Source: Thioploca ingrica
GTDB taxonomy: Bacteria > Pseudomonadota > Gammaproteobacteria > Beggiatoales > Beggiatoaceae
Assembly (NCBI GenBank): GCA_000828835.1
Contig: AP014633.1
Span: 4,030,001 to 4,094,000 of the forward strand
Length of the DNA stretch: 64,000 nucleotides
Direction: 5' to 3'
Positions 1 through 64,000 of this stretch are shown here, in pieces (positions within the stretch are counted from its first letter, which is position 1; every line of letters begins with the position of its first letter). The position numbers and the translations under genes are program-made. The notes beneath the pieces were generated by a model. It ran no database searches and was not told the origin of the DNA. It worked only from the letters and a program-made list of their open reading frames with translations.

Positions 1-3000
1 CAGCAAAGGCTTCGGCTAACCGATCAGCAAGTGCTTTCACGAGGATACTGTTGTAGTCATCTTGGGCTTGTTCAAACCGCGCGACGTGTTCCTCCAATTT
101 AATGCCAGTGGTAACCGCAAAGGCACCGATATAATCAGCGAGACCACTCGTTTTGGGCGCAATATTGTCGGCGAGACACAGATTGGGATTCGCTGGCGTT
201 TTAACCAGTTGTTGACGGAGATGATGTAAGACAGTTCTCACGGTAGAGCGACTGTCATCATTATAGATTTCAATATCATCCTCATTGATAGTATTCGCCG
301 GGAAGAAACCGATGACGGCGTTGGCTCTTAACCAGTGTTCATTGATAAGGGTATCCAGCATTTGTTGCGCATCATTGTAAAGTTTACGTGCTTCTTCACC
401 CACTTTATCATCTTCAAGCAATTGGGGAAAGCGTCCCGGTAAGGACCACACTTTGAAAAACGGGTTCCAATCAATTCGTTGGCGTAATTCAACCAGCGGG
501 TAATCCGTCAAAACTTTCACGCCTAAGAAAGTGGGTTTGGGTGGAGTATAATTACGCCAATCAATCGCTAATTTATTCGCTCTGGCTGCTGCTAAAGTCG
601 ATTTGCGTTGGATTTTTTGACTCGCACGTTGTTCGCGTAATTGCGCATATTCGGTAGCGATTTGTTGCGTATAATTGGCTTTTAATTCCGCAGACAGTAA
701 ACTTTGCGCGACACCCACTGCCCGTGAAGCATCGAGAACATAAACCACCGGTTGGCTATAATTCGGCGCAATTTTAACCGCCGTATGCACTTTAGACGTC
801 GTGGCACCACCAATCATGAGTGGAATTTTAAAACCTTGGCGTTCCATTTCACTGGCAACCTGAACCATTTCATCTAACGAAGGCGTGATTAGTCCTGATA
901 AACCAATGATTTGACAGTGTTGCTCGCGGGCAGTTTTTAAAATAGTTTCCGCCGGAACCATAACCCCTAAATCAATGATTTCAAAGTTATTGCATTGTAA
1001 AACCACCCCCACAATATTTTTACCAATATCATGGACATCGCCTTTAACAGTGGCGAGTAAAATTTTACCATTACTGCTGCTCGCACCACTTTCTCCCTTT
1101 TCGGCTTCAATGTAGGGCATTAAATGGGCTACTGCTTTTTTCATGACGCGGGCGGATTTTACCACTTGGGGTAAAAACATTTTCCCGGCACCAAATAAAT
1201 CACCCACCACATTCATTCCCGCCATCAGTGGACCTTCGATCACTTGTAGCGGTCGAGGAAATTGTTGCCGAGCGGCTTCGGTATCAGCTTCAATATAATC
1301 GGTAATTCCCTTAACCAGCGCATATTCAAGGCGTTTTTCTACGGGGGCATCACGCCAGGCCAAATTTTGTTGAGTTTCTTGACTACCCCCTTCGCCTTTG
1401 TATTTATCTGCAATTTCTAGCAATCTATCGGTGGCGTCAGCACGACGGTTAAGAATCACCTCGATCACTCTTTCGCGCAATTCTGTGGGTAAATCTTCAT
1501 AAATCGCCAATTGTCCCGCGTTGACAATGCCCATATCCAGACCCGCTTGGATAGCATGATAAAGAAATACGGAATGAATCGCTTCTCGAACCGGATTATT
1601 ACCGCGAAATGAGAACGATACGTTAGAAACCCCGCCAGAAATTAAGGCATGTGGCAAGTTTTGTTTGATTTCGCGAATCGCCTCAATAAAATCAACGGCA
1701 TAATTATTATGCTCTTCAATGCCGGTGGCGACCGCAAAAATATTCGGATCAAAAATAATATCTTCCGGCGGGAAACCGACTTGTTCAGTCAAAATGCGAT
1801 AACAACGGCTACAAATAGACACTTTACGTGCTTTCGTATCCGCTTGCCCTTGTTCATCAAACGCCATCACAATCACGGCGGCACCATAACGGCGAACTAA
1901 TTTAGCCTGTTCAATAAATTTGGCTTCCCCTTCTTTAAGGCTGATAGAATTAACGATGGGTTTACCTTGAATACATTTGAGTCCTGCCGCTAATACTTCC
2001 CATTTAGACGAGTCAATCATAATGGGCACCCGCGCAATATCCGGTTCTGCGGCTAACAAATTTAAAAATCGAACCATAGCGGCTTTGGAATCCAGCAGCC
2101 CTTCATCCATATTGATATCAATAATTTGGGCGCCACTTTCGACTTGTTGACGGGCGACGTCTAACGCGGCTTCATAATTTTCTTCTTTAATTAATTTTTT
2201 GAAACGTGCTGAACCGGTTACATTGGTGCGTTCACCGACGTTAACAAATAAAGAATCGGTTGCAATCGTACAGGGTTCTAAACCAGCGAGACGACAAGCC
2301 GGGGGAATCTGCGGTCGTTGCCGAGGGGGGTAAATCTCAACCGCCGTTTTAATAGCCGCAATATGTTCCGGTGTCGTGCCACAACAACCCCCAATCACGT
2401 TGAGTAAACCACTTTTCGCCCATTCACCAATTTCTTTCGCCATCGCTTCTGGCGTTTCGTCATAACCACCGAATTCATTAGGCAAACCGGCATTGGGATA
2501 AGCGGAAACATACGTGTCCGAAATTCTTGATAATTCTGCAATATATTGCCGTAATTCACGCGCACCGAGCGCACAATTTAAACCAATCGTTAAGGGTTGC
2601 GCATGGCGTAATGAACACCAAAACGCTGCCGTCGTTTGCCCGGACAAAGTGCGACCGGAAGCATCGGTAATCGTCCCCGATAGCATAATCGGCAACCGCA
2701 ACTGATGATCCTCAAAATATTGCTGAGCAGCAAACACCGCCGCTTTCGCATTTAAGGTATCAAAAATCGTTTCAATCAGCAGTAAATCAGCACCACCATC
2801 CACTAATCCACGAATGGCTTCATAATAAGCGTCTACTAATTGCTCAAAAGTCGTATTCCGATAACCGGGATCGTTGACATTAGGTGAAATGGAAGCAGTT
2901 CGATTGGTTGGACCGAGCGAACCCGCCACCAAGCGCGGTTTATCTGGCGTTTGCGCTGACATGGCATCAGCCACTTGACGAGCAAGCTGAGTCGCAGCCC

Positions 3001-3319
3001 AATTCATTTCATAAACCAAATCCTCCAGGTGATAATCGGCCATGCCGATTCGCGTGCTGCTAAAAGTATTTGTTTCGATGATGTCAGCACCAGCGGCTAA
3101 ATATTGGGTATGAATTTCTTTAATAATCTGGGGTTGAGTAATTGACAACAGATCATTATTACCTTTTAAATCACTTTCCCAATGTTTAAAGCGTTCGCCA
3201 CGATAATCGGCTTCGGTTAAGCGATATTTTTGAATCATGGTGCCCATGGCACCGTCAAGAATAAGAATCCGTTGTTCTAACAGGGATTGCAACAGGGCAA
3301 AGCGGTCAATATTGGACAT
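1..3319 (-). CDS. metH: Cobalamin-dependent methionine synthase, C-terminus cut by the window edge
   Basis: Cytoplasmic enzyme that moves the methyl group of 5-methyltetrahydrofolate to homocysteine through methylcobalamin. The reading frame is open from the ATG at 3319 to position 1, about 1106 residues. The usual family length is about 1230, so roughly the last 120 residues of the reactivation domain lie outside. Visible in order: the homocysteine domain with its zinc ligands (a GGCCGT motif near residue 308), the pterin-binding barrel, the cap and B12 domain with DVHDIGKN near residue 760 (the His that ligates cobalt), and the start of the AdoMet activation domain ending in DRLAEAFA. It reads away from the M48 gene at 3481. 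No riboswitch was recognised in its leader. Identification is firm. Confidence 0.97.
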
Positions 3320-3480
3320 AGCACTTCCTATTTGCTTTTAGATTGACTTACAGTACAGTATGGTTGTGTACCATGAAAGATAAGTAGGAGAATGGGTGAT
3401 ATATTATCAAAAAAAGCGTTGGGTAGGTTGATTTGAGCTAAAATGAAATTTTGAGTTATTTATCGTTAGGAAATTAAATT

Positions 3481-4266
3481 ATGCTAAAGAAAATCGTCAT
3501 CCTATTTATTACCATTCTATTTACGAGTTGTGTTACCTCGCCCCTTGGACGTAAGCAATTGATACTGATGCCCGCTGATCAAGTTGATACCATGGGGGTT
3601 GAAGCATTTAAGACTGTCAAAGAAAAAACGCCTTTAGAAACGAATTCTCAAGTCAATCATTATGTCACTTGTGTCGCCAATGCGATTATCCAAGTGAGCA
3701 ATAGCACCGTGAAAAGTTGGGAAATCGCTGTATTTCGAGATGAATCTGCCAATGCTTTTGCTTTACCGGGCGGTAAAATTGGAGTCAATACCGGTTTATT
3801 GAAGGTAGCCGAAGATCAAAATCAATTAGGTACGGTCATTGGACATGAAGTTGCGCATGTCTTGGCTAATCATAGTAATGAACGAGTTTCGCAAGAATAC
3901 GCGGTCCAACAAGGACTAGAATTGATTCAAGCGGTAACGAATGTCCAAACGCAAATGGGTCAAACGGTGATGGGTTTATTAGGAGTCGGTGCCCAATTTG
4001 GGATTTTATTACCTTATAGTCGGGTACATGAAAGTGAAGCGGATATATTAGGCTTAAATTTAATGGCAACGGCTGGTTTTGATCCACGAGCAAGTATTAC
4101 GCTGTGGCAAAATATGGAACGTGCTGGTGGCTCTGAACCCCCTGAATTTCTTTCGACTCATCCTTCTCACAACACTCGCATAAATGATCTAGAAAATGCG
4201 ATGAATAACGCCTTATCTTTATTCCAACAAGCTCAATCGGCCGGTAGAAGGCCAAATTGCCAATAA
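3481..4266 (+). CDS. M48-family metalloprotease, lipoprotein
   Basis: Predicted periplasmic or outer-membrane-anchored zinc protease of 261 residues. The N-terminus is a lipoprotein signal with lipobox LFTSC (acylated Cys17). The M48 zinc motif HEVAH is at residues 122-126, and the third ligand Glu lies in HESEAD about 60 residues on. The region just before it (FALPGGKIGVNTGLL) is typical of the LoiP/YcaL/BepA group. It lacks the TPR tail of BepA, so it is closer to the short LoiP-like type; a role in envelope protein quality control is inferred from the family. The ATG at 3481 directly precedes the signal peptide. It stands alone between metH and a repeat-filled gap. Confidence 0.88.
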   Translation: MLKKIVILFITILFTSCVTSPLGRKQLILMPADQVDTMGVEAFKTVKEKTPLETNSQVNHYVTCVANAIIQVSNSTVKSWEIAVFRDESANAFALPGGKIGVNTGLLKVAEDQNQLGTVIGHEVAHVLANHSNERVSQEYAVQQGLELIQAVTNVQTQMGQTVMGLLGVGAQFGILLPYSRVHESEADILGLNLMATAGFDPRASITLWQNMERAGGSEPPEFLSTHPSHNTRINDLENAMNNALSLFQQAQSAGRRPNCQ

Positions 4267-4342
4267 AATTAAGTTAAGTCGGGCGGGAATCTCCTCCTAC
4301 CATTTTTCGCGTTGGATTGTTAACGATATTGGCAAGTAAAAC

Positions 4343-4433
4343 GTAGGGTACGTCAGCGAAGCGTAACGCACCATTTGAGAGTATAAAAAAGCGGTGCGTT
4401 ACGACGCAAAAAGACACGCCTAACCCGCTCTAC
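4343..4433. repeat. GTAGGGTRCGT-type intergenic palindrome
   Basis: An imperfect palindrome starts with GTAGGGTACGTCAGCGAAGC and ends with CGCTCTAC; its arms hold GCGTAACGCACC and GGTGCGTTACG, which can pair. It belongs to the same family as copies near 7602, 15252, 22085, 30753, 32743, 50161, 50277, 51361 and 51512. It fills most of the gap between the M48 protease and the next repeat element. No gene is seen in this gap. Confidence 0.7.
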
Positions 4434-4437
4434 GACT

Positions 4438-4636
4438 CAATGCCCTTAAGTTAAGCGATTTTAGCTCCTTCTCCCGCTGGGCTTATCCTTCCCCTTCATT
4501 TCCCCGGCAGTTTCAGTTTGAGCCAGGTTCTTCACTCTCACTCTCTTTGTTTTACACTAGGATATTTGGAGGGGTTTTTCAGGGGAAAAGAAAAGTGACC
4601 CAGGCCGGAAAATTTTCTCTTAACTTAAGGGCATTG
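4438..4636. repeat. 199-bp element with perfect 18-bp terminal inverted repeats
   Basis: CAATGCCCTTAAGTTAAG at 4438-4455 is the exact reverse complement of 4619-4636. No convincing ORF lies inside. The right end stops 2 bp before the TAG codon of the convergent histidine kinase gene. Related ends occur at 19899-20005 and, as a single end, at 47343-47360, so this is a repeated family. It could be a MITE-like element or a structured extragenic palindrome. No target-site duplication was recognised. Confidence 0.7.
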
Positions 4637-4638
4637 GG

Positions 4639-6339
4639 CTACCCGACTGGATTGTCTTCCATAACTAGACTGAGACACGGACTGGCTAAATCCGAAAGGT
4701 TAGCTATCACAGCAACTGGGTTAGACCGGTAACTAAGCGGTAATTCGACGCAAAAAGTGGCACCCTGTCCCAGTGTGCTTTCGCACCAGACTTTGCCATT
4801 CATGGCTCCAATTAGCTTGTTAACAATGAATAACCCCAAGCCATTGGAATGCTCACCACCGGTAGGCTGAGCACTCAAGCGATTAAATTTGCCAAATAGT
4901 TTTTGCTGATCAGCAACGCTTAATCCAGGCCCTTGGTCTTGTACGTCGCAGCGCACGGTATACTCAGAGGTGGTGTAAAGTTTAACCGTAATCGCTTTGC
5001 CGAGGGGAGAGTATTTTACGGCGTTAGATACCAAATTCTCGAGAATCTGATGAAGCGTGTTTTTGTCTACCCATACTTTGAAGTGGTTAGAGGCGGTATC
5101 GATAAAACAGCTTAGGGTAAGATTTTTAGCGGCCGCTGCTGCCTGATAATGTCGTACGACTTCTTGCAAGATCGGCTCGAAATTAATCTCCTCAAAGTTC
5201 AAGTTAAATTTACCGGATTCAATGGCATTAACATCCAACAGATTGATAATTAATACAAACATTCTATCGGCAATACGTCGGATTTGTTCCGCCATGCTAC
5301 TGATTTCTGCACTGGTGTCGGATTCTGGCAAGTCCTCGACCAATTCCTGAATATATTCAGCCAATCCTTTGATCCCAGACAGTGGATTTTTTAAATCGTG
5401 GGCCACAATGCCAAGAAATTCGTTTTTCTCCCGATTAAGGCGGTTGAGTTCCTGATTTTTGCCTTCAATTTCTTTACTGTAGCGAACTGCTGCCTGCTTA
5501 GCTTCCTCTTCTTGAACAAGACGTATCTGTTTAATCAGTACTTCCTGTTGCACGGTTTCCAGTCGTGACAGTGAATCTGATAATTTACCAATCATGCCGT
5601 TGAAGGATTCTTGCAATACGTTCAATTCACTGCGAGCAGTTTGCTGTTCCTCTATCGCGAGTAAGGGCATAAGATTGACCAGATCAACCTGCTGCACCGC
5701 TCGGGTCAGGCGATACAGCGGCTGGCGTAGTAGGCGGTAGCCGAACCAGAGAAAGAATGCCCACAACAGCATCGTTTTAAGGATTGCGCTAACGATGACC
5801 AGCACATATTCTAGCCATAACTCCTTGAAAACTAGCTCAGTGGTAGAATAGAGCGTCACTTTACCAACGGGTTCTGGATTATTCCCATCGTGATAAAACA
5901 GTTTGAAGGTATGCCAGATAAAATGGTGCGCTTCGTGTTGACTGCGAGGCTGAGTTTGTGGCGAGGTAGAATTAAGCGTCTGGTTAGCTTCATCATTTTC
6001 CAGCGTCTTGCCAACACTAGCCAAAACTTTGTCAGTATCGTCCCGCACGGTAATCCCGGCCACATGCCTAATTTTGACCAACCCACTAAGAATGGTTTCT
6101 AAACTTTTTTGATCAAACTCCCACAGTGAACCGGCTAGACTATCGCCAAAACTTTCTTGGTAGAACTGTAGTTCCGACAGAATGCCATTTTTGGTATCGT
6201 AGTATAGAAATACCATTTGTACCAGGGTAATCACGACAGCAGCCAGTAAGTAGAAAAAAAACACTATTTTTAACAGCCGAGTAACAATTGAATGCTGTAA
6301 GGGAATATCCATAAGTAATGACGATTCAGTAGGGTGCAT
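4639..6339 (-). CDS. Membrane sensor histidine kinase
   Basis: Inner-membrane sensor kinase of 566 residues. A transmembrane helix at about residues 22-46 is followed by a periplasmic segment of about 130 residues containing a GSLWEFD motif, a second helix at about 178-205, a HAMP-like linker and a coiled coil (about 255-308). The HisKA box FLGIVAHDLKNPL has the phospho-accepting His314. A HATPase_c domain at about 420-535 shows N and G boxes (ENLVSNAVKYS, DQGPGLS, GLGLFIVNKL). There is no receiver domain and no response regulator nearby, so its output partner is unknown. The annotated ATG could instead be Met10 (MDIPLQ). The solute-binding protein gene just upstream, in the same direction, may supply its periplasmic ligand partner. 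Confidence 0.9.
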   Translation of the reverse strand: MHPTESSLLMDIPLQHSIVTRLLKIVFFFYLLAAVVITLVQMVFLYYDTKNGILSELQFYQESFGDSLAGSLWEFDQKSLETILSGLVKIRHVAGITVRDDTDKVLASVGKTLENDEANQTLNSTSPQTQPRSQHEAHHFIWHTFKLFYHDGNNPEPVGKVTLYSTTELVFKELWLEYVLVIVSAILKTMLLWAFFLWFGYRLLRQPLYRLTRAVQQVDLVNLMPLLAIEEQQTARSELNVLQESFNGMIGKLSDSLSRLETVQQEVLIKQIRLVQEEEAKQAAVRYSKEIEGKNQELNRLNREKNEFLGIVAHDLKNPLSGIKGLAEYIQELVEDLPESDTSAEISSMAEQIRRIADRMFVLIINLLDVNAIESGKFNLNFEEINFEPILQEVVRHYQAAAAAKNLTLSCFIDTASNHFKVWVDKNTLHQILENLVSNAVKYSPLGKAITVKLYTTSEYTVRCDVQDQGPGLSVADQQKLFGKFNRLSAQPTGGEHSNGLGLFIVNKLIGAMNGKVWCESTLGQGATFCVELPLSYRSNPVAVIANLSDLASPCLSLVMEDNPVG

Positions 6340-6408
6340 GAAGTATCAGTTCCAATGGTTGGGTTAGTTGTGTGGTATAAACCAGTTTTTGAAACCAGTC
6401 AGGTTTTT

Positions 6409-7203
6409 TTATTTCCAATCGGCAACACCATATTTCTTCAAGATTTCAGCTAACTTTCCGGTGCTCCTTAGTTCGGTTATACTTTCAGTGAGTAGCTGCG
6501 CATACTCGGCAGATTGCGGTTGTGCTGGAGAAAAAGCGACATACACATTTTCTCGGTAAGCCACACCGGCAGGGATAAATTCATTGGGGGTGCTAGTACT
6601 AAACAAGTGATACTCGAATACCGCTTTACTTTCGATTAAGGCGTCGATGCGACCTTTTTGGAGTTTTTTGATATTTTGCGCCAGCGCCGTATCGCCGGAC
6701 AGGATTTGCACTTTTTGCCGATCGTGCTGGTGCGGCAGGATATAGTTTTGTTGGAGATTGCCATAAGAATAATCTTGAATCACACCAAGCCGAATTTGTG
6801 CTAGGGAAGCCAAATCTTGATATCGCCAAGCGTTAGTTTTCAACACAAAAAAGGTATGTGCTGCTTGACCCTGCTCTTGCGCGGGAAACACAAAATCCGG
6901 CGTTTCTTCCTTACCTGCGCCGATGATGCCATGATATTTGCCTTGCCGCACTTCGTTGATAGCGCGTGTCCAGGGCACGATTTTGTAATTAACCGTATGG
7001 CCGGCTTTAGCTAACCCATATTGGGCGATTTCTACCATGAAGCCGGGGTTAGCGTTACCTGGTGCGCAGTTATAGGGACACCACTCATCTGCCACCAAGC
7101 TAATTTCGTTGGCACCGACGTTACCAAAGGTAATGCTCAAGATATTAACTAACATCAGGATAAAATGATTTTTGCCCATAAATCTTCGTCCGGTTGCGCT
7201 CAT
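6409..7203 (-). CDS. Family-3 extracellular solute-binding protein (amino-acid type)
   Basis: Secreted periplasmic protein of up to 264 residues. The hydrophobic signal starts at Met9 (MGKNHFILMLVNIL, ATG at 7179), which may be the real start; the longer start at 7203 has no better ribosome site. The mature part has the SBP_bac_3 pattern: early WCPYNC, then GFMVEIAQ, a hinge-crossing PWTRAINEVRQGKYHGIIGAG segment, and a C-terminal RSTGKLAEILKKYG helix. No permease or ATPase genes adjoin it. It lies 69 bp upstream of the sensor kinase in the same direction, which suggests a sensing role rather than transport (inference). Confidence 0.85.
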   Translation of the reverse strand: MSATGRRFMGKNHFILMLVNILSITFGNVGANEISLVADEWCPYNCAPGNANPGFMVEIAQYGLAKAGHTVNYKIVPWTRAINEVRQGKYHGIIGAGKEETPDFVFPAQEQGQAAHTFFVLKTNAWRYQDLASLAQIRLGVIQDYSYGNLQQNYILPHQHDRQKVQILSGDTALAQNIKKLQKGRIDALIESKAVFEYHLFSTSTPNEFIPAGVAYRENVYVAFSPAQPQSAEYAQLLTESITELRSTGKLAEILKKYGVADWK

Positions 7204-7458
7204 TATCCAGCACCGATTTTACTTTAGTCCTCGTTTTAAACCGAGCTGTCAGCTAAAATAGGTTATTGTTTGTAGTCAGTGATAATCTGTCGTGCTTGCT
7301 AAACTGAGTGACTTGCCCAGTTAACCGGCACTTAGCCGGAGCGCCTTAATTGCTGCAATTGCTATGCCCAACAACATCAGCTTTAGAGGGAAGAGATGGC
7401 AATTCTTAACTAGACAACGTAAACTCGTGAAGTTACTGCTTTAGAAGGGAGGATGGGT

Positions 7459-7566
7459 AGCCCGTAGCCTGGATAAAACGAAGTGAAATCCAGGGGAATT
7501 GGATCTCTACTTACCTATTCACAAAATATCCCTGGATTCCGCTAAGCTTCATCCAGGCTACGGGCT
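7459..7566. repeat. AGCCCGTAGCCTGGAT element with perfect 16-bp inverted ends
   Basis: AGCCCGTAGCCTGGAT at 7459-7474 is the exact reverse complement of 7551-7566. Both arms continue imperfectly (AAAACGAAGTGAAATCCAGG against CCTGGATTCCGCTAAGCTTC). Relatives lie at 20715-20785, 28233-28311, 51108-51140 (one arm) and 51423-51502. It resembles a REP-like intergenic palindrome family. Confidence 0.75.
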
Positions 7567-7601
7567 GTACAGTTTGCTTCAGTAAAATCAATTCGTGCCA
7601 C

Positions 7602-7633
7602 GTAGGGCGCATAAGCGAAGCACCCTGCGCTAC
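7602..7633. repeat. GTAGGGCGC hairpin repeat
   Basis: Short palindrome GTAGGGCGCATAAGCGAAGC followed by ACCCTGCGCTAC. It lies 6 bp beyond the stop of the minus-strand receptor-channel gene, so it might fold in that gene's 3' end. There is no strong T-run. Confidence 0.6.
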
Positions 7634-7639
7634 TCTTGG

Positions 7640-10600
7640 TTATTGTCTCTCACCTAAACCAAAAAAATTCTCAATCCGGTTGAGGAAACGCTTATAAACC
7701 GCTTCGGTTTCAATTTCAATATCATGTTGCTCATGGATTTGAGATATCGTCGATAACTGTCGTTGTGTTAAGACCTTACTAATCATTTCAGATACTTCCG
7801 GTTGTTCTTCTAACAGCGGCTTAATATCGGTTTTCGTTAACTCAAACAAGTAAGTATCAACTAATGCCACCACCGTGGCTGTTCTATCTTCACCGGTCAA
7901 CAGTGCCATTTCGCCAAAGAAGTTTCCAGCACCTAAGCGTGCTACTTCTTTGTTTTTTCCTTCTTCGGTCAGTACTTGGACACTGACCACCCCTTCCACA
8001 ATAATAAACAAGGAATTTCCTCTATCTCCTTGTTTAACAATGGTTTCATGTGCTTGAAATCGTTGGCGACCGATTCTTTCACTCAAGTAAAATTTCGCCT
8101 TTTCCGAAAAAGGTTTAAAAATATCGATTTCTTGCAATAAAGTAATCGGTTTAGTGGCTTCTTCACCACCCCGTTCTTTAATGCCTTTAAACCAATGAAT
8201 TTCTTGACGTTGAACTGCTGGGGTAATACCGGCACGATTAAGATGAAACCAAACCCGGGTCCAGACATCCTCTAAAATAGTGAACTTACTGGCATAATCA
8301 TCTGCACAAAAGGCAATCCAATAACTGGCTGCCCATTCATTGATCCCAGTAAAAATAACGACCGGTTCGGGATCCTTAAGTACTTTCTCAGCGGAGAGAA
8401 GGGCATCGAGCAAAATTTTCTTCACCCTGGCTGGGGGATGCATCGGATGAACGTAAACCGTTGGCCATAACCAATAAGTATCATCGGGATAACAAAAATT
8501 AAGAATAGCTGATTCCGAAGCGATACTGTTGGGGATACTTAAGATACAATCAGCCCGGTTTCTTATCCGGGTGGTTCGCCAAGTAATATCGACGATTTCT
8601 CCTTCTTCATAGGAACCAATTTTTACCCAATCACCAATTCTAAAAGGTCTTTCTATATTAATGGCAATTCCGGAAAAGATATTAGAAATATTAATTTGAA
8701 TAGCCAAACCAATAATCATCGCAATCACTCCGGAAGTGGCTAAGATACTGGTCAATTGTTGTTCATAGACAAAAGCAATGATGCCAACTACGGCTAGAAA
8801 GTAAATTATAAAGGCGAGAAATAACCGCACAATATTTGGAATGAGACGACCGGTTTTTTCTTCTATCGGGGTCCAAATAAAGCTTTCTGAGGCTAAATTG
8901 AGCAGAAAAGCGGGAATAAGCCACCACAAGATATCAAAAATTCGAATAATGGATTTTATTTCATAAATATCGAGTTGGTCAGCGAGTCCTTTTATTAAGA
9001 GAACCTCACCGGATAACAATAAAATAAAAGCTAAAATCGCTTGTAAAAACCAGACTAATTTAGATAAGTGCCTAAATTTTTTGGAAAAAATATTTAAGAC
9101 TAAAATCACGATAATACTTGAGATCAGGAGGTTATAAGCATATCGTTCTGGAATAGTTCCGCGCAAAGTAAATTCGTTTTTCTTAATTTCAATCCCAGCG
9201 TTAAAGCGGGAATATTCAATCGTTCCACCTTGAACATTTAAATAATTCGGATCACCTAAAGAAAATTTCTTAGCCACATCTTGAAAGAACCGCACTTGGT
9301 CAAGCAACCAGCCACTGGCTGGACTGAGAACTTGAGTTTCCTTCATAGTCTTTAATGGATCGCTTCCCATTCCCAATAAATCAGTCACATAAATCAAGTT
9401 ATTGCGGGTAAAATAACGGTGATGAAATTGAACTCCTAAAATATGTTGTTTATAAGCATATTGACTGGTTAGAAAATCCGCCCGAAACCGACTTCTGACT
9501 TTATAAATATGATATTGAATTCTATCTTTCTCTTTGCTATCAATCAGTTTCATGATACCTTGGTTGGCTTTATCCAGGTTGGTTTTACCCTTAGCCGAAT
9601 CTCGTTGCATTTCCGGTTTATTATCAACAAATTCCATTTCACCGATACCATTAGAAAATTCAATTTGTTGTGGCTTAAATTCGGTTTCACTTTTACTATT
9701 AGCGTTCCCGGTTGCTGATAGAGTCGCTTCGGTTTTTCTGTCACCTTGAAACCGAAACCATAAATCAAAATCTAAATTAAAGGTTAGCGTTTTAAGGTCA
9801 AAGTCACTAATTTCATTTATTTTAATCCCCGTATAGACCACGTTAGTTTTATACATGTACTTGTTATCAATAAGTAGCACTCTTTCATCTTGTACAGCTT
9901 GATCAAGATCACTTATTTCATTGGGATTCCTCACGACCTGAAATTGGGTTAAAGCGGAAATCAATTGTTTATTTTTATAGACACCAATCGCGACCGGTTT
10001 TTGAGCATTGCGATTCTCATCAAAATAATTGAAGCCGGTGGTTCCTTCTAACGCATCATGGCTATTGGTATAACTGGCTAACTTGTCACGAATTTTCTGG
10101 CGATCAGTGGCTAACGTGGTGGGTTCGCCTTTAATGCCAGCTTCACTGATCGCTTTGACTAAAATCATAGCGGTATCATACGCATAGGCGGCTGACCAAT
10201 CGGGGTCATTATGATATTTTTTTTGGTAGGCATCTTTAAAGAGTTGAGCTTTTTCATTAGCCGTATCAAACAGCAAGGGAGTAGCAACATAAATATCATT
10301 GGTATAATGACCCGGATTCGCCTTTTCTTCCGCAAAGTCATTAAACCCATTAACAAAGGTTTGCTCGGAAAAACTGGATTCACCCAGAATCGGATTAGTA
10401 ATCCCAGCCGATTTAATCAATTTGACTAATTCAACTCCCTCACTGGCTTGAACGGATAAGAAAATGGCACCCGCTTGATCTTTATTGTTCTTTAGTTGCT
10501 CAACGAATTTACTAAACTCTTCTTTTTGTTGAGGATTATTAGGTTCAAATGCCCATTCGTTTTGAACTTGCATTTGTAATTGGTTCGCGGTTTCTTTAAA

Positions 10601-11179
10601 TACTTTTGCCAAATAAGCACCATAAGATGCGGTTTCATGAATAATGGTGACTTGATTCAATTTCAGGATTTTATTGACATAATAGGCAAGAAATTGACCC
10701 GAATCCTTGGTTGTATAAATATTTCTAAAATACCATTCATTCCCTTTAGTAACACCGGGATCCACCGAACCAGGGGTAATGGCTGGAATACCATATTTTT
10801 TATAGGTTTCACCCCCTTTAGTGGAACAACTACTATACCAATGTCCTATCACGGCTAGCACTTGGTTCTCAGCGACGATTCGCTCAGCTTCATCTTTAGC
10901 CGTTGTGGCGCACTCATTTTTGTCATCAAAGCGAATTAATTCAATTTTTTTACCCTTGAGTTTATCTCTTTTTTTATTGATTTCTTCAAAATAAAGTTCC
11001 ACTGCTCGCGCCATAATTTGACCCGCTGTCGGTTCGGTTTCACTTTTACCTTGTTCTGACATGGGACCAATAAAAGCAACGTAGATCGTTTCTTCTTTAG
11101 GTTTGAAATAGCTTTGGTAAAGTGCCCCAATTAAAACGACTAAAATCAGCAGACCTAACATGATAACGTTGAGTTTCAT
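7640..11179 (-). CDS. Receptor-channel fusion: periplasmic binding domain + pLGIC-like domain + MscS pore + cNMP-binding domain
   Basis: An 1179-residue inner-membrane protein. Order: N-terminal signal anchor (about 1-22); type-1 periplasmic binding domain of the branched-chain amino-acid receptor family (about 30-425; IGPMSEQG, VIGHWYSSCS, AITPGS, IYVATP); a beta-rich region (about 440-660) whose VVYTGIKINEI, FNLDFDLWFRF, SGWLLDQVRFF and EYSRFNAGIEIKK segments resemble the extracellular domain of pentameric ligand-gated channels; several helices (about 680-800); the MscS pore and beta domain (about 806-900; IGLAIQINISNIFSGIAI, RPFRIGDWVKIG); then a cyclic-nucleotide-binding domain (about 1016-1135) with FGEMALLTGEDRTATV. 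The first and last parts are firm. The middle assignment is inference: the Pro of the pLGIC Pro-loop is replaced (YAYKQ). An ion channel gated by an external ligand and a cytoplasmic nucleotide is inferred. It is a paralogue of the gene just upstream. Confidence 0.85.
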   Translation of the reverse strand: MKLNVIMLGLLILVVLIGALYQSYFKPKEETIYVAFIGPMSEQGKSETEPTAGQIMARAVELYFEEINKKRDKLKGKKIELIRFDDKNECATTAKDEAERIVAENQVLAVIGHWYSSCSTKGGETYKKYGIPAITPGSVDPGVTKGNEWYFRNIYTTKDSGQFLAYYVNKILKLNQVTIIHETASYGAYLAKVFKETANQLQMQVQNEWAFEPNNPQQKEEFSKFVEQLKNNKDQAGAIFLSVQASEGVELVKLIKSAGITNPILGESSFSEQTFVNGFNDFAEEKANPGHYTNDIYVATPLLFDTANEKAQLFKDAYQKKYHNDPDWSAAYAYDTAMILVKAISEAGIKGEPTTLATDRQKIRDKLASYTNSHDALEGTTGFNYFDENRNAQKPVAIGVYKNKQLISALTQFQVVRNPNEISDLDQAVQDERVLLIDNKYMYKTNVVYTGIKINEISDFDLKTLTFNLDFDLWFRFQGDRKTEATLSATGNANSKSETEFKPQQIEFSNGIGEMEFVDNKPEMQRDSAKGKTNLDKANQGIMKLIDSKEKDRIQYHIYKVRSRFRADFLTSQYAYKQHILGVQFHHRYFTRNNLIYVTDLLGMGSDPLKTMKETQVLSPASGWLLDQVRFFQDVAKKFSLGDPNYLNVQGGTIEYSRFNAGIEIKKNEFTLRGTIPERYAYNLLISSIIVILVLNIFSKKFRHLSKLVWFLQAILAFILLLSGEVLLIKGLADQLDIYEIKSIIRIFDILWWLIPAFLLNLASESFIWTPIEEKTGRLIPNIVRLFLAFIIYFLAVVGIIAFVYEQQLTSILATSGVIAMIIGLAIQINISNIFSGIAINIERPFRIGDWVKIGSYEEGEIVDITWRTTRIRNRADCILSIPNSIASESAILNFCYPDDTYWLWPTVYVHPMHPPARVKKILLDALLSAEKVLKDPEPVVIFTGINEWAASYWIAFCADDYASKFTILEDVWTRVWFHLNRAGITPAVQRQEIHWFKGIKERGGEEATKPITLLQEIDIFKPFSEKAKFYLSERIGRQRFQAHETIVKQGDRGNSLFIIVEGVVSVQVLTEEGKNKEVARLGAGNFFGEMALLTGEDRTATVVALVDTYLFELTKTDIKPLLEEQPEVSEMISKVLTQRQLSTISQIHEQHDIEIETEAVYKRFLNRIENFFGLGERQ

Positions 11180-11374
11180 AATTTTTTACCCACCTTTGGT
11201 GCGTGCGTAATTTTCATAATTCCATCATTAAAAATTTTAACGGCAGAGCGTTGAGGTGACTATCTATTTGAGCTATCACTTTTAAGTTGGGTGATAGGAA
11301 TAAATAATAAACCATCACAGTCAGTTTTAAAAAAGATTGGGTATAATTCATGGTTATTGTTAGTTATCAAATGG
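11180..11374. other. Gap between the two receptor-channel paralogues
   Basis: This 195-bp spacer separates two same-direction paralogues. A scan of its frames shows no remnant of the cyclic-nucleotide-binding domain that the upstream paralogue lacks. A CACCTTTGG-like stretch just before the start at 11179 could contribute to ribosome binding, but the match is weak. Confidence 0.4.
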
Positions 11375-14374
11375 CTACCCTTGGTTAACCAGGGAATGAG
11401 TAGATAAAAATGGAGCCGCTCGAAATATCTCTTCAGGTTGTTCAAAGGGAGGTGTTTTGCCACTCGGAGCCGGATCACTGTTTTTTTCCCCTTTAAAAAT
11501 ATAAATTTCTTGTCGCATGACAGCGGGGGCAATATCAGCACGATTTAAATGGAACCAAACACGAGTCCAAACACTTTCTAAAATAGAGTATTTATCCGCA
11601 TAATTATCCGCACAAAATGCGATCCAATAAGTAGCGGCCCATTCATTGATCCCGGTAAAGATAATCACTGGCTCCGGATCGTGAAGAATTTTGTCTGCTG
11701 AAAGTAAAGCATCTTGCAAAATTTTTTTAACCCGAAAAGGCGGATGTTTCGGATGGATATAAACCGTTGGCCATAACCAATATACTTTTTCTGGATAATA
11801 AAAGTTAACGATGGCGGCTTCAGCGGCTTGGGAATTAGGAATACTGAGCATACAACCATCTCTTCTTTTCAGCCGAGTGGCTCGCCAATTGATATCGATG
11901 ACTTCTCCTTCATCAAATTCACCAATTTTAATCCAATCACCAATTCTAAAAGGACGATCCATATTAATAACAATCCCAGAAAAAACATTGGAAATATTAA
12001 TTTGAATAGCTAAACCAACGATCATGGCTAAAACACTCGAGGTTGCTAACAAGCTAGTAAACTGTTGTTCATAGACAAATACGGTGATTCCAACGATAGC
12101 TAATAGATAAATAAACAGGGCAAAAAAATGCCGGATAATGTTAGGTATCGCCCCAACAGTTTCTTGAATGGGTGTCCAAATAAATCGTTCTAAAGCTTCA
12201 GTAATTAAAAAAGCCGGAATTAACCACCATAATATATCAAAAGTCCGGATAATATGTTTCATTTGGTAAGGATTGGTTTTTTGAGCCAACCAATCGGCAA
12301 AGATTATCTCCCCAGATAATAGCCATAAGAAAGCAAAAATAACTTGAAAAAACCAAATGTATTTAGAAAGTTTTTTCTTACTACTCGCCGCGACCGCTAA
12401 AAATAAAAATAAGGCGCCACTCAATATCATTATATCGTGAGCATATTTATAAGGAATACTTCCGCGGAGAGTCAATTGATCCTGTTTGAGTTGAATAGCC
12501 GCATTAAATCGGGAATATTCAACAATCCCTTCCGAAGCATTAAGATGTTGTGGATCACCGGCAGAATACTCTTTAGCAATATCGGGAAAAAACCAAACTC
12601 GATCAATTAACCAACCTTCCGCCGGACCAAGCACATGGGTTTTACTCAGATATTGGGCTAATGATTTTTCTTGATTGAGTCCCATTCCTAACATATCGGT
12701 GACATAAATAAGATTATTGCGCGTTAAAGTACGATGGCGAAACCCAATCCCAACAACATGTTTTTTATAACTATAATAATTAGCCAGAAAATCTGCACGA
12801 AAATCGCCTTTAATTCGATAGACACAGTAAACAATTTGATCTGGCGTTTCTTTACAGTCTTCTATTGGCTTGGCTAATTGTGATCTCAATTTTTGTGGAT
12901 CAACGGCGTTGGTAAACTGAATGTCGGTCGGATGAAAGTCACGTCCTTTAAGAAAGCGAAACCATAACTTGAAATCTAAATTATAAACCAGTTGTTTCAT
13001 ATCAATGTGACTAATCTCATTCACTTTTATCCCCACATAAACGACATGAGTTTTATACATATACTGATTATCCATAACCAATACTTGCTCATCTTGAAGA
13101 GCTTGTTGAATATCAACAATTTCATTGGGATTACTCAAAACGTGGAATTGAGTTAAAGCCGAAACTAAGTTTTTCTGTTTATAAATTCCTAACGAAACCA
13201 GTTTTTGCGCATCCCGATAATTATCAAAATAGTTAAACCCGGTGACGCCTTTAACCGCATCATGAATATTAGTAAAACTGGCCAAAGTATCTCGCAGCTT
13301 TTGTCTGTCTATCGAGAGGCGGTTAGGTACTCCTTCAATATTGGCTTTCTTCAGTGCTTCAACGAGCACCATCGCCGTATCATAAGCATACGCTGCTGAC
13401 CAATCCGGTTCCTCATTATATTGCTCTTTATACGCTTCCAAAAACAACTGGGCTTTTTCATTAGCCGTATCAAATAATAACGGTGTGGCAACGTAAATAT
13501 CATTACTATAATAACCTGGATTTTCTCGTTCTATCGGGTCATCATCAAAACCATTCCGAAAAGTTTCTTCGGAAAAAGATGACGGACCAATCAAAGGCGT
13601 TTTGATCCCGGCTTCTTTAATTAACTTAACCAGTTTGACACCTTCGCTGGCTTGCATCGCCAGTAGAATAACACCGGCTTTATCTTTAGCTACCTTTAAT
13701 TGTTCAACAAAGTGTTGAAAAACGGCATCTAAATTTTTATCCTGATTATAATATTGCCACTTATTTTTAATGGTTATAGCCAGTGATTGCGCTTCTTTAG
13801 CAAAGGTTTCTGCAATATAAGAACCATAATCTGCTGTTTCATGGATAATGGTAACCTGATCCTGTTTAAACACTTTCTTAATATAGTGCGCTAAAAAATG
13901 GCTAGTGGCTTTATCATTATAAATATTCCTAAAGTACCACGGATTACCTTGAGTCACTTTAATGTTACTTGAACCGGGCGTAATGGCAGGTATTTGATGC
14001 GCTTGATAAATTTTACCACCACTAATAGAAGCAGAACTATACCAGTGACCAATAACCGCGATAAATTGATCTTTATTAACAATAGCTAATGCTTGTTGCC
14101 TCGCTTGTTCAGGATCATTTTGATCATCAAATGCTTGAAGAATAATCTGTTTACCATTAATACCGCCTCTTTGATTAATATAATCAAAATAAAGTTGAAT
14201 CGCTTGCGTCATTAATTTTCCCGCTGCCGCACCTTTACCTGATAAAGGGCCAACAAAAGCAATAGCTACAGCGTTTCGGTATTTAAAATAGTTATTATAA
14301 GCTATCCAACCCAAGGTGACTAAAACAACGATACTTAACAAAAAAAGTTTTATTTTCATCTCAATATTGCCCAC
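11375..14374 (-). CDS. Receptor-channel fusion paralogue without the nucleotide-binding domain
   Basis: A 999-residue paralogue of the 1179-residue protein, with the same order: signal anchor, type-1 periplasmic binding domain (about 30-425; FVGPLSGKGAAAG, VIGHWYSSAS), pLGIC-extracellular-like region (about 440-625; VVYVGIKVNEI, YNLDFKLWFRF, EGWLIDRVWFF, EYSRFNAAIQLKQ), membrane helices, and MscS pore and beta domain (about 775-870; VGLAIQINISNVFSG, RPFRIGDWIKIG). Its C-terminus ends about 20 residues after a segment (EQPEEIFRAAPFL) that aligns with the linker leading to the nucleotide-binding domain of its neighbour (LLQEIDIFKPFS). That domain therefore seems lost here or gained there. The two genes probably arose by tandem duplication and then diverged widely. 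Identity of the outer domains is firm; the middle domain is inferred. Confidence 0.85.
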   Translation of the reverse strand: MGNIEMKIKLFLLSIVVLVTLGWIAYNNYFKYRNAVAIAFVGPLSGKGAAAGKLMTQAIQLYFDYINQRGGINGKQIILQAFDDQNDPEQARQQALAIVNKDQFIAVIGHWYSSASISGGKIYQAHQIPAITPGSSNIKVTQGNPWYFRNIYNDKATSHFLAHYIKKVFKQDQVTIIHETADYGSYIAETFAKEAQSLAITIKNKWQYYNQDKNLDAVFQHFVEQLKVAKDKAGVILLAMQASEGVKLVKLIKEAGIKTPLIGPSSFSEETFRNGFDDDPIERENPGYYSNDIYVATPLLFDTANEKAQLFLEAYKEQYNEEPDWSAAYAYDTAMVLVEALKKANIEGVPNRLSIDRQKLRDTLASFTNIHDAVKGVTGFNYFDNYRDAQKLVSLGIYKQKNLVSALTQFHVLSNPNEIVDIQQALQDEQVLVMDNQYMYKTHVVYVGIKVNEISHIDMKQLVYNLDFKLWFRFLKGRDFHPTDIQFTNAVDPQKLRSQLAKPIEDCKETPDQIVYCVYRIKGDFRADFLANYYSYKKHVVGIGFRHRTLTRNNLIYVTDMLGMGLNQEKSLAQYLSKTHVLGPAEGWLIDRVWFFPDIAKEYSAGDPQHLNASEGIVEYSRFNAAIQLKQDQLTLRGSIPYKYAHDIMILSGALFLFLAVAASSKKKLSKYIWFFQVIFAFLWLLSGEIIFADWLAQKTNPYQMKHIIRTFDILWWLIPAFLITEALERFIWTPIQETVGAIPNIIRHFFALFIYLLAIVGITVFVYEQQFTSLLATSSVLAMIVGLAIQINISNVFSGIVINMDRPFRIGDWIKIGEFDEGEVIDINWRATRLKRRDGCMLSIPNSQAAEAAIVNFYYPEKVYWLWPTVYIHPKHPPFRVKKILQDALLSADKILHDPEPVIIFTGINEWAATYWIAFCADNYADKYSILESVWTRVWFHLNRADIAPAVMRQEIYIFKGEKNSDPAPSGKTPPFEQPEEIFRAAPFLSTHSLVNQG

Positions 14375-14799
14375 CTAGTATCAATAACACTTCAAGAGGA
14401 GGGATTTTTTGGGGTTTATCAGTCAATAAGTTACCTTCAACGTTATCATTTTAAATAATGAGGGGCAATGTTATTTGCTACGGGTATTTGTCGACCTCAG
14501 TCAATAATAATTTAATAATTTTGCTGTTGTTAGTACGAAATCTGTTTGCTCAGATGAGTTATTAAGAAATAATTTCAGTTTTATTTTTTTATAAGACAAG
14601 TTGGGCAACCTACTGATTATCTTATTTAGTTTATTAGGTGCTGGCTGAGCAGTATATCATAATATTATTGTTCTTTATAAATAACATAGCGGTGTGAGAT
14701 AGGTAATTTATTGGGTTGGTTAGTCGATCCGGTTGTAATGTGTTATTATTTTTTTTTAATAATAATTTTCTATCATCTCATTCTTAAGAGGAAATAATA
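14375..14799. promoter_or_regulatory. AT-rich divergent promoter region
   Basis: This 425-bp gap separates the minus-strand receptor-channel gene from a plus-strand secreted protein gene and must hold promoters for both. It is strongly AT-rich with T-runs (14581-14591, 14749-14758). No repeat family, ORF or operator could be recognised. A ribosome site AAGAGGAAA precedes the ATG at 14800. Confidence 0.4.
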
Positions 14800-15198
14800 A
14801 TGCAACTCAAGTTTTTGTTATTAACGATGGTTGTCTTTGTCGCTTCGCTTAATACCGCTTTAGCCACGGGAATACAACAAGAAATCAAATTTGAGCCAGG
14901 TAAATCATCAGCGACTCTCGAAGGCACGGTATTATCTGGTGATCGTGACGAATACACCCTAGCCGTAAAAGCAGGTCAAGTCATGAGTGTGTTAATTACC
15001 TCCGGGGAAAACAATGCTGTTTTTCAAATTTATCGCCAAGTGGCTGGTAGTTGGAAACCTCTTAAAGGGGCTGATGAAGAAGATGAAGCAACCAAGTGGA
15101 AAAATAAATTACCGGGTAAGGGTAATGAACACCTCAAAATCGTCGTAGGAGGAAAACGTGGCAATGCAACTTACACTTTAGAAGTAGCCATTATATAA
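14800..15198 (+). CDS. Secreted PliG/PPC-like protein
   Basis: Small exported protein of 132 residues. A cleavable signal peptide (about 1-22, ending NTALA) precedes one beta-sandwich-type domain. The pattern IKFEPGKSSATLEGTV, DEYTLAVKAGQVMSV and a C-terminal NATYTLEVAI strand resembles periplasmic inhibitors of g-type lysozyme (PliG) and the wider PPC fold. Lysozyme inhibition is only a possibility. The ATG at 14800 follows a good AAGAGGAAA ribosome site. It is transcribed away from the receptor-channels and towards the ergothioneine genes, but a 219-bp repeat-containing gap makes an operon with egtB unlikely. Confidence 0.6.
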   Translation: MQLKFLLLTMVVFVASLNTALATGIQQEIKFEPGKSSATLEGTVLSGDRDEYTLAVKAGQVMSVLITSGENNAVFQIYRQVAGSWKPLKGADEEDEATKWKNKLPGKGNEHLKIVVGGKRGNATYTLEVAII

Positions 15199-15251
15199 CT
15201 TCACTGTTAGAAACAGGTAACCCATTATAGTTAATAATATGGAGATACTTT

Positions 15252-15353
15252 GGTAGTCAGCGTAGTTTAGTAAGCTTTTGCCGAGCTTCAGAAAAATCCA
15301 ACCCGAGGAATAATGACGCACTACCATTGCGGCACGCACCCTACCTGACTACC
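15252..15353. repeat. GGTAGTCAG-ended intergenic repeat
   Basis: GGTAGTCAG at 15252-15260 is inverted at 15345-15353 (CTGACTACC). Between them lie GTAAGC and CGCACCCTACC, which resemble the GTAGGGTGCG palindrome family elsewhere in the window. The arms are diverged. No gene lies in this gap before egtB. Confidence 0.5.
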
Positions 15354-15417
15354 TCATTTTATAAATAGGTTAAGCGATTGATAAATAAATTATGATTTAC
15401 TTTACTCGGAGTAATCG

Positions 15418-16716
15418 ATGAATTTATCCATACCTCCAACAATGGCAACCACTTCATTATTTGTTTTATCCCGCTATGATGCCTTACAACAATTTCGTAC
15501 TGTTCGTCAAGACAGTGAGAATTTGTGTAAACCACTTAAAATTGAAGATTATGTGATTCAAACCAACCCGCAAGCCAGTCCGGCTAAATGGCATCTGGCT
15601 CATGTCACTTGGTTTTATGAAACCTTTATTTTGACTGTTTTTTCTCAAAATTACCGCGAATTTCATCCCCGTTTTCGGTATTTGTTCAATTCCTATTATG
15701 AACAGATCGGTGAATTTTTTCCTCGTCCACAACGAGGCTGGTTATCGCGCCCTACGGTAGAGGAAATCTATCGCTATCGAGCCTATGTGGATGAACAGAT
15801 GGTACAATTGATTGAATCGGCTAATGAGAAAGATTGGGTCAATATCAATGCCCGCCTAGTCATTGGACTCCATCACGAACAGCAACATCAAGAATTGTTA
15901 TTGACTGATATTAAGTACAATTTGGCTGTTAATCCGTTACGCCCGGCTTATCGTGAAGATTTGCCTACGACGCCATGCCGAACCGCACCAAAACTTAATT
16001 GGCTTGAATACTCCGGTGGCTTAGAATCTATCGGTTATGACGGTGAAGATTTTGCCTATGATAATGAATCTCCCCGACATCAGGTCTATGTGCCACCTTT
16101 TCGATTAGCTTCACGGTTGGTGACTAATGGCGAGTATTTAGAATTTATAGCAGCAGGTGGCTATGAACATCCAGCATTATGGTTATCAGATGGTTGGAGT
16201 ACCCTTCAACAAGGCAGTTGGCAAACCCCGTTGTATTGGGAAAAAATTGACGGACAATGGTGGCAAATGACACTGGGCGGTATGCGTCCGCTGATTGTTG
16301 ATGAACCGGTGTGTCATGTCAGTTATTATGAAGCCGATGCCTTTAGCACTTGGAAAAATAAACGGTTGCCCACTGAGACCGAGTGGGAAATTGCTGCCCG
16401 CGATTTGCCTCGGCGTGGTAATTTGCGTGACAGTGGTTTCTTACAACCCATAGTAGCAGAGGAAAATCACGAGTTATTGCAAATGTATGGCGATGTTTGG
16501 GAGTGGACCCAATCGCCTTATATACCCTATCCCGGTTATCGTCCCCAACCCGGTGCTTTAGGAGAGTATAATGGTAAATTTATGTGTAACCAATTGGTGT
16601 TACGAGGTGGTTCTTGTGTGACACCCGCTAATCACATTCGCCCCACGTATCGCAACTTTTTTTATCCTCATGAACGTTGGCAATTTAAAGGATTTCGTCT
16701 TGCGGAGGATTTATGA
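15418..16716 (+). CDS. egtB: Ergothioneine biosynthesis sulfoxide synthase EgtB
   Basis: Non-haem iron enzyme that couples hercynine (N-trimethyl-histidine) with a cysteine-type thiol and O2 to give the sulfoxide precursor of ergothioneine. The 432-residue protein has an N-terminal DinB-like helical domain and a C-terminal formylglycine-generating-enzyme-like domain (GDVWEWTQSPY, LRGGSCVTP, RPTYRNFFYP). Iron ligands are visible as His59 or His62 in KWHLAHVTW and the HxxxHxE motif His153-His157-Glu159. The ATG at 15418 follows a GGAG ribosome site. It overlaps egtD by 4 bp (ATGA), a translationally coupled pair. No egtE-type lyase or egtA is in the window. Whether the thiol substrate is cysteine or gamma-glutamylcysteine cannot be told. 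Confidence 0.93.
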   Translation: MNLSIPPTMATTSLFVLSRYDALQQFRTVRQDSENLCKPLKIEDYVIQTNPQASPAKWHLAHVTWFYETFILTVFSQNYREFHPRFRYLFNSYYEQIGEFFPRPQRGWLSRPTVEEIYRYRAYVDEQMVQLIESANEKDWVNINARLVIGLHHEQQHQELLLTDIKYNLAVNPLRPAYREDLPTTPCRTAPKLNWLEYSGGLESIGYDGEDFAYDNESPRHQVYVPPFRLASRLVTNGEYLEFIAAGGYEHPALWLSDGWSTLQQGSWQTPLYWEKIDGQWWQMTLGGMRPLIVDEPVCHVSYYEADAFSTWKNKRLPTETEWEIAARDLPRRGNLRDSGFLQPIVAEENHELLQMYGDVWEWTQSPYIPYPGYRPQPGALGEYNGKFMCNQLVLRGGSCVTPANHIRPTYRNFFYPHERWQFKGFRLAEDL

Positions 16717-17672
16717 GCGAACCCACTATACACTTTTATGATCTTCACCCCCCCTTGACAGATCTAAAAGCAGAAGTTCTAACCGGCTTATCCGGCCAAC
16801 CTAAAACCATTCCACCTAAATTCTTTTATGATGAATACGGTTCGCAACTTTTTGCTCAAATTACAGAACTACCAGAATATTACCTCACTCGTACCGAAAT
16901 AGCTATTCTCCAAGAACACGGAGAAGAAATGGTTTCGCTATTAGGAAATGAATGTTTGTTGGTGGAATTGGGTAGTGGTAGTAGCCAAAAAATCCGTCTG
17001 TTACTTGACGCGCTACAACCCGCAGTTTATATGCCGATAGATATTTCTAAAAAACATTTATGGCAATCAGTGCAAATGCTGGCTATCGATTATCCGGATT
17101 TAGAAATACATGCGGTTTGTACAGATTATTCGGGTCAGTTTCATTTGCCATATCACCCTGATAATAAACCCAAAGCGGCTTTTTTTCCCGGTTCGAGTAT
17201 TGGCAATTTTGATCCACCTCATGCACAAGAATTGTTACAGCAAGTGGCGCAATTATTGGGATCGGACAGTACTTTATTAATTGGCGTGGATCTCAAAAAA
17301 GACCCCCAACGTCTCAACGCGGCCTATAATGATGCTACTGGGGTTACGGCGGCTTTTAATCTCAATTTGCTGACACGCATCAACCGCGAATTAAATGCTA
17401 ACTTTGAATTATCACGTTTTGAACATCAAGCCTTTTATAATGAGAAACCGGGGCGGATGGAGATGCACTTAGTCAGCAATACGCCACATGAAGTCAAGGT
17501 TGGTGGGCAAACTTTTGAATTCGTCACCGGTGAAAATATCCACACTGAAAACTCTTACAAATATACGGTGGCACAATTTCAGAATCTTGCCAATGCAGCG
17601 GGTTTGCAACCGGAGCAAGTGTGGATAGATCCCGCTGAATTATTTAGTGTTCATTGTTTGCGAGTGAGGTAA
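16713..17672 (+). CDS. egtD: L-histidine N-alpha-methyltransferase EgtD
   Basis: SAM-dependent enzyme that trimethylates histidine to hercynine, the first step of ergothioneine synthesis. The 319-residue protein is the normal family length. It shows the family opening PKFFYDEYGSQLFAQIT and PEYYLTRTE (residues 36-62), the SAM-binding LVELGSGSSQK (83-93), PGSSIGNFDP and GVDLKKDP in the catalytic domain, and a C-terminal YKYTV and HCLRVR end. It starts inside the last codon of egtB, so hercynine maker and user are co-translated. Ergothioneine is a thiol antioxidant, in keeping with life at oxic-sulfidic interfaces (inference). Confidence 0.94.
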   Translation: MSEPTIHFYDLHPPLTDLKAEVLTGLSGQPKTIPPKFFYDEYGSQLFAQITELPEYYLTRTEIAILQEHGEEMVSLLGNECLLVELGSGSSQKIRLLLDALQPAVYMPIDISKKHLWQSVQMLAIDYPDLEIHAVCTDYSGQFHLPYHPDNKPKAAFFPGSSIGNFDPPHAQELLQQVAQLLGSDSTLLIGVDLKKDPQRLNAAYNDATGVTAAFNLNLLTRINRELNANFELSRFEHQAFYNEKPGRMEMHLVSNTPHEVKVGGQTFEFVTGENIHTENSYKYTVAQFQNLANAAGLQPEQVWIDPAELFSVHCLRVR

Positions 17673-17735
17673 CCAATCAACCCAATGCAGTGGGGCTACG
17701 CCGGCTGAACTCCAAAATTAATAGCTGAAAAAAAT

Positions 17736-18473
17736 ATGAATCAATATCATTACTATACAGCCACTTTGCTGCTACTCTTAGTGAGTGCTTGTCATGCAGT
17801 CATTTGGAAAGCGGTACCGCCCCAGGTAAGCCAAACGGCAATAGCCAATGACGGTTCAGATGTTGCCGTAGTTATGCAGAATTATGAAATTAATCAAGCC
17901 GCAGAAACAAATCCTGGCGATATTTTGGCAGCTTCGAGGAACTTTGAACATCAAATTTTTGTTCAAAATCATGACGGTTCTCAGCGACGCGCTATCACTA
18001 AAAAAAGACCTTATAAAGATGAGTTAGGTACCTTTCATTATCTCAAAACGGCTGGTTATATTTTATTAGGTTCTATGCTGAGTGACAAAAAATCCACTGT
18101 CCAGTATGAAAAAATTGATTTAACTACCGGTCAAGCGAATCTTATTCGTAATCATAGTGATATTTCTCAACCGCTTCTTTGTAAAGGAATGTCACCACAG
18201 TCTTTTGTCGTTGAAAATGTGTTACCTTCTCCCGATGGTACCCTCATCGCTTATTTTTACAGTCCAACTTGTTTTAAAGTGGTCGTGGAATTTTTAGAGG
18301 CTAAAACCCTCACGTTGCTAGATACACAGCACGTTGATGTAAAGGGAATCAATGAAGCAATATGGCCATCTAATGAAAATTTAATCGTTTATTCCACTAC
18401 TGAAACAACCGGCAACAATGCTTGGAAACTTTCGCCTAAAACGACTCCATCACCCACCAGCTTTATTAAATAA
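17736..18473 (+). CDS. Lipoprotein of unknown function, TolB-like strands
   Basis: A 245-residue protein beginning with a lipoprotein signal and lipobox LVSAC (acylated Cys19). The rest is beta-rich with segments such as NHDGSQRRAITK, YEKIDLTTGQANLI and LPSPDGTLIAYF, which look like blades of a TolB/WD40-like propeller, though there are too few for a full propeller. It lies 63 bp after egtD and could be read through from that operon. No specific family recognised. Confidence 0.6.
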   Translation: MNQYHYYTATLLLLLVSACHAVIWKAVPPQVSQTAIANDGSDVAVVMQNYEINQAAETNPGDILAASRNFEHQIFVQNHDGSQRRAITKKRPYKDELGTFHYLKTAGYILLGSMLSDKKSTVQYEKIDLTTGQANLIRNHSDISQPLLCKGMSPQSFVVENVLPSPDGTLIAYFYSPTCFKVVVEFLEAKTLTLLDTQHVDVKGINEAIWPSNENLIVYSTTETTGNNAWKLSPKTTPSPTSFIK

Positions 18474-18504
18474 CCGTTTATCATAATGACAAATAAGAGA
18501 GGTC

Positions 18505-18972
18505 ATGATGGATTTAGAACGCGAATATAACCAAGATTTTCATCAATGGATTGAACACCATATTACTTTGCTACGTGAAGGTAGGCTGAGCGAAATTGAT
18601 ACTGGCCACCTCATTGAGGAACTAGAAGATATGGCCAGACGTGATCGGGACGAATTGGTTAGCCGTTTGGTGATATTAATGGCGCACTTATTAAAATGGC
18701 AATTTCAGTTAAGTCAGTTGAGCGAACAGTGGAAAGAGTTTGATGGGAGAAGCTGGCGCCGCTCCATCATTGAGCAACGCAATGAGATTTTAAGACAGCT
18801 AAGAAACAAGCCCAGTTTAAAATCTTACCTACCAGACGCGGTTGTAGAGGCCTATCCGGATGCGGTAAAAATTGCTGCGCAAGAAACAAGGCTCGCTCCA
18901 TCAACCTTCCCCAGTGAAAATCCATACGCCATTGAACAGTTGCTTGATGAGGATTTTTATCCTTTAAGTTAA
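18505..18972 (+). CDS. DUF29 family protein
   Basis: A 155-residue cytoplasmic helical protein matching the DUF29 pattern: YNQDFHQWIEHHITLLREG near the start, IDTGHLIEELEDMARRDRDEL (about 35-55), then LLKWQFQ and W...SI.EQRN.I. DUF29 is common in cyanobacteria and large sulfur bacteria; its function is unknown. The ATG at 18505 follows an AGAGAGGTC ribosome site. An upstream in-frame ATG was not preferred. It is 31 bp downstream of the lipoprotein gene. Confidence 0.8.
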   Translation: MMDLEREYNQDFHQWIEHHITLLREGRLSEIDTGHLIEELEDMARRDRDELVSRLVILMAHLLKWQFQLSQLSEQWKEFDGRSWRRSIIEQRNEILRQLRNKPSLKSYLPDAVVEAYPDAVKIAAQETRLAPSTFPSENPYAIEQLLDEDFYPLS

Positions 18973-19004
18973 ACTACTTAGCGGGTAACAAAGCAACTCT
19001 TTTT

Positions 19005-19107
19005 TCGTTCCCACGCTGATGAGGCTGTAAAAATATTCGGTTTTTGACCATTACGATAAAGCGGATATTTGTTGAGTTCTTTTACAGTCTCTAGTGTGTG
19101 GGAACGA
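19005..19107. repeat. TCGTTCCCAC nested palindrome
   Basis: Outer arms TCGTTCCCAC (19005-19014) and GTGGGAACGA (19098-19107) pair perfectly, as do inner arms CTGTAAAA (19025-19032) and TTTTACAG (19080-19087). It lies between the convergent DUF29 and RNase T2 genes. A similar GTTCCCA..TGGGAAC hairpin is at 30092-30114 and CATTCCCACGCTCC at 57663. Confidence 0.65.
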
Positions 19108-19136
19108 GGAAAAGTAAGCAAATTCACATCATTGAG

Positions 19137-19787
19137 TTATTTCACATTTCTGACCAAAAATTCTTTCTTCCCACAGCTTTTCTCTGCTTTCTTGAGAACC
19201 TCTTGACTACAAGAATTGGCTTTACCATCGAGCGAATAACAAAAGAGAATTTCTTTAAGAAACCGTCCACTTTTCCCGGAACAGGAAACCGCTAAAAAAT
19301 CTTTTGACCAACCCGAATGAGTAGCTAGAAACGCCTTTTTGAGTTCATCTACGGTAGTACGAAAAGGTTTTGGAGGTAATTTATACTGAGCCGGAATAAC
19401 AATCGATTCTTTGAGTTTCTTGGAAAGTGCCAAGTAATCCGCTTGTTTCAAGCCGGAGCAAGTGCCATGTTTCTCCCATTCATGGACATAAAGAGAATCA
19501 CTCGGATATAAATTAGGAAATTTCTCTTTTGAAGAATTAGAGAATTTTTCTGTGGTACAACTACTTGGATAACCCTTTTGATACTGAGGCCAAAGTCCAT
19601 GAAGTACTAACCCCAGCTTTTTGCCTATGGCACATTGTTGGGTATCATTATCACCTTGACCGGCACAATAATCAGGACTCCATGACATAGCCAGGACATA
19701 AAAATCAAATTTCCCAGGGTGTCCAGCAGCGTAAGAAAAATGAGTGAAACCAAATAAAAATATTGTCAACAATAGTAAATAGCGCAT
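19137..19787 (-). CDS. Secreted ribonuclease T2 family protein
   Basis: Exported endoribonuclease (216 residues from the preferred start). Both catalytic segments are present: CAS1 as LHGLWPQY and CAS2 as HEWEKHGTCSG, carrying the acid-base histidines and the Glu/Lys pair. Several cysteines suit periplasmic disulfides. A longer start at 19823 would add 12 residues (VNWFKFYEKKT) before the signal peptide; Met at 19787 gives a clean signal (MRYLLLLTIFLFGFTHFSYA) with a GAG ribosome-site-like triplet upstream, so I chose it. A role in nutrient RNA breakdown is inferred. Confidence 0.92.
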   Translation of the reverse strand: MRYLLLLTIFLFGFTHFSYAAGHPGKFDFYVLAMSWSPDYCAGQGDNDTQQCAIGKKLGLVLHGLWPQYQKGYPSSCTTEKFSNSSKEKFPNLYPSDSLYVHEWEKHGTCSGLKQADYLALSKKLKESIVIPAQYKLPPKPFRTTVDELKKAFLATHSGWSKDFLAVSCSGKSGRFLKEILFCYSLDGKANSCSQEVLKKAEKSCGKKEFLVRNVK

Positions 19788-19898
19788 CGTTTTTTTCTCA
19801 TAGAACTTGAACCAGTTAACCATCTTTTAAACAACATTCTTATTTAAATAAATTAAGTGAGTATTGTCAATAGCCCAAAAGAAAGTGTAGAGCGTACC

Positions 19899-20005
19899 AT
19901 CAATGCCATTAAGTTAAGGTTCAAGTCGATAACCACCCCCCGCTCCCCTCCTTGGCAAGGAAGGGAAGGGGGTGGTTAAAATTAGCTCAACTTAATGGCA
20001 TTGAT
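19899..20005. repeat. 107-bp element with perfect 17-bp terminal inverted repeats
   Basis: ATCAATGCCATTAAGTT (19899-19915) is the exact reverse complement of 19989-20005. Inside lies a second palindrome, AACCACCCCC (19931-19940) with GGGGGTGGTT (19968-19977), around a CTTGGCAAGG core. The ends match the 199-bp element at 4438-4636 and the single end at 47343. It lies just beyond the stop of the mazF-like gene, at the edge of the toxin-antitoxin patch. Confidence 0.75.
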
Positions 20006-20034
20006 CCTACGCGGACTTATTCACCCTAAACGGG

Positions 20035-20358
20035 CTATTCCGCAAACATTTCTAATAAAATCTTCGTCATTTCCTTAGCTATTGATTCATCTACTTTACC
20101 AAGATATTCTACTAATCGAGATTTATCGACGGTTCTTATTTGGTCTAAAACGATTTCTCCTTCTTTACTATCAAAGGTGATAGGAATACGGGTTATATAG
20201 GCACAACGTTTGGTGGTCATGGGTGCTATAATCACCGTCTTGATGTGTTTATTCATCTCATCTGGTGAAATAACAACACATGGGCGCGTTTTTTTGATTT
20301 CATGCCCGGTGGTTGGATCTAAAGACACCAGATAGACCTCGAAACGACGTATTTCCAT
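20035..20358 (-). CDS. MazF/PemK-type toxin
   Basis: A 107-residue PemK/MazF-family mRNA interferase. Family marks: an N-terminal RRFEVYLVSLDPTTGHEIKKTRPCVVIS strand region with the conserved RP and GxE/K segment, VIIAPMTT in the middle strand, and ILDQ-like VLDQIRTVDKSRL. Length is normal. It starts 6 bp after the stop of the AbrB-like antitoxin in the same direction, the standard antitoxin-first order. RNA cleavage specificity cannot be predicted from sequence. Confidence 0.88.
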   Translation of the reverse strand: MEIRRFEVYLVSLDPTTGHEIKKTRPCVVISPDEMNKHIKTVIIAPMTTKRCAYITRIPITFDSKEGEIVLDQIRTVDKSRLVEYLGKVDESIAKEMTKILLEMFAE

Positions 20359-20364
20359 TATTTT

Positions 20365-20613
20365 TTACCATTCCCATTCAGAAAGCTCCCAATCTGTTGT
20401 AGGAACCTCGTCCATTAAAGTGTCATCACCGCAAGTGGCCATCTGGGCAAATTGTTTTTCCCACCCCTGACGTTTTTGCCTGACCGGACGAATCTTGAGG
20501 CAGTTATCTTCGACTTCGAGTTCAACTTCCTTTTCAAATTGGCATTGCTCCAATATTGATTTGGGAATACGTAAACCTTTAGAATTGCCAATAGAGATAA
20601 TAGAGGCTTTCAT
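20365..20613 (-). CDS. MazE-type antitoxin, AbrB/SpoVT fold
   Basis: An 82-residue antitoxin. The N-terminal swapped-hairpin DNA-binding motif is clear (SIGNSKGLRIPKSILEQC, then VELEVEDNCLKIRP). The C-terminal acidic tail (DDTLMDEVPTTDWELSEWEW) is the kind that wraps MazF. I start at ATG 20613 (MKASII); a GTG 9 bp upstream (20622) is possible. It likely represses its own promoter in the AT-rich region upstream (20614-20700). Confidence 0.85.
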   Translation of the reverse strand: MKASIISIGNSKGLRIPKSILEQCQFEKEVELEVEDNCLKIRPVRQKRQGWEKQFAQMATCGDDTLMDEVPTTDWELSEWEW

Positions 20614-20714
20614 AATAGTCACTCAACTTGTATTTACAAAGTAATTATATTTTTGAATATATAAAATCTTTACGAGTAAATGTCAAGTTTCATCAATGAA
20701 AATGGATCGAGCCA

Positions 20715-20785
20715 GTAGCCCGGATAAAACGAAGTGTAATCCGGGATTGATTGCCCCAGATTTTGCTACGCTCCATCTGGACTAC
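20715..20785. repeat. GTAGCCCGGAT-type palindrome
   Basis: GTAGCCCGGATAAAACGAAG on the left and CTCCATCTGGACTAC on the right form an imperfect palindrome of the same family as 7459-7566 and 28233-28311. It separates the two adjacent toxin-antitoxin pairs. Confidence 0.65.
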
Positions 20786-20883
20786 ATTCGCTTAAAACAA
20801 GTTCTCGTATTCAACCTATCCAAAGAAGGCGATTTTTTATATTTTTGGTGGGTACCGGTGCCTACCACTTGGCTTTTTCCAAT

Positions 20884-21237
20884 TTAGATATGAATAATAA
20901 TTGCTGTGGTGTTTAACTCGATAAAACTATGTTTTTCAAATAAGATTACCAATTTTTCCAAATGTGCAACTAAAAGTGTTTCTAGTGCCGCGTTAGTAAT
21001 ATTGCCGGTCGTAATCAATAGCAATTTATAAGGTTTTCCTTGAATAAGAAAGGAATCTACAAAATCCCGATCTTTACTGACAACAATCCATTGCTCACGG
21101 GTAGAGAATGTGTTGATTTCGTCATCTTGTGTTCGATTACCATGAGGTAAATCCAGCGTATGCATGGCTTTGAATCCGATATCTCGCCAATGATAGACTA
21201 AACGTCGTGGTAACTGAGCATCTACTAGGAATTTCAT
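20884..21237 (-). CDS. DUF5615 PIN-like toxin
   Basis: A 117-residue PIN-like (VapC45/Mut7-C group) putative nuclease. It has the opening KFLVDAQLPRRLV with Asp6, a DDEI pair in the middle and SKDRDF, which supply the expected acidic residues. Start ATG at 21237 overlaps the stop of the DUF433 antitoxin by 4 bp, so the two are translationally coupled. This is a known toxin-antitoxin arrangement; activity is inferred. Confidence 0.82.
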   Translation of the reverse strand: MKFLVDAQLPRRLVYHWRDIGFKAMHTLDLPHGNRTQDDEINTFSTREQWIVVSKDRDFVDSFLIQGKPYKLLLITTGNITNAALETLLVAHLEKLVILFEKHSFIELNTTAIIIHI

Positions 21238-21464
21238 GGAGCAACTATTTGGATCTTCTTGATCTGAGTGAGTTGAGTCGCATAGGCAAATACTGCTAGG
21301 ATATCTTCTTTTTCAAGATCTTCATAATCAGCTACTATTTCATCTACGCTCATGCCCGCGCTCAGTAATTCTAGGATATTTTCAACCGGATAACGCAAAT
21401 GACGGATGCAAGGTTTACCATGACAAATGTGCGGATCAATAGTAATACGTTCGATTAATTTCAT
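21234..21464 (-). CDS. DUF433 antitoxin
   Basis: A 76-residue DUF433 protein (VapB45-like), a small helix-turn-helix antitoxin. Family marks: ITIDPHICHGKPCIRHLRYPVENILELL and SVDEIVADYEDLEKEDILAVFAYA. The start is preceded by a good GAGGAATT ribosome site. It is the first gene of the pair with the PIN-like toxin. Confidence 0.87.
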   Translation of the reverse strand: MKLIERITIDPHICHGKPCIRHLRYPVENILELLSAGMSVDEIVADYEDLEKEDILAVFAYATQLTQIKKIQIVAP

Positions 21465-21703
21465 AATAATTCCTCAAATTTAGTTGTTTAATAGCCCATA
21501 TTACAACGCAACTTTATCAAGGTCACCGTCGCTGAAATGGCTAAGTTTCTGATGGCTTCAATACTAATGCCATGAGAAACTGTTGGGTTACTGAGTTGCG
21601 TAACACTTTTCTTACGGAAGTGGTCGAAGCTTACCTGGTAACACATTCGCTAGATGTCCTTGGTAATAAGTACCCTCCCACAAATTTTTGTGTATAATGT
21701 TTT

Positions 21704-22080
21704 TCAAGAGATAGGTTTTATTCCAGTAAAATTGATTAACCATTCTGAACCGACATTTTTTAACACTTTTTCAACTGCTGCCACCAGCGTTTTAAAAGAG
21801 AGATAAGCGGAAAAGGGCAGCCATTTATATTTGATAAAACGCCACAGTATTTCTATCAAATTGAGTTCCGGAGAATAAGGAGGTAAATATTTAATAATGA
21901 GATTCCTGGATTCCCACTTCGGCAGGTTTTCTATAAATTCATTGCTGGTGTGAATTGAGGCATTATCGATGATAACAACGGTCTTTTTAGTTATTTGGCG
22001 ACAAAATTCATTAAAGCTGGCTACAACGATGCTAGAATCAATATTTACTTCAAAACAGAAAGATTCCAATCGATTGTCAA
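21704..22080 (-). pseudogene. IS630-family transposase, C-terminal remnant
   Basis: Only the C-terminal part of a DDE transposase remains, about 125 residues. It keeps the second Asp (VIIDNASIHTS) and the Glu in YLPPYSPELNLIEILWRFIKYKW, both typical of IS630. The N-terminal helix-turn-helix and first Asp are absent. The open frame can be extended back to 22108 only by running into a GTAGGG-type palindrome (22085-22148), which abuts the break point. No inverted repeats or TA target duplications were recognised. It is non-functional, though such a 134-residue frame could be mis-annotated as a gene. Confidence 0.85.
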
Positions 22081-22084
22081 GCCA

Positions 22085-22148
22085 TGTAGGGTAGGCAAAG
22101 CGAAGCATTGCCCAGCAAAGGGTTTCGCTTCGCTCTACCCATCCTACA
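22085..22148. repeat. TGTAGGGTAGGC-type palindrome
   Basis: TGTAGGGTAGGCAAAGCGAAGC and a right arm ending CTACCCATCCTACA flank a TTTCGCTTCGC core. It lies exactly at the break of the IS630 remnant and 5 bp beyond the sucD stop, so it may form the 3' end of the sucCD transcript. Confidence 0.7.
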
Positions 22149-22152
22149 ATTG

Positions 22153-23031
22153 CTAAGCATTCAAACCAGCTAACATCCGGCTACCTATCTCCGTCGGCGA
22201 ATGGGCAAGTGTCACGCCAGCCGCTGCTAGTGCTGCCCATTTTTCAGCCGCTGTGCCTTTGCCACCGGCGATGATGGCACCAGCATGTCCCATGCGCTTT
22301 CCGGGGGGTGCGGTTGTCCCGGCAATGTAAGCCACGACCGGTTTGGTTACCCGGGATTTGATGTATTGAGCGGCTTCTTCTTCGGCAGTACCGCCAATTT
22401 CTCCGACCATGACGATACCTTCGGTTTGGGAATCTTGTTGAAATAGTTCTAAACAATCGACAAAGCTCATGCCTTGGATGGGATCGCCACCAATTCCAAT
22501 ACAGGTGCTTTGTCCTAAATTATTGAGAGTCGTTTGATGGACTGCTTCATAAGTCAAGGTTCCCGAACGAGAGACAATCCCAATTCGACCCGGTTGATGG
22601 ATGAAGCCAGGCATAATACCGATTTTACAACCACCGGGGGTAATAATGCCGGGACAGTTGGGACCAATTAAGCGAACTTCTGGATAATAGGCGGTTAGGC
22701 TAGCTTTTACTTTCAGCATATCCAATACCGGAATGCCTTCGGTAATACAAACAATTATTTTAATTCCACCGGCGGCGGCTTCTAAAATGGCATCGGCAGC
22801 AAAAGCAGCGGGCACATAAATCATCGTCGCGACGGCATCTGTTGCCATCACGGCTTCACTGACGGTATCAAATACCGGGAGTTCAAGGTGTTTTTGTCCA
22901 CCGCGCCCCGGCGTAACACCTCCAACTAATTGTGTTCCATAAGCGAGACTTTGTTCTGAATGAAAAGTACCTTGTTTACCGGTGAATCCTTGGCAAATCA
23001 CTTTGGTATTGGCATCGACTAAAATACTCAT
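22153..23031 (-). CDS. sucD: Succinyl-CoA synthetase alpha subunit
   Basis: Cytoplasmic TCA-cycle enzyme; the alpha subunit binds CoA and carries the phospho-histidine. The 292-residue protein has normal length. Visible: the CoA-binding Rossmann start [36 protein letters not shown], and the active-site histidine in [11 protein letters not shown] (about residue 248). It overlaps sucC by 4 bp and follows it in the same operon. Confidence 0.97.
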
Positions 23032-24200
23032 GGCATCATTCCTTTAGCTGCATTAACTACTTTCTGCGCTGCATCATCCAAATCATTAGCCGTAATCACC
23101 GCTAAACCACTGGCTTGTAAAAGCGCTTTGCCTCTGTCAACATGGGTTCCTTCTAAACGAACTACCACGGGTAGTTGAGTATGAGTTTGTTTAATGGCAT
23201 GAATGACGCCTTCGGCAATGAGGTCGCAGCGAACGATACCACCAAATATATTGACGAGAATAGCTTTAACTTTGGAATCCGATAAAATAATTTTGAAAGC
23301 TTCAGTGACTCGCTCAGCGGTAGTGCCGCCACCAACATCGAGGAAATTCGCTGGTTCTCCTCCTTGCCGTTTAATCACGTCCATGGTAGCCATCGCTAAA
23401 CCAGCACCATTGACCATACAGGCAATATCACCATCTAGAGCCACATAGTTGAGGTCGAATTGCCGCGCTTTATGTTCTTTTTCATCTTCTTGGCTGGGAT
23501 CATATAAGGCAGCGAGTTCGGTATGTCGATAGAGTGCGTTATCATCAATGTTGATTTTCGCATCTAAGGCAAGTAATTGATCTTGATCGGTGATAATTAA
23601 CGGATTAATCTCCACCAAGCTGAGATCTTTATCCAAGAATAACCGATATAAATTAAACAAGATTTGAGTCAATTGTTGACGTTGTTCAGCGGTTAAACCT
23701 AAGGCAAAAGCAAGGTCTCGGCATTGATAAGCTTGAATTCCAACAATGGGATCTATTGTTCGACTGATGATTTTTTCTGGCGTGGTCGCGGCGACTGCTT
23801 CGATATCCATGCCACCCGCAGCCGAGGCAATCATCGCAATCCTTTGTTTAGCTCGATCCACCACTAAGCTTAAGTAAAGTTCGCTTTTAATCGCGGTTGG
23901 ATTTTCAACCAGGACACGCTGTATCGGTTTACCACGTCCACCGGTTTGATGAGTCACCAGTGAAGATCCAATGAAATTATTGGTTATTTCCATGACTTCA
24001 TTTAGATTTTGAGCTTTTTTTATGCCACCGGCTTTTCCTCGTCCACCCGCGTGGATTTGGGCTTTAATCATCCAAGCTTCACCGCCTAATCGTTGCGCTT
24101 GTTGTTGCGCTTCTTGGGCATTAGCAGCAGGATATCCTAATGGTATTGGAATATTATATTGAGTTAATATTTGTTTAGCTTGATATTCGTGTATGTTCAT
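23028..24200 (-). CDS. sucC: Succinyl-CoA synthetase beta subunit
   Basis: Nucleotide-binding subunit of succinyl-CoA synthetase, 390 residues, normal length. It has the ATP-grasp domain ([28 protein letters not shown]) and the C-terminal ligase domain ([35 protein letters not shown]). Together with sucD it makes succinate and ATP or GTP from succinyl-CoA. It is the first gene of the operon; the promoter lies in 24201-24371, shared head-to-head with tadA. No sucAB genes adjoin, unlike in E. coli. Confidence 0.97.
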
Positions 24201-24371
24201 ATCCGTTGTCAGTGAGCAGTTATCGGTTATTGATTCATCCTTAAAATAGCTAAAATCGAACGTGTTTATTTGTAATTAATTGCCCATTGTAACAAAGGTA
24301 AGAAAAATTGAGGATAGTAAACTATCATTATTGGAATCAAAGCCACCTATTTAAAAAAATGGAAAATTATC

Positions 24372-24839
24372 TTGAAGTTATCGGATTCTGATCAACACTG
24401 GATGTCTCAGGCTTTACGTCTGGCTGAACAAGCTGCCCATCAAGGCGAAATTCCGGTGGGTGCTATTATCGTCTATGGCGATCAATGTATTGCCGAAGGT
24501 TGGAACCAGCCTATCACCAGCCATGATCCAACCGCACATGCCGAAATCATAGCTTTACGCCAAGCCGCTCAGTATTTAAAAAACTATCGTCTCCTGAATA
24601 CCACTTTATATGTCACGCTAGAACCTTGTATTATGTGTAGTGGTGCGATTATTCAGGCACGAGTAAAGCGGGTGGTATTTGGTGCTTATGATCCCAAAGG
24701 CGGTGCCGCTGGTAGCCGTTTTGATATTCTTAGAGATTTTCGCCACAATCATCAGGTAGACTGTGTCGGTGGAATATTGGCAGCCGAATGTGGAGCCCGT
24801 TTAACCCGTTTTTTTAGTAACTGTCGTCAATCAGATTAA
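24372..24839 (+). CDS. tadA: tRNA-specific adenosine deaminase
   Basis: Essential enzyme that converts A34 to inosine in the tRNA-Arg(ACG) anticodon. The 155-residue protein has the zinc deaminase motifs HAE (His56, Glu58) and PCIMC (Cys86, Cys89), and the TadA segment [10 protein letters not shown]...[12 protein letters not shown]. The frame begins at a TTG (24372) with a GGAAA stretch just upstream; the next in-frame ATG is at 24402, so the TTG is preferred because it keeps the N-terminal helix. It precedes hisS by 14 bp. Confidence 0.93.
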
Positions 24840-24853
24840 GCCAAGGAGTTATT

Positions 24854-26122
24854 TTGTCCAAAAAGATTCAAGCCGTTCGGGGAATGAATGATATCCTTCC
24901 CTCACAAACACCGCTATGGCAACATCTCGAAGCAACTATCCGTCACCTGTTAGCCACTTATGGTTATCAAGAAATTCGGTTACCTTTGCTGGAAGCGACG
25001 GAGTTATTTGCGCGTTCCATTGGTGAAGTAACGGATATTGTTGAAAAAGAAATGTTTACTTTTACTGATCGTAACGGTGACAGTCTCACTTTACGTCCAG
25101 AAGGAACCGCCGGCTGTGTCAGAGCCGGGATTGAACAAGGATTATTTTATAATCAAACTCAACGGTTATGGTACCTCGGGCCCATGTTTCGCCATGAACG
25201 CCCGCAAAAAGGTCGCTACCGGCAGTTTCATCAAATGGGTGCCGAAGTTTATGGACTCTCTGGTCCGGATATTGATGCTGAAATGATTATCATGACCGCG
25301 CGATTTTGGCGGCAATTAGGATTATCCGACTTAGAATTACAAATTAACTCGCTGGGTTCAGCCAACGCCCGAGCCGCTTATAAAGAACAACTCAGCCATT
25401 ATTTTACGGCGCATTACCCCCAACTTGATGCTGACAGTCAGCGACGGTTATCAACGAATCCATTACGCATTCTGGATAGTAAAAATCCCGAGATGCAAGC
25501 GTTAATTGAATCAGCACCCCAATTATTAGAACACCTGGATGAGGAATCACAAGCCGATTTTGCCGCCTTGCAACAACTACTGGACCAAACTGGTATTCGC
25601 TATCGAGTTAACCCCCGTTTAGTTCGCGGTTTAGATTATTATAATAAGACGGTATTTGAATGGGTTACCCAACAATTGGGTGCGCAAGGAACTATTTGTG
25701 CCGGGGGGCGTTATGATACACTGGTAGAACAGTTGGGTGGACAACCGACACCGGCTATCGGCTTTGCGCTGGGGCTGGAACGACTCGTCTTATTACTGGC
25801 TCAAAGCAATTTACCGTTACCAAACCCAGCACCGCATGTTTATTTGATGACGATGGGTGACCAAGCGATGCAACAAGGTTTCCGTTTAGCAGAATCTTTG
25901 CGCGACGACTTACCCCAATTACGAATAGTAGTCCATTGTGGTGGTGGTAGTTTCAAAAGTCAGTTCAAACGGGCTGACAAAAGTGGTGCTCAAATCGCAT
26001 TGGTGTTGGGCGAGAATGAACTTGAACAACAACAAATCACCCTTAAATATTTACGCACCGAGCAACCACAAATTTCAGTGGCGCTAACCAAATTAGCTGA
26101 TTATCTCCAACCATTAGTTTAA
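24854..26122 (+). CDS. hisS: Histidyl-tRNA synthetase
   Basis: Class II aminoacyl-tRNA synthetase, 422 residues, normal length. Visible: [11 protein letters not shown] at the start, motif 2 [16 protein letters not shown] (residues 112-127), the histidine-binding [14 protein letters not shown], motif 3 [11 protein letters not shown], and the C-terminal anticodon domain. The start is TTG at 24854, supported by a strong AAGGAG ribosome site at 24843-24848. It heads the conserved gammaproteobacterial order hisS-yfgM-bamB. Confidence 0.97.
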
Positions 26123-26212
26123 AATAATAACATAATGTTCCAACATTCATCTGCTCTCCCTGTGAGAACTGATATAATAATACCTCTTCACCTCGTTTAA
26201 AAAGGGACTAGT

Positions 26213-27073
26213 GTGGCTGCTTACGAATCTGAACAAGAACAAATTGAAACGTTAGTAAAATGGTGGAAAGAAAATGGCACCGCCGTGGTCGCCGGTTTCT
26301 TGATCGGATTAGGATTGTTAATCGCTTGGCGTTGGTGGCAAATCTATACCACTCAACAAGCACAATTAGCTTCTGTCACTTACGATCAAGTGCTGTATGC
26401 CCTAGAAAAAGGCGAACCGGAAAAAGCGCGCCAAGCCGTACAAATGCTATTGTCTAAACACAGTAATAGTCCTTATGCTGTTCTGGCTGTGTTGAATCTG
26501 GCACGTCAAGATTTAAAGCAAGGCGATATCGAAGCGAGTCATGCCCGTTTAGAATGGGTCATAGAACAGAATCATAGTGTACCCGAATTGACTCATGTTG
26601 CCCGGTTGCGGAAAGCGAAATTATTTTTGGCGCAACACAAAATAGCTGAAGCCAAAAAATTACTGGCGAATGTAACCACGCAACCCGATTTTGCGGCGGC
26701 TTATGCTGAATTAAAGGGAGATATTGCGGTAGCAGAAAAGCAAATTGAAGTGGCTCGTCAGGCTTATACCCAAGCATTAGCCAGTGAAGATTTAGCGCCT
26801 AAATACCGTGATTGGTTACAACTGAAACTGGATGACTTAGGCTCGGGTAAAGCGGATAAAATTGAAAGTCAAACGCCATTGTCAGCTTTGGCGACACCGA
26901 GTACGGCACAAACCGAGACCCAGTTAACGGTTCCCGCTGAGACCATCGCTAATCCTGATACCACTCACGTGAATGAATTAACCATTCCAGTTTCTCCTTC
27001 GCAATCGAGTTCACTTCCGAGCGAGGAAGCCAGTACTGAAGGAGTGTCCACCGAATCTGCTCCAACTCAATAA
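26213..27073 (+). CDS. yfgM: YfgM-like SecYEG ancillary protein
   Basis: Inner-membrane protein with a short cytoplasmic N-terminus, one helix (about 24-43) and a periplasmic TPR domain. In E. coli, YfgM binds the SecYEG translocon and the PpiD chaperone. Family marks: SEQEQIETLVKWWKENG, GLLIAWRWWQIY, and the AEAKKLLANV and FAAAYAELKGDIAVA repeats. The protein is 286 residues against about 206 in E. coli; the extra length is a Ser/Thr/Pro-rich tail after about residue 222. GTG start at 26213 after an AAGGGA ribosome site. Confidence 0.9.
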   Translation: MAAYESEQEQIETLVKWWKENGTAVVAGFLIGLGLLIAWRWWQIYTTQQAQLASVTYDQVLYALEKGEPEKARQAVQMLLSKHSNSPYAVLAVLNLARQDLKQGDIEASHARLEWVIEQNHSVPELTHVARLRKAKLFLAQHKIAEAKKLLANVTTQPDFAAAYAELKGDIAVAEKQIEVARQAYTQALASEDLAPKYRDWLQLKLDDLGSGKADKIESQTPLSALATPSTAQTETQLTVPAETIANPDTTHVNELTIPVSPSQSSSLPSEEASTEGVSTESAPTQ

Positions 27074-27081
27074 TCTTATTT

Positions 27082-28227
27082 ATGTTCAAATATCTCTTGC
27101 TGTCTTTCCTTGGGATTGGGTTAAGTGGCTGTAGTATTTTTAGCGGCAAAGATAACACTGAACCGCCAGCACCATTAGTTAATTTCTCGCCTACACTCAC
27201 CTTAAAAACAGTGTGGACAGCGCGAACCGGGAGTAATGTCAGCCAAGATTATCTCCGGATTGGCCCCACTTTTCATGATGAACAATTATTGATTACTTCT
27301 CCCCAAGGACAAGTACAAGCACTCAATTTTAAAGAGGGTAACCGCATCTGGACGCAACAGCTAGAGGTACCGATTTCAAGTAGTGCAGGGGTTGGTGAAA
27401 ACTTAATCTTAGTAGGCAGCCACAAAGGCGATGTAGTCGCTTTATCAGCAACGGATGGTAAAGAAATATGGCGTACCCAAGTTTCCAGTGAAGTACTCGT
27501 GCCACCTCAAATTAGCCAAGGTGTCGTCGTCGTACGCACGGCAGACGGTAAACTGTTTGGATTGACCAGTCAAAATGGCAAGCAGCTATGGGTCTATGAA
27601 CGCAGCACGGTACCTTTGCTCACGTTACGTGGCACCAGTACTCCCCTCGTAGTCAATGATTTAATTATTGCCGGCTTTGATAATGGCAAGCTAGCCGCAT
27701 TAGAATTGCATACCGGTAAAGTGTTATGGGAAGCGCCAATCGCGGTACCCAGCGGACGCACTGAATTAGAACGCATGGTTGATATCGATGCCGATCCGTT
27801 GTTAGCAAATAAAGTCATTTATGTGAGTAGCTATCAAGGACGCACGGTGGCTATTGATTTACTCCAAGGTAAATTATTATGGGAGCGAGATATCTTTTCT
27901 TACGTGGGGTTAGGTATTGATGATCATGCACTTTATGTTACTGATACTAAAAGTCATATTTGGGCACTCGACCGTAATACTGGGGCTTCGTTATGGAAGC
28001 AAACTCAATTGCAAGCGCGCGGTCTAACTGCGCCGGTCAGCATAGGTGATTATGTCGTCGTCGGAGATAAAGAAGGTTATTTACATTGGTTGCAACGTGA
28101 CAATGGACAATTTGCCGCACGTTATCGCCTGAGTCACTATCGCATTTTAGTCCCCCCGTTGGTAGTCGGTGATACTTTAGTCGCTTATGATAGTCGAGGT
28201 CAATTAGTCGTACTACAACCGAATTGA
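27082..28227 (+). CDS. bamB: Outer membrane assembly lipoprotein BamB
   Basis: Lipoprotein of the BAM complex that assists insertion of outer-membrane beta-barrels. Signal with lipobox GLSGC (Cys17), followed by an eight-bladed propeller of PQQ-like repeats (GNRIWTQQLEV, GKEIWRTQV, GKQLWVYER, GKVLWEAPI, GKLLWERDI, GASLWKQT). At 381 residues it is the usual length. It follows yfgM by 8 bp. The gene der, which normally comes next in gammaproteobacteria, is missing here; a repeat and accessory genes replace it. Confidence 0.96.
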   Translation: MFKYLLLSFLGIGLSGCSIFSGKDNTEPPAPLVNFSPTLTLKTVWTARTGSNVSQDYLRIGPTFHDEQLLITSPQGQVQALNFKEGNRIWTQQLEVPISSSAGVGENLILVGSHKGDVVALSATDGKEIWRTQVSSEVLVPPQISQGVVVVRTADGKLFGLTSQNGKQLWVYERSTVPLLTLRGTSTPLVVNDLIIAGFDNGKLAALELHTGKVLWEAPIAVPSGRTELERMVDIDADPLLANKVIYVSSYQGRTVAIDLLQGKLLWERDIFSYVGLGIDDHALYVTDTKSHIWALDRNTGASLWKQTQLQARGLTAPVSIGDYVVVGDKEGYLHWLQRDNGQFAARYRLSHYRILVPPLVVGDTLVAYDSRGQLVVLQPN

Positions 28228-28232
28228 TAGAG

Positions 28233-28311
28233 ATAGCTTGGACTACGCTGTGCGGAATCCAGAAAAGTAATAATTTCCATCCTGGATTTTACTGCGCTTC
28301 ATCCAGGCTAT
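28233..28311. repeat. ATAGCYTGGAT-type palindrome
   Basis: Arms ATAGCTTGGACTACGCTGTG and GCGCTTCATCCAGGCTAT pair imperfectly, with inner AATCCAG and CTGGATT. Same family as 7459-7566. It starts 6 bp after the bamB stop and marks the boundary between core genes and the accessory insert. Confidence 0.7.
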
Positions 28312-28332
28312 TTACTGAGGAAACAATTTATT

Positions 28333-29517
28333 ATGATTACGCTTGACAATATCAATACATCTAACAATTGGTTTGAAGATGATGATGATGATGATAATAG
28401 TGATGATTTCCAAATTGATGAATACGACCTAACATCAACACCCAACGATTTTAATGTCAAAACAATTTTCGATTATCTAGAAGCTGGAGTAATTAAAATT
28501 CCTTTATTCCAGAGAAATTATGTTTGGGATCTCATTCAAGCTTCCAAGTTAATTGAATCATTAATACTGGGCTTACCAATTCCGCAGATTTTTCTTTATG
28601 AGAAAGGTCGTAACCAGCTCTTAGTTATTGATGGACAACAACGCCTGCTTTCAATTTATTATTTCATAAAACAACGGTTTCCTAAAAAAGATAAGCGCGT
28701 TGAATTAAGACAAATTTTTGATCAACATGGACATCTACCGGAGGAAACCTTAAAAAATGATGATTACTTCACTGAATTTAAATTGAAGTTGCCAGAGAAT
28801 TTACCTGACCGACGGAATAAATTTAATGGGCTTACTTATACTACGCTGGGTGACTATCAATTTCAATTTGAACTGAGACCGATTCGCAATATTTTCGTCA
28901 AACAAAATAGTCCCAAAGATGATAACTCTTCGATTTATGAAATCTTTAATCGGCTTAACTCCGGAGGTACTAACTTAAACCAACCGGAAATTAGAGTGAC
29001 GCTTTATCATTCTGAATTTTATAAGATGTTATATAGAATTAATAGTTTACCAGAATGGAGACGATTATTGGGTCAACCAGAACCCACCCTTCATATGGAG
29101 GATGTAGAAATATTACTTCGTAGTTTTGCTTTTTTGATTGAAAGTGATAAATATACCCCACCTTTGAAAAAATTCCTGAATCAATTTGCCAAAAAATGTC
29201 AGTCACATACAACCGAACAAAACCAGTATCTCGAAATGTTGTTTAAAACTTTTTTAGCGGCTTGTGAAGAATTACCAGATGATATTTTCTTTAGAAGAAA
29301 AATCAGTATAGCGTTATTTGAAGCCATTTTTACTGTAACCTGTCAATCGGCTTTTCACAAGCAGCAACTCCCCAATATCAAATTATCTCAAGATAAAATT
29401 AAACAACTTAAAAATGATAATCCGTTTATTAACACATTACGAAGAGGAGGTACACTGAGTAAAACGAATGTAACAGAACGGTTACAACGTGCTACTGAAA
29501 TTATGCAAGTGCCTTGA
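28333..29517 (+). CDS. DUF262 (ParB-like nuclease fold) protein
   Basis: A 394-residue protein with an N-terminal DUF262 domain: FQRNYVWD (59-66) and IDGQQRLLSIYYF (99-111), where DGQQR is the hallmark nucleotide-binding or nuclease motif of the GmrS/DndB-like group. An unusual run of acidic residues (about 15-29) precedes it. The C-terminal half is helical and unassigned. Family members occur in type IV restriction and other defence systems and beside HEPN toxins. Here it is followed by a HEPN gene 16 bp on, so a defence or toxin-antitoxin module is inferred. Confidence 0.82.
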   Translation: MITLDNINTSNNWFEDDDDDDNSDDFQIDEYDLTSTPNDFNVKTIFDYLEAGVIKIPLFQRNYVWDLIQASKLIESLILGLPIPQIFLYEKGRNQLLVIDGQQRLLSIYYFIKQRFPKKDKRVELRQIFDQHGHLPEETLKNDDYFTEFKLKLPENLPDRRNKFNGLTYTTLGDYQFQFELRPIRNIFVKQNSPKDDNSSIYEIFNRLNSGGTNLNQPEIRVTLYHSEFYKMLYRINSLPEWRRLLGQPEPTLHMEDVEILLRSFAFLIESDKYTPPLKKFLNQFAKKCQSHTTEQNQYLEMLFKTFLAACEELPDDIFFRRKISIALFEAIFTVTCQSAFHKQQLPNIKLSQDKIKQLKNDNPFINTLRRGGTLSKTNVTERLQRATEIMQVP

Positions 29518-29533
29518 AATAATAGGCAGTACC

Positions 29534-30073
29534 ATGAACAAAACTATCGTAGATCAATTGTACCATGAGTTTAAGGAGTTAGTTTCATATCTTGACCAGG
29601 AAAGCCAAATTTCATTTCATGATGTTGCCAATAAAAATTTTACCAAGGTATTACTGTTAGCGGCTGCCAGTTATTTTGAAGATCGTCTCGTTAAAGAACT
29701 GACTCAATTCATTAAGACCACCACTAGAGAAAATGAATTATTAGTTGAATTTTGCAAAAATAAAGCTATCAGTAGGCAATATCATACTTATTTTGATTGG
29801 GATAAAAAGAATGCTAATCGATTTTTTGGTCTCTTCGGGGATTCCTTTAAAAAATGGATGGAAAAGGCCATCAAAGACGATGATAAGTTAGCAACAAGTA
29901 TTCAAGCATTTATTGAAATTGGTGGGGAAAGAAATCGGTTGGTACATCAAGATTTTGGAACGTTTACTTTGGAAAAAACCACTGAAGAAATTTACCAATT
30001 ATATGAAAAAGCACTTTATTTTGTGGAGGTGTTACCGGAGAAATTAGGACAATTTCCTACAGCCTTTAAATAA
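29534..30073 (+). CDS. HEPN-domain putative ribonuclease (MAE_28990-like)
   Basis: A 179-residue helical protein. Near its C-terminus RNRLVH fits the HEPN RNase motif Rx4H. It resembles the HEPN families found beside DUF262 in cyanobacteria (MAE_28990/RiboL-PSP type): an N-terminal helical bundle with KVLLLAAASYFEDRLV and FIEIGGERNRLVHQDF. I start at ATG 29534; an upstream GTG at 29489 overlapping the DUF262 gene would add 15 residues. It is probably the toxic RNase partner of the DUF262 protein (inference). Confidence 0.78.
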   Translation: MNKTIVDQLYHEFKELVSYLDQESQISFHDVANKNFTKVLLLAAASYFEDRLVKELTQFIKTTTRENELLVEFCKNKAISRQYHTYFDWDKKNANRFFGLFGDSFKKWMEKAIKDDDKLATSIQAFIEIGGERNRLVHQDFGTFTLEKTTEEIYQLYEKALYFVEVLPEKLGQFPTAFK

Positions 30074-30091
30074 GAATTCTTATTTATATTA

Positions 30092-30114
30092 TGTTCCCAA
30101 GTGAAACTTGGGAA
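30092..30114. repeat. GTTCCCAAG hairpin
   Basis: GTTCCCAAGTGAAACTTGGGAAC is a near-perfect hairpin 18 bp after the HEPN stop. It is followed by an A-run rather than a T-run on the plus strand, so it is not a canonical plus-strand terminator. It may be a member of the GTTCCCAC palindrome family. Confidence 0.55.
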
Positions 30115-30177
30115 CGATAAAAAAAGAGAGTAACTTATGGTTACTTACTTCTTGTCTTCTTCAGACTTAGCAGACGC

Positions 30178-30603
30178 TTACTTTCCACCCTCAGCCGCTT
30201 TTTGGTGATGTTCAGCCGCTTTCATATGATGTTCAGCCGCTTTCGTATGGTTATCAGCCGCTTTCTTGTGATGTTCAGCCGCTTTCTCATGGGTCATTCC
30301 GGTGGAATTAGCGGCCTTAGCATGATGTTCAGCCGCCTTAGCATGATGTTCAGCCGCCTTATTATGATGCTCAGCCGCTTTCTTGTGGTCAGCCGCTGAT
30401 TCCTCTGCTGCCTTGGCTTCCTCTTGGGCAGATTTTTCGTGTTCAGTTGCTTGTTTCTCATGTTCAGCCGCTGTTTCTTCGGCAACCATGGTATCCCCTG
30501 CTAAAGATTCGGATGTTTCACTAGCATAAACGGGCGCTAAGCCAAAGTTTAGTAAACCAGCCGCTAGTAAAACAGTCGCCAACTTTGATTGATATTGTTT
30601 CAT
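30178..30603 (-). CDS. SmbP-like periplasmic histidine-rich heptad protein
   Basis: A 141-residue exported protein (signal about 1-28, ending VYA). The mature part is built of degenerate seven-residue repeats of the form KAAEHHx, about ten copies, with 17 histidines. This closely matches the design of the small metal-binding protein SmbP of Nitrosomonas europaea, a periplasmic copper-binding helical hairpin; a GMTH break in the middle (about residue 100) could be the turn. Metal (copper) buffering is inferred. The start is ATG 30603 with an AGGAAA site upstream. Confidence 0.75.
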   Translation of the reverse strand: MKQYQSKLATVLLAAGLLNFGLAPVYASETSESLAGDTMVAEETAAEHEKQATEHEKSAQEEAKAAEESAADHKKAAEHHNKAAEHHAKAAEHHAKAANSTGMTHEKAAEHHKKAADNHTKAAEHHMKAAEHHQKAAEGGK

Positions 30604-30752
30604 CAAGTTGTTTCCTCAAATTGATTAATGTTATGTTTTAAAATAGAGCCATCCCAAAATGTTAGAACAACTCTCATCGTAATATGATGCCGATTCTTTA
30701 TAAAGACAATATTAAAGAGGGAAAAAAAATGAACTTTTTTTACATTGTCAGT

Positions 30753-30818
30753 CAGGTAGGGTGGGCAATGTTTCGCTTTTTCACACCAAATACAAGGGAT
30801 TATGGCCCATCCTACCTG
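30753..30818. repeat. CAGGTAGG-ended palindrome
   Basis: CAGGTAGG (30753-30760) is inverted at 30811-30818, with inner GGTGGGCAATG and GGCCCATCC. Same family as 50277-50393. It lies upstream of the SmbP-like gene, in a gap of about 280 bp with no other feature recognised. Confidence 0.6.
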
Positions 30819-30887
30819 GTTGATTACTCTATTTTTGACGGCAAGTGAGTATGAGGGGTGGTCAAGCCGCAGAGTGGGACGCCTGGA

Positions 30888-32642
30888 TTAAAGTTTTGCC
30901 TTTCTTAATTCTTCCTGAAGGGCGCGCAAGGTTGGATATTTAGCACGCAAGTCGCCGAACAGTGCCTTCCATGCGGTTTCTTCCCCCAGTTTTTCGTATA
31001 ACGATTTCACTTTTTTTAAAAGGGTAATCGCCTCGATATAGGCCGGTCGGTTTTTGCGGCTGATGGCGGATTCAACCATCTGAAGATACAAACGAATCGC
31101 CTCGTGCGGGAGCGTTTTTTCGGCAGCCTGCGCCAGCGTAAGTTGTAGACTTTCTCCAACAAAATGATTTGATTTTGAGCGCTCCCATGCCGATATGGCC
31201 GATTCGATGTTTTCTTCCTTCAGGTATATCTTTGAAAGCAGAATATATTCCTTCTTCTCTTCCAGTTTCGATAAAATGCCGGTTCGAGTCTCATCCCACT
31301 TCAATATCTTTTGGCTGTGTTTAGAAACTTCCTCAAAGGATTGGAGACTGGGATGTTGCCAAAATAGCTGTTCAGCGAGGGAAAGTGCAGCATTGTAATC
31401 CTTTTTCTTTTCAGCGTGAGCCATTAACCATTCGAGCAGGCGTTTATCCTGGCCCATCTTTGCTCTCGCGCTGATCAATTCTTCTGCGTGCGAGTCGTAT
31501 TTATGTTGGATGAAAAACTCTGCCAGTTTGAGCAGGTCATAGTCGCTGGTGGCATGTGATTCCATCACCGCTTCATCCACACGATTTAGTTTGAGCAGGT
31601 GGTCCACAAGGTTATGAATCTGCTCCGTTTTACGGCAGAGGGCGAGGTACCCTTCATCGTCCAGGTTGGCTTTTTTCAATTCAAGCAGAATCTGGCCAAG
31701 ACAATCCCGCTTGAATTTGCTGCTCCATTCGCTTCCTTTTAGCATGACCGCCTCGATCCATTTCGCGATTTCTTCCTTCTCAGCGGGTGAGGTTTGATGG
31801 ATGAGGAGTTCGGGTACTTCGTCCGCGAGGCCAATTCCGCCTAAATCCAGTATGTCCAGTTTATAAATAGAGAAAAGTTGGTCGAAAATTTTCCGGCGGA
31901 TGTTCGGATCGCTGAGAGCGGAAAGACATTTACCCAGGCTGTCAACGCCGGCTGAAACGATTCCGCCCAAATCACCCTCCTCGTCGAAATTCAACAGTTC
32001 TTCATCTTCGATGATTTCTTCGCACACGATCATGTAAATGGAGGCCGCATTCGCGGGATCGTTTCGCGCCACGTAATCATCCGCCAGAGCGATGAGGGGC
32101 TGAAAGGCTTTGACCACCTCCTGCAAGTCAGCCCCTTCGTCGTCCCAACCACCACGGCTGACATGTTTCATTGCATGACTCGCCTGCCGCCGAATCGCTT
32201 TCAAGTCAAGCGGCGCGTTTTTATCCTTACTCACAACTGGCAAATTGATTAAATCTTCCAGATCAGGATTTGCGTCAATTAATCGACGGATGAGGGCGAT
32301 CAATTCCTCCCGGCTTCTTTTTTCGAGCGTGGCCTCAAGGTTCTCAATTTCTTGAAAAGACTCTGAATCTTCCACCCACGTTAGCAGTAATGCGACCACG
32401 TGTTTGCAACGGCCTCCTGCACCAACGGGGCAAGAGCATTTGGCTGACTGAATGCCCTTCTCGTTGAATGTCACTTCTTGGCGATAAAACGGGGCTTGTG
32501 TCCCTGAACATTTGGATTTGATCGTCATCCCTAAACGACGCTGCTCATAAATTGCATCGCCTTGAAAATAGGAATGGCCGCGCTGGAAATATTTTTCATC
32601 CGTCCATTTTTGAATGTCTTTGGATGTCAGTTTGGGAATCAT
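30888..32642 (-). CDS. SWIM zinc-finger protein
   Basis: A 584-residue cytoplasmic protein. The N-terminal SWIM domain has the CxCx7CxH pattern (Cys69, Cys71, Cys79, His81 in CSCPVGAGGRCKHVV). The rest is helical and TPR-like. SWIM domains bind DNA or protein; bacterial members sometimes sit beside SWI2/SNF2 helicases, but none is here. By eye the gene is richer in G and C than its neighbours and uses more G/C-ending codons, which suggests recent acquisition. It stands alone between repeat-filled gaps. Confidence 0.85.
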   Translation of the reverse strand: MIPKLTSKDIQKWTDEKYFQRGHSYFQGDAIYEQRRLGMTIKSKCSGTQAPFYRQEVTFNEKGIQSAKCSCPVGAGGRCKHVVALLLTWVEDSESFQEIENLEATLEKRSREELIALIRRLIDANPDLEDLINLPVVSKDKNAPLDLKAIRRQASHAMKHVSRGGWDDEGADLQEVVKAFQPLIALADDYVARNDPANAASIYMIVCEEIIEDEELLNFDEEGDLGGIVSAGVDSLGKCLSALSDPNIRRKIFDQLFSIYKLDILDLGGIGLADEVPELLIHQTSPAEKEEIAKWIEAVMLKGSEWSSKFKRDCLGQILLELKKANLDDEGYLALCRKTEQIHNLVDHLLKLNRVDEAVMESHATSDYDLLKLAEFFIQHKYDSHAEELISARAKMGQDKRLLEWLMAHAEKKKDYNAALSLAEQLFWQHPSLQSFEEVSKHSQKILKWDETRTGILSKLEEKKEYILLSKIYLKEENIESAISAWERSKSNHFVGESLQLTLAQAAEKTLPHEAIRLYLQMVESAISRKNRPAYIEAITLLKKVKSLYEKLGEETAWKALFGDLRAKYPTLRALQEELRKAKL

Positions 32643-32870
32643 GGGTATGCTAATTCTCCTCAGCGTGCAAGCCTATAGGAAATTTTTAAATTGGGTAAGT
32701 GCTGGATAATAAGCCCGATAAGAGCAGTGTGTAATTAAGTTTGTAGGGTGGGGAACGCGGTTTATCGTTGCCCACCGATTAAGCTGCTTGGATAGAAATA
32801 GATGACATTAAAGTTACACAGCAAGCATAGGATGGGTAGAGCGCGTCAGCGCGAAACCCATCCAGAATTG

Positions 32871-32945
32871 GCTCGTTACCAAGCTCGGCTTGGTAATGCT
32901 TACGTGCCAAGCTCTGCTTGGCGAGGTAGACGAAGCAGAGCTTTT
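32871..32945. repeat. GCTCGTTACCAAG nested hairpin repeat
   Basis: Successive hairpins TACCAAGCTCGGCTTGGTA, GCCAAGCTCTGCTTGGC and an AGCAGAGCTT arm. The same modules appear at 50006-50124, where the element is complete with inverted ends; here the right end is missing. Confidence 0.65.
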
Positions 32946-32948
32946 TAA

Positions 32949-32986
32949 GAAAAAAACGTTGGGTTACGCTTCGCTAACCCAACCTA
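32949..32986 (-). terminator. Terminator-like hairpin after the multicopper oxidase gene
   Basis: Read on the minus strand, GTTGGGTTAGCGAAGCGTAAC begins a hairpin closed by CCCAAC and is followed at once by a run of seven T. It starts about 10 bp beyond the stop at 32996. It is also a member of the palindrome repeats, so the family may supply terminators. Confidence 0.65.
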
Positions 32987-32995
32987 CATTTTGGC

Positions 32996-35900
32996 TTATG
33001 GTTTGACACTATTAGATGTACCTGAGGGTACAGAATCGACGGACGGGTGAGGATAACCAATAGACGGGGCAGTATACGCCTGAGTGTAACCGACCACGTT
33101 ATTTGCTATCACTCTATAGTAATACGTTGTTTTCTTCACAACGGTTGTATCCGTATAGGTCACCCCTCCTCCTATTGTTGAACCCGTTGTTGACGACAGG
33201 GTTACTACCGTGGTCCACGGACCGGTAGCACTGGTTGCTCTCTGCACAGTCCAATTGGTTTCGTTTACGGAATTGTCTGTCCAGGTCAAGATCACGGCGG
33301 CCTGACCCTTGGGCACGGTGGCCGACAGATTAGAGGGTGCCTTGGGCGCAACACCAACACTGATTGGGCGCATCATGATATTTTCTTCATGGCCCAGGAG
33401 ATGACAATGCCAAACGTACTCCCAACCAAAGTTAACCAGTTGATTAGTGACCGGTGCCGGTTCATTATCTGGACCAACATTGTGGAATCCCATCGTCGAA
33501 CCCAGGGGCATCGTCACATCCAAAGGATGGATGCTGTTGGGAAGATCAAAGGGAACGTTGGGGATAATCGGTCTCATCGCTACAATGATATCTTCCAGTG
33601 GATTCATCCGTACCGTTTCTTTCCAACCTAATTCGTTAGGATCTGGGGGTTTGATCATGCCATCCCATCCCACCCGGTTAATAATTTGTACATTAAACAT
33701 GTGCCAGTGGATGGCGTGAGTGTCAACCCCGTTGTGGGTAATCTTCCAAAGTTGGGTTCCATCGGCTAAGGAGCCAATAGGAGTTGTAGCATCTGAATTC
33801 TTGAAAATCTCAGTAGCCGGGTCAATATCGAAAAAAGGAATCGTGGTTTGTACCTGAGGACCGGTGAGGGGTATTTCAACGCCCAACATGGCATTCATTC
33901 GTCCATAGATGGGGTCAAAGTCTTCCACGATGGCCTTTGGTTCCAAGCTCATGGTGAGACTGAGGGCTGTCGCTGCTGCTCCTGAACCACCTCCTCCAGA
34001 GAAGTTGACTGTCGGTGCAGAAGTATAGTTGTTTCCTCCATTATTGAGCGTGAGGGTAGCAATGGAAGTCGGTGTAACCGTTGCTGTGGCAGCAGCTCCA
34101 GAACCGCCTCCGCTAGAGAAACCCACGGTAGGAACAGCGGTATAACCACTTCCTCCATTCGTTAGGGTGAGACTAGCAACAGCACCGGCCAATGTTACTG
34201 TGGCACTAGCCCCTGAACCGCCCCCTCCAGAAAAAACTACCGTGGGTGCAGCGGTATAGTTAGAGCCTTTATTTGTGACAGTGATAGCAGTTACTTTGCC
34301 ACTTTTAATCGTGGCATTGGCTGTAGCGCCAGTGCCTCCTCCGCCAGAGAAACTGATGGTAGGCGCAGAATTATAGCTTTTACCTCCATTGGTGACATTC
34401 ACGTTAGCAACTGATTTCCCAGTGGCTAGGGTTGCCGTAGCAGTGGCTCCGGTTCCTCCTCCTCCTGAGATCGTTACGGTAGGCGCAGAGGTATAACCAC
34501 TTCCGCCATTCGTTAGGGTGAGATTAGCAATGGACGTTGCCGTTAAGGTTGCTGCTACAGTCGCTCCTGTACCGCCACCACCCGTAATATTGACAGTGGG
34601 AATGGTGGTGTAACCAGAACCGCCTTTAGTCAGCGTGAGGCCCGTCAATGGGCCATTGAAGAAGGACAGAGTATTGGAGAAAATCCTCGCATAGACATCG
34701 ACCGGATAGTTCGCATTGAAGGCAGTATTGTAAGCAGCCTGTGGTACGATAGGTTTGTCTTGGAACTGAGCGTAAGCGGTTGGTAAGGCCGTTTGCAACG
34801 CGGCTAAGTTGAATGATGGTGCAGAGCCTAAAGCAGCCGATACTTGAATTTGCATAATCGTTCGGGTGTTGGGTCCATAGCCAGGAAGTGTTGAGGGAGC
34901 TCCGCCGGTGTCGGTTTGGTCTGGATCGCCGGTGTAATAGTCATAGCGTGTATCAAACGCTGGGACGGGTGCTGGGGCGTCGTTGTAAAGAATCAGTTTG
35001 GAACCATCTGGAACTCCAGAAAAGTCAATAATAATGTCTGCCCGTTCCGCCGGTCCCAAGAGAAGGGTGGTATTAGTAATGTTCAAAACCGTCACACTTC
35101 TGCGATCGTAATCATAGCCGGCGGGTGTATTAGGAAGCACCACGGGGGCAGGCAAGAAGCCACCTTCAGTGCCAATCTCAATAAATGAGGGACCGCTCGC
35201 CAATGGATCAGGTACACCGCCCTCTCTGCCATCAGTAGGCCAAGATGGAGGCAACCCAGCATTGGGAATGGCAGGAACCATATTGACTTCACCCGCATTG
35301 GGGTTGAGTAGCGCACCAGTCGTTGAATCCCACATGGGGTCATTGGAGTTGGCGAAGTAAAGCTGTAAATTGAGAAACCGGTCGTTGTTGGCATTGAGGA
35401 TACGGAATCGATAAGCTTTTTGACCCACTTGTAGGTAAGGATAGGCTGTACCATTCACTAGAGGAGTATCCATGAAAGCTTCTGGTGCGATAGAAGGATT
35501 AGGAGTCCCCGGTATATAGAGAGGTTCCCAAGGTGCATTATTAGGGTCGTAGTAGGGATTAGCAACGGGTCCATTAACTAAGCCTATAAAGGGGGGCCAG
35601 AACCAGGGACCATAGTCCCATCTACCCATCGCATTGGCTCCAGTTATATCATAGGGGTTTTGGTTAGGCATATAAACATGAGGTAACCACAGTTGGCCAA
35701 GTCCCCCTTTGTTCCAAGTGGGATCTTCGGCAGCCAGTTGGTTGGGGCCAGGGACAAAAGTTTTGTCCTGAATAATCAACGGAATTTGTTCAGCGGGGAT
35801 AATTCCAGAATTGACTAGACCTTGTTCTGCAGAATCAGTCAACAGGTAACCCGCAGCTTCACCCGCATAGACGTTGAGGCGAGTAATTCCATAGGAATGG

Positions 35901-37069
35901 TCATGATAGAACATGAGCCTAGCACTTTGTTGGTTAGTGTAGTAGAAGGTCAATGCCCCTGGCCCAGGATCTGGCATATCTGGAACATTATATACGCTTA
36001 CCCCTTTAGGGTAGGAAGTCGTTTCTCCGGCGGGCGTAATCCACTGATGTTGCGTTCCATCGCTAATCCACGGGGTGTTGCCGCCATGAAGATGAAGGGT
36101 AGCACGATTTTGTGAATAATTCATCGGCGAGGCACTCATCCCTAGCGGTCCCATCCCGGCTCCCATAATACTGGTATCCACCGGCAGAAAAAGATTACCT
36201 CCAGTCCCCGTGGGAAGGTTATTAGTGAACTTGACGCGTACTGGACGATCCTTATTTGCAAGAATTATCGGTCCCAAATAGCTAAACTGGCTTACCGAAG
36301 AATTGGTCGTGTTGGTTTGTCTGTAGCCTCGCAGTTTGGTGGGAGGTAAATCTGAATGCAACTGCTCGGTGTATTCCCCTAATTCGATTTCGTAATAATC
36401 CGATCCAGGGTAGGTCGTGGTATCGGGAAGAGCGATAGGAAGGTATTGCCCAAGATTGTTTGCACTGGCAACGCCCAAACCTGGCAATGAATCAACGAAT
36501 TTCCGAATCCCACCATAACCATTTCCACCATTGGTCACGGTAACTTGATTAACAGCACCATTGACATCAATGGTTGCGGTTGCACCGGCCCCGGAACCAT
36601 CCATACTGGTCATGACAACTTCTGGAGCAGCGGTGTAACCACTACCTCCGCTTATAAGCGTAATGGCAGTGATCACTCCTCCTTGAACGGTGGCTATCGC
36701 ACTAGCCCCGGTTCCACCTCCGCCGGTAAAAGTAACTACCGGTGGCAATGGACTGTTGGCATAGTTTGGGGTAAAACCGAAATAATCAGGAATTCCACCA
36801 GGCATGGGCATTTGGGCAATGGCTGCTGTAAGGTCCGCTGCTCCGGCCACTGACCCGTTGGTTGGTACTACCGACTGACGAAGTGCTGCACGATGAGTTG
36901 CTGCAGCTTTCCGCTGAGCTTGGGTCATTTGATGATGACCATGGGATACATGAGTTGAGTTGGTGTTATTCCCATTGGGTGGAACGGCATACACTGGATA
37001 AATTTTCCAGGCAAGCGCGGTGATTAATAAAGTCGAAGTTATTAAGCGATTTATTTTACGCTTAAACAT
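32996..37069 (-). CDS. Giant secreted multicopper oxidase with inserted Gly-rich repeats
   Basis: An exported 1357-residue oxidase with a signal at about 1-28. Copper-binding motifs are complete: LHLHGG (about 325), FYHDHSYG (about 385), HAIHWHMF (about 1118) and HCHLLGHEENIMM (about 1222, with the type-1 Cys and Met). It resembles the bilirubin oxidase/CotA group, usually about 500-600 residues. The excess comes from six roughly 40-residue GGSGYTSAPTV...GGGGTGA repeats between the second and third cupredoxin domains (about 808-1040), two more near the N-terminus (about 108-193) and a C-terminal fibronectin type III domain (about 1245-1340). AAGGAGGG ribosome site before the ATG. The substrate (metal, phenolic, bilirubin-type) is not predictable. 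Confidence 0.9.
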   Translation of the reverse strand: MFKRKINRLITSTLLITALAWKIYPVYAVPPNGNNTNSTHVSHGHHQMTQAQRKAAATHRAALRQSVVPTNGSVAGAADLTAAIAQMPMPGGIPDYFGFTPNYANSPLPPVVTFTGGGGTGASAIATVQGGVITAITLISGGSGYTAAPEVVMTSMDGSGAGATATIDVNGAVNQVTVTNGGNGYGGIRKFVDSLPGLGVASANNLGQYLPIALPDTTTYPGSDYYEIELGEYTEQLHSDLPPTKLRGYRQTNTTNSSVSQFSYLGPIILANKDRPVRVKFTNNLPTGTGGNLFLPVDTSIMGAGMGPLGMSASPMNYSQNRATLHLHGGNTPWISDGTQHQWITPAGETTSYPKGVSVYNVPDMPDPGPGALTFYYTNQQSARLMFYHDHSYGITRLNVYAGEAAGYLLTDSAEQGLVNSGIIPAEQIPLIIQDKTFVPGPNQLAAEDPTWNKGGLGQLWLPHVYMPNQNPYDITGANAMGRWDYGPWFWPPFIGLVNGPVANPYYDPNNAPWEPLYIPGTPNPSIAPEAFMDTPLVNGTAYPYLQVGQKAYRFRILNANNDRFLNLQLYFANSNDPMWDSTTGALLNPNAGEVNMVPAIPNAGLPPSWPTDGREGGVPDPLASGPSFIEIGTEGGFLPAPVVLPNTPAGYDYDRRSVTVLNITNTTLLLGPAERADIIIDFSGVPDGSKLILYNDAPAPVPAFDTRYDYYTGDPDQTDTGGAPSTLPGYGPNTRTIMQIQVSAALGSAPSFNLAALQTALPTAYAQFQDKPIVPQAAYNTAFNANYPVDVYARIFSNTLSFFNGPLTGLTLTKGGSGYTTIPTVNITGGGGTGATVAATLTATSIANLTLTNGGSGYTSAPTVTISGGGGTGATATATLATGKSVANVNVTNGGKSYNSAPTISFSGGGGTGATANATIKSGKVTAITVTNKGSNYTAAPTVVFSGGGGSGASATVTLAGAVASLTLTNGGSGYTAVPTVGFSSGGGSGAAATATVTPTSIATLTLNNGGNNYTSAPTVNFSGGGGSGAAATALSLTMSLEPKAIVEDFDPIYGRMNAMLGVEIPLTGPQVQTTIPFFDIDPATEIFKNSDATTPIGSLADGTQLWKITHNGVDTHAIHWHMFNVQIINRVGWDGMIKPPDPNELGWKETVRMNPLEDIIVAMRPIIPNVPFDLPNSIHPLDVTMPLGSTMGFHNVGPDNEPAPVTNQLVNFGWEYVWHCHLLGHEENIMMRPISVGVAPKAPSNLSATVPKGQAAVILTWTDNSVNETNWTVQRATSATGPWTTVVTLSSTTGSTIGGGVTYTDTTVVKKTTYYYRVIANNVVGYTQAYTAPSIGYPHPSVDSVPSGTSNSVKP
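33955..34645 (-). repeat. In-frame tandem repeats inside the multicopper oxidase
   Basis: Six diverged copies of a unit of about 114-120 bp encode LTLTNGGSGYTSAPTV followed by a GGGGTGATA stretch. Two similar copies lie at about 36490-36750. The units are not identical, so this is an old expansion rather than a recent slippage event. Confidence 0.8.
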
Positions 37070-37747
37070 GGTCCCTCCTTATAAATTATCTTTGAAAGAT
37101 AACATTTTGATGAGTTGTTCATTCATTGACATTCCAAACTAAAGTTGATTTCATCACCTCCTTCTGGTTACTCGATGATCTAGTCTATAGATGAGATATC
37201 TCAAAACTCAGAGACAATCTCCACCTTTTTCTGAAAAAAAACATTTTGTAATCTATAAGTTAGGATTCCTACCAGAGGGTAGTGTTACCAACACCGTATA
37301 AACACATGAATGATTGGAATTAATCTCCTGATTGAACAACTTGAAGCTATCAACATAAGCGGTATATCTATTCAGAAGATCTTCCCATATCCCCTATTGC
37401 CGAGAACGGAATATCGATTCTTTGATCGAAATCAGAATAATTGATAACAATGAAAATATTTAAAACTAAATTATTATATTTTATCTAAATTTACCGTAAA
37501 TTACAATATCTTTTTCATATGAAGAAATGCTAATATTCTCTCTGAAGAGAGCAATTTGGGAGAAAGATATGGAAACGAAGGCAAGAGGGGAATTAGTTGG
37601 TTTTGAAGGCATCGAAGACCCAAGCAAATGAGGTGACCCTGATAAATCCTTAGAATTTAGTATGAAAAAAAGGTATAACCATGCTATACTATAAAAAAGT
37701 ACTTACTTATTTTACCATAAAATCATAATGGATGAAACAACAATGTC
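37070..37747. other. 678-bp gap with a tiny ORF of uncertain status
   Basis: AT-rich divergent promoter region. The only notable item is a 20-codon frame at 37569-37631 (METKARGELVGFEGIEDPSK) with a GGGAG ribosome-like site 6 bp upstream. Its KARGEL..GF.GIEDP pattern looks like the C-terminal part of adenylylsulfate kinase (CysC). It could be a decayed fragment or chance. Nothing else was recognised. Confidence 0.35.
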
Positions 37748-38944
37748 ATGAGGTTATGGGGAAAATTCTCAGCACATCATTGTGAGCCTAGTTTAACCTA
37801 CCGATTACTGGTTTATATTTTATTTAGTAGTATCATCCTTACCTGAGTAGCGACGTTGTTGCAACTCCACTTGGATTATCGTCAGGATGTTTTACTTATC
37901 AAACAACAGATGATCCAAATAGAAATGGGTTATTTAGCAAGTTTAGCTAATAGCCTCTGGTTAATTGCTCTTGAATCCGTCGACTTACCAATGCAAGGTA
38001 TTTTGAGATTACCTATACTTCTATCATTGGTGTTAACTCACCTAAACCCAACCAGGCCTGATAAACTTGATCAAGTTGGTTATGCTTTCCATGAGATGCG
38101 ATCATCTTTAATCCCAAACTTAGAAAAATGCCAATCAGCCAATGAAATTGTTAAAAAATTACCCGTGCAAAATGAACACCTGAGTGATAAATTAAATATA
38201 ATTAAGCGGTTACAACAAATACTTCTACCTAAAGAATCAGAACTTAACCAAATAGTCGATTTAGATATTAGCGGATTGATGCTACCAGCAGATGAAGTCA
38301 GTGGCGATTATTATGAAGTGTTTGAGCATAATGGGCGAATTATAGTGGGTATTGGTGATGTTACCGGACATGGATTGGAAAGTGGCTTATTGGCATTGAT
38401 GGTTCAAATCACAGTACGTACCTTGCTCATCAATAATATTTCTGAGCCTAAAATTGTTTTAAACTTCCTCAATGAAGCGCTTTATGACAACATCAAACGG
38501 ATGAACCTACGGAGAAGTTTAACGCTTTCTCTATTGGAATATCATGAGGGGGTGTTAACCATAAGTGGCCAACATGAGGAAATTATTATCATCAGATTAA
38601 ATGGTTATTTAGAACGTATTGATACGATTGACTTAGGATTGATGATTGGACTTAAAAAAGACATTAGTCAATGCTTGAATCAAATCCAAGTGACTTTACA
38701 ACCTGGGGAGGGATTGGTTCTTTACACCGATGGCATCACTGAAGCGAAAAATGCCAATAAAGTAGAATATGGATTAGATCGGCTGTGTGAAGTGATTAAA
38801 AATCATGGGTATCGTTCTGCTACCGCAATTCAGCAAGCCATTCTCAATGATGTTCGACAACATATGGATAACCAAAAAATTTTTGATGATCTCACTTTGT
38901 TAGTATTAAAACGAAATAAGGTTGAGAAGGAATTAGAAATATGA
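37748..38944 (+). pseudogene. PP2C/SpoIIE-type phosphatase sensor, in-frame TGA and degraded sensor part
   Basis: Reading from ATG 37748 gives MRLWGKFSAHH followed by a first transmembrane helix (YRLLVYILFSSIILT), then TGA at 37844-37846, then VATLLQLHLDYRQDV in the same frame. Downstream the frame is open to 38944 and holds a PP2C-type SpoIIE domain (DEVSGDYYE, GDVTGHGLESG, LVLYTDGITEA, FDDLTLLVLKRN). The usual periplasmic domain and second helix seem deleted: GILRLP runs straight into a HAMP-end-like PDKLDQVGYAFHEMRSSL. Translation could restart at TTG 37856 or later, leaving a soluble phosphatase. The gene overlaps the next by 4 bp. I call it a damaged gene that may keep its catalytic half. 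Confidence 0.75.
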
Positions 38945-39528
38945 CTCAGATATTCGGCGACTTTGTCGAAGCTTCTGCCAAAAGTAAAGAATACTTGGTA
39001 TTAGGATTTTCACCGAGTTCTATTCCGCTTAAACAACGTTGGCGAAATAACGGGTTATCAGCTGATTTTATAGGTAATTATCTGACCACTTTTTTCCCGG
39101 CGACTCATGATAATGAAATGTGTTATAAACCAACAGAAATTAAAAGTGTCGTGAGTTATATTGCGAATGAATTACTAGAAAATGCCATGAAATATAATGA
39201 CGAAACTCAAGATTACTCAATTAATATTCGGTTGGAGTTACTTAATAACAATTTGCGATTTTATGTGACAAATAGTATTTCCTCAGAGACCATGGAACAA
39301 CTTAAGAAGGTTATTCAAGAATTAGTGAGCGAAGATCCACAAAAATTGTATTTTTGCCGCTTAGAGCAAAATGCGATAAACACTAAGACGAGTAACATCA
39401 TTCACTCTGGCTTGGGTCTATTAACCATGCTGAATGATTATATGGCAAAATTGGGCTGGAAATTTGAAATTATTCAACAAGATCCGCAAGTGATTACGGT
39501 AACAACGATGGTAGAGTTAACCATATAA
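38941..39528 (+). CDS. HATPase-type anti-sigma-like kinase (slr1658-like)
   Basis: A 195-residue cytoplasmic protein with a GHKL-type ATP-binding N-box (YIANELLENAMKYND, about 77-91) and a C-terminal SGLGLLTMLNDYM segment as G-box. It resembles the slr1658/SiaB-type kinases of partner-switching systems, which phosphorylate a STAS partner. Its ATG overlaps the phosphatase stop (ATGA), and the STAS gene follows 29 bp on. Role inferred from family and order. Confidence 0.75.
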   Translation: MTQIFGDFVEASAKSKEYLVLGFSPSSIPLKQRWRNNGLSADFIGNYLTTFFPATHDNEMCYKPTEIKSVVSYIANELLENAMKYNDETQDYSINIRLELLNNNLRFYVTNSISSETMEQLKKVIQELVSEDPQKLYFCRLEQNAINTKTSNIIHSGLGLLTMLNDYMAKLGWKFEIIQQDPQVITVTTMVELTI

Positions 39529-39557
39529 TCCCTTCTTTCTACAGGTTAAGTTCAAAA

Positions 39558-39908
39558 ATGGAAATAAAAACCGAAGAATATCGCGTGGTTTCTATTATCG
39601 ATTATCATACCACCCAAGTTACTTTTGAAGGAGAACTTAGGTTACCCAGCATAGACGAGTATGAATCCATTGCCGAATTACTCAATCAGGTTGTTATTGC
39701 TGCACCTTCGCAACTCATTCTGGATTTACGACAGTTAAGCTCGCTTAATAGTTCTGGTATTATCGTATTGGCTACCTTTGTGATAGATATCGGTGAACAA
39801 AAGACGATTCATATGATTGTACAAGGCTCGCAGGAAATTACGTGGCAAGTTAAAGCATTAAAAAATTTCCGCCGCTTAATGCCCAATTTACAATTGGAAT
39901 GGAAATAA
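39558..39908 (+). CDS. STAS-domain partner-switch protein (slr1659-like)
   Basis: A 116-residue STAS/anti-anti-sigma-type protein. The conserved loop LILDLRQLSSLNSSGIIVLATFV carries the Ser that such proteins have phosphorylated (about residue 63, in NSSG). It is the third gene of the phosphatase-kinase-STAS cassette: the kinase would phosphorylate it and the PP2C protein would reverse this. The downstream target, often a sigma factor, a diguanylate cyclase or adhesion control, is not in the window. Confidence 0.8.
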   Translation: MEIKTEEYRVVSIIDYHTTQVTFEGELRLPSIDEYESIAELLNQVVIAAPSQLILDLRQLSSLNSSGIIVLATFVIDIGEQKTIHMIVQGSQEITWQVKALKNFRRLMPNLQLEWK

Positions 39909-40079
39909 TTGCTCACCATTTTCCTGCCTCACTTTCCCTACGATCTTCTTTTTCTAAACCCAGTTTGAAGCTAACAATAACCCACTTACGCACCAGACTG
40001 TTTTTTCCCATTTCAATTTTAAAAAATGTGTGAATAAGTGAAAAGCGAGGCGTTGACAGCGAACCGGTCGTTTAATGAC

Positions 40080-41414
40080 TCATTTTTCCCAACCTAAGTC
40101 TTTCACATCTTTAATAAATGGAATGGCGCCAAATCGACCCTTTAAGTAGCCATCAACGATATTGAAGTGATCAACTTTAGCGTTAGCTAACGAATAGAGT
40201 AAAGATTCACCCGCCGGGGTTTTCTCCACGAACCAAATTTCGTCTTTTCTAAATAATTTTTTGACATCTAACAGGTTAACTTCATGAGTGGAGGCAATTA
40301 ATTGACTCTGCGCCAAGCGAAATAATTCGTGGTTGAGGATTAAATCAAAAAATTTTCTAATAAGTAGGGTATGTAAACTTCTTTCTATTTCATCAATCAC
40401 AAATACTTTATCTCGAGCTAACCCGATTAACATGGGAATAAAATCTAATAAGCGTTGCGTCCCTTCGGATTCTTCAGCCATTTCAAAACTGACTTCTTTA
40501 CCGGCTTGATCTTTTCTAATGGTAATCAATTTTGAAGCGTGTAATTCACCGTTATTATCTTCTTCAATCAAATAGTTACGTGATGAAACTGAAACAAATT
40601 GCATACTTCCTTGTCCGTAAGGAAATTCCGCTTTAATTTCTTCTTTGATTTCTAGCGGAATTTCTTGGCTATTGGCAAAATCAATTTCTGCAATGTGAAT
40701 TCGACTAATTCCAAACTCAAAAAATTGGATAATTTGGTTAAAAAACGTGATGTTCAATTTAGCTAAAGAAGTTAAAGCTTGATGTTTAGAAGTGGTAAAT
40801 ACAATGACGAGGGTTTCATTAAACCATTGATAAATCGATTTAAACCAGCCAATATTCCGTTCCTGACAATTGGTTAAAAACAGTAAATTAGGCCTCGTTC
40901 CTCGGGCTTCATAGCGAAGTTCCCGTTTTTCTTTCATCGGCAATTGCGCAAAAATCGGGTGTTTAAAATTAAATTCAAAATCGCTGCCCACTCTTTCAAA
41001 AACCGGAATATCTAATTGGTGACCCATTTCAACTAACCATTCTTCAACAACTTGATGGTTATTAAGGGAAAATCCGTAAGCATACTGCTTGCCTTGACAA
41101 CGCAATTCAAATTCAAACCGCGCCGGTTTATGATGACATTGACTATCGAGTTTGAATGGTTTTATTGGAATGGTTCTATTTTTAGCCACGCCGCTGACAA
41201 TAAAATTTCTAGCAAAATCCATCGCTTTAATGAGATTGGACTTCCCGGAAGCATTGGCGCCATAGATAATAGAAGTTTTCAATAAATCAATGTGTTCTTT
41301 AGCTGAACCACGAATCACATGATGATTTTGTTGCGCTTCCGCGGAAGCAATCAAATTAAAATCAACTAAGGTATTAAAAGACAAGAAATTTTCTACTGTA
41401 AAGCGAATCAACAT
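40080..41414 (-). CDS. AAA family ATPase (AAA_15/AAA_21 type)
   Basis: A 444-residue SMC-like ATPase of the single-gene AAA_21 group. Walker A is GANASGKSNL (about 52-61), the signature region is EMAEESEGTQRLLDF, Walker B is VFVIDEIERSLH, followed by QLIASTHEVNLL. The N-terminus MLIRFTVENFLSFN is typical. Some relatives belong to abortive-infection or antiphage pairs (RloA, OLD-like), but no RloB or TOPRIM partner adjoins. Function unknown; a DNA-related or defence role is possible. Confidence 0.85.
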   Translation of the reverse strand: MLIRFTVENFLSFNTLVDFNLIASAEAQQNHHVIRGSAKEHIDLLKTSIIYGANASGKSNLIKAMDFARNFIVSGVAKNRTIPIKPFKLDSQCHHKPARFEFELRCQGKQYAYGFSLNNHQVVEEWLVEMGHQLDIPVFERVGSDFEFNFKHPIFAQLPMKEKRELRYEARGTRPNLLFLTNCQERNIGWFKSIYQWFNETLVIVFTTSKHQALTSLAKLNITFFNQIIQFFEFGISRIHIAEIDFANSQEIPLEIKEEIKAEFPYGQGSMQFVSVSSRNYLIEEDNNGELHASKLITIRKDQAGKEVSFEMAEESEGTQRLLDFIPMLIGLARDKVFVIDEIERSLHTLLIRKFFDLILNHELFRLAQSQLIASTHEVNLLDVKKLFRKDEIWFVEKTPAGESLLYSLANAKVDHFNIVDGYLKGRFGAIPFIKDVKDLGWEK

Positions 41415-41519
41415 GGTATTTAACTCTAATTTATTGTCATTCGGTGTAAAAGTAAGCTGGTTATTATGATGGATAATCAGTGAATGACAAGTTATCTATG
41501 CAACTTCTTGCTTTTTATA

Positions 41520-44000
41520 TTAAAACAACTGTGTTGGGGTGACTGCTTGTGAGGCTGGTTTTGCGGCTGAGGTCAATTTTGCCGAATCTGGACAAGCCAT
41601 AGCAACAACGACCGCCGGGAAAGTTAAGGTTGAGTTTGCTGTTGAAGGCGTTGGTGAAGTCGCGGCTGAATTATGAGTAGTTGTTGCTAACAGTCGATTC
41701 GATTTCCAGTCATCGGGTGAAGGCGGAGTGCCGGTTAATGCTTTCACCACAAAGTGACTTTGTTTGCCGGTCGCTTGGCTTTCACAAAAACTTTTGAGTA
41801 AAACACTGACATCGAGAAATGTAGCCGGTAAGATAACCAGTGTTCCCCCAATATTGGTATTGAGTGCAGTAATCCGAATTTCACCGGGTGTACCTAATTG
41901 TGAGGAAGCAGTTACACTGCTGTCAACTGAACGCAAGTATTGATCCGCTTTAATCGTAATATTGCCGCCGTTACCACCGTGGGCATCTGCTTTAATTTTC
42001 GCCTGATTTAAGATAACAAACGTTGGATTGGTAATCGTAATATCGCCACCACCGCCGGTTCCGCCTTGTACGCTGGTCGTAATCGTTCCCCCGGCTTGTA
42101 AAGCCAGTAACTGAGGGACAGTAATGGTAATATGACCTCCCGCTGCTTGGGCTGCTGCAGTTGAGATTTTAGCGTGGTTCACCTTAATTTGCTCACCCGC
42201 GCTAATGCGAATCTGACCGGCTTCCCCCGCACCGGCGCTTTCCGAAGTAATAGCGGCTTGATTATCTAATTTTAATTGCCCAACTTGTAGTTCGATTTTG
42301 CCAGCATGGGCTGTTTGAGCAGAGGTCGTGATTTTACCACTATCGGCGAGAATGAGTAGCGGAGTATTAATAACCACCTGTCCGGCTTGGTTAGCGCCCG
42401 CTTCACTAGCCGATTCGACTTGGCTCGATCGAGTATATTCGGTTCCCGATAAGGTCACTTTCGCAGAACCAATAATATTCATAGATTCTGAAGCGGTAAG
42501 CGTAATTTTATCACCTTGACCGGCTCCATAGGTGCTGCTGCCAATAGCACCCCCTTCTTTGATATGTAATTGCTTAGCGACTAATTCAATTGCACCGGCA
42601 TTACCATTGCCAAAAGCAGAAACATTGATACCACTGGGATAAATCGGAAATTGTTCATCTCCTGGAGCATAACCGTCAATTGACACGGTATCATTGGCAT
42701 TGATAGCAATTGAACCACCTTGCCCGTTACCAAAGGTAGTACTGCCAACTTGTGCACCTTGAGTTAAGGTGAGATCTCGAGTAGTTATTATAATTTTACC
42801 GGCATCACCGGCTTGCTCACCCGTTCCTTGGGAATTAACCGAGATAAAAGCGCTACCAGATAAAGCAATGATATCACCGACTTGAATATCAATTTCCCCC
42901 CCCTTACCCGGTCCAAAAGTACCACTACCAATTTGTGCACCTTCAGTGAGGTAGAGTTCTTTAGCTTTGATGACAACTTGACCGGCATCTCCAGCCGGCG
43001 GTTGTTCACTACGAGCACTAGAAAAAACGCCGGTGATCCCGGATAACTTAATTGCATTAGCAACCGCTAAAGTCAATTTGCCACCCGGACCTGGTCCGTC
43101 GGTAGAAGTTGAAATATCGCTATCTTTCACTACCAAATCGTTGGCTTGAATTTGAATCATACCACCGGCTTTATCACCTTGTGGTTTACTTAATAGTTTG
43201 CTGTTATTAAGCTGAGCTTGTCCGGCACGGATAAAAATAGAACCCGAACCTTGCCCACTCACATCTAATTGACTATCATTTATAGTTAAATGACCAGTTT
43301 TAACGGTATCATCTGATGTTAAACCACTCGAAGTCAGGGTTAACCAACCGGGGGAAGCGATACTGGTGAGATTAATTTGTCCTTCTTCTGCTTGTAGTTG
43401 ACTTTGGGTGAGTTCAAGATCGCCTCCACTGAACGACAAGGTATTGCCTTGGGTTACCGATAATTGACTCCCTTGAATGGTAATGGAATGAGGAGAATCA
43501 CTCAAAAAACCAAAAGCAGTTGGTGCTGCAGTAGTCAGGAGGCTGGTTTGAGGATGGGTTGTCGCAAATTGTCCTGCTTCTCCCAGTTGTAAAACATCTG
43601 CTGTACTAAAATGGATTGCACCAGGGACATCGATTTTTGCCGATTCACCGAAAATAATGCCAGCCGGGTTAAGAAAATACATATTTGCCTGGGGGATGGT
43701 AGAGCGAATGGTCCCGTCTAGCGTAGAAGGGGTTCCGCCAGTAACTCGACTAATAACATTTTCCAAGTCGTTTGGTCCAGAAAAAGTGGCTATCTCGCCA
43801 GCGTTAAGATTAAAGCGCTCAAAGCTATGGAATAAATTATGGCCAACTTGGTTGCCTAATTCAGCGCGAATGTCAAATTGCGGACCCGTTAGAGAGTCGT
43901 GAGATCCCCAACTACCATCGAGGATAACTTCGGCTGGACTATTGACAATAATAAATAAGGTGACAATGAAGCCGATGAGGTGCCAATAATAAGACTGCAT
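41520..44000 (-). CDS. Two-partner-secretion exoprotein (filamentous haemagglutinin N-terminal type)
   Basis: An 826-residue secreted beta-helix protein. After the signal (about 1-24) comes the TPS domain (about 25-150) with HNLFHSFERFNLNAGEIATF and NMYFLNPAGIIFGESAKIDV. A long run of degenerate parallel beta-helix turns (GAGQGDKITLTA, GNGQGGSIAINAND) follows, and a Cys-containing tail FCESQATGKQSHFVV typical of cyanobacterial and sulfur-bacterial haemagglutinins. The outer-membrane TpsB partner is not in the window. Adhesin or matrix role inferred. Confidence 0.9.
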   Translation of the reverse strand: MQSYYWHLIGFIVTLFIIVNSPAEVILDGSWGSHDSLTGPQFDIRAELGNQVGHNLFHSFERFNLNAGEIATFSGPNDLENVISRVTGGTPSTLDGTIRSTIPQANMYFLNPAGIIFGESAKIDVPGAIHFSTADVLQLGEAGQFATTHPQTSLLTTAAPTAFGFLSDSPHSITIQGSQLSVTQGNTLSFSGGDLELTQSQLQAEEGQINLTSIASPGWLTLTSSGLTSDDTVKTGHLTINDSQLDVSGQGSGSIFIRAGQAQLNNSKLLSKPQGDKAGGMIQIQANDLVVKDSDISTSTDGPGPGGKLTLAVANAIKLSGITGVFSSARSEQPPAGDAGQVVIKAKELYLTEGAQIGSGTFGPGKGGEIDIQVGDIIALSGSAFISVNSQGTGEQAGDAGKIIITTRDLTLTQGAQVGSTTFGNGQGGSIAINANDTVSIDGYAPGDEQFPIYPSGINVSAFGNGNAGAIELVAKQLHIKEGGAIGSSTYGAGQGDKITLTASESMNIIGSAKVTLSGTEYTRSSQVESASEAGANQAGQVVINTPLLILADSGKITTSAQTAHAGKIELQVGQLKLDNQAAITSESAGAGEAGQIRISAGEQIKVNHAKISTAAAQAAGGHITITVPQLLALQAGGTITTSVQGGTGGGGDITITNPTFVILNQAKIKADAHGGNGGNITIKADQYLRSVDSSVTASSQLGTPGEIRITALNTNIGGTLVILPATFLDVSVLLKSFCESQATGKQSHFVVKALTGTPPSPDDWKSNRLLATTTHNSAATSPTPSTANSTLTFPAVVVAMACPDSAKLTSAAKPASQAVTPTQLF

Positions 44001-44133
44001 TTTCTACTTCCTCATACTTAAAGTTAAAGGGCTTAAGATAATATTGAATTCCAAATAATAACGGGTATTTTTTAGTTATATTGTCTAGTTTTATAATAGA
44101 CGGTAATTTAATGATAGTGAAGGAAAAATTTTT

Positions 44134-47100
44134 ATGAATCAACGATTTCAACGATTTTTGAATATACTTGGTATTGTCATCCTAGGGGTCTTATTGAGTT
44201 TGAGTAATACCCTGGTAGCTCAAACTTGTCAACCACAGTATGTTTTAGGTAGCGATCAATTACATTTACCTTGCATTGATTGGTTATCTGATCCAGCAAC
44301 CCGTACTGTTTATCAAGCTGATTTAGTGTTAACTGATCCAGAAGCACTCTTATTTAAATGGGTTACTACCACCCCTTTAGCTGAGCCAAGTCCTGAAGTG
44401 GGCGCTATTTTTGAACCGAATAGTAAAAACTTGTATATTCCTTTCATTGAAGTACAAACGGCGCCAACGGTGATGACACCTTATCAAGTGACTTTACAAG
44501 AGGGTTCTAGCGGCGTGTTGAGTATCATTCAGGCGATTCCACTCCCGGATCCAAACAATCATCCTCCCACTGTCACACCCGTATCAATCCAAATTAATCC
44601 TAGTTTATCTTACCAGAAAGTCAAATTAACAGGCAGTGATCCGGATGGAGATACCATCGCCTTTGAATTAGTCGCACCTTCTCAAGGTGAGGGTTATACC
44701 GTTGCTTATATCACTTCAAGTAACATTTTGTATATTATGACAAAACCCGATTTTCGCGGTGAAATTAAATTGCCTTATCGGGCAACCGACGGAAGAATAT
44801 TTAGTCAAGCAGCGGATGTCACTATCACTGTCACCGATTCTAAAATGGATGAGAAATTTTTCTTCGGGAGTAAAGAAGTCAGTGCCCGTGAATTTGCTGG
44901 TATGCCTTCGTTACGCCTGAGATCCGGGTTAAATATGTCTAGTAGTGGTGAAACTCAAGGGCAATCGACTTTACCCAGTAAGGTAGACCTCAGTGCCCAA
45001 TTTCCAACGCCAGGCTACCAAGGTAAACAAAATAGTTGTGTCGCCTGGAGTATCGCTTATGCCGTGAAAAGTTATCAAGAGGTGCTAGAAAAAAGTTGGT
45101 CCCTGGATACTAAGGATCATTTATTTAGTCCCGCTTTTATTTATAACTCAATGAATAATGGTATGGATAATGGGTTAAAAGTTAACGAGGCATTAAATTG
45201 GGTAGTAGACCATGGGGTAGCCACTTTAGCCACCATGCCTTATCAAGAAAGTGATTTCTCCACCCAACCCACTATTGCTGCCCTCCAAGAAGCCCAATCT
45301 TACAAACCCAAAGAATGGGGTACCATGAAATCGAATAAAGATATTAAAACCTCATTGGCTAACAACCAGCCGGTTATTATAACGATGGCGGCTTTTAATT
45401 CTTTTAAAAACTTAAAGGGAACTGACTCGGTATATAATACCGCTGATACTTGGATAGGTGAACATGCCGTTACCGTGGTGGGCTATGACGATGGACATGC
45501 TGGCGGTGGTGCCTTTAAAGTGATGAATTCATGGGGTACCGATTGGGGCGATCAAGGATTTTTTTGGCTACCTTACGACTTTACCTATACTCAAGTGCAA
45601 ATCAATGGTGAAGATACGGGAAGTTTGATCTCTGGCGCTTACGTGGTGGTAGACCAAGGAAATACTACTACTAATACGGTTGCTGTCCAACCACCACCCA
45701 CAACCAACGGTCCACCAATCGTGCCCAGCGGTCCACTACCCAATTTAGCGATTAAAGATTTACAAATCCAAGCCAGTTATGAACAGTTGCAATCTGGAGT
45801 CGGTGGTAAATTACAGTACACTATAGAAAACCGAGGTGTTACTACGGTACCCTCACAATCAGCCTGGGTAGATTTGATTTTATCAACGAATCCCCATTTG
45901 TCTCAACCAGATTATCGACATGATCCGAGTCCATATTACTTCCTCAACAATCAAATGATATCCTCCGAATTAGCAGCGGGGCAATCAGTGACACAAACCA
46001 TTGAATCTTTTATGATCCCGCCAGCAATCTCATCCGGCGAATATTATCTTTATCTAATAGTGGATGGTTTTGATAAAGTTAATAACAAACCCCTGGATGA
46101 AACGGATAAAAGTGATAATCTTAAAAAGGTTATGGAAAATTCATTACTCTTTTTTAGTAAAGAAGGCAATACTACCACAACTAAAGACTTACCGAATTTA
46201 GCTATAAAAACTTGGCAAGCAGACTATGACACTTTTCAACCCGGTGCCCAAGGAAAATTGCAATATACCGTAGCTAATACGGGTTTAGGTACGGTACCCG
46301 CAAATAGTGTTTGGGTGGGTTTAATTTTATCGAAAAATTCGAAACTGAGTTTCAACGACTACTACTACGATGAGTTTTACTTGCTGGCTGGCGAGATCAT
46401 TGATTCGGAATTAGCCACTGGGGATGGCAAAACCAGAGATGAAAACAATGTGTTATCCTTTTCTTTCCCGAGTGAACTTCCACCGGCTCGATATTATCTC
46501 TATTTGGTGGTAGATGTGCATGATAAAGTCAACAATCAACCCATTATTGAGAGCGATTATCAAGATAATATCTCGATTGCCGACGCCACCAAAACTTTAA
46601 TCGTAGAAGGTACTACGCCTTTACCTGATTTGGTAGCGGATTTCTGGTTTGTTGAATGGAATCATCAAACTGGAGAAGGTAAATTAGACTATGCTATAAA
46701 GAATACGGGGGTAAGTGCTGCCCAAGCCGGTTGGAACATCAGCTTAATATTATCTTCTCTAGAACATTTTGATAATCAAGGTAATCCTAATCAAATTATC
46801 CTTTGGCAAAAACTGATCGATCAAACTTTAGAAGCTGGGTTTGACCCGACTGCTAATCCACCTTCGGTTTTTTATGTAACCCAAGATAACCCAGTACCGG
46901 TTCATGTTTACCAAGATCTCAATGGCAAACCCGTTCCGCCAGGTTCTTACGACCTCATCTTCCAGTTGGATAGTAATAAGGCGGTCAAGGAATACGATGA
47001 AGGTAATGATTTCTATAGTGGAATTATTGTAGAGATGCCGCGGCTTCCGCCACCACCGCCAAATATAGCACCGAGAAGAAAAGGTGAAGTGACTCAACAA

Positions 47101-47283
47101 GCTTATAATGGCAAACGGTTACTGAAAGCACGTCTTAATCATTCCGATCGACAACGGTCAAAAGCGGTAACTGATTTATCTGAACACATTTTCTCTAAAA
47201 CAATTCGTTCTAGTGACCAACTTATTTTCCCTATCCAGCGGCTAACACCGATGCCACCGGTTAATATCAACCAGAAAAAGTAA
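44134..47283 (+). CDS. Secreted papain-like (C1) peptidase with CARDB repeats
   Basis: A 1049-residue exported protein with a signal at about 1-30. Order: a cadherin/Ig-like domain (about 150-235, GSDPDGDTIAFEL), then a C1A peptidase (about 285-510) with oxyanion Gln296, catalytic Cys302 (GKQNSCVAWS), His444 (GEHAVTVVGYDDG) and Asn465 (VMNSWGTDWGDQGFFW), then three CARDB-like domains (starting near 540, 680 and 830), each opening with LPNLAIK or LPDLVAD. All catalytic residues are kept, so it is probably active. No propeptide of the papain type is evident. Likely cell-surface or secreted protein processing. Confidence 0.9.
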   Translation: MNQRFQRFLNILGIVILGVLLSLSNTLVAQTCQPQYVLGSDQLHLPCIDWLSDPATRTVYQADLVLTDPEALLFKWVTTTPLAEPSPEVGAIFEPNSKNLYIPFIEVQTAPTVMTPYQVTLQEGSSGVLSIIQAIPLPDPNNHPPTVTPVSIQINPSLSYQKVKLTGSDPDGDTIAFELVAPSQGEGYTVAYITSSNILYIMTKPDFRGEIKLPYRATDGRIFSQAADVTITVTDSKMDEKFFFGSKEVSAREFAGMPSLRLRSGLNMSSSGETQGQSTLPSKVDLSAQFPTPGYQGKQNSCVAWSIAYAVKSYQEVLEKSWSLDTKDHLFSPAFIYNSMNNGMDNGLKVNEALNWVVDHGVATLATMPYQESDFSTQPTIAALQEAQSYKPKEWGTMKSNKDIKTSLANNQPVIITMAAFNSFKNLKGTDSVYNTADTWIGEHAVTVVGYDDGHAGGGAFKVMNSWGTDWGDQGFFWLPYDFTYTQVQINGEDTGSLISGAYVVVDQGNTTTNTVAVQPPPTTNGPPIVPSGPLPNLAIKDLQIQASYEQLQSGVGGKLQYTIENRGVTTVPSQSAWVDLILSTNPHLSQPDYRHDPSPYYFLNNQMISSELAAGQSVTQTIESFMIPPAISSGEYYLYLIVDGFDKVNNKPLDETDKSDNLKKVMENSLLFFSKEGNTTTTKDLPNLAIKTWQADYDTFQPGAQGKLQYTVANTGLGTVPANSVWVGLILSKNSKLSFNDYYYDEFYLLAGEIIDSELATGDGKTRDENNVLSFSFPSELPPARYYLYLVVDVHDKVNNQPIIESDYQDNISIADATKTLIVEGTTPLPDLVADFWFVEWNHQTGEGKLDYAIKNTGVSAAQAGWNISLILSSLEHFDNQGNPNQIILWQKLIDQTLEAGFDPTANPPSVFYVTQDNPVPVHVYQDLNGKPVPPGSYDLIFQLDSNKAVKEYDEGNDFYSGIIVEMPRLPPPPPNIAPRRKGEVTQQAYNGKRLLKARLNHSDRQRSKAVTDLSEHIFSKTIRSSDQLIFPIQRLTPMPPVNINQKK

Positions 47284-47310
47284 ACTGGTTTCTTTTTTCC
47301 CTCACCCCAA

Positions 47311-47331
47311 CCCTCTCCCAAAGGGAGAGGG
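47311..47331. repeat. CCCTCTCCC/GGGAGAGGG hairpin
   Basis: A perfect 9-bp stem with an AAA loop, 27 bp after the protease stop. No T-run follows on the plus strand. Next to it lies a single CTTAAGTTAATGGCATTG end (47343-47360) of the inverted-repeat family seen at 4438 and 19899, so this may be a truncated copy. Confidence 0.6.
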
Positions 47332-47427
47332 AGCAAAAATGACTTAAGTTAATGGCATTGAGTGTTTACCCCGATGAGTCACAATATTATAAATTCAGCA
47401 CCCGCGAATTATTTTTAGGAATAAATT

Positions 47428-48918
47428 ATGTTGAGCAAAAAACTTTACTTTTTTAATGGTAAGGGGAAATTCTTTGTATTTCTTATACTTCTCCTAAATC
47501 CGATACTGACTCCCGCTTTAGCTGATACCCCGGCTATTATTTTTCAATGGGGTACGTTGGGAGATCAAGCCGAGCAACTGAATGAACCTTACGGGGTAGC
47601 GGTGGATAGCGAAGGTTATATTTATATCACTGATAAATTTAACCATCGGATTCAAAAATTGAATTCCACTGGTATTTGGATAACCAACTGGGGTAGTTTT
47701 GGTACCCAAGCCGGTCAATTTCATAATCCCACCGGTATCGCTGTTAATAGCAAAAATCAGATCTATGTTGCGGATACTTTTAATCATCGCATTCAAAAAT
47801 TTACTCGTGATGGTGAATTTATCCGGCAATGGGGTAGCTTTGGTACTCAGCCGGGACAATTTCAATTCCCCGCCGGAATAGCTGTAGATAAATTAGATAA
47901 TGTCTATGTCACCAGTGTGTTAGGACATGAGGTGCAAAAGTTTACCCAGAATGGGATTTTTTTACTCGCTCAGTGGGGTGGTAGTGGTACTGCAGCAGGA
48001 AAATTCAATCAACCGCATGGCATTGCAGTGGATAACGATAACCAAGTTTATGTGGTCGATAAAGTCAATCATCGCATCCAAAAATTTGATAACCAAGGTA
48101 ATTTCATCAGCCAATGGGGAAGCCAGGGTGCTGCAGAAGGTCAATTCATCTATCCAACCGCTATAGCCATTGATAGTCAAAATAATAGCTATGTTACTGA
48201 TACGGGCAACCGGCGAGTGCAAAAGTTCAACAGTAGTGGCACTTTTTTATCTCAATGGAATGGTGCTGAAACTAACGCCGAGGCTCAATTTCAATCTCCG
48301 CAAGGAATAGCCGTTGATCAATTGGGCAATATTTATGTCATTGACAAAGAGAAGCACCGTCTCCAAAAATTCGCTTCCCCAGCGACACCAGTGCTAGAAG
48401 TTTTCCAGGCGTCTTCCTGCCCAACAGACCGTGCCTCCATTTATCAATTTTGTACTGCTAATAATCAAGCCTTGGCTTGTCAGACCGTTATTGAAGCCAC
48501 CAGTAGCGTTTCTAAAGCCGTTTTTGCTTGTGATGCGATTAATAAAGGCTTGATTTCTAACTCTACGGTCAAAGCAGCAGCCACTTTACGTGGCGGTATT
48601 TTAACGGGCTACATTATCAATCAAGGTACCATTGCTGACTTTGAATTTCGTGGTGCTTCTCTTCAAGGTGGCACGTTAGCCGGGACGATTATTAACAGCA
48701 GTTCCATCGGGGGTTGGTTTCAAGATGTGCATTTAGCCGCTAATACGCACCTTAGTGGTGGTAAACTCAAAGGTAATATTAGTGGAGAAGTGAATGCCCC
48801 AGCACTGTTAGAAAATTTAGAAGTTTTGCCAGGTAGCCAATTATCCGGAGTTAAGATCGGTGCTAATGTAAAACTCGCTAAAAATGTAGAGTTAAATGAA
48901 AATGTTATCCGGAATTAG
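47428..48918 (+). CDS. Secreted NHL-repeat beta-propeller protein
   Basis: A 496-residue exported protein (signal about 1-33). Six NHL repeats of about 47 residues fill residues 38-325, each with the form GIAVD...YVTD..NHRIQKF and QWGSFGT..GQF; six is the number needed for a closed propeller. A Cys-containing linker follows, then a C-terminal region of short LRGGILTGYIINQG-type turns (about 385-490), which looks like a small beta-helix. A binding or scaffold function is inferred; ligand unknown. Confidence 0.9.
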   Translation: MLSKKLYFFNGKGKFFVFLILLLNPILTPALADTPAIIFQWGTLGDQAEQLNEPYGVAVDSEGYIYITDKFNHRIQKLNSTGIWITNWGSFGTQAGQFHNPTGIAVNSKNQIYVADTFNHRIQKFTRDGEFIRQWGSFGTQPGQFQFPAGIAVDKLDNVYVTSVLGHEVQKFTQNGIFLLAQWGGSGTAAGKFNQPHGIAVDNDNQVYVVDKVNHRIQKFDNQGNFISQWGSQGAAEGQFIYPTAIAIDSQNNSYVTDTGNRRVQKFNSSGTFLSQWNGAETNAEAQFQSPQGIAVDQLGNIYVIDKEKHRLQKFASPATPVLEVFQASSCPTDRASIYQFCTANNQALACQTVIEATSSVSKAVFACDAINKGLISNSTVKAAATLRGGILTGYIINQGTIADFEFRGASLQGGTLAGTIINSSSIGGWFQDVHLAANTHLSGGKLKGNISGEVNAPALLENLEVLPGSQLSGVKIGANVKLAKNVELNENVIRN

Positions 48919-49094
48919 CCCGCGTAGGATGCGGTGAGGAACGAACCGCATCATTTCGCGAATGTACAACAATCCTCTTTCGCAAAAATACCTTGCTTGG
49001 CGTAACAGCTTTAGAATAAAATAAATTTTCAAAATTAGCTACGTTTTACTCCATTCACCTGGCGATATTTTCCCTATGGGGGGGAGGGTTCACT

Positions 49095-49871
49095 ATGTTA
49101 TTTTTGAAACAAAAAAAACGTCCGTCAACCGTCAACCGTCAACCGTCAACCGTCAACCGTCAACCGTCAACCGTCAACCGTCAACCGTCAACCAAAAATA
49201 GCGTCAATACCTTGACGCCGCTGTCAAGTGTTATTGCCAGAATTATCCTCGTCATTAACGATGTCCCCCTTCATTTTACTTTAGTAGTCAATACTTTCAG
49301 TGAGTTTGGTTTGGAGGTCATCGTTGCACACGGCAGTCAAGAAAAACTGGCCAAAGCACCACCCGTGTTATCGAATATTACCCGACTAGATGTCAATCAG
49401 CTTATTCATGAACAGCAGGAGGTATTAATACAAATAATCACACCTCCCGAAATAGATCAACTGTTTCGACAAATTGCAGAACATTTAGCGGTTTATGAGC
49501 CAACCTCCTCAAACTCTCAAACCATTGATGACGATTTAGTGATTGCCCATCTAACGTTCGTCTATCAAGCCCGAGATTTATTATTAGCGCATTGGCAAGA
49601 ACCCCCTTCTTTAAAACAATTAGCCCACCAGGTTGGGACGAATCCCAATAAGCTCTCAAAAGCCTTCCAACAACACTTCGGCATGACGGTGTTTGATTAT
49701 TTACGTGAACATCGCTTAGCCAAGGCGCAAGATCTGTTATGCCACAGTACCCTCCCGATCCAACAGATAGCTGACACCGTGGGTTATCAGAATCACAGCG
49801 ATTTTACCGCGACCTTCAAACAGCGTTTTGGCTTAACCCCGCGCCAGTATCGTCAGCATTTTGGCTCATAA
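49095..49871 (+). CDS. AraC-family regulator with a 7-bp repeat tract at its 5' end
   Basis: A 258-residue predicted transcription regulator. The C-terminal AraC DNA-binding domain (about 160-258) is complete: PPSLKQLAHQVGTNPNKLSKAF, VFDYLREHRLAKAQDLL, IQQIADTVGYQNHSDFTATF and FGLTPRQYR. The middle (about 50-150) resembles the regulator group that reads its own N-terminal sensor. Residues 9-33 are encoded by ten copies of CGTCAAC and read PSTVNRQ repeatedly. ATG 49095 has a GGGGAGGG ribosome site, so translation probably begins before the repeats. Change of repeat number would shift frame. Confidence 0.8.
   Translation: MLFLKQKKRPSTVNRQPSTVNRQPSTVNRQPSTKNSVNTLTPLSSVIARIILVINDVPLHFTLVVNTFSEFGLEVIVAHGSQEKLAKAPPVLSNITRLDVNQLIHEQQEVLIQIITPPEIDQLFRQIAEHLAVYEPTSSNSQTIDDDLVIAHLTFVYQARDLLLAHWQEPPSLKQLAHQVGTNPNKLSKAFQQHFGMTVFDYLREHRLAKAQDLLCHSTLPIQQIADTVGYQNHSDFTATFKQRFGLTPRQYRQHFGS
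49123..49192 (+). repeat. Ten tandem copies of the heptamer CGTCAAC
   Basis: Exact 7-bp units begin at 49123 and run without a mismatch to 49192. They lie inside the AraC-type coding frame, 28 bp after its ATG. The unit length is not divisible by three, and the tract contains no stop in any forward frame. Confidence 0.95.
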
Positions 49872-50005
49872 TCTGGGGATAGGTTCATTTTTTCCCTAAT
49901 CAGGTCAAAAAATAGTGACGCAAACCACATTTTTTTACACGTAAACCACATTTTTTTGGAAACAGGGTTGTTAGAATATCGTTCGTTAAAGGATTTAATC
50001 GGTTA

Positions 50006-50124
50006 GCTCGCTACCAAGCTCTGCTTGGTAGTGTTTTCCGGCGAAGCTCTGCTTCGCGTACGGTCTCGCTTCGCCAAGCTGAGCTTGGCAAACAAGCATT
50101 ACCAAGTAGAACTTGGTAGCGAGC
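50006..50124. repeat. GCTCGCTACCAAG nested palindrome, complete copy
   Basis: Ends GCTCGCTACCAAG (50006-50018) and CTTGGTAGCGAGC (50112-50124) are perfect inverted repeats. Between them are four smaller hairpins: TACCAAGCTCTGCTTGGTA, CGAAGCTCTGCTTCG, GCCAAGCTGAGCTTGGC and TACCAAGTAGAACTTGGTA. Partial copies are at 32871-32945 and about 51571-51590. Confidence 0.8.
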
Positions 50125-50160
50125 AATCTATTATTGTGGCCACTAAACCCATATTAGCCC

Positions 50161-50246
50161 GCGTAGGGTGTATAAGCGAAGCGTCATACACCACTTTCCT
50201 GATTCGATGAAGGTGGATGGCGGCTGGCGCCTTATCCACCCTACGC
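50161..50246. repeat. GCGTAGGGTG palindrome
   Basis: Perfect 10-bp inverted ends at 50161-50170 and 50237-50246, with an inner GGTGGATGGCGG...CCTTATCCACC hairpin. Family of the GTAGGGTG palindromes. Confidence 0.7.
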
Positions 50247-50276
50247 CTGCTGCTATGCACTGAATAAAGAGAGTCA

Positions 50277-50393
50277 GGTAGGGTGGGCAAAAGCGAAGCG
50301 TTGCCCACCTCTCTTCCATTGACAGTGGGCAAAATGCCGTGTGAGTTTCGTTATCACGCTACCGACATTGGATGGCATTTCGCCCACCCTACC
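50277..50393. repeat. GGTAGGGTGGGC palindrome
   Basis: Perfect 12-bp inverted ends at 50277-50288 and 50382-50393. The inner part holds GCGAAGCGTTGCCCACC and a GGGCAAAATGCC / GGCATTTCGCCC pair, so it may be two nested copies. Confidence 0.7.
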
Positions 50394-50435
50394 GGGCTAT
50401 AACAGTATGAATCAAACTAAATTAATAACCGGTTA

Positions 50436-50819
50436 TTAACGGATATAATGGACGGTTATTGGTAAGTTTAGAAGAGTCCAAATTTTATCTGTGGTGTAAA
50501 CCGGTGCATTTAAATCAATTGCTAAACTCAGACAAGCTCTATCTCCTAAAGATAATCCGTGTTCTTTTGTTTTCAGCCATAATTCTGCGGCTAATTCAGC
50601 TTGTGTTACAGTAAAAGGTTGAATGACTAACCCCAACATTTCTAATTCATCCCGCATTCCTCGTGTATCCACCTGTTTAGCAATTGCTTTTTGTACAACT
50701 TCAGACCAATTGACACTGCTCATGACGGATGGGAATAAAATCGCATCAATTAATTCACTGCCCTTTTCCTCCTGTAAGTAAGCTAATAACGCTGAGGCAT
50801 CTAATACCGATTGCATCAA
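50436..50819 (-). CDS. VapC-type PIN-domain toxin
   Basis: A 127-residue PIN-domain ribonuclease. It has the opening SVLDASALLAYLQEE with the first Asp (residue 7), NWSEV with the Glu, GLSLGDRACLSLA with a third acidic residue, and TTDKIWTLL near the end. Length and motif spacing are normal for VapC. It overlaps the AbrB-type antitoxin by 4 bp. Confidence 0.87.
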   Translation of the reverse strand: MMQSVLDASALLAYLQEEKGSELIDAILFPSVMSSVNWSEVVQKAIAKQVDTRGMRDELEMLGLVIQPFTVTQAELAAELWLKTKEHGLSLGDRACLSLAIDLNAPVYTTDKIWTLLNLPITVHYIR

Positions 50820-51067
50820 CGATTTTCCTGAATAGCTTCGTGACGGCGAGTTTGAATGAGTTCATCAGCAAGGCTTAGTGAATCAAGATGCTTAAAACGA
50901 CTTTTGAGTTTTTGTTTAACAACCGTGTTTTTTTCAAGGATTAATCGGTCATTTTCTAAATGAGCCAGTAAAATATCCCCCGCTTTAATCCCGAGTGCTT
51001 GTTGCACTGCTAAAGGTAAAATAAGTTGTCCTTGTGCATCTAATTGTAAAGAAATTGAAGAAGTCAT
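50816..51067 (-). CDS. AbrB-type antitoxin of the vapBC pair
   Basis: An 83-residue protein with an N-terminal SpoVT/AbrB DNA-binding fold (ISLQLDAQGQLILPLAVQQALGIKAGD) and a charged C-terminal tail that would bind the PIN toxin. A GGACACCTCC stretch precedes its ATG. Probably autoregulatory, as in the family. Confidence 0.85.
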   Translation of the reverse strand: MTSSISLQLDAQGQLILPLAVQQALGIKAGDILLAHLENDRLILEKNTVVKQKLKSRFKHLDSLSLADELIQTRRHEAIQENR

Positions 51068-51107
51068 TGGAGGTGTCCTTATCTGATAGGCTGGTTGTTA
51101 TTAGCAA

Positions 51108-51140
51108 GTAGCCTGGCTGAAACTAAAGTGAAATTCAGGG
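51108..51140. repeat. Single arm of a GTAGCCTGG palindrome
   Basis: GTAGCCTGGCTGAAACTAAA followed by GTGAAATTCAGGG matches the left arm of 7459-7566; the right arm is absent. It lies upstream of the vapBC pair. Confidence 0.5.
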
Positions 51141-51215
51141 AAACGAATATTTATTAGAATATTCTATATTCTATACTCACTCCAAAGTCAACTACGTTAA
51201 CACGCGTAAGGTCAC

Positions 51216-51355
51216 TTATAAACTATGTATTTGATGATAAGGCGGTAAGAGTTGATTGAGAAAATCGGTCAGTAAATCTTTATTACCTTCTTCACCAAAG
51301 AGTTTTTTAAAACCAAAATCGGTATAGGAGTTAAGATAACGTGATATGGAATTTG
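51216..51355 (-). pseudogene. Rpn/PD-(D/E)XK family nuclease, N-terminal remnant
   Basis: About 46 residues match the start of the recombination-promoting nuclease (Rpn/transposase_31) family: RYLNSYTDFGFKKLFGEEGN followed by KDLLTDFLNQLLPPYHQIHSL, then a stop. Full-length members are about 250-330 residues, so this is a decayed fragment. Its 5' side runs into a GTAGGGTGCGTTAGGCG palindrome (51362-51405) that supplies an accidental ATG. These nucleases are very numerous in Beggiatoaceae and cyanobacteria (established for the groups). Confidence 0.75.
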
Positions 51356-51361
51356 GAGCAA

Positions 51362-51405
51362 GGTAGGGTGCGTTAGGCGTTAGCCGTAACGCACCCTTTA
51401 AAAAT
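51362..51405. repeat. GTAGGGTGCGTTAGGCG palindrome
   Basis: AGGTAGGGTGCGTTAGGCG and CCGTAACGCACCCTTT form a hairpin. It abuts the broken start of the nuclease remnant, as another copy abuts the transposase remnant at 22085. Confidence 0.65.
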
Positions 51406-51410
51406 ATCAT

Positions 51411-52093
51411 TTAAGCCAGCACAGCCCAGATGAAACATAGTGGAATCTGGGAATGGGATTCTTCGACAGTTCCCACATTCTACTTGGTTTCATGCGAGCT
51501 ACTCGCTAAAAGCCAGGTAGGGTGGGTAAACGTCCTTTTGTTTGCCCACCGTTAGCTCTTCCTTGTAAAACTTGGTAACGAGCAATAAGTACCAATTCCC
51601 CCTCCTTTTTAGTTCCCTAAACTTGATTTTTAGTTGCTATTAACATATTATTAAAAATGTACAGTTGAATTCATAATTTATTGATTTTAATTAATAGTTA
51701 TATTGCGTTGAAGCATATTAACCAGTTGAAATAGTTTAATTCTAGGTGGATTTTCTTAGTAATAAGAAAGTGATATATGAGACATGACGGCAATATCTTG
51801 GTGCTATGTCGTCAGTTGGTAGGTAAACAGCGCAACTTTATGGGTGAGAATTGTTGGGTATGAGATGACCACGCGACTACTATTGGTTGAGATAAACCGG
51901 TAGTCAGGAGCGATATTCATCAACCCAATATTCAAGAGAGCCTATGACCAAATGAAAATGATCGGCTTTCCTGATAATGCCTCGTTGAGAGGAATATTGG
52001 AATAAGCCGCTCATTTTTGGTCATTCAACTATCCCTTTCAACTGCATAAAGTTGTAGGAAATTATCTTCTTCTTTATAAGAGAGAAACTTGCT
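51411..52093. other. 683-bp gap: diverged repeats, then AT-rich leader
   Basis: The left part holds a diverged CAGCCCAGATGAA...TTTCATGCGAGCT element (51423-51502), a GGTAGGGTGGGTAAACG...GTTTGCCCACC hairpin (51512-51552) and a fragment of the ACCAAG family (51571-51590). From about 51600 to 52093 the sequence is AT-rich and without recognised features; it should contain the promoter of the LRR protein gene. Confidence 0.5.
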
Positions 52094-54910
52094 GTGATGA
52101 CCAACCAATCCTTAACAACAAGATCATTTTTTGATCGTTTTTTATTGCTTTTGTGTTTGATCCTTTTCTTCAATTTATTTTGGTTGCCCAGTGTATTAGC
52201 GGCAACTGATTGCACCCGTACAAATTCTCAAAATTCTCGAGCTGAATGTCAAGCGCTGGTTAATTTTTACAACAGTACTGATGGTGAACATTGGTCGGAT
52301 AGTCCTAGTAATAACTGGAATGTGACGAATACACCTTGTACTTGGGCGGGAATAACGTGTAATAATGGACGCGTTATTAAGATTGATAGAAAAGACAAAA
52401 ATCTGAAAGGTTCTATTCCCGATTTAAGTACTTTGACTGAGTTGCAATATCTTGATCTCAGTAAGAACCACTTAAACGGTTCTATTGAAATACCTAATAG
52501 TCTGACCCAATTAAGAAATCTCCAACTCGATCACAATCAACTCACTGGTGCTATTCCTGATTTAAGTCATTTAGAATTTTTAGAAGTTCTCTATCTAGGC
52601 GACAACTTACTAGAAGAGGGTACCATTCCTGAATGGATAAAGAATTTGACTCGATTGAGAACACTCGGTTTAAGCAATAGCCAACGAATTGGTACTATTC
52701 CAGAATGGATAAATAGTTTAGCTACCTTAAAATATCTTCAACTTGATCACAACCAACTAACGGGTTCTATTCCCAATTTAAGTTATTTAATTCAGTTAAA
52801 ATGGCTTTTTTTGAATAATAACCGTCTAACGGGTTCTATTCCTGATTTAAGTAAATCGACTACTTTAGAAATTCTCTCTCTAGAAAGTAATAACCTCTCT
52901 GGTTCGATTCCAACTTCATTAAGCAACCTAACTAATCTAACTCACTTAAATTTAGGCTATAATCGGTTAATCGCTCAAGATGAAACACTGTTAAATTTTT
53001 TGAATGGAAAAAATCCGACTTGGAAACAAACTCAAACGGTACCGCCTACCGACATCAAAACCAAAACCCTATCAAAAAACAGTGTTGAAGTCAGTTGGAC
53101 ACCGATTTTGTATACCGGTGATGGTGGTTATTATCAAGTCAAATATGCCACTATTCCCAATGGCTCCTACACCCCAACAACCAGTACAACGGCTGATAAA
53201 AATGCAACTAACTATATAGTCAATGAGTTATTACCGGACACCACTTATTATTTTGTGATAGAAACCTACACCCCGCCACATCAGTTAAATCAAAACGAAT
53301 TAGTAAGTGAGTTGAGTCCCCCAATATCCGCAAACACAACCGTTACTCCACTGCCAACACCACTATCATCAAACCCATTAAATCCAGACGAATCAACGAA
53401 TAAATCAAGTCCCCCAGTGTCAGCAACCACAACACTTACTCCACCGCCAATACCACTATCATCAAACCCATTAAATCCAGACGAATCAACGAGTAAATCG
53501 AGTTCCCCAGTGCCAGCAACCACAACCGTTACTCTACCACCAACACCACTATCATCAAACCCATTAAATCCAGACGAATCAACGAATAAATCAAGTTCCC
53601 CAATGCCAGCAACCACAGCCGTTACCCCAACGCTAGTACCACTATCACCAACTATGAATCTAACTATTGCTTTTGGAGGAGATGGTCACGGTCAGGTAAC
53701 GACTAATCCCAGTGGCTTAGATTGTGACAGTCATGAGCAAAAATGTTCTTATTCTTACGAGACAGCGAGTTGGGTTGAGCTGATCGCTACACCGGCGGCT
53801 TATTCTGAGTTTACCGGTTGGGTTGGTTACCAAAGTGATTGTGATGACGGTAAGTTATTTATGAGTGATTATCGCTATTGTATGGCGTATTTTGAGCGAT
53901 TACGTTTTCCCTTGACAGTAACTATAGTCGGTCAAGGTAAAGTCAACAGTATGCCTACCGGAATTGAATGTGGTACTCAATGCCGATATCGGTTTGAACT
54001 CAATACCCAAGTCACCCTAATGACAACACCAGATACCCATTGGCAATTCAAACAATGGCAAGGCGATTGTGATGCCAAGGGTTTAGTGATAATGAATAAA
54101 GAAAAACAGTGCGAGGCTATTTTTGTAACCGTCAGTTCTGACACTAGCGGAGTACCTCTAACACCACACAGCGACACGAATTTCTCCATTGATCCAGCTA
54201 TTTACTCCAATATTCCTAATGAGGGAGTGCCACCACTGGTAGTGAATCCTGGGTTTTATAATTTTGATAACCTCACGGTAGGAAATCTTTCCCCAGCCCA
54301 AGTGATTACGGTGACTAATGCGGGTAATACGGATTTGCAGTTGGGGCAACTCACCGTATCGAGTAACGAATTTATCTTAGCCGAAGCTTGTTCTAATCAA
54401 ATACTGAGTGCGGGTAATCATTGCGCCGCTACGGTCAGCTTTCAACCACAATTAGCGGGAGTGAAGACGGCTTATCTGGCTATTCCTATTGATAATCCCA
54501 AGCAAACTACGGTAACGGTCGTCACCTTAACCGGTAAGGGTGATATCATGACAGACCCAACCCGCCTGACCGGAAACACCAGCTATCTCGTTGGAGATGA
54601 CACCATTAGTTCACCGCTGTTAGTTACCTTTATGTCACCATTGGCGGCGGCGGTAACACCCGCCGGAGTTGAACTCAATTGGGAAATCGCCGCAACCAAT
54701 CGCAATCAAATCGCCGAAATTCATCTCTGGAAAGCCCAAGCGGTGAAGGGCAATTGTCCTGAAGATATTCATCAATATGACCCGAAGACCGCCGTAGAAC
54801 TAGCCAATCAACCTCATCTGGATTATCAAGGAACGAATACGACTTGTTATGGATTACAAGTGATTGAGTATAATGGTGACGTCACTTGGTATATTACTCA
54901 AGCTAGGTAA
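52094..54910 (+). CDS. Secreted multidomain leucine-rich-repeat protein
   Basis: A 938-residue exported protein. Signal about 1-35 (ending VLA); an N-terminal cap like that of plant-type LRR proteins (CQALVNFYNSTDGEHW, CTWAGITCNNG); about nine LRRs of the GSIPDLS..L.YLDLS.N kind (about 90-300); a fibronectin type III domain (about 315-405); a Pro/Ser/Thr linker with three 31-residue repeats (PLSSNPLNPDEST); two bacterial InlB-like repeats (about 525-680); and an ASPM/SPD-2/Hydin-type Ig domain (about 725-820). The ATG is close to an upstream GAGAAAC. It is probably a cell-surface binding protein. Confidence 0.88.
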   Translation: MMTNQSLTTRSFFDRFLLLLCLILFFNLFWLPSVLAATDCTRTNSQNSRAECQALVNFYNSTDGEHWSDSPSNNWNVTNTPCTWAGITCNNGRVIKIDRKDKNLKGSIPDLSTLTELQYLDLSKNHLNGSIEIPNSLTQLRNLQLDHNQLTGAIPDLSHLEFLEVLYLGDNLLEEGTIPEWIKNLTRLRTLGLSNSQRIGTIPEWINSLATLKYLQLDHNQLTGSIPNLSYLIQLKWLFLNNNRLTGSIPDLSKSTTLEILSLESNNLSGSIPTSLSNLTNLTHLNLGYNRLIAQDETLLNFLNGKNPTWKQTQTVPPTDIKTKTLSKNSVEVSWTPILYTGDGGYYQVKYATIPNGSYTPTTSTTADKNATNYIVNELLPDTTYYFVIETYTPPHQLNQNELVSELSPPISANTTVTPLPTPLSSNPLNPDESTNKSSPPVSATTTLTPPPIPLSSNPLNPDESTSKSSSPVPATTTVTLPPTPLSSNPLNPDESTNKSSSPMPATTAVTPTLVPLSPTMNLTIAFGGDGHGQVTTNPSGLDCDSHEQKCSYSYETASWVELIATPAAYSEFTGWVGYQSDCDDGKLFMSDYRYCMAYFERLRFPLTVTIVGQGKVNSMPTGIECGTQCRYRFELNTQVTLMTTPDTHWQFKQWQGDCDAKGLVIMNKEKQCEAIFVTVSSDTSGVPLTPHSDTNFSIDPAIYSNIPNEGVPPLVVNPGFYNFDNLTVGNLSPAQVITVTNAGNTDLQLGQLTVSSNEFILAEACSNQILSAGNHCAATVSFQPQLAGVKTAYLAIPIDNPKQTTVTVVTLTGKGDIMTDPTRLTGNTSYLVGDDTISSPLLVTFMSPLAAAVTPAGVELNWEIAATNRNQIAEIHLWKAQAVKGNCPEDIHQYDPKTAVELANQPHLDYQGTNTTCYGLQVIEYNGDVTWYITQAR
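53335..53645 (+). repeat. 93-bp in-frame tandem repeat in the LRR gene
   Basis: The phrase CACTATCATCAAACCCATTA recurs at 53361, 53454 and 53547, exactly 93 bp apart, and a partial fourth begins at 53640. Units are near identical and encode a 31-residue Pro/Ser/Thr linker, so the copy number probably changes without shifting frame. Confidence 0.9.
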
Positions 54911-55052
54911 TTTAATACCGAATCTGGTTTGCTTTTCAATAAGCGTTTTTATATTCTAAAAAAAAGAAAGTGGGCAACTATTTTTCCGGGTTGTCCACCC
55001 CACTTAGCTTGGCTACCACTTGCTCCCTTCTAATCCCAAAAGAAAAAATAAT

Positions 55053-56312
55053 ATGCAACGTCGTCACTTACTTAATTTATTGGGTATATTAGGATTAAGC
55101 AGCCTATCTGCCTGTTCTTACAAATCATTGTCCAAATATTGGCCAGATAATCATCAATTTCTCAATCCTTGTTTAGACAGTCAACTGCCACTGCAATTAG
55201 CTCAGCATGAGGTAGTTTTATCTGCACTGGCAGGAATTGATACCACGCAAGTATGGGACAGCCATGTTCATTTATTAGGATTAGGAGATACACCCAGTGG
55301 TATTTGGATTAATCCGCACTCACGTCAATGGTTTAGATTGAAACCATATACGCAATTCCGTTTTTTTTTAAATGCTTCCTGCCCGGTATCTAATCGATCG
55401 GTAGATGAAGGCTATGTTGCCCGGTTGAAACAACTTTGTTGGGGACCAGGTTCACGTTTACTGCTGCTCGCCTTTGACTATAGCTATGATGAGCAAGGTA
55501 ATCGTTTAGAAGACCAAACCGCTTTTTATGTACCCAATCGCTATGCGGCTCAAATTCATCAGCAAGCGCCAGAGACTTTTGAATGGCTTGCTTCGGTTCA
55601 CCCGTATCGACCTGATTGTGTTGAGGCATTAGAAGAAGCTTTTTTAGCGGGTGCTCGCGGTGTGAAATGGTTACCACCCGCGATGGGGATGAATCCAGCC
55701 TCGCCCCGTTGTGATCGTTTTTACACCACTTTAGTCGCTTGGAATAAACCGTTATTATGTCATTGTGGTGATGAGCAGGCGGTGAGTGGCACACATACTC
55801 AGCATTACGGTAATCCCTTGACATTGAGACGCGCTTTAGATCAGGGAGTAAAAGTCGTTATGGCACACTGTAGCTCACTCGGAAGCAATCCGGATATCGA
55901 TAAGGGACCTCATGGATCGCCGGAGAGCAATTTTACTTTATTTGCGCGGTTAATGGATGAAACCCGTTATGAAAACTTACTCTTCGCGGATATTTCGGCA
56001 CTCACTCAGATCAATCGAGTAGGAAAAATTCTTGACACTGTCATAACTCGTCGCGATTGGCATCCACGCTTGCTTTATGGTTCTGATTATCCGCTACCTG
56101 GGGTTATGCCAGTGACTTCTTTAAAATTACTTCAAGAGAAACAGTATATTACTAGTGAACAAGCCAGCGTGTTAGCACGAGTGCGTCAACATAATTCCCT
56201 GCTGTTTGATTTTATTCTCCAGCGTCATCTACAAGTGCAAGGTCAACGTTTTAGTGTAGAAATTTTTCACCCACGCTCATTTTGGACTCATTCAAAAGCC
56301 GCTAATCGTTAA
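55053..56312 (+). CDS. Amidohydrolase-2 family lipoprotein
   Basis: A 419-residue metal-dependent hydrolase (PF04909-type barrel) anchored as a lipoprotein. The N-terminus MQRRHLLNLLGILGLSSLSAC has a twin Arg and a lipobox Cys21, so Tat export is possible. Metal or catalytic residues lie in WDSHVHLLG, LCHCGDE, MAHCSSLGSN and LLYGSDYPLPG. A TTG at 55020 would add 11 residues and is less likely. Substrate unknown; the family includes decarboxylases and lactonases. It stands alone between the LRR gene and an unrelated regulator-like gene. Confidence 0.82.
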   Translation: MQRRHLLNLLGILGLSSLSACSYKSLSKYWPDNHQFLNPCLDSQLPLQLAQHEVVLSALAGIDTTQVWDSHVHLLGLGDTPSGIWINPHSRQWFRLKPYTQFRFFLNASCPVSNRSVDEGYVARLKQLCWGPGSRLLLLAFDYSYDEQGNRLEDQTAFYVPNRYAAQIHQQAPETFEWLASVHPYRPDCVEALEEAFLAGARGVKWLPPAMGMNPASPRCDRFYTTLVAWNKPLLCHCGDEQAVSGTHTQHYGNPLTLRRALDQGVKVVMAHCSSLGSNPDIDKGPHGSPESNFTLFARLMDETRYENLLFADISALTQINRVGKILDTVITRRDWHPRLLYGSDYPLPGVMPVTSLKLLQEKQYITSEQASVLARVRQHNSLLFDFILQRHLQVQGQRFSVEIFHPRSFWTHSKAANR

Positions 56313-56418
56313 CTTAATCGGCTAAAATGATATGATTTGATAAAAATTTATCTTATTGACCTTGATCTAACTTATAATCATTTTAAAAAATGATGAGTGA
56401 GGAAAATTAAAGTCTAGT

Positions 56419-57549
56419 ATGAGCCAATTTTTGTGGATTGAGAGTACCACCTCTAACACCCTCAAAACCGATACGGTAAATATTTTTGGCAACTTCATTA
56501 ACCGCTCGGTTATTCCTGATAATCAGTTGCAACTACAACATATTCTTCGAGAATACGGTGTTTTTGTGGCGTTTACTTTTTTAGAAAGTTTAGAATTTAT
56601 TTACGATCCACACCAATTTTTTCAAATCGATTATGTCATTTTAGATCTAGAAATCCCGCTGCATTTGGGTTCAGAAAAAAATCCGATCTTAGTGAAAATA
56701 TTAAAAAATTATTATGACTATAAGCCGCAACCGAACAATCAAATCATCGATAACAATAACTTTGTAGCGGCTCAAGAAAGATTGATTCCCGTGACCGGTT
56801 ATCAATTGTATATCGAATTAGTTCGTGAACTGGGGTTTCCGAAGGAACATATTTTATTTTGCACTCATGATATTACTCAACAAGTCTCGATCCGAAGCAT
56901 TTTCAAACACGCCAAAATTGAATTACCTTTACTATTAGCTAAAACAAATAAAGCACAACTTCAGCTTTGGATCCAGAAAAAAAAGGAAAATAGTTATTCG
57001 ATACTAAGACGGGCTATTATTATGGGTTGTCAACACCTTCAAACGATACTCAAAGCTGAACCTCAAAATGCCATTCATAAGCTATTTAGAATTGATTATG
57101 ATTCATCTTTACCACCATTGACTCTTCAAGAGCTGAATAATTATTTAGCCACTTTACCAACCCTTTTGCCGTTACGTTGTCCAGCTAATCCGCCAGTTTT
57201 TTATAAATTATTTATTAAGCATCTGGCTTTAAAATGGGAGGATACTTACAAACTGGATAAAAAGTTACGCTTAACAACTCAGAATGAATATAATTTTAAT
57301 TGGATTAGAAAATGTGCCAAGAACTGGCTTAGTCATACAACTACCTTTAAGCAGTTTTCCGAACAAGATTTAGGTTTTTTCTTTTTGATCACGATGCGGG
57401 TGATGTTTAAGTTGACAGAAACGACACCGGCTTATGAACAGATGTTATTAAAGCTGTTTCAAAAACAACCCAACTATCCACAATACCAACTCCCTCAACC
57501 CCACTCCAAGTTGCATTCCACCCAGCCGATCTCTTCTGTAGATAATTAA
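56419..57549 (+). CDS. Degenerate receiver-domain protein of unknown output
   Basis: A 376-residue cytoplasmic protein. The first about 190 residues follow the receiver-domain pattern: FLWIES (strand 1, acidic pair reduced), DYVILDLEIP with phospho-acceptor-like Asp76, VTGYQLYIELVREL, HILFCTHD with Thr149, and LLLAKTNKAQL with Lys175. A 35-residue Asn-rich insert lies between strand 3 and helix 3 (about 86-121). The C-terminal half is helical and matches no family I know. No kinase adjoins. A phosphorylation or protein-docking role is inferred. Confidence 0.6.
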   Translation: MSQFLWIESTTSNTLKTDTVNIFGNFINRSVIPDNQLQLQHILREYGVFVAFTFLESLEFIYDPHQFFQIDYVILDLEIPLHLGSEKNPILVKILKNYYDYKPQPNNQIIDNNNFVAAQERLIPVTGYQLYIELVRELGFPKEHILFCTHDITQQVSIRSIFKHAKIELPLLLAKTNKAQLQLWIQKKKENSYSILRRAIIMGCQHLQTILKAEPQNAIHKLFRIDYDSSLPPLTLQELNNYLATLPTLLPLRCPANPPVFYKLFIKHLALKWEDTYKLDKKLRLTTQNEYNFNWIRKCAKNWLSHTTTFKQFSEQDLGFFFLITMRVMFKLTETTPAYEQMLLKLFQKQPNYPQYQLPQPHSKLHSTQPISSVDN

Positions 57550-57578
57550 CTTTGACCTTGCTTACATTTCTCTTCTCT

Positions 57579-57688
57579 CGTTCTCACGCAGAGCGTGGGA
57601 ATGCCTGTCTTGACGCTCCAGCGTCTGCTAACTGCACCGCACCGCTGGAGCGGTGCAATACGCATTCCCACGCTCCAGCGTGGGAATG
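57579..57688. repeat. Row of CGCTCCAGCG-core hairpins
   Basis: Four hairpins in series: TCTCACGCAGAGCGTGGGA (57581-57600), GACGCTCCAGCGTC (57612-57625), GCACCGCTGGAGCGGTGC (57639-57656) and CATTCCCACGCTCC with AGCGTGGGAATG (57663-57688). They share a CTCCAG core. They lie between the receiver-like gene and hisC, whose stops converge. Confidence 0.8.
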
Positions 57689-57818
57689 CATATTGGCGCA
57701 TACCTTAGCATTTTTCTTAATAAAATCTTTAGCAATTAACCTTTCTAGTAGTTTTGTTGGATATCTGATTTTATTTAATTATTTGATTTTGAATTATTTT
57801 TATGGGGTTGAATCAATT

Positions 57819-58922
57819 TTAAGTTAATATTTTCTTTAACGCCGCAATCAATTTTTGGTTTTCAGTTTCCGTTCCAATCGATATTCTCAAGTGTTGTGGC
57901 ATGCCATAATTACCCACGGGGCGAACAATAACCCCTTCACGCAGCAATTTTTCATAGATTTCACTGACGGGTCTACCGACATCAACACTGACAAAATTAC
58001 AAGCCGAATCAATATAAGGTAATTTCATTTCATCAAAGGCTTGAATCAGCTTTTGCATGCCCGCGAAATTAAAAGCGACACTTTTCTCAATATATTGATT
58101 ATCACTTAAAGCCGCTGTGGCCGCACTCAGTGCCAAACTATTCACATTAAAAGGTTGTCTCACTCGATTAAGCAAATGAGCTACTTCGGGATGTGAAATC
58201 GAATAACCGACTCTTAAGCCAGCTAAACCATAGGCTTTAGAAAAAGTACGCGTGATAATTAAATTAGGATAAAAAGCTAACCATTCTAAGGTGTTAGGAT
58301 ACACCGGGTTTTCAACGGCATATTCAAAATAGGCTTCATCTACGGTTACTAATACCGTTGCTGGAACCGTTTCTAAAAAATTTTTTAAACTACTTTGATT
58401 AATCCAAGTTCCGGTAGGATTATTCGGATTAGCAATGAATACTAAACGGGTATCTTCACGAATAGCTGCCTGCATGGCTACTAAATCATGTCCCCAATTT
58501 TTAGCCGGTGTCACGATCGCTTTAGCGCCAATCGCTTGGGTTACGATAGGATAAACGGCAAAAGCATATTCCGAGAACACCACCGATTGAGTTGGCGTGA
58601 CAAAAGCGCGCGCAATCAGTTCCAAAACATCATTAGAGCCATTGCCCAAAGTAATCATGTCCATTTCAATGCCATACTTTTGCGCCAACGCTTTTTTCAG
58701 GTTAAAGCCATTGCCATCCGGATAGCGGCTAATATCTTTTAAATTACTTCGTATCGCTTCCAACACTACCGGGCTTGGACCCAGAGGATTTTCATTGGAA
58801 GCTAATTTAATTACATTTTTAATCCCATATTCACGTTCTAATTCTTCAATGGGTTTCCCCGGTTGATAAGGATGTAATCCTTGGACGCCTGGGGTAGCCA
58901 GTTTAAAAATATCACAAGTCAT
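57819..58922 (-). CDS. hisC: Histidinol-phosphate aminotransferase
   Basis: PLP enzyme of 367 residues, normal length, that transaminates imidazole-acetol phosphate in histidine synthesis and can serve aromatic amino-acid synthesis. Visible: IKLASNENPLGPSP, the NPNNPTGTW substrate loop, VDEAYFEY, and the PLP Lys in TRTFSKAYGLAGLRVGYS (about residue 226). It lies 28 bp after pheA in the same operon. The same pheA-hisC order is seen in Pseudomonas, where the copy is called hisC2 (established), so a dual role is plausible. Confidence 0.95.
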   Translation of the reverse strand: MTCDIFKLATPGVQGLHPYQPGKPIEELEREYGIKNVIKLASNENPLGPSPVVLEAIRSNLKDISRYPDGNGFNLKKALAQKYGIEMDMITLGNGSNDVLELIARAFVTPTQSVVFSEYAFAVYPIVTQAIGAKAIVTPAKNWGHDLVAMQAAIREDTRLVFIANPNNPTGTWINQSSLKNFLETVPATVLVTVDEAYFEYAVENPVYPNTLEWLAFYPNLIITRTFSKAYGLAGLRVGYSISHPEVAHLLNRVRQPFNVNSLALSAATAALSDNQYIEKSVAFNFAGMQKLIQAFDEMKLPYIDSACNFVSVDVGRPVSEIYEKLLREGVIVRPVGNYGMPQHLRISIGTETENQKLIAALKKILT

Positions 58923-58950
58923 ATTAATTTAAAGTGCGGTATTTAAAGTT

Positions 58951-60036
58951 TTAGAGAATAGCACGAGGATAAGAACCCAAGTGTTTGATTAAGCCAGTAT
59001 ATTTTGCTAAGGTTTGTAACGCATTAACAATCGGGGCATCTTGAATATGTCCTTCAATATCAACAAAAAAGACATATTCCCATATTCCTTGTCGTGATGG
59101 TCTTGACTCAATCCGAGTCATATTAACCTGATTATGTGCAAAGGGTTCTAGTAAATCATATAACGCGCCCGGTTGATTAGGCGTAGACAATAATAGCGAG
59201 GTTTTATCGCCACCGGTTGGTGGTATTTCTTGTTGTCCCAGTACCGCAAAGCGAGTCGTATTGTTAATATTATCTTCAATGCGTGAAGCGATGATTCGTA
59301 ACTGATAGATATCAGCAGCCATTTGTCCCGCAATGGCTGCGGTACCCGCTTCATTAAAAGCACGCCGTGCGGCTTCGGCATTACTGTTGACCGCAATCCG
59401 TTCTACCTGAGGTAAGTGACTGTTTAGCCAGTGGTGACATTGCGCCAAGGATTGTTGGTGCGAATAAATCCGTTGAATTTGCTCTACTTTATCTACATTA
59501 GCAAGCAGATGATGATGAATCGGTAATTCGATTTCTCCACAAATTTTTAACGAAGTATTGATAAAACCGTCTAAAGTTTGATTAACCCCGCCTTCGGTTG
59601 AATTTTCTACCGGTACCACGCCGTAATTTGCGGTTTGAGCTTCAACTTCACGAAACACTTCTTCAATGGTTTGTAGGGGAATATTCTGAGCGGCGTGACC
59701 AAAATGTTTATACACGGCTGCTTGCGAATAAGTACCGGCTGGACCCAGAAACGCTATTTTCAGCGGTTGTTGTAAAGCTAAACAATCTGACATGATCTCG
59801 CGAAAAATCCGAGTCAGCGTTTCATTAGACAAGGGACCTTTATTACGAGCAATGACGTTACGTAAAACTTCAACTTCACGTTCCGGTCGATAAAATACCG
59901 GCTTGGTTTCTTGTGCATATTTCGCTTGAGCTACTTCGGTGGCGAGCCCAGCCCGTTGCGTAATCAGATTCTGAATCTTTTCATCTAATTCATCAATTTG
60001 AGCGCGAACAGTCGCTAAGTTATTAGTCGTAGACAT
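58951..60036 (-). CDS. pheA: Bifunctional chorismate mutase/prephenate dehydratase
   Basis: P-protein that makes phenylpyruvate from chorismate. The 361-residue protein has a chorismate mutase domain (about 1-90; VRAQIDELDEKIQNLITQRA, YRPEREVEVL), a prephenate dehydratase domain (about 92-272; IAFLGPAGTYSQAA, VVPVENSTEGGVNQTLD) and an ACT domain (about 280-355; ESRPSR near residue 310) for phenylalanine feedback. Normal length. The upstream gene serC of the usual operon is not present; rsmI lies 64 bp upstream instead. Confidence 0.96.
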   Translation of the reverse strand: MSTTNNLATVRAQIDELDEKIQNLITQRAGLATEVAQAKYAQETKPVFYRPEREVEVLRNVIARNKGPLSNETLTRIFREIMSDCLALQQPLKIAFLGPAGTYSQAAVYKHFGHAAQNIPLQTIEEVFREVEAQTANYGVVPVENSTEGGVNQTLDGFINTSLKICGEIELPIHHHLLANVDKVEQIQRIYSHQQSLAQCHHWLNSHLPQVERIAVNSNAEAARRAFNEAGTAAIAGQMAADIYQLRIIASRIEDNINNTTRFAVLGQQEIPPTGGDKTSLLLSTPNQPGALYDLLEPFAHNQVNMTRIESRPSRQGIWEYVFFVDIEGHIQDAPIVNALQTLAKYTGLIKHLGSYPRAIL

Positions 60037-60100
60037 TATCTTTAATAGCGTTGGTTAAGTTTAAGTCGTTTAAATAGCCAGTCGTTAATTAATCAAATCA

Positions 60101-60940
60101 TTATTTGCCTAAGCCAAAATTATATAAAGTATTTTTACTGATTCCAGTAATTTCACTGGTTAATTGAGCCGCTTGCTTCAGCGGTAAATCTTGGCGTAAT
60201 AAATTAAAAATTCGTTGCGTGTTCAGATCCAGTGTCTTAGTATCCAACGGCGGTGCGCCTTGGACCACGATGACAAATTCACCTTTTTGTCGCTCCGGTT
60301 GCGCACTTAACCAAGCAAAGATGTCTGCTAAAGTACTTCGGTAAACGGTTTCAAAGCATTTAGTTAATTCTTTAATGACAGCCGCTTGACGTTGTTCACC
60401 CCAAATCTGTTTCATATCTTGAATACAATCCAGAATTCGATGCGGTGCTTCGTAAAATACCAAAGTTCTTTGTTCTGGCGCTAAATGGTTGAGCTGTTGC
60501 TGACGTGCCGAAGCTTTCGCCGGCAAAAAACCTTCAAACACAAACCGATCTGCCGGAAAACCAGCCACAGACAAAGCACTCACGAGCGCACTCGGACCCG
60601 GAATCGGTACGACGGTAATCGCTTGAGTATGAGCCATTTCGAGCAAATAACGGCCGGGATCACTAATCAGCGGTGTTCCCGCATCACTAATTAACGCTAA
60701 GTTGTTACCCGTTTGTAAACGTTGTAACAAGATTGGCGTCATTTGGTGTTCATTATGTTCATGTAACGATTGTAACGGGGTGTTAATCCCAAAATGAGTC
60801 AACAAATGACGGCTATGACGGGTATCTTCTGCGACAATGAGGGTCACTTCACGCAAAACCGCTTGGGCACGTGGACTTAAATCTTGTAAATTACCAATGG
60901 GTGTTGCCACCACATAGAGGGTACCGCTTAGATTAGACAC
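60101..60940 (-). CDS. rsmI: 16S rRNA C1402 ribose 2'-O-methyltransferase
   Basis: SAM-dependent SPOUT-unrelated (tetrapyrrole-methylase fold) enzyme that methylates C1402 of 16S rRNA. 279 residues, normal length. Visible: TLYVVATPIGNLQDLSPRA at the start, VAEDTRHSRHLLTHFGI, ISDAGTPLISDPG, PGPSALVSALSVAGFP, and VFYEAPHRI. The Lys/Gln-rich C-terminus with the RQDLPLKQAAQL and NTLYN helix pair is typical. It probably starts the rsmI-pheA-hisC transcript. Confidence 0.96.
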   Translation of the reverse strand: MSNLSGTLYVVATPIGNLQDLSPRAQAVLREVTLIVAEDTRHSRHLLTHFGINTPLQSLHEHNEHQMTPILLQRLQTGNNLALISDAGTPLISDPGRYLLEMAHTQAITVVPIPGPSALVSALSVAGFPADRFVFEGFLPAKASARQQQLNHLAPEQRTLVFYEAPHRILDCIQDMKQIWGEQRQAAVIKELTKCFETVYRSTLADIFAWLSAQPERQKGEFVIVVQGAPPLDTKTLDLNTQRIFNLLRQDLPLKQAAQLTSEITGISKNTLYNFGLGK

Positions 60941-61153
60941 TTCACCGCTTCCTGAAAAGATATTTTTGTCATATTTCAGCTATGATGACTGTCATTGTCG
61001 TATTAATTACAATCACCGCTTGTATAAACTATTAAAAACTAAGATAATTAGTGTTGGCGTAGTCATTGCCCTATCCTGAGTCAAGTTTCTCCGATGACCA
61101 TTATCACCTCAAGCTGGTTAAGGAGAGACTCATATTCCATCTCCTGGTGGCGA

Positions 61154-61186
61154 GTCTTCTCGTTAGCTGCGATCTGGCGAGAAGAC
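61154..61186. repeat. GTCTTCTCG hairpin
   Basis: GTCTTCTCG (61154-61162) and CGAGAAGAC (61178-61186) pair perfectly. It lies in the 272-bp gap between rsmI and the deaminase gene, which otherwise shows nothing recognisable. No T-run on the minus strand, so a terminator role for the deaminase gene is uncertain. Confidence 0.6.
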
Positions 61187-61212
61187 CAATAGAATACCAC
61201 TGGTTTAATTGC

Positions 61213-61689
61213 TCAATAAAAAATTTTATCACTTTTAGCAATCCATTGCTCAAAAACCCACTTAGCCATATCATCGGGTAAATGGATAAAAGGTATCGTT
61301 CTCTGAGTGAGTAAAATCGCCATTTCTTGATAAATAAAATCATCATTAAAACCAATATGAGCGGCTTGTTGCTTCGTATTGGCATAATACACTTTCGCTA
61401 ATTTTGCCCAATAAATTGCGCCTAAACACATTGGACACGGTTCGCAACTCGTATAAATATCACAATCATGAAGTTGAAAGGTACTTAGCCGTTGACAAGC
61501 CTGGCGAATCGCAACGATTTCCGCATGTGCCGTTGGATCGTTAGTAGCGATTACCAAATTTTTTCCATAGGCAATAATTTGACCGTCTTTAACAATGACC
61601 GCACCGAAAGGCCCACCTTCATTGGTCGTGATATTCTCCCCAGCTAACTTAATAGCCTGTTCCATAAAATATTTTGCTTTATCTTCCAA
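61213..61689 (-). CDS. Guanine/cytosine-type nucleobase deaminase (GuaD-like)
   Basis: A 158-residue zinc deaminase of the CDA fold. Zinc motifs are HAE (residues 55-57) and EPCPMC (Cys85, Cys88). [55 protein letters not shown] and GFNDDFIYQEM match Bacillus-type guanine deaminase best, which gives xanthine and ammonia. A domain-swapped C-terminus is typical. It is clearly distinct from TadA at 24372, which lacks the FxxS/DDxxY region. Alone in its region. Confidence 0.85.
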   Translation of the reverse strand: MEDKAKYFMEQAIKLAGENITTNEGGPFGAVIVKDGQIIAYGKNLVIATNDPTAHAEIVAIRQACQRLSTFQLHDCDIYTSCEPCPMCLGAIYWAKLAKVYYANTKQQAAHIGFNDDFIYQEMAILLTQRTIPFIHLPDDMAKWVFEQWIAKSDKIFY

Positions 61690-62297
61690 ATCGTTAATCT
61701 CCCCAATTTTTTGCCTACATAGTTTTGTATCACGAATTAATTTATAATATGGCTACCTTATGATGTTCCGTCACGGTTTTTAAACAAGCAACCTTTATTT
61801 TACAGCACGACTCGACTAAGGGAATGCTTGCCGAGAAATGATACACGCGTTAGAATCCGTATTGGAATAAGTGGTTAGCTTTGCCACCTCGACCTAAAAT
61901 AAGTCAGAGGGCGAGTGGGTTATTGAATCATTGGAAGGTAATAGCAGCCGGTAGGGATCGGCTTGAAAATAGCTATCTGACTCACCTCACTCCATCAAGC
62001 CGGTTAGAACAGAGAGTCGGTGAAATCAGGTTAAGCTATGGTACCACTGGCGGAATAGAATGAGGGTGCTACCCAAGCCCCTCCCTTTCTATGCCGTTCG
62101 ATCATCAGTTTATCTCAATCGAGTTAGATAACCGGTGAACTTCAAACAAGAGAATACAGGCGAATAACGGTTTAGTACATCGCCTATTCGAAGGATCGAA
62201 GGGCCGGCTTAAGCAAAAAAACCAGCCCGAGCGACTGAAGCGTCTCAATCCGAGAGGGTTTTTTCGCTTCCGACCAAGCAAATATAGGAGGAATTTG
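61690..62297. other. 608-bp gap with possible structured leader
   Basis: No convincing gene: small open frames in it show no family pattern. It contains an 8-bp stem CGGCTTGA/TCAAGCCG (61959-61966 with 61995-62002), a GGGCCGG/CCAGCCC pair (62201-62207 with 62222-62228) and the AAAAAACC/GGTTTTTT stem described separately. It matches no riboswitch or housekeeping RNA that I know. Confidence 0.4.
62216..62264 (+). promoter_or_regulatory. Stem closed by AAAAAACC/GGTTTTTT, 34 bp before a start codon
   Basis: AAAAAACC (62216-62223) is the exact complement of 62257-62264 (GGTTTTTT), enclosing a 33-base loop with a short GAC/GTC hairpin. The T-run at its 3' side makes it look like an attenuator-type terminator upstream of the SH3b protein gene, whose ribosome site TAGGAGGA follows at 62286. 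It could instead be a terminator of an unseen upstream transcript. Confidence 0.45.
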
Positions 62298-64000
62298 ATG
62301 AACACGATTTTAAAGGTGTTATCTATTTTAAGTGTATTTTCAATTATTAATTTAGTCCAGGCCGGTGAATCCGGGTTACTGCTCGGTTTGCGGATCGGTG
62401 GACATTATGATACCGCGGCTACATTCGATAAACCAAAGAGTTTAGAAAATTCTCAAGAATCCGTTTCTTATCGTACTTTTTGGTTAAGTGCGCAAGATGG
62501 CAAGATTGAGTTAGTTGCAGAAAGAACTAATTTGTTGGTACCCCGTGAAGATGGGTTTTGGCGAATTGATGTTAAACAGAGTCGTTACAATAACTTTAAA
62601 GAAGATTTTATTTGGATTAATCCGGCACCGGATCCAGATGCTATTCCGAATCCTATCTTAGCGGAACAAGAAGGCGTTAACGCTTTTGATGTTTCATTGT
62701 TGGTTAAAGAACAAGGGATTGAAACCCCGGCGGGTGAATATTGCAATGGTCATGCTTACCGCGATATTTTGTTCATCGGAACTAACTATATGTCGGTAGG
62801 ATACGCTCGTAGCCAAATATGTAATGGTTCGGTTGGAGTTTCAACGGATAGTGCTTTACAAATGTTTTCATTAGATGAATTCAAACCGGTTAATATCTCT
62901 TCTTTAGTTGAAGCACAAGAAGGAACCGTTTTCTTACGCACGGCTAAAGAATATCAAGATAAAAATAAGGATAAAAATAGTCAAGAATGGGGAGATTTCA
63001 GTGGTGGTGTCGTACGCCAACCAGGCAAATGGGTTGTTAAAGGCCATTTTCCCATCAAGAAAGACAACTACACCCATTTTGATGTGCCAATAACCCCCTC
63101 TCAATTGGTCGAATACGGTGAACTTCATCCCGATTGGGAAACGATTAAACAGCTTGTTCCAGAAGCAATTGATGCTTTTAGTTCTCCGACTAAAGATTGG
63201 TTAGTGGTATTAACCAAAACCAGTCTACTCGGTTTTACCCTGAATGAAACCGGTATCAATTCTAAACCAGTACTGCAACTCTATTTAAAGCAACCGGTCA
63301 CCGCCGTGATGGGTCATTGGGCTGAAGGGTTAAGAGTGATGAATTGGAGTGAGGAAATTAAGAACGTTGGTCCTAACCCGCGGAAAAGTTGGATTACCGA
63401 TACCCCACTCTCACCGGAAGGTCAGATGATAGGTGTCATTGTCTGTAAAACGCCGACCTTGAGCATCCGTCAAGGAATGGGGCAACATACCAAACCCATT
63501 GGCAAAGTTAAAAAAGGCGCTAAACTACCAGTTTTAAATGTGTTAGGAAGTTGGTATCAAGTTAAGGTCAATGAAGATGTTAGTGGCTATGTTCACCGGG
63601 ATGACTTTAAAATTTTACCCAGCCTGCCATATATTCAAACCAGTTGTCCGATGAGCAATTGTAATTATGGGACTTGGAAACTGAAGCAAGCGACTTTAGT
63701 GTACGCAGAACCTTCTTTACAGTCAGAATCAACCACAAAACTGGAACCGATGCAAGTGGTAGAAGCATTAAAAGGTGAAATCCATACGTTAAGATATGGT
63801 GAGATTGAAGTCGTTAACGCAATAGAACTCAACGAAGATAATCAAAAGTTGACTTTACAACCTGGCGATCGGCTTTTTGATTTAGAATCGATTGGTTTGG
63901 GAATGCACACCATTTGGTATAACGGCGAAATATATTATTTAAATAATGGTTGGGATCCTGACACAGCTAAAAACAAAACCCCCTGGGGTAAAGAACTTAT
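62298..64000 (+). CDS. Secreted SH3b-domain protein, 3' end beyond the window
   Basis: The frame is open from ATG 62298 to the window end, at least 567 residues. A signal peptide (about 1-23, ending LVQA) is followed by a long beta-rich region without known family. A bacterial SH3 domain lies at about residues 374-440 (LSIRQGMGQHTKPIGKVKKG, VLGSWYQVKV, SGYVHRDDF). SH3b domains bind peptidoglycan or peptides, so an envelope role is inferred. The start has a strong TAGGAGGA ribosome site at 62286-62293, making this one of the best-supported starts in the window. Confidence 0.8.
   Translation, partial: MNTILKVLSILSVFSIINLVQAGESGLLLGLRIGGHYDTAATFDKPKSLENSQESVSYRTFWLSAQDGKIELVAERTNLLVPREDGFWRIDVKQSRYNNFKEDFIWINPAPDPDAIPNPILAEQEGVNAFDVSLLVKEQGIETPAGEYCNGHAYRDILFIGTNYMSVGYARSQICNGSVGVSTDSALQMFSLDEFKPVNISSLVEAQEGTVFLRTAKEYQDKNKDKNSQEWGDFSGGVVRQPGKWVVKGHFPIKKDNYTHFDVPITPSQLVEYGELHPDWETIKQLVPEAIDAFSSPTKDWLVVLTKTSLLGFTLNETGINSKPVLQLYLKQPVTAVMGHWAEGLRVMNWSEEIKNVGPNPRKSWITDTPLSPEGQMIGVIVCKTPTLSIRQGMGQHTKPIGKVKKGAKLPVLNVLGSWYQVKVNEDVSGYVHRDDFKILPSLPYIQTSCPMSNCNYGTWKLKQATLVYAEPSLQSESTTKLEPMQVVEALKGEIHTLRYGEIEVVNAIELNEDNQKLTLQPGDRLFDLESIGLGMHTIWYNGEIYYLNNGWDPDTAKNKTPWGKEL

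Follow-up and report, generated by a model that had tools for sequence, protein, structure and literature searches.

A pLGIC-type extracellular domain joined to an MscS-family pore in tandem genes of Thioploca ingrica, a putative ligand-gated channel

Two paralogous genes lie on the minus strand of the window (the whole 64,000-nucleotide stretch of Thioploca ingrica DNA analysed here), P2 (gene 2) upstream of P1 (gene 1), with 195 bases between them. Both reading frames are open and complete. P1 (7640–11179, −) encodes 1179 amino acids arranged as a membrane anchor, a type-I periplasmic binding domain (PBP), an extracellular domain (ECD) of the kind found in pentameric ligand-gated ion channels (pLGICs), five transmembrane helices, an MscS region and a cyclic-nucleotide-binding (cNMP) domain. 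P2 (11375–14374, −) runs from anchor through PBP, pLGIC-type ECD and transmembrane part to MscS without a cNMP domain, and measures 999 amino acids from a GTG or 994 from an ATG. The ATG of P1 is preceded by the ribosome-binding-like AAGGTGGG; for P2, the sequence makes the ATG at 14359 the more likely start, because the GTG sits within a ribosome-binding-like AGGTGG. A sequence-only reading of this DNA had described two adjacent paralogues of 1179 and 999 residues, each with a PBP, a β-rich domain and an MscS pore. The reading frames and Pfam matches bear this out and every motif it quoted is located in P1 or P2, but the cNMP domain of the longer protein had gone unmentioned.

The source genome is a single 4.81-Mb contig with one more MscS-type copy, the third, which is 1030 amino acids long and not linked to the pair; no copy of pLGIC type is present among the matches in this genome. 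Side-by-side MscS-type genes occur in 15 genomes, this one included. Because the tandem pair recurs in this way, and because the one-contig genome has a third copy elsewhere, the arrangement is not a product of chance or of an assembly join. In nearly all tandem pairs with a complete downstream gene, the upstream member lacks the cNMP domain and the downstream member has it, and in a tree of the ECDs the upstream-type and downstream-type genes are largely sister groups (support 87 and 83). It is plausible that the pair is an old duplication kept in place and, because it stayed in place, that P2 (without cNMP) and P1 (with cNMP) may form a mixed channel. Promoter- and terminator-like sites around the pair, sought as operon signals, do not exceed the shuffled expectation. 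Translations of the neighbouring genes show an SBP_bac_3-like periplasmic protein (6409–7203, −) and a sensor histidine kinase (4639–6339, −) downstream of P1, and adjoining EgtB-like and EgtD-like genes (15418–17672, +) that suggest ergothioneine synthesis. None of the flanking SBP_bac_3-like, histidine kinase, M48, EgtB and EgtD genes recurs next to the pair at the loci compared in relatives.

P1 begins with a membrane helix (residues 3–24; 11108–11173, −) that appears in the full-length model and is predicted to act as a signal anchor. Its LivJ/LivK-type binding domain follows at residues 31–402 (9974–11089, −; Peripla_BP_6, 5.2e-36; Foldseek to LivK/LivJ, E 4e-22) and that of P2 at residues 36–377 (13244–14269, −; Peripla_BP_6, 3.5e-44), with the motif VIGHWYSS at 110–117 and 107–114, respectively. 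The pLGIC-type ECD spans residues 428–690 of P1 (9110–9898, −), as assigned from fold, profile and phylogenetic evidence, and residues 426–653 of P2 (12416–13099, −), as assigned from family profiles. It contains VVYTGIKINEI (P1, 447–457; the P2 equivalent is VVYVGIKVNEI, 444–454), LDFDLWFRF (P1, 469–477), GWL (P1, 623–625; P2, 587–589) and YSRFNA (P1, 656–661; P2, 620–625). The Cys/Pro-loop position is occupied by YAYKQ in P1 (574–578) and YSYKK in P2 (534–538); in P1 the loop YAYKQH (574–579; 9443–9460, −) lacks the Pro and Asp that are invariant in pLGICs.

The model of P1 predicts five membrane helices (8651–9148, −; residues 678–701, 703–733, 738–776, 782–804 and 809–843), the fifth being the MscS pore helix. 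The MscS β-domain (residues 831–895; 8495–8689, −; MS_channel_2nd, 1.1e-15) and C-terminal domain (916–985; 8225–8434, −; MS_channel_3rd, 5.2e-5, above the cut-off) follow, and the P2 pore region lies at residues 734–966 (11477–12175, −; MS_channel_2nd, 1.4e-18). IQINISN (P1, 827–833; P2, 790–796) and RPFRIGDW (P1, 844–851; P2, 807–814) are found in both proteins. The β-domain and pore-helix region of the MscS superfamily are thus present in the pair, and the solved MscS structure 2vv5 is matched at 1.9e-13 (phmmer). The P1 cNMP domain (residues 1039–1125; 7805–8065, −; cNMP_binding, 2.3e-24) has its phosphate cassette, FGEMALLTGEDRTAT, at residues 1088–1102.

No Pfam or NCBIfam family covers the middle domain of P1 and P2. 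An ECD profile built from MscS-type proteins only returned zero matches among PDB sequences at E 5, and the same profile with pLGIC-type rows added reached chains of GLIC type with E no better than 0.004. Such sequence-to-PDB searches alone are no proof of a link, and fold searches and intermediate families were therefore used. Relatives in other Thiotrichaceae (PBP-pLGICs, about 750–870 amino acids) share the PBP and the middle domain and continue into a pLGIC-type membrane domain; Neur_chan_memb (Pfam) is above cut-off in one of them (1.4e-7), and their profile matches GLIC over both ECD and membrane domain (6.7e-17). The P1 middle domain is about 25–34% identical to those of the members with a pLGIC pore (with BLAST E values as low as 4e-37 against a small database), and hhalign joins the MscS-type and PBP-pLGIC-type ECDs at 100% and 1.9e-57. 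The MscS-type profile by itself finds proteins of about 370 amino acids, one set in each of two genomes of Pseudomonadota (E 1.2e-12 and 3.4e-10, calculated per genome). One of these, L148, matches a GLIC–GABA-A chimera (2.7e-12) and ELIC (3e-10) in the PDB over most of its length; in profile–profile comparison, the MscS-type ECD aligns with five plain bacterial pLGICs of about 370 residues at 99.2% and 1.4e-19.

Fold prediction agrees. An AlphaFold model of P1 residues 425–705 (pLDDT 86, pTM 0.78), from an alignment that took in pLGIC-type rows, matches the ECDs of AChBP, ELIC, GLIC, sTeLIC, DeCLIC and GABA-A receptors (Foldseek E 4e-9, probability 1.0), and a structure aligner gives Z 15 against sTeLIC and ELIC with about 173 residues aligned at 3.7–4.5 Å. 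As a control, full-length P1 was modelled from 42 rows of MscS-type sequences only (pLDDT 80, pTM 0.60). The best 50 Foldseek matches of this full-length model were to the binding domain only, so the ECD was compared by strand positions; the strands recur at the same places (440–461, 466–478, 506–508, 543–551, 554–566, 578–587, 595–599, 624–639 and 653–667). Eight ECD columns, F47, W50, N86, Y135, F141, D176, G218 and S233 in domain numbering, are invariant in both pore types. The predicted folds, the sequence profiles and the full-length relatives together show the middle β-sandwich to be homologous to the pLGIC ECD. This is the kinship that the sequence-only reading had proposed, and the unrelated fold that it had named as the opposing outcome did not appear. 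The competing explanation, an unrelated β-rich or Cache/MscK-type periplasmic domain that resembles a pLGIC ECD, could draw on the missing Pro-loop Pro and Asp and on the MscS-type domain taken alone, which lacks a Pfam, NCBIfam or PDB sequence match; fold, profile and phylogenetic results all tie the domain to pLGIC ECDs and already contradict that explanation, which we consider extremely improbable.

Kinship in the ECD does not make P1 and P2 pLGICs, because their Cys/Pro-loop is without the defining Pro and Asp. Neither protein matches Neur_chan_memb or a profile of the relatives' pLGIC membrane domain; the MscS pore comes after the ECD. Jaiteh et al. (PMC4795631) single out the Pro-loop proline as the sole absolutely conserved pLGIC residue and describe a salt bridge between the loop Asp and the pre-M1 Arg. 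This triad of Pro, Asp and Arg is complete in all 22 members with a pLGIC pore and in none of the 88 with an MscS pore (single residues occur there as Pro in 7, Asp in 4 and Arg in 2 of the 88), counts in which related sequences each score as one and which could stem from one change inherited by every MscS-pore member. One Desulfonema limicola protein retains YPID. The counts therefore show, at the level of sequence, an association with pore type rather than many independent losses. Absence of the triad while other ECD columns stay invariant is what would be expected if, in line with the role described for it (PMC4795631), it serves only the pLGIC membrane domain.

In the ECD tree, members with the two pore types part on one branch (SH-aLRT 100, 1 change). 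The tree is unrooted and does not itself give the direction of the swap; the five plain pLGICs keep all three triad residues, from which we infer that the pLGIC-pore forms came first. The PBP tree is less clean, taking 3 changes to separate the pore types and having long branches. The C-terminal tails divide in the same manner: SBP_bac_1 follows the pLGIC pore in 5 of 22 proteins and the MscS pore in 0 of 88, and a cNMP domain is found in 45 of 88 MscS-type and 0 of 22 pLGIC-type proteins. With four membrane helices the C terminus should lie outside in the pLGIC type, and with the five helices of the model it should lie inside in the MscS type. The kinds of tail observed are in line with both expectations.

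When 84,980 species genomes were scanned for the MscS-type ECD, 75 loci emerged, nearly all of which read PBP–ECD–MscS, with or without cNMP, when classified by profiles built here. Thiotrichaceae among the named hosts are Thioploca, Parabeggiatoa, Halobeggiatoa and Thiomargarita. Among the Desulfobacterota are Desulfamplus, Desulfonema magnum (a complete chromosome) and two Desulfoluna isolates, and further hosts are Magnetococcales, two Leptospirales metagenome-assembled genomes (MAGs) and one MAG each from Cloacimonadota and SAR324; these two single cases could be binning errors. The architecture for which a search of other Thiotrichales had been suggested is thus present there and well outside that order. 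In broad samples, an ECD match was obtained in 14 of 369 genomes from the class of the source organism (with a profile of both types) and in 41 of 398 from its phylum (with the MscS-type profile at a looser cut), both counts including some plain or PBP-type pLGICs. The distribution of hosts fits an earlier proposal (PMC6390638) that filamentous sulfur oxidisers and Desulfonema have exchanged genes horizontally.

Several loci depart from the common layouts. Some PBP-pLGICs (L034:112–3657 and 8359–11970, L036:981–4547 and L037:627–4142) carry SBP_bac_1 after the membrane domain and so have binding proteins at both ends, and another (L018:889–3762, +) bears an N-terminal DUF697. In L136, an MscS-type gene is split by a single stop codon into PBP–ECD and MscS–cNMP parts (1459–3645 and 16–1455, −), through decay, error or a true two-protein form.

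The candidate inputs can be approached from both sides of the membrane. The binding domains of P1 and P2 are of LivJ/LivK type by Peripla_BP_6 and by their top Foldseek matches. In MscS-type proteins the Ser of the GHxxS motif is kept in 70 of 74 and the Thr of a second motif in 49 of 74, with Val at the latter position in P1; we take these positions to be the LivJ ligand site. The α-amino-acid site is thus retained in part, which weighs against the channel model favoured below. The sequences make an amino acid or something similar a plausible ligand. A gammaproteobacterial protein of 776 amino acids (L134:3922–6249, +), with a signal-like N terminus, reads ECD–MscS–cNMP without a PBP, and the binding domain is therefore not always needed. 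On the cytoplasmic side, 39 of the 45 cNMP domains tested, that of P1 among them, have an intact phosphate-cassette motif, and the genome holds 16 class III cyclase domains.

From sequence and models, we moderately favour the view that P1 and P2 form a hybrid ligand-gated channel of MscS type, in some members also gated by cyclic nucleotides. A bacterial PBP-pLGIC would have contributed its extracellular half, a LivJ-type PBP and a β-sandwich, and this half would have come to sit on an MscS-family pore; the simplest course is a single ancient fusion, whose direction is deduced. A periplasmic small molecule, probably amino-acid-like, would close the binding domain, and the β-sandwich would relay this closure to the first membrane helices and through them to the MscS pore. 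Members with a cNMP domain would receive a second input from cytoplasmic cAMP or cGMP, so that signals from the two sides together would set whether the channel opens or closes, and it would pass ions or small solutes. We infer every functional step of this scheme, including the ligand class, gating direction, conductance and mixed assembly, from the sequences.

Two other accounts of the same architecture deserve weight. The pore is clearly related to MscS, its pore helix and RPFRIGDW region are intact, and the bCNG relatives (MscS plus cNMP) include a member that responds to tension, according to a paper cited in PMC4560390; these points suit an osmotic safety valve opened by tension, in which the PBP–ECD and cNMP domains only shift the threshold. 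We regard such a valve as possible yet doubtful, as the extracellular modules have been kept for long in many lineages, suggesting that ligand input exceeds decoration. Alternatively, the protein could be a non-conducting receptor that uses its MscS part as a membrane scaffold and signals to cytoplasmic partners. A protein from a MAG of Parabeggiatoa HSG14 (L098:2678–6052, +) does place the PBP–ECD module on a P-loop NTPase (weak AAA/NACHT matches) rather than on a pore, but it is a single case, and 30 relatives searched for the NTPase tail did not show it again, a negative that carries little information. The MscS pore region is, moreover, among the most conserved parts of these proteins (76–96% identity among P1-type genes, against 47–89% for the ECD), which argues for a working pore and leaves the scaffold improbable.

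In the favoured ligand-gated channel, the two halves come from families with different natural subunit numbers. Homologues of MscS have seven chains per PDB entry as a rule, so we lean to seven subunits, with the MscS core setting the number and the pLGIC-type domain adapting; the ECD may no longer keep its inter-subunit binding or form a ring. Non-pentameric pLGIC assemblies have been reported, with a tetrameric 5-HT3A receptor described in PMC11480441. We judge it about as likely as not that the pair represents a ligand-gated channel class of its own. In such a class a pLGIC-type module would gate a pore of an unrelated superfamily, and either the sensor ring would have turned seven-fold or the pore five-fold.

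Known systems resemble P1 and P2 in part. To our knowledge, bCNGs carry no pLGIC-type or PBP extracellular module, and descriptions of pLGIC ECDs (nicotinic, GABA-A, glycine and 5-HT3) place them on the four-helix pore of their family or, in AChBP, by themselves, never driving another pore. In MscK and MscM, too, an MscS pore follows a large periplasmic region at the N terminus, but their models match P1 and P2 in the pore region only, with most of the MscK model unmatched, and the outer part of P1 and P2 is a PBP and a pLGIC-type sandwich. P1 shares with bCNGs, channels in which an MscS pore is followed by a cNMP domain at the C terminus (Caldwell 2010, as referenced by PMC4560390), the order of pore and cNMP domain and an intact phosphate-cassette motif, whereas P2 has no cNMP domain. 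With the PBP-I-bearing bacterial pLGICs (Tasneem et al. 2004, PMC549065) and GLIC, ELIC, sTeLIC and DeCLIC, the pair shares the PBP-I-to-ECD order outside the membrane, with homology in both domains. Those PBP-I fusions, as Tasneem et al. describe them, keep the ECD and four-helix core; P1/P2-type proteins have instead a five-helix MscS pore, an inside C terminus and neither the Pro-loop Pro and Asp nor the pre-M1 Arg. A limited search of the open literature found no fusion of a pLGIC ECD to MscS, in keeping with the earlier impression that such a module on an MscS pore was unfamiliar, and Jaiteh et al. (PMC4795631) use the words 'fusion' and 'MscS' nowhere in their main text. Each part belongs to a known family, and the joining of this sensor to an MscS pore appears undescribed.

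The domain is unrecognised by the family libraries searched, which may explain why it was overlooked. The pLGIC ECD and the MscS pore form a natural, widely conserved pairing and, if the proposal is true, the nicotinic-receptor type of sensor is separable from its own pore in nature. The absence of the triad where the pore differs amounts to an experiment done by nature, one that can help to tell which residues couple the ECD to the pLGIC membrane domain. With these proteins, whether such a sandwich can function outside five-fold symmetry becomes a question that cryo-EM can address directly. Collectively, the findings suggest control of ion or solute flux by external ligands in giant sulfur bacteria and sulfate reducers.

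Follow-up and report, generated by a model that had tools for sequence, protein, structure and literature searches.

When a multicopper oxidase is found to be interrupted by a long array of repeats, a structural reality check is in order: how could the enzyme accommodate such an insertion, and what might the insertion do? A gene of this kind lies in the genome of Thioploca ingrica, within the stretch of 64,000 nucleotides that was analysed here (the window), and its layout is as follows.

32996..37069, minus strand: open reading frame of 1357 residues, predicted to encode a secreted MofA/OmpB-like multicopper oxidase with a repeat array
36986..37069, minus strand: likely signal peptide, approximately residues 1-28, by direct reading of the sequence
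36509..36745, minus strand: N-terminal insertion of two repeats, residues 109-187, permuted (C-half, full unit, N-half)
35735..36505, minus strand: cupredoxin domain 1, approximately residues 189-445
36080..36094, minus strand: copper motif HLHGG, with H326 and H328
35897..35905, minus strand: copper motif HDH, with H389 and H391
34670..35734, minus strand: cupredoxin domain 2 with family-specific loops, approximately residues 446-800
33953..34654, minus strand: six-repeat array in a hairpin loop (site s4), residues 806-1039
33350..33952, minus strand: cupredoxin domain 3, residues 1040-1240
33701..33718, minus strand: copper motif HAIHWH, with H1118, H1121 and H1123
33374..33409, minus strand: copper motif HCHLLGHEENIM, residues 1221-1232, with H1221, C1222, H1223, H1227 and the axial M1232
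33050..33349, minus strand: C-terminal Fn3-like domain, approximately residues 1241-1340
32958..32983, minus strand: terminator-like hairpin and T run directly past the stop codon, by consensus match only

As judged from its sequence, the product is a three-domain multicopper oxidase: all four copper motifs, which the preliminary description had called intact, are found in the reading frame, with ten histidines, the cysteine and the axial ligand all present. PF07731 of Pfam scored 20.3 bits, the gathering cut-off being 20.4, and the scores against NCBIfam models were far under their cut-offs; homology over the whole core places the protein in the MofA/OmpB-like subfamily, Geobacter OmpB being assigned there by description only. 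The oxidase itself thus adds one member to a family already known. In the whole-protein model, CotA (7y8b_A; target length 490) superposes across the array with a Z of 27.4 and 2.7 A over 460 residues, which points to a CotA-like fold over all three domains and, since the superposition crosses the array, to an oxidase that the array would leave undisturbed. The structure prediction proposed earlier as a check thus puts the copper domains in place and is in keeping with an extracellular oxidase whose inserted array could be a separate stalk. With CotA laccase (1gsk, 7y8b) the window protein shares the modelled fold, the copper ligands and the axial Met, but CotA, with its 513 residues, has neither the array nor the Fn3-like domain. 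The latter, also part of the preliminary description, is retained tentatively: the region matches 3mpc_A (E 0.001, residues 1241-1323) and PHROG profiles (residues 1235-1334), whereas nothing of the Fn3 kind appeared up to E 1 in the Pfam scan of the window protein.

The main array comprises six units, starting at residues 808, 847, 887, 926, 964 and 1003, and the spacing of 38-40 defines a repeat of about 39 residues. The six repeats noted earlier ahead of the third cupredoxin domain are therefore real (residues 806-1039), as are the two N-terminal copies; the array stands, however, in place of a short hairpin turn next to the start of domain 3, and not in a loose linker between domains. Could the array be an artefact, either an assembly error or a chance low-complexity region? 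We found no point in favour of this reading, which can for practical purposes be set aside. The units are divergent in DNA (identity 0.41-0.70), Tandem Repeats Finder listed no array in the gene, the assembly is one contig, independent genomes have six-unit arrays at this very position, and a repeat-less relative, L083, passes both insertion places without repeats, leaving clean empty sites; together, these data rule out the misassembly that had been named as a possible refutation. Chance is countered by matches of the array to PHROG profiles down to 3.7e-62, and the even repeat counts described below also speak against an artefact. In the scans made, the repeat module had no Pfam or NCBIfam match of its own: the sole Pfam match of the query array was DUF4232, at 16.4 bits against a curated cut-off of 27, and 20 arrays yielded DUF4232 in four cases (best E 0.0059) and DUF7259, for which no literature was found, in two (best E 0.003).

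The preliminary description held such repeats to be foreign to oxidases and typical of sheath proteins. The relatives contradict the former: a family set of 78 rows, drawn from 80 relative loci plus the query and L083, contains 61 arrays at five insertion points. The repeat thus enters this single enzyme family at five distinct loops, and it is spread over bacteria and archaea. Left out of the set were L047, L064, L066 and L076, for which the motif rule found no complete oxidase frame, as well as L002 and everything from L084 on, which matched weakly or by Fn3 alone; L009, L022 and L026 are incomplete, and the count of six repeats for L022 could be too low because this row stops within domain 3. 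The family core is well defined, 43 rows, the Leptothrix discophora CCM 2812 protein that represents MofA (L045) included, sharing many invariant columns. Among the relatives are proteins from Anaeromyxobacter, Geothrix and Methanoperedens.

The repeat number in these arrays is even in 60 of 61 cases. Fifty were counted as even by machine and the other 11 by eye (10 even, one odd); the numbers met are 2, 4, 6, 8, 10, 14 and 38, the exception being L057, with nine repeats of which two neighbours are near-identical. When the automatic cut was made stricter, 68 family arrays were scored, of which 17 were unclean and four odd. The counting does not appear to be biased towards even values, because upon deletion of one repeat in silico it returned the correct odd number in 45 of 47 arrays (two were unclean). 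Duplication of an A-B dimer, considered as a mutational source of the even numbers, was rejected for want of lag-2 similarity: neighbouring repeats are the most alike (0.548 at lag 1, 0.510 at lag 2 and 0.509 at lag 3). Within the arrays, no consistent sequence pattern set an ascending half apart from a descending one or marked nested partners, and maps of where repeats were added between relatives were ambiguous.

Outside the oxidases, the clearest home of the repeat within the searches made is in phage virion proteins, and not in sheath proteins. Virion structural and baseplate wedge proteins (PHROGs 701, 19630 and 708) carry the same repeat of about 39 residues, without an oxidase and usually in two copies, compared with six in the main array of the window protein. 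Arrays were gathered from phage contigs by a DNA pattern search, at least 80 contigs being made into loci; among the matches listed, 50 of 55 clean arrays are even and five odd, 43 of the 50 even ones having exactly two repeats, while 45 of 114 arrays were unclean. A tblastn phage search gave no match, probably owing to its low-complexity filter, and neither array alignment nor the whole protein revealed relatives in viral contigs. That counts are mostly even in the oxidases and, separately, in the phages points to a hitherto unrecognised paired building block; together with the five entry loops, the spread over bacteria and archaea and the lack of a clear counterpart among solved structures, this rule gives the repeat its specialist interest. 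Within the searches made, both the rule and the array, which no solved structure clearly matches, appear to be new: no literature was found on the motif GGSGYTSAPTV, titles and abstract openings on even repeat numbers did not concern such arrays, and the sole match for MofA with repeats or an insertion concerns, in its accessible part, another enzyme.

How might an even number arise from structure? Here we propose that the repeat is half a structural unit, so that two repeats would close into one beta unit, and that three such units would stack in the oxidase array as repeats 1+6, 2+5 and 3+4. The stalk would emerge from the hairpin loop with which domain 3 begins and return to the same loop; because it would leave and re-enter one loop as stacked pairs, the copper interface between domains 1 and 3 would stay intact and the repeat number would have to be even. 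The array alone was modelled at a pLDDT of 89.5; a second structure prediction drew on only 20 sequences, and the mean pLDDT was 36 in one of the five models that it gave. The structure alignments listed for the array-alone model number 26: 18 join both array ends into one small aligned region, three span 54/55 to 210/211 and one spans 97 to 174, as expected of the three nested pairs, whereas four match no single repeat pair; these ranges are read from where weak matches, with Z at most 3.1, start and stop, and suggest, rather than establish, the nesting. The main alternative is that two-repeat units are strung as 1+2, 3+4 and 5+6, the parity reflecting gain or loss of whole units and the array being a flexible linker or spacer. 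The repeat numbers in the family also suit such a string, and the prevalence of exactly two repeats in phages indicates that a contiguous pair can stand alone. However, as CotA superposes across the array in the model, the array ends should be close, which a string of units does not by itself provide; the alignment ranges connect first with last repeats, and the lag-2 similarity expected from dimer duplication is absent. We regard this alternative as rather unlikely.

If nested pairing is correct, a clear prediction follows: even arrays should fold and odd ones should not. A broader possibility, to which we would give a little less than an even chance, is a widespread plug-in module of new fold, with repeats folding only in pairs and each pair accepting another in its far loop. 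Stalks of 2, 4, 6 and so on up to 38 repeats could then sit in the hairpin loops of proteins that are not related to one another, at five places in one oxidase family and in phage virion proteins, and leave the fold of the host whole. In that case the even-number rule would amount to a structural law readable in sequence. For protein engineering, the array offers a stalk that nature already inserts into loops. The Foldseek and VIA lists contain no clear solved-structure counterpart of the array (best E 0.67 and best Z 3.1, respectively; best sequence-profile E 0.76), although absence from these lists is no proof of a new fold. As to its role, the stalk may keep the enzyme on a surface or at a distance from it, be this surface envelope, extracellular polymer or mineral, possibly aided by the Fn3-like domain; the repeat would in this way bear on what keeps MofA and other putative metal oxidases at surfaces. 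A special link to the sheath, the tether suggested earlier, is unsupported, since the array profile matched no further gene in the organism's own genome. Taken as a whole, a transferred CotA-like oxidase held at a surface by a nested-pair stalk is the explanation that we judge to be somewhat favoured.

Which substrate would such an enzyme oxidize? Leptothrix MofA is likewise a secreted three-domain multicopper oxidase, encoded in a mofABC-like operon, with 40% identity to the window protein in the best segment and six repeats in the matching hairpin loop, so that the insertion sought in other oxidases does exist. These likenesses favour a MofA-type Mn(II) oxidase that deposits Mn oxides outside the cell, the array holding or nucleating the mineral; Mn-oxidase activity has also been reported for a CotA, and the axial ligand of CotA is Met by alignment. 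But the type 1 axial ligand of the window protein is Met1232, whereas Phe takes this position in each of the eight members of the MofA-type clade from betaproteobacteria; this argues against Mn(II) oxidation without deciding the matter and weakens the manganese role proposed in the preliminary description. Furthermore, Leptothrix has mofB-like and mofC-like genes downstream, whereas no mofB match occurs in the 64-kb window and a search of the genome, run without a positive control, gave no mofC match; Leptothrix MofA is far from the window protein on the core tree and has an enlarged fifth repeat, and its own role is termed putative in the accessible literature. Hence we hold the Mn(II) reading to be unlikely, and Cu(I), Fe(II) or phenolics appear to be likelier substrates than Mn(II).

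Alternatively, the protein might resemble OmpB of Geobacter sulfurreducens in helping electrons to reach insoluble metal oxides, instead of being an oxidase that uses O2, with the array and the Fn3-like domain binding the mineral. Anaeromyxobacter, Geothrix and Methanoperedens, where relatives occur, are lineages with metal or extracellular electron transfer; yet conserved cytochrome neighbours are absent, as seen with an ORF caller that performs poorly in GC-rich loci, and we consider this role distinctly unlikely. The likeness to OmpB comes from published descriptions, which present it as homologous to MofA, as having an Fn3 domain and, likewise, as lacking mofB.

The window gene, array included, was probably gained by horizontal transfer, as its core is 80% identical to a Neobacillus protein and its grouping with L083, a same-family relative, is rejected (p-AU 1.3e-6). 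Gene neighbourhood is conserved only in close relatives or in mof-like operons, again with the ORF caller poor in GC-rich loci. Positional kinship of single repeats is not clear for L005, L010, L022, L062 and the MofA clade, and is clear for the Neobacillus, Methanoperedens and Anaeromyxobacter rows and for L013. Plasmid matches amount to 62 records, all below 60% identity, those listed covering 32-43% of the query.

The reading frame at positions 32996-37069 of the window (reverse strand), in a 4.81-Mb genome assembled as one contig, encodes 1357 residues, begins with what resembles a signal peptide and is followed at its 3' side by a terminator-like hairpin (consensus match). The product is grouped with the CotA laccase by phmmer, with matching stretches in domains 1, 2 and 3, and is a new member of an already known family. 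The copper motifs had been described as intact, and this proved correct: every copper ligand is retained, and the ten histidines and the cysteine of the copper site are invariant in an alignment of 43 members. In the same alignment, D337 and E1228 are acidic and invariant; we take them to be the counterparts of CotA D116 and E498 (positions matched with the help of the phmmer alignment). The axial position, M1232, could be read in 75 members: 62 have Met there, and the 13 with Phe include all eight betaproteobacterial MofA-type proteins; this split at the T1 axial ligand offers a natural handle on redox potential. The relatives with Phe are L037, L044, L045, L046, L048, L053, L054, L056, L060, L072, L077, L079 and L082.

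The preliminary description of an oxidase with inserted repeats is confirmed by the six-repeat array, whose units of about 39 residues start at residues 808, 847, 887, 926, 964 and 1003, and by an N-terminal insertion. Relatives devoid of the array have, at this site, a short hairpin turn joining DTSLTF-like and PKAI-like strands, and L083, a homologue from a genome of the same family, shows clean empty sites at both places. Misassembly of the repeats had been named as a possible refutation; since the DNA identity between units is 0.41-0.70, both assembly collapse and recent expansion of the array are ruled out.

The earlier interpretation was right in part; the repeats had also been described as untypical of oxidases, and this is not borne out. 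The arrays of L045 (Leptothrix discophora) and L044 (Sphaerotilus) align with the Thioploca array as six repeats; therefore, the array is common to this oxidase and the MofA branch and is no peculiarity of the window. Downstream, both loci have a mofB-like gene for an FKBP, together with an ORF containing CxxCH, the mofABC arrangement given in the available text of PMC8218464 and PMC5566968. Rubrivivax A210, the source of L037, is one of the strains in PMC8218464, and the spread of mofA is treated in passages of PMC13386937. No match to mofB was found within the 64-kb window and none to mofC in the Thioploca genome, the latter in a search without a positive control.

The best 80 of 462 relatives were retained, and the analysis used 78 rows, among them the Thioploca oxidase and L083. 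Five insertion points were distinguished (N-terminal and s1 to s4, the six-repeat array being at s4): arrays are N-terminal in 25 rows and at s4 in 28, and are found at s1 in L059, at s2 in L053, L057, L062 and L065, and at s3 in L008, L014 and L028. The core tree requires at least 7 changes in array presence at s4, 3 at s2, 2 at s3 and 12 N-terminally. On this tree, the Thioploca protein is grouped with that of Neobacillus (support 89, not starred), and the two fall inside a starred ten-member group that includes Methanoperedens-type archaea; identity of its core to that of the relative L006 is 80%. Its grouping with L083 is rejected (p-AU 1.3e-6, the pair having been chosen after inspection of the tree), in line with a probable horizontal transfer of the gene. 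A search around the window covered 57 genomes, one of them that of Thioploca itself, and gave a long match only in this genome and in G015; at 1e-60 the Thioploca genome alone matched among 200 Pseudomonadota genomes. The GC3 of the gene, 0.445 vs a mean of 0.361 (sd 0.054; 35 window ORFs), is in mild excess. The repeat profile has matches in only 3 of 299 Pseudomonadota genomes, of which Thioploca is one, and a search with it found no other repeat-bearing genes in the Thioploca genome. The longest array seen, in L015 (a Dehalococcoidia MAG), comprises about 38 repeats N-terminal of the oxidase core (35-36 at a stricter cut); in L218 (G115:C115:75422-75946), from a Pseudomonadota genome, the profile match lies within an open frame of 19427 codons.

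When the N-halves and C-halves of the repeat are scored separately with a single profile, the half counts are, by automatic scoring, equal and even in 50 of 61 family arrays. Ten of the other 11 are even by eye, with six repeats in L037, L046, L048, L054, L056 and L082, four in L052, L053 (s4) and L062 (s2), and two in L073 (N-terminal); the sole odd array, N-terminal in L057, has nine. In residues 254-353 of the L057 ORF, two adjoining repeats, which make the number odd, are nearly identical, reflecting either a recent duplication or an assembly error. Because reading by eye could favour evenness, a stricter automatic tally of 68 family arrays is also reported: 47 clean even, 4 clean odd and 17 unclean. 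The clean odd cases are single hits in L023 and L048 (twice), taken as under-detected or split arrays, and L057. In silico removal of one repeat gave the correct odd count in 45 of 47 cases and an unclean one in 2; a binomial value from this computation was set aside, since it takes no account of kinship. On the tree, by-eye readings included, the repeat number shifts at least 12 times at s4 and 17 times N-terminally.

Evenness recurs in phages. The set of at least 80 contigs was picked by a DNA pattern which, since it demands one well-conserved unit, should give even numbers no advantage. Among the contigs listed, 114 arrays comprise 14 at an open end, 45 unclean, 50 clean even (43 of them with two repeats) and 5 clean odd; their ORFs fall into 23 clusters, giving 17 even and 2 odd when counted once per cluster and number, and the 100 closed arrays, scored by the larger half-number, divide into 86 even and 14 odd.

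The copper oxidase gene is intact and an array of even number sits in a loop. In the structural model of residues 95-1240 (mean pLDDT 76.5, pTM 0.74), where most of the array has blocks with pLDDT of about 80-92, the array leaves the catalytic core unaltered; CotA chains align over model residues 93-1146, so that, as modelled, the insertion does not disturb how domains 1 to 3 are placed. When modelled alone (pLDDT 89.5, pTM 0.67), the array has no clear match among solved structures: the best Foldseek hit has E 0.67, and the best VIA hit, covering 73 residues, has Z 3.1. The 26 VIA rows served as a ruler only, for aligned ranges: 18 reach both ends of the array model, three run from 54/55 to 210/211, one covers 97-174, and there are four others. 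These ranges would fit three two-repeat units formed by repeats 1+6, 2+5 and 3+4. Two repeats would be the folding unit, and the nested pairs could build a stalk that positions the oxidase at a surface. The paired-repeat rule, together with a fold that has no clear match, is worth a specialist's time.

In laccases an axial Met suggests a moderate T1 potential, which makes Mn(II) a less likely substrate here than Cu(I), Fe(II) or phenols. Mn stays a possible substrate in view of the Mn-oxidase activity of CotA described in the available text of PMC3618234. The available parts of PMC5244752 and PMC8280799, on multicopper oxidases of methanotrophic and iron archaea, contain nothing bearing on this oxidase family.

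Three other features of the window are recorded here:
30178-30606, reverse strand: secreted-looking protein of 142 residues, 2.4 kb from the oxidase, built of AAEHHKKAAEHHAKAAEHH-type repeats and with many His pairs, possibly a metal binder
53315-53651: tandem repeat of 93 bases, 3.6 copies, 88% matches
49122-49193: heptamer CCGTCAA in perfect tandem, 10.3 copies
Direct repeats of a different heptamer, TAACTGA, are noted for marine Beggiatoaceae in the available text of PMC4679880.
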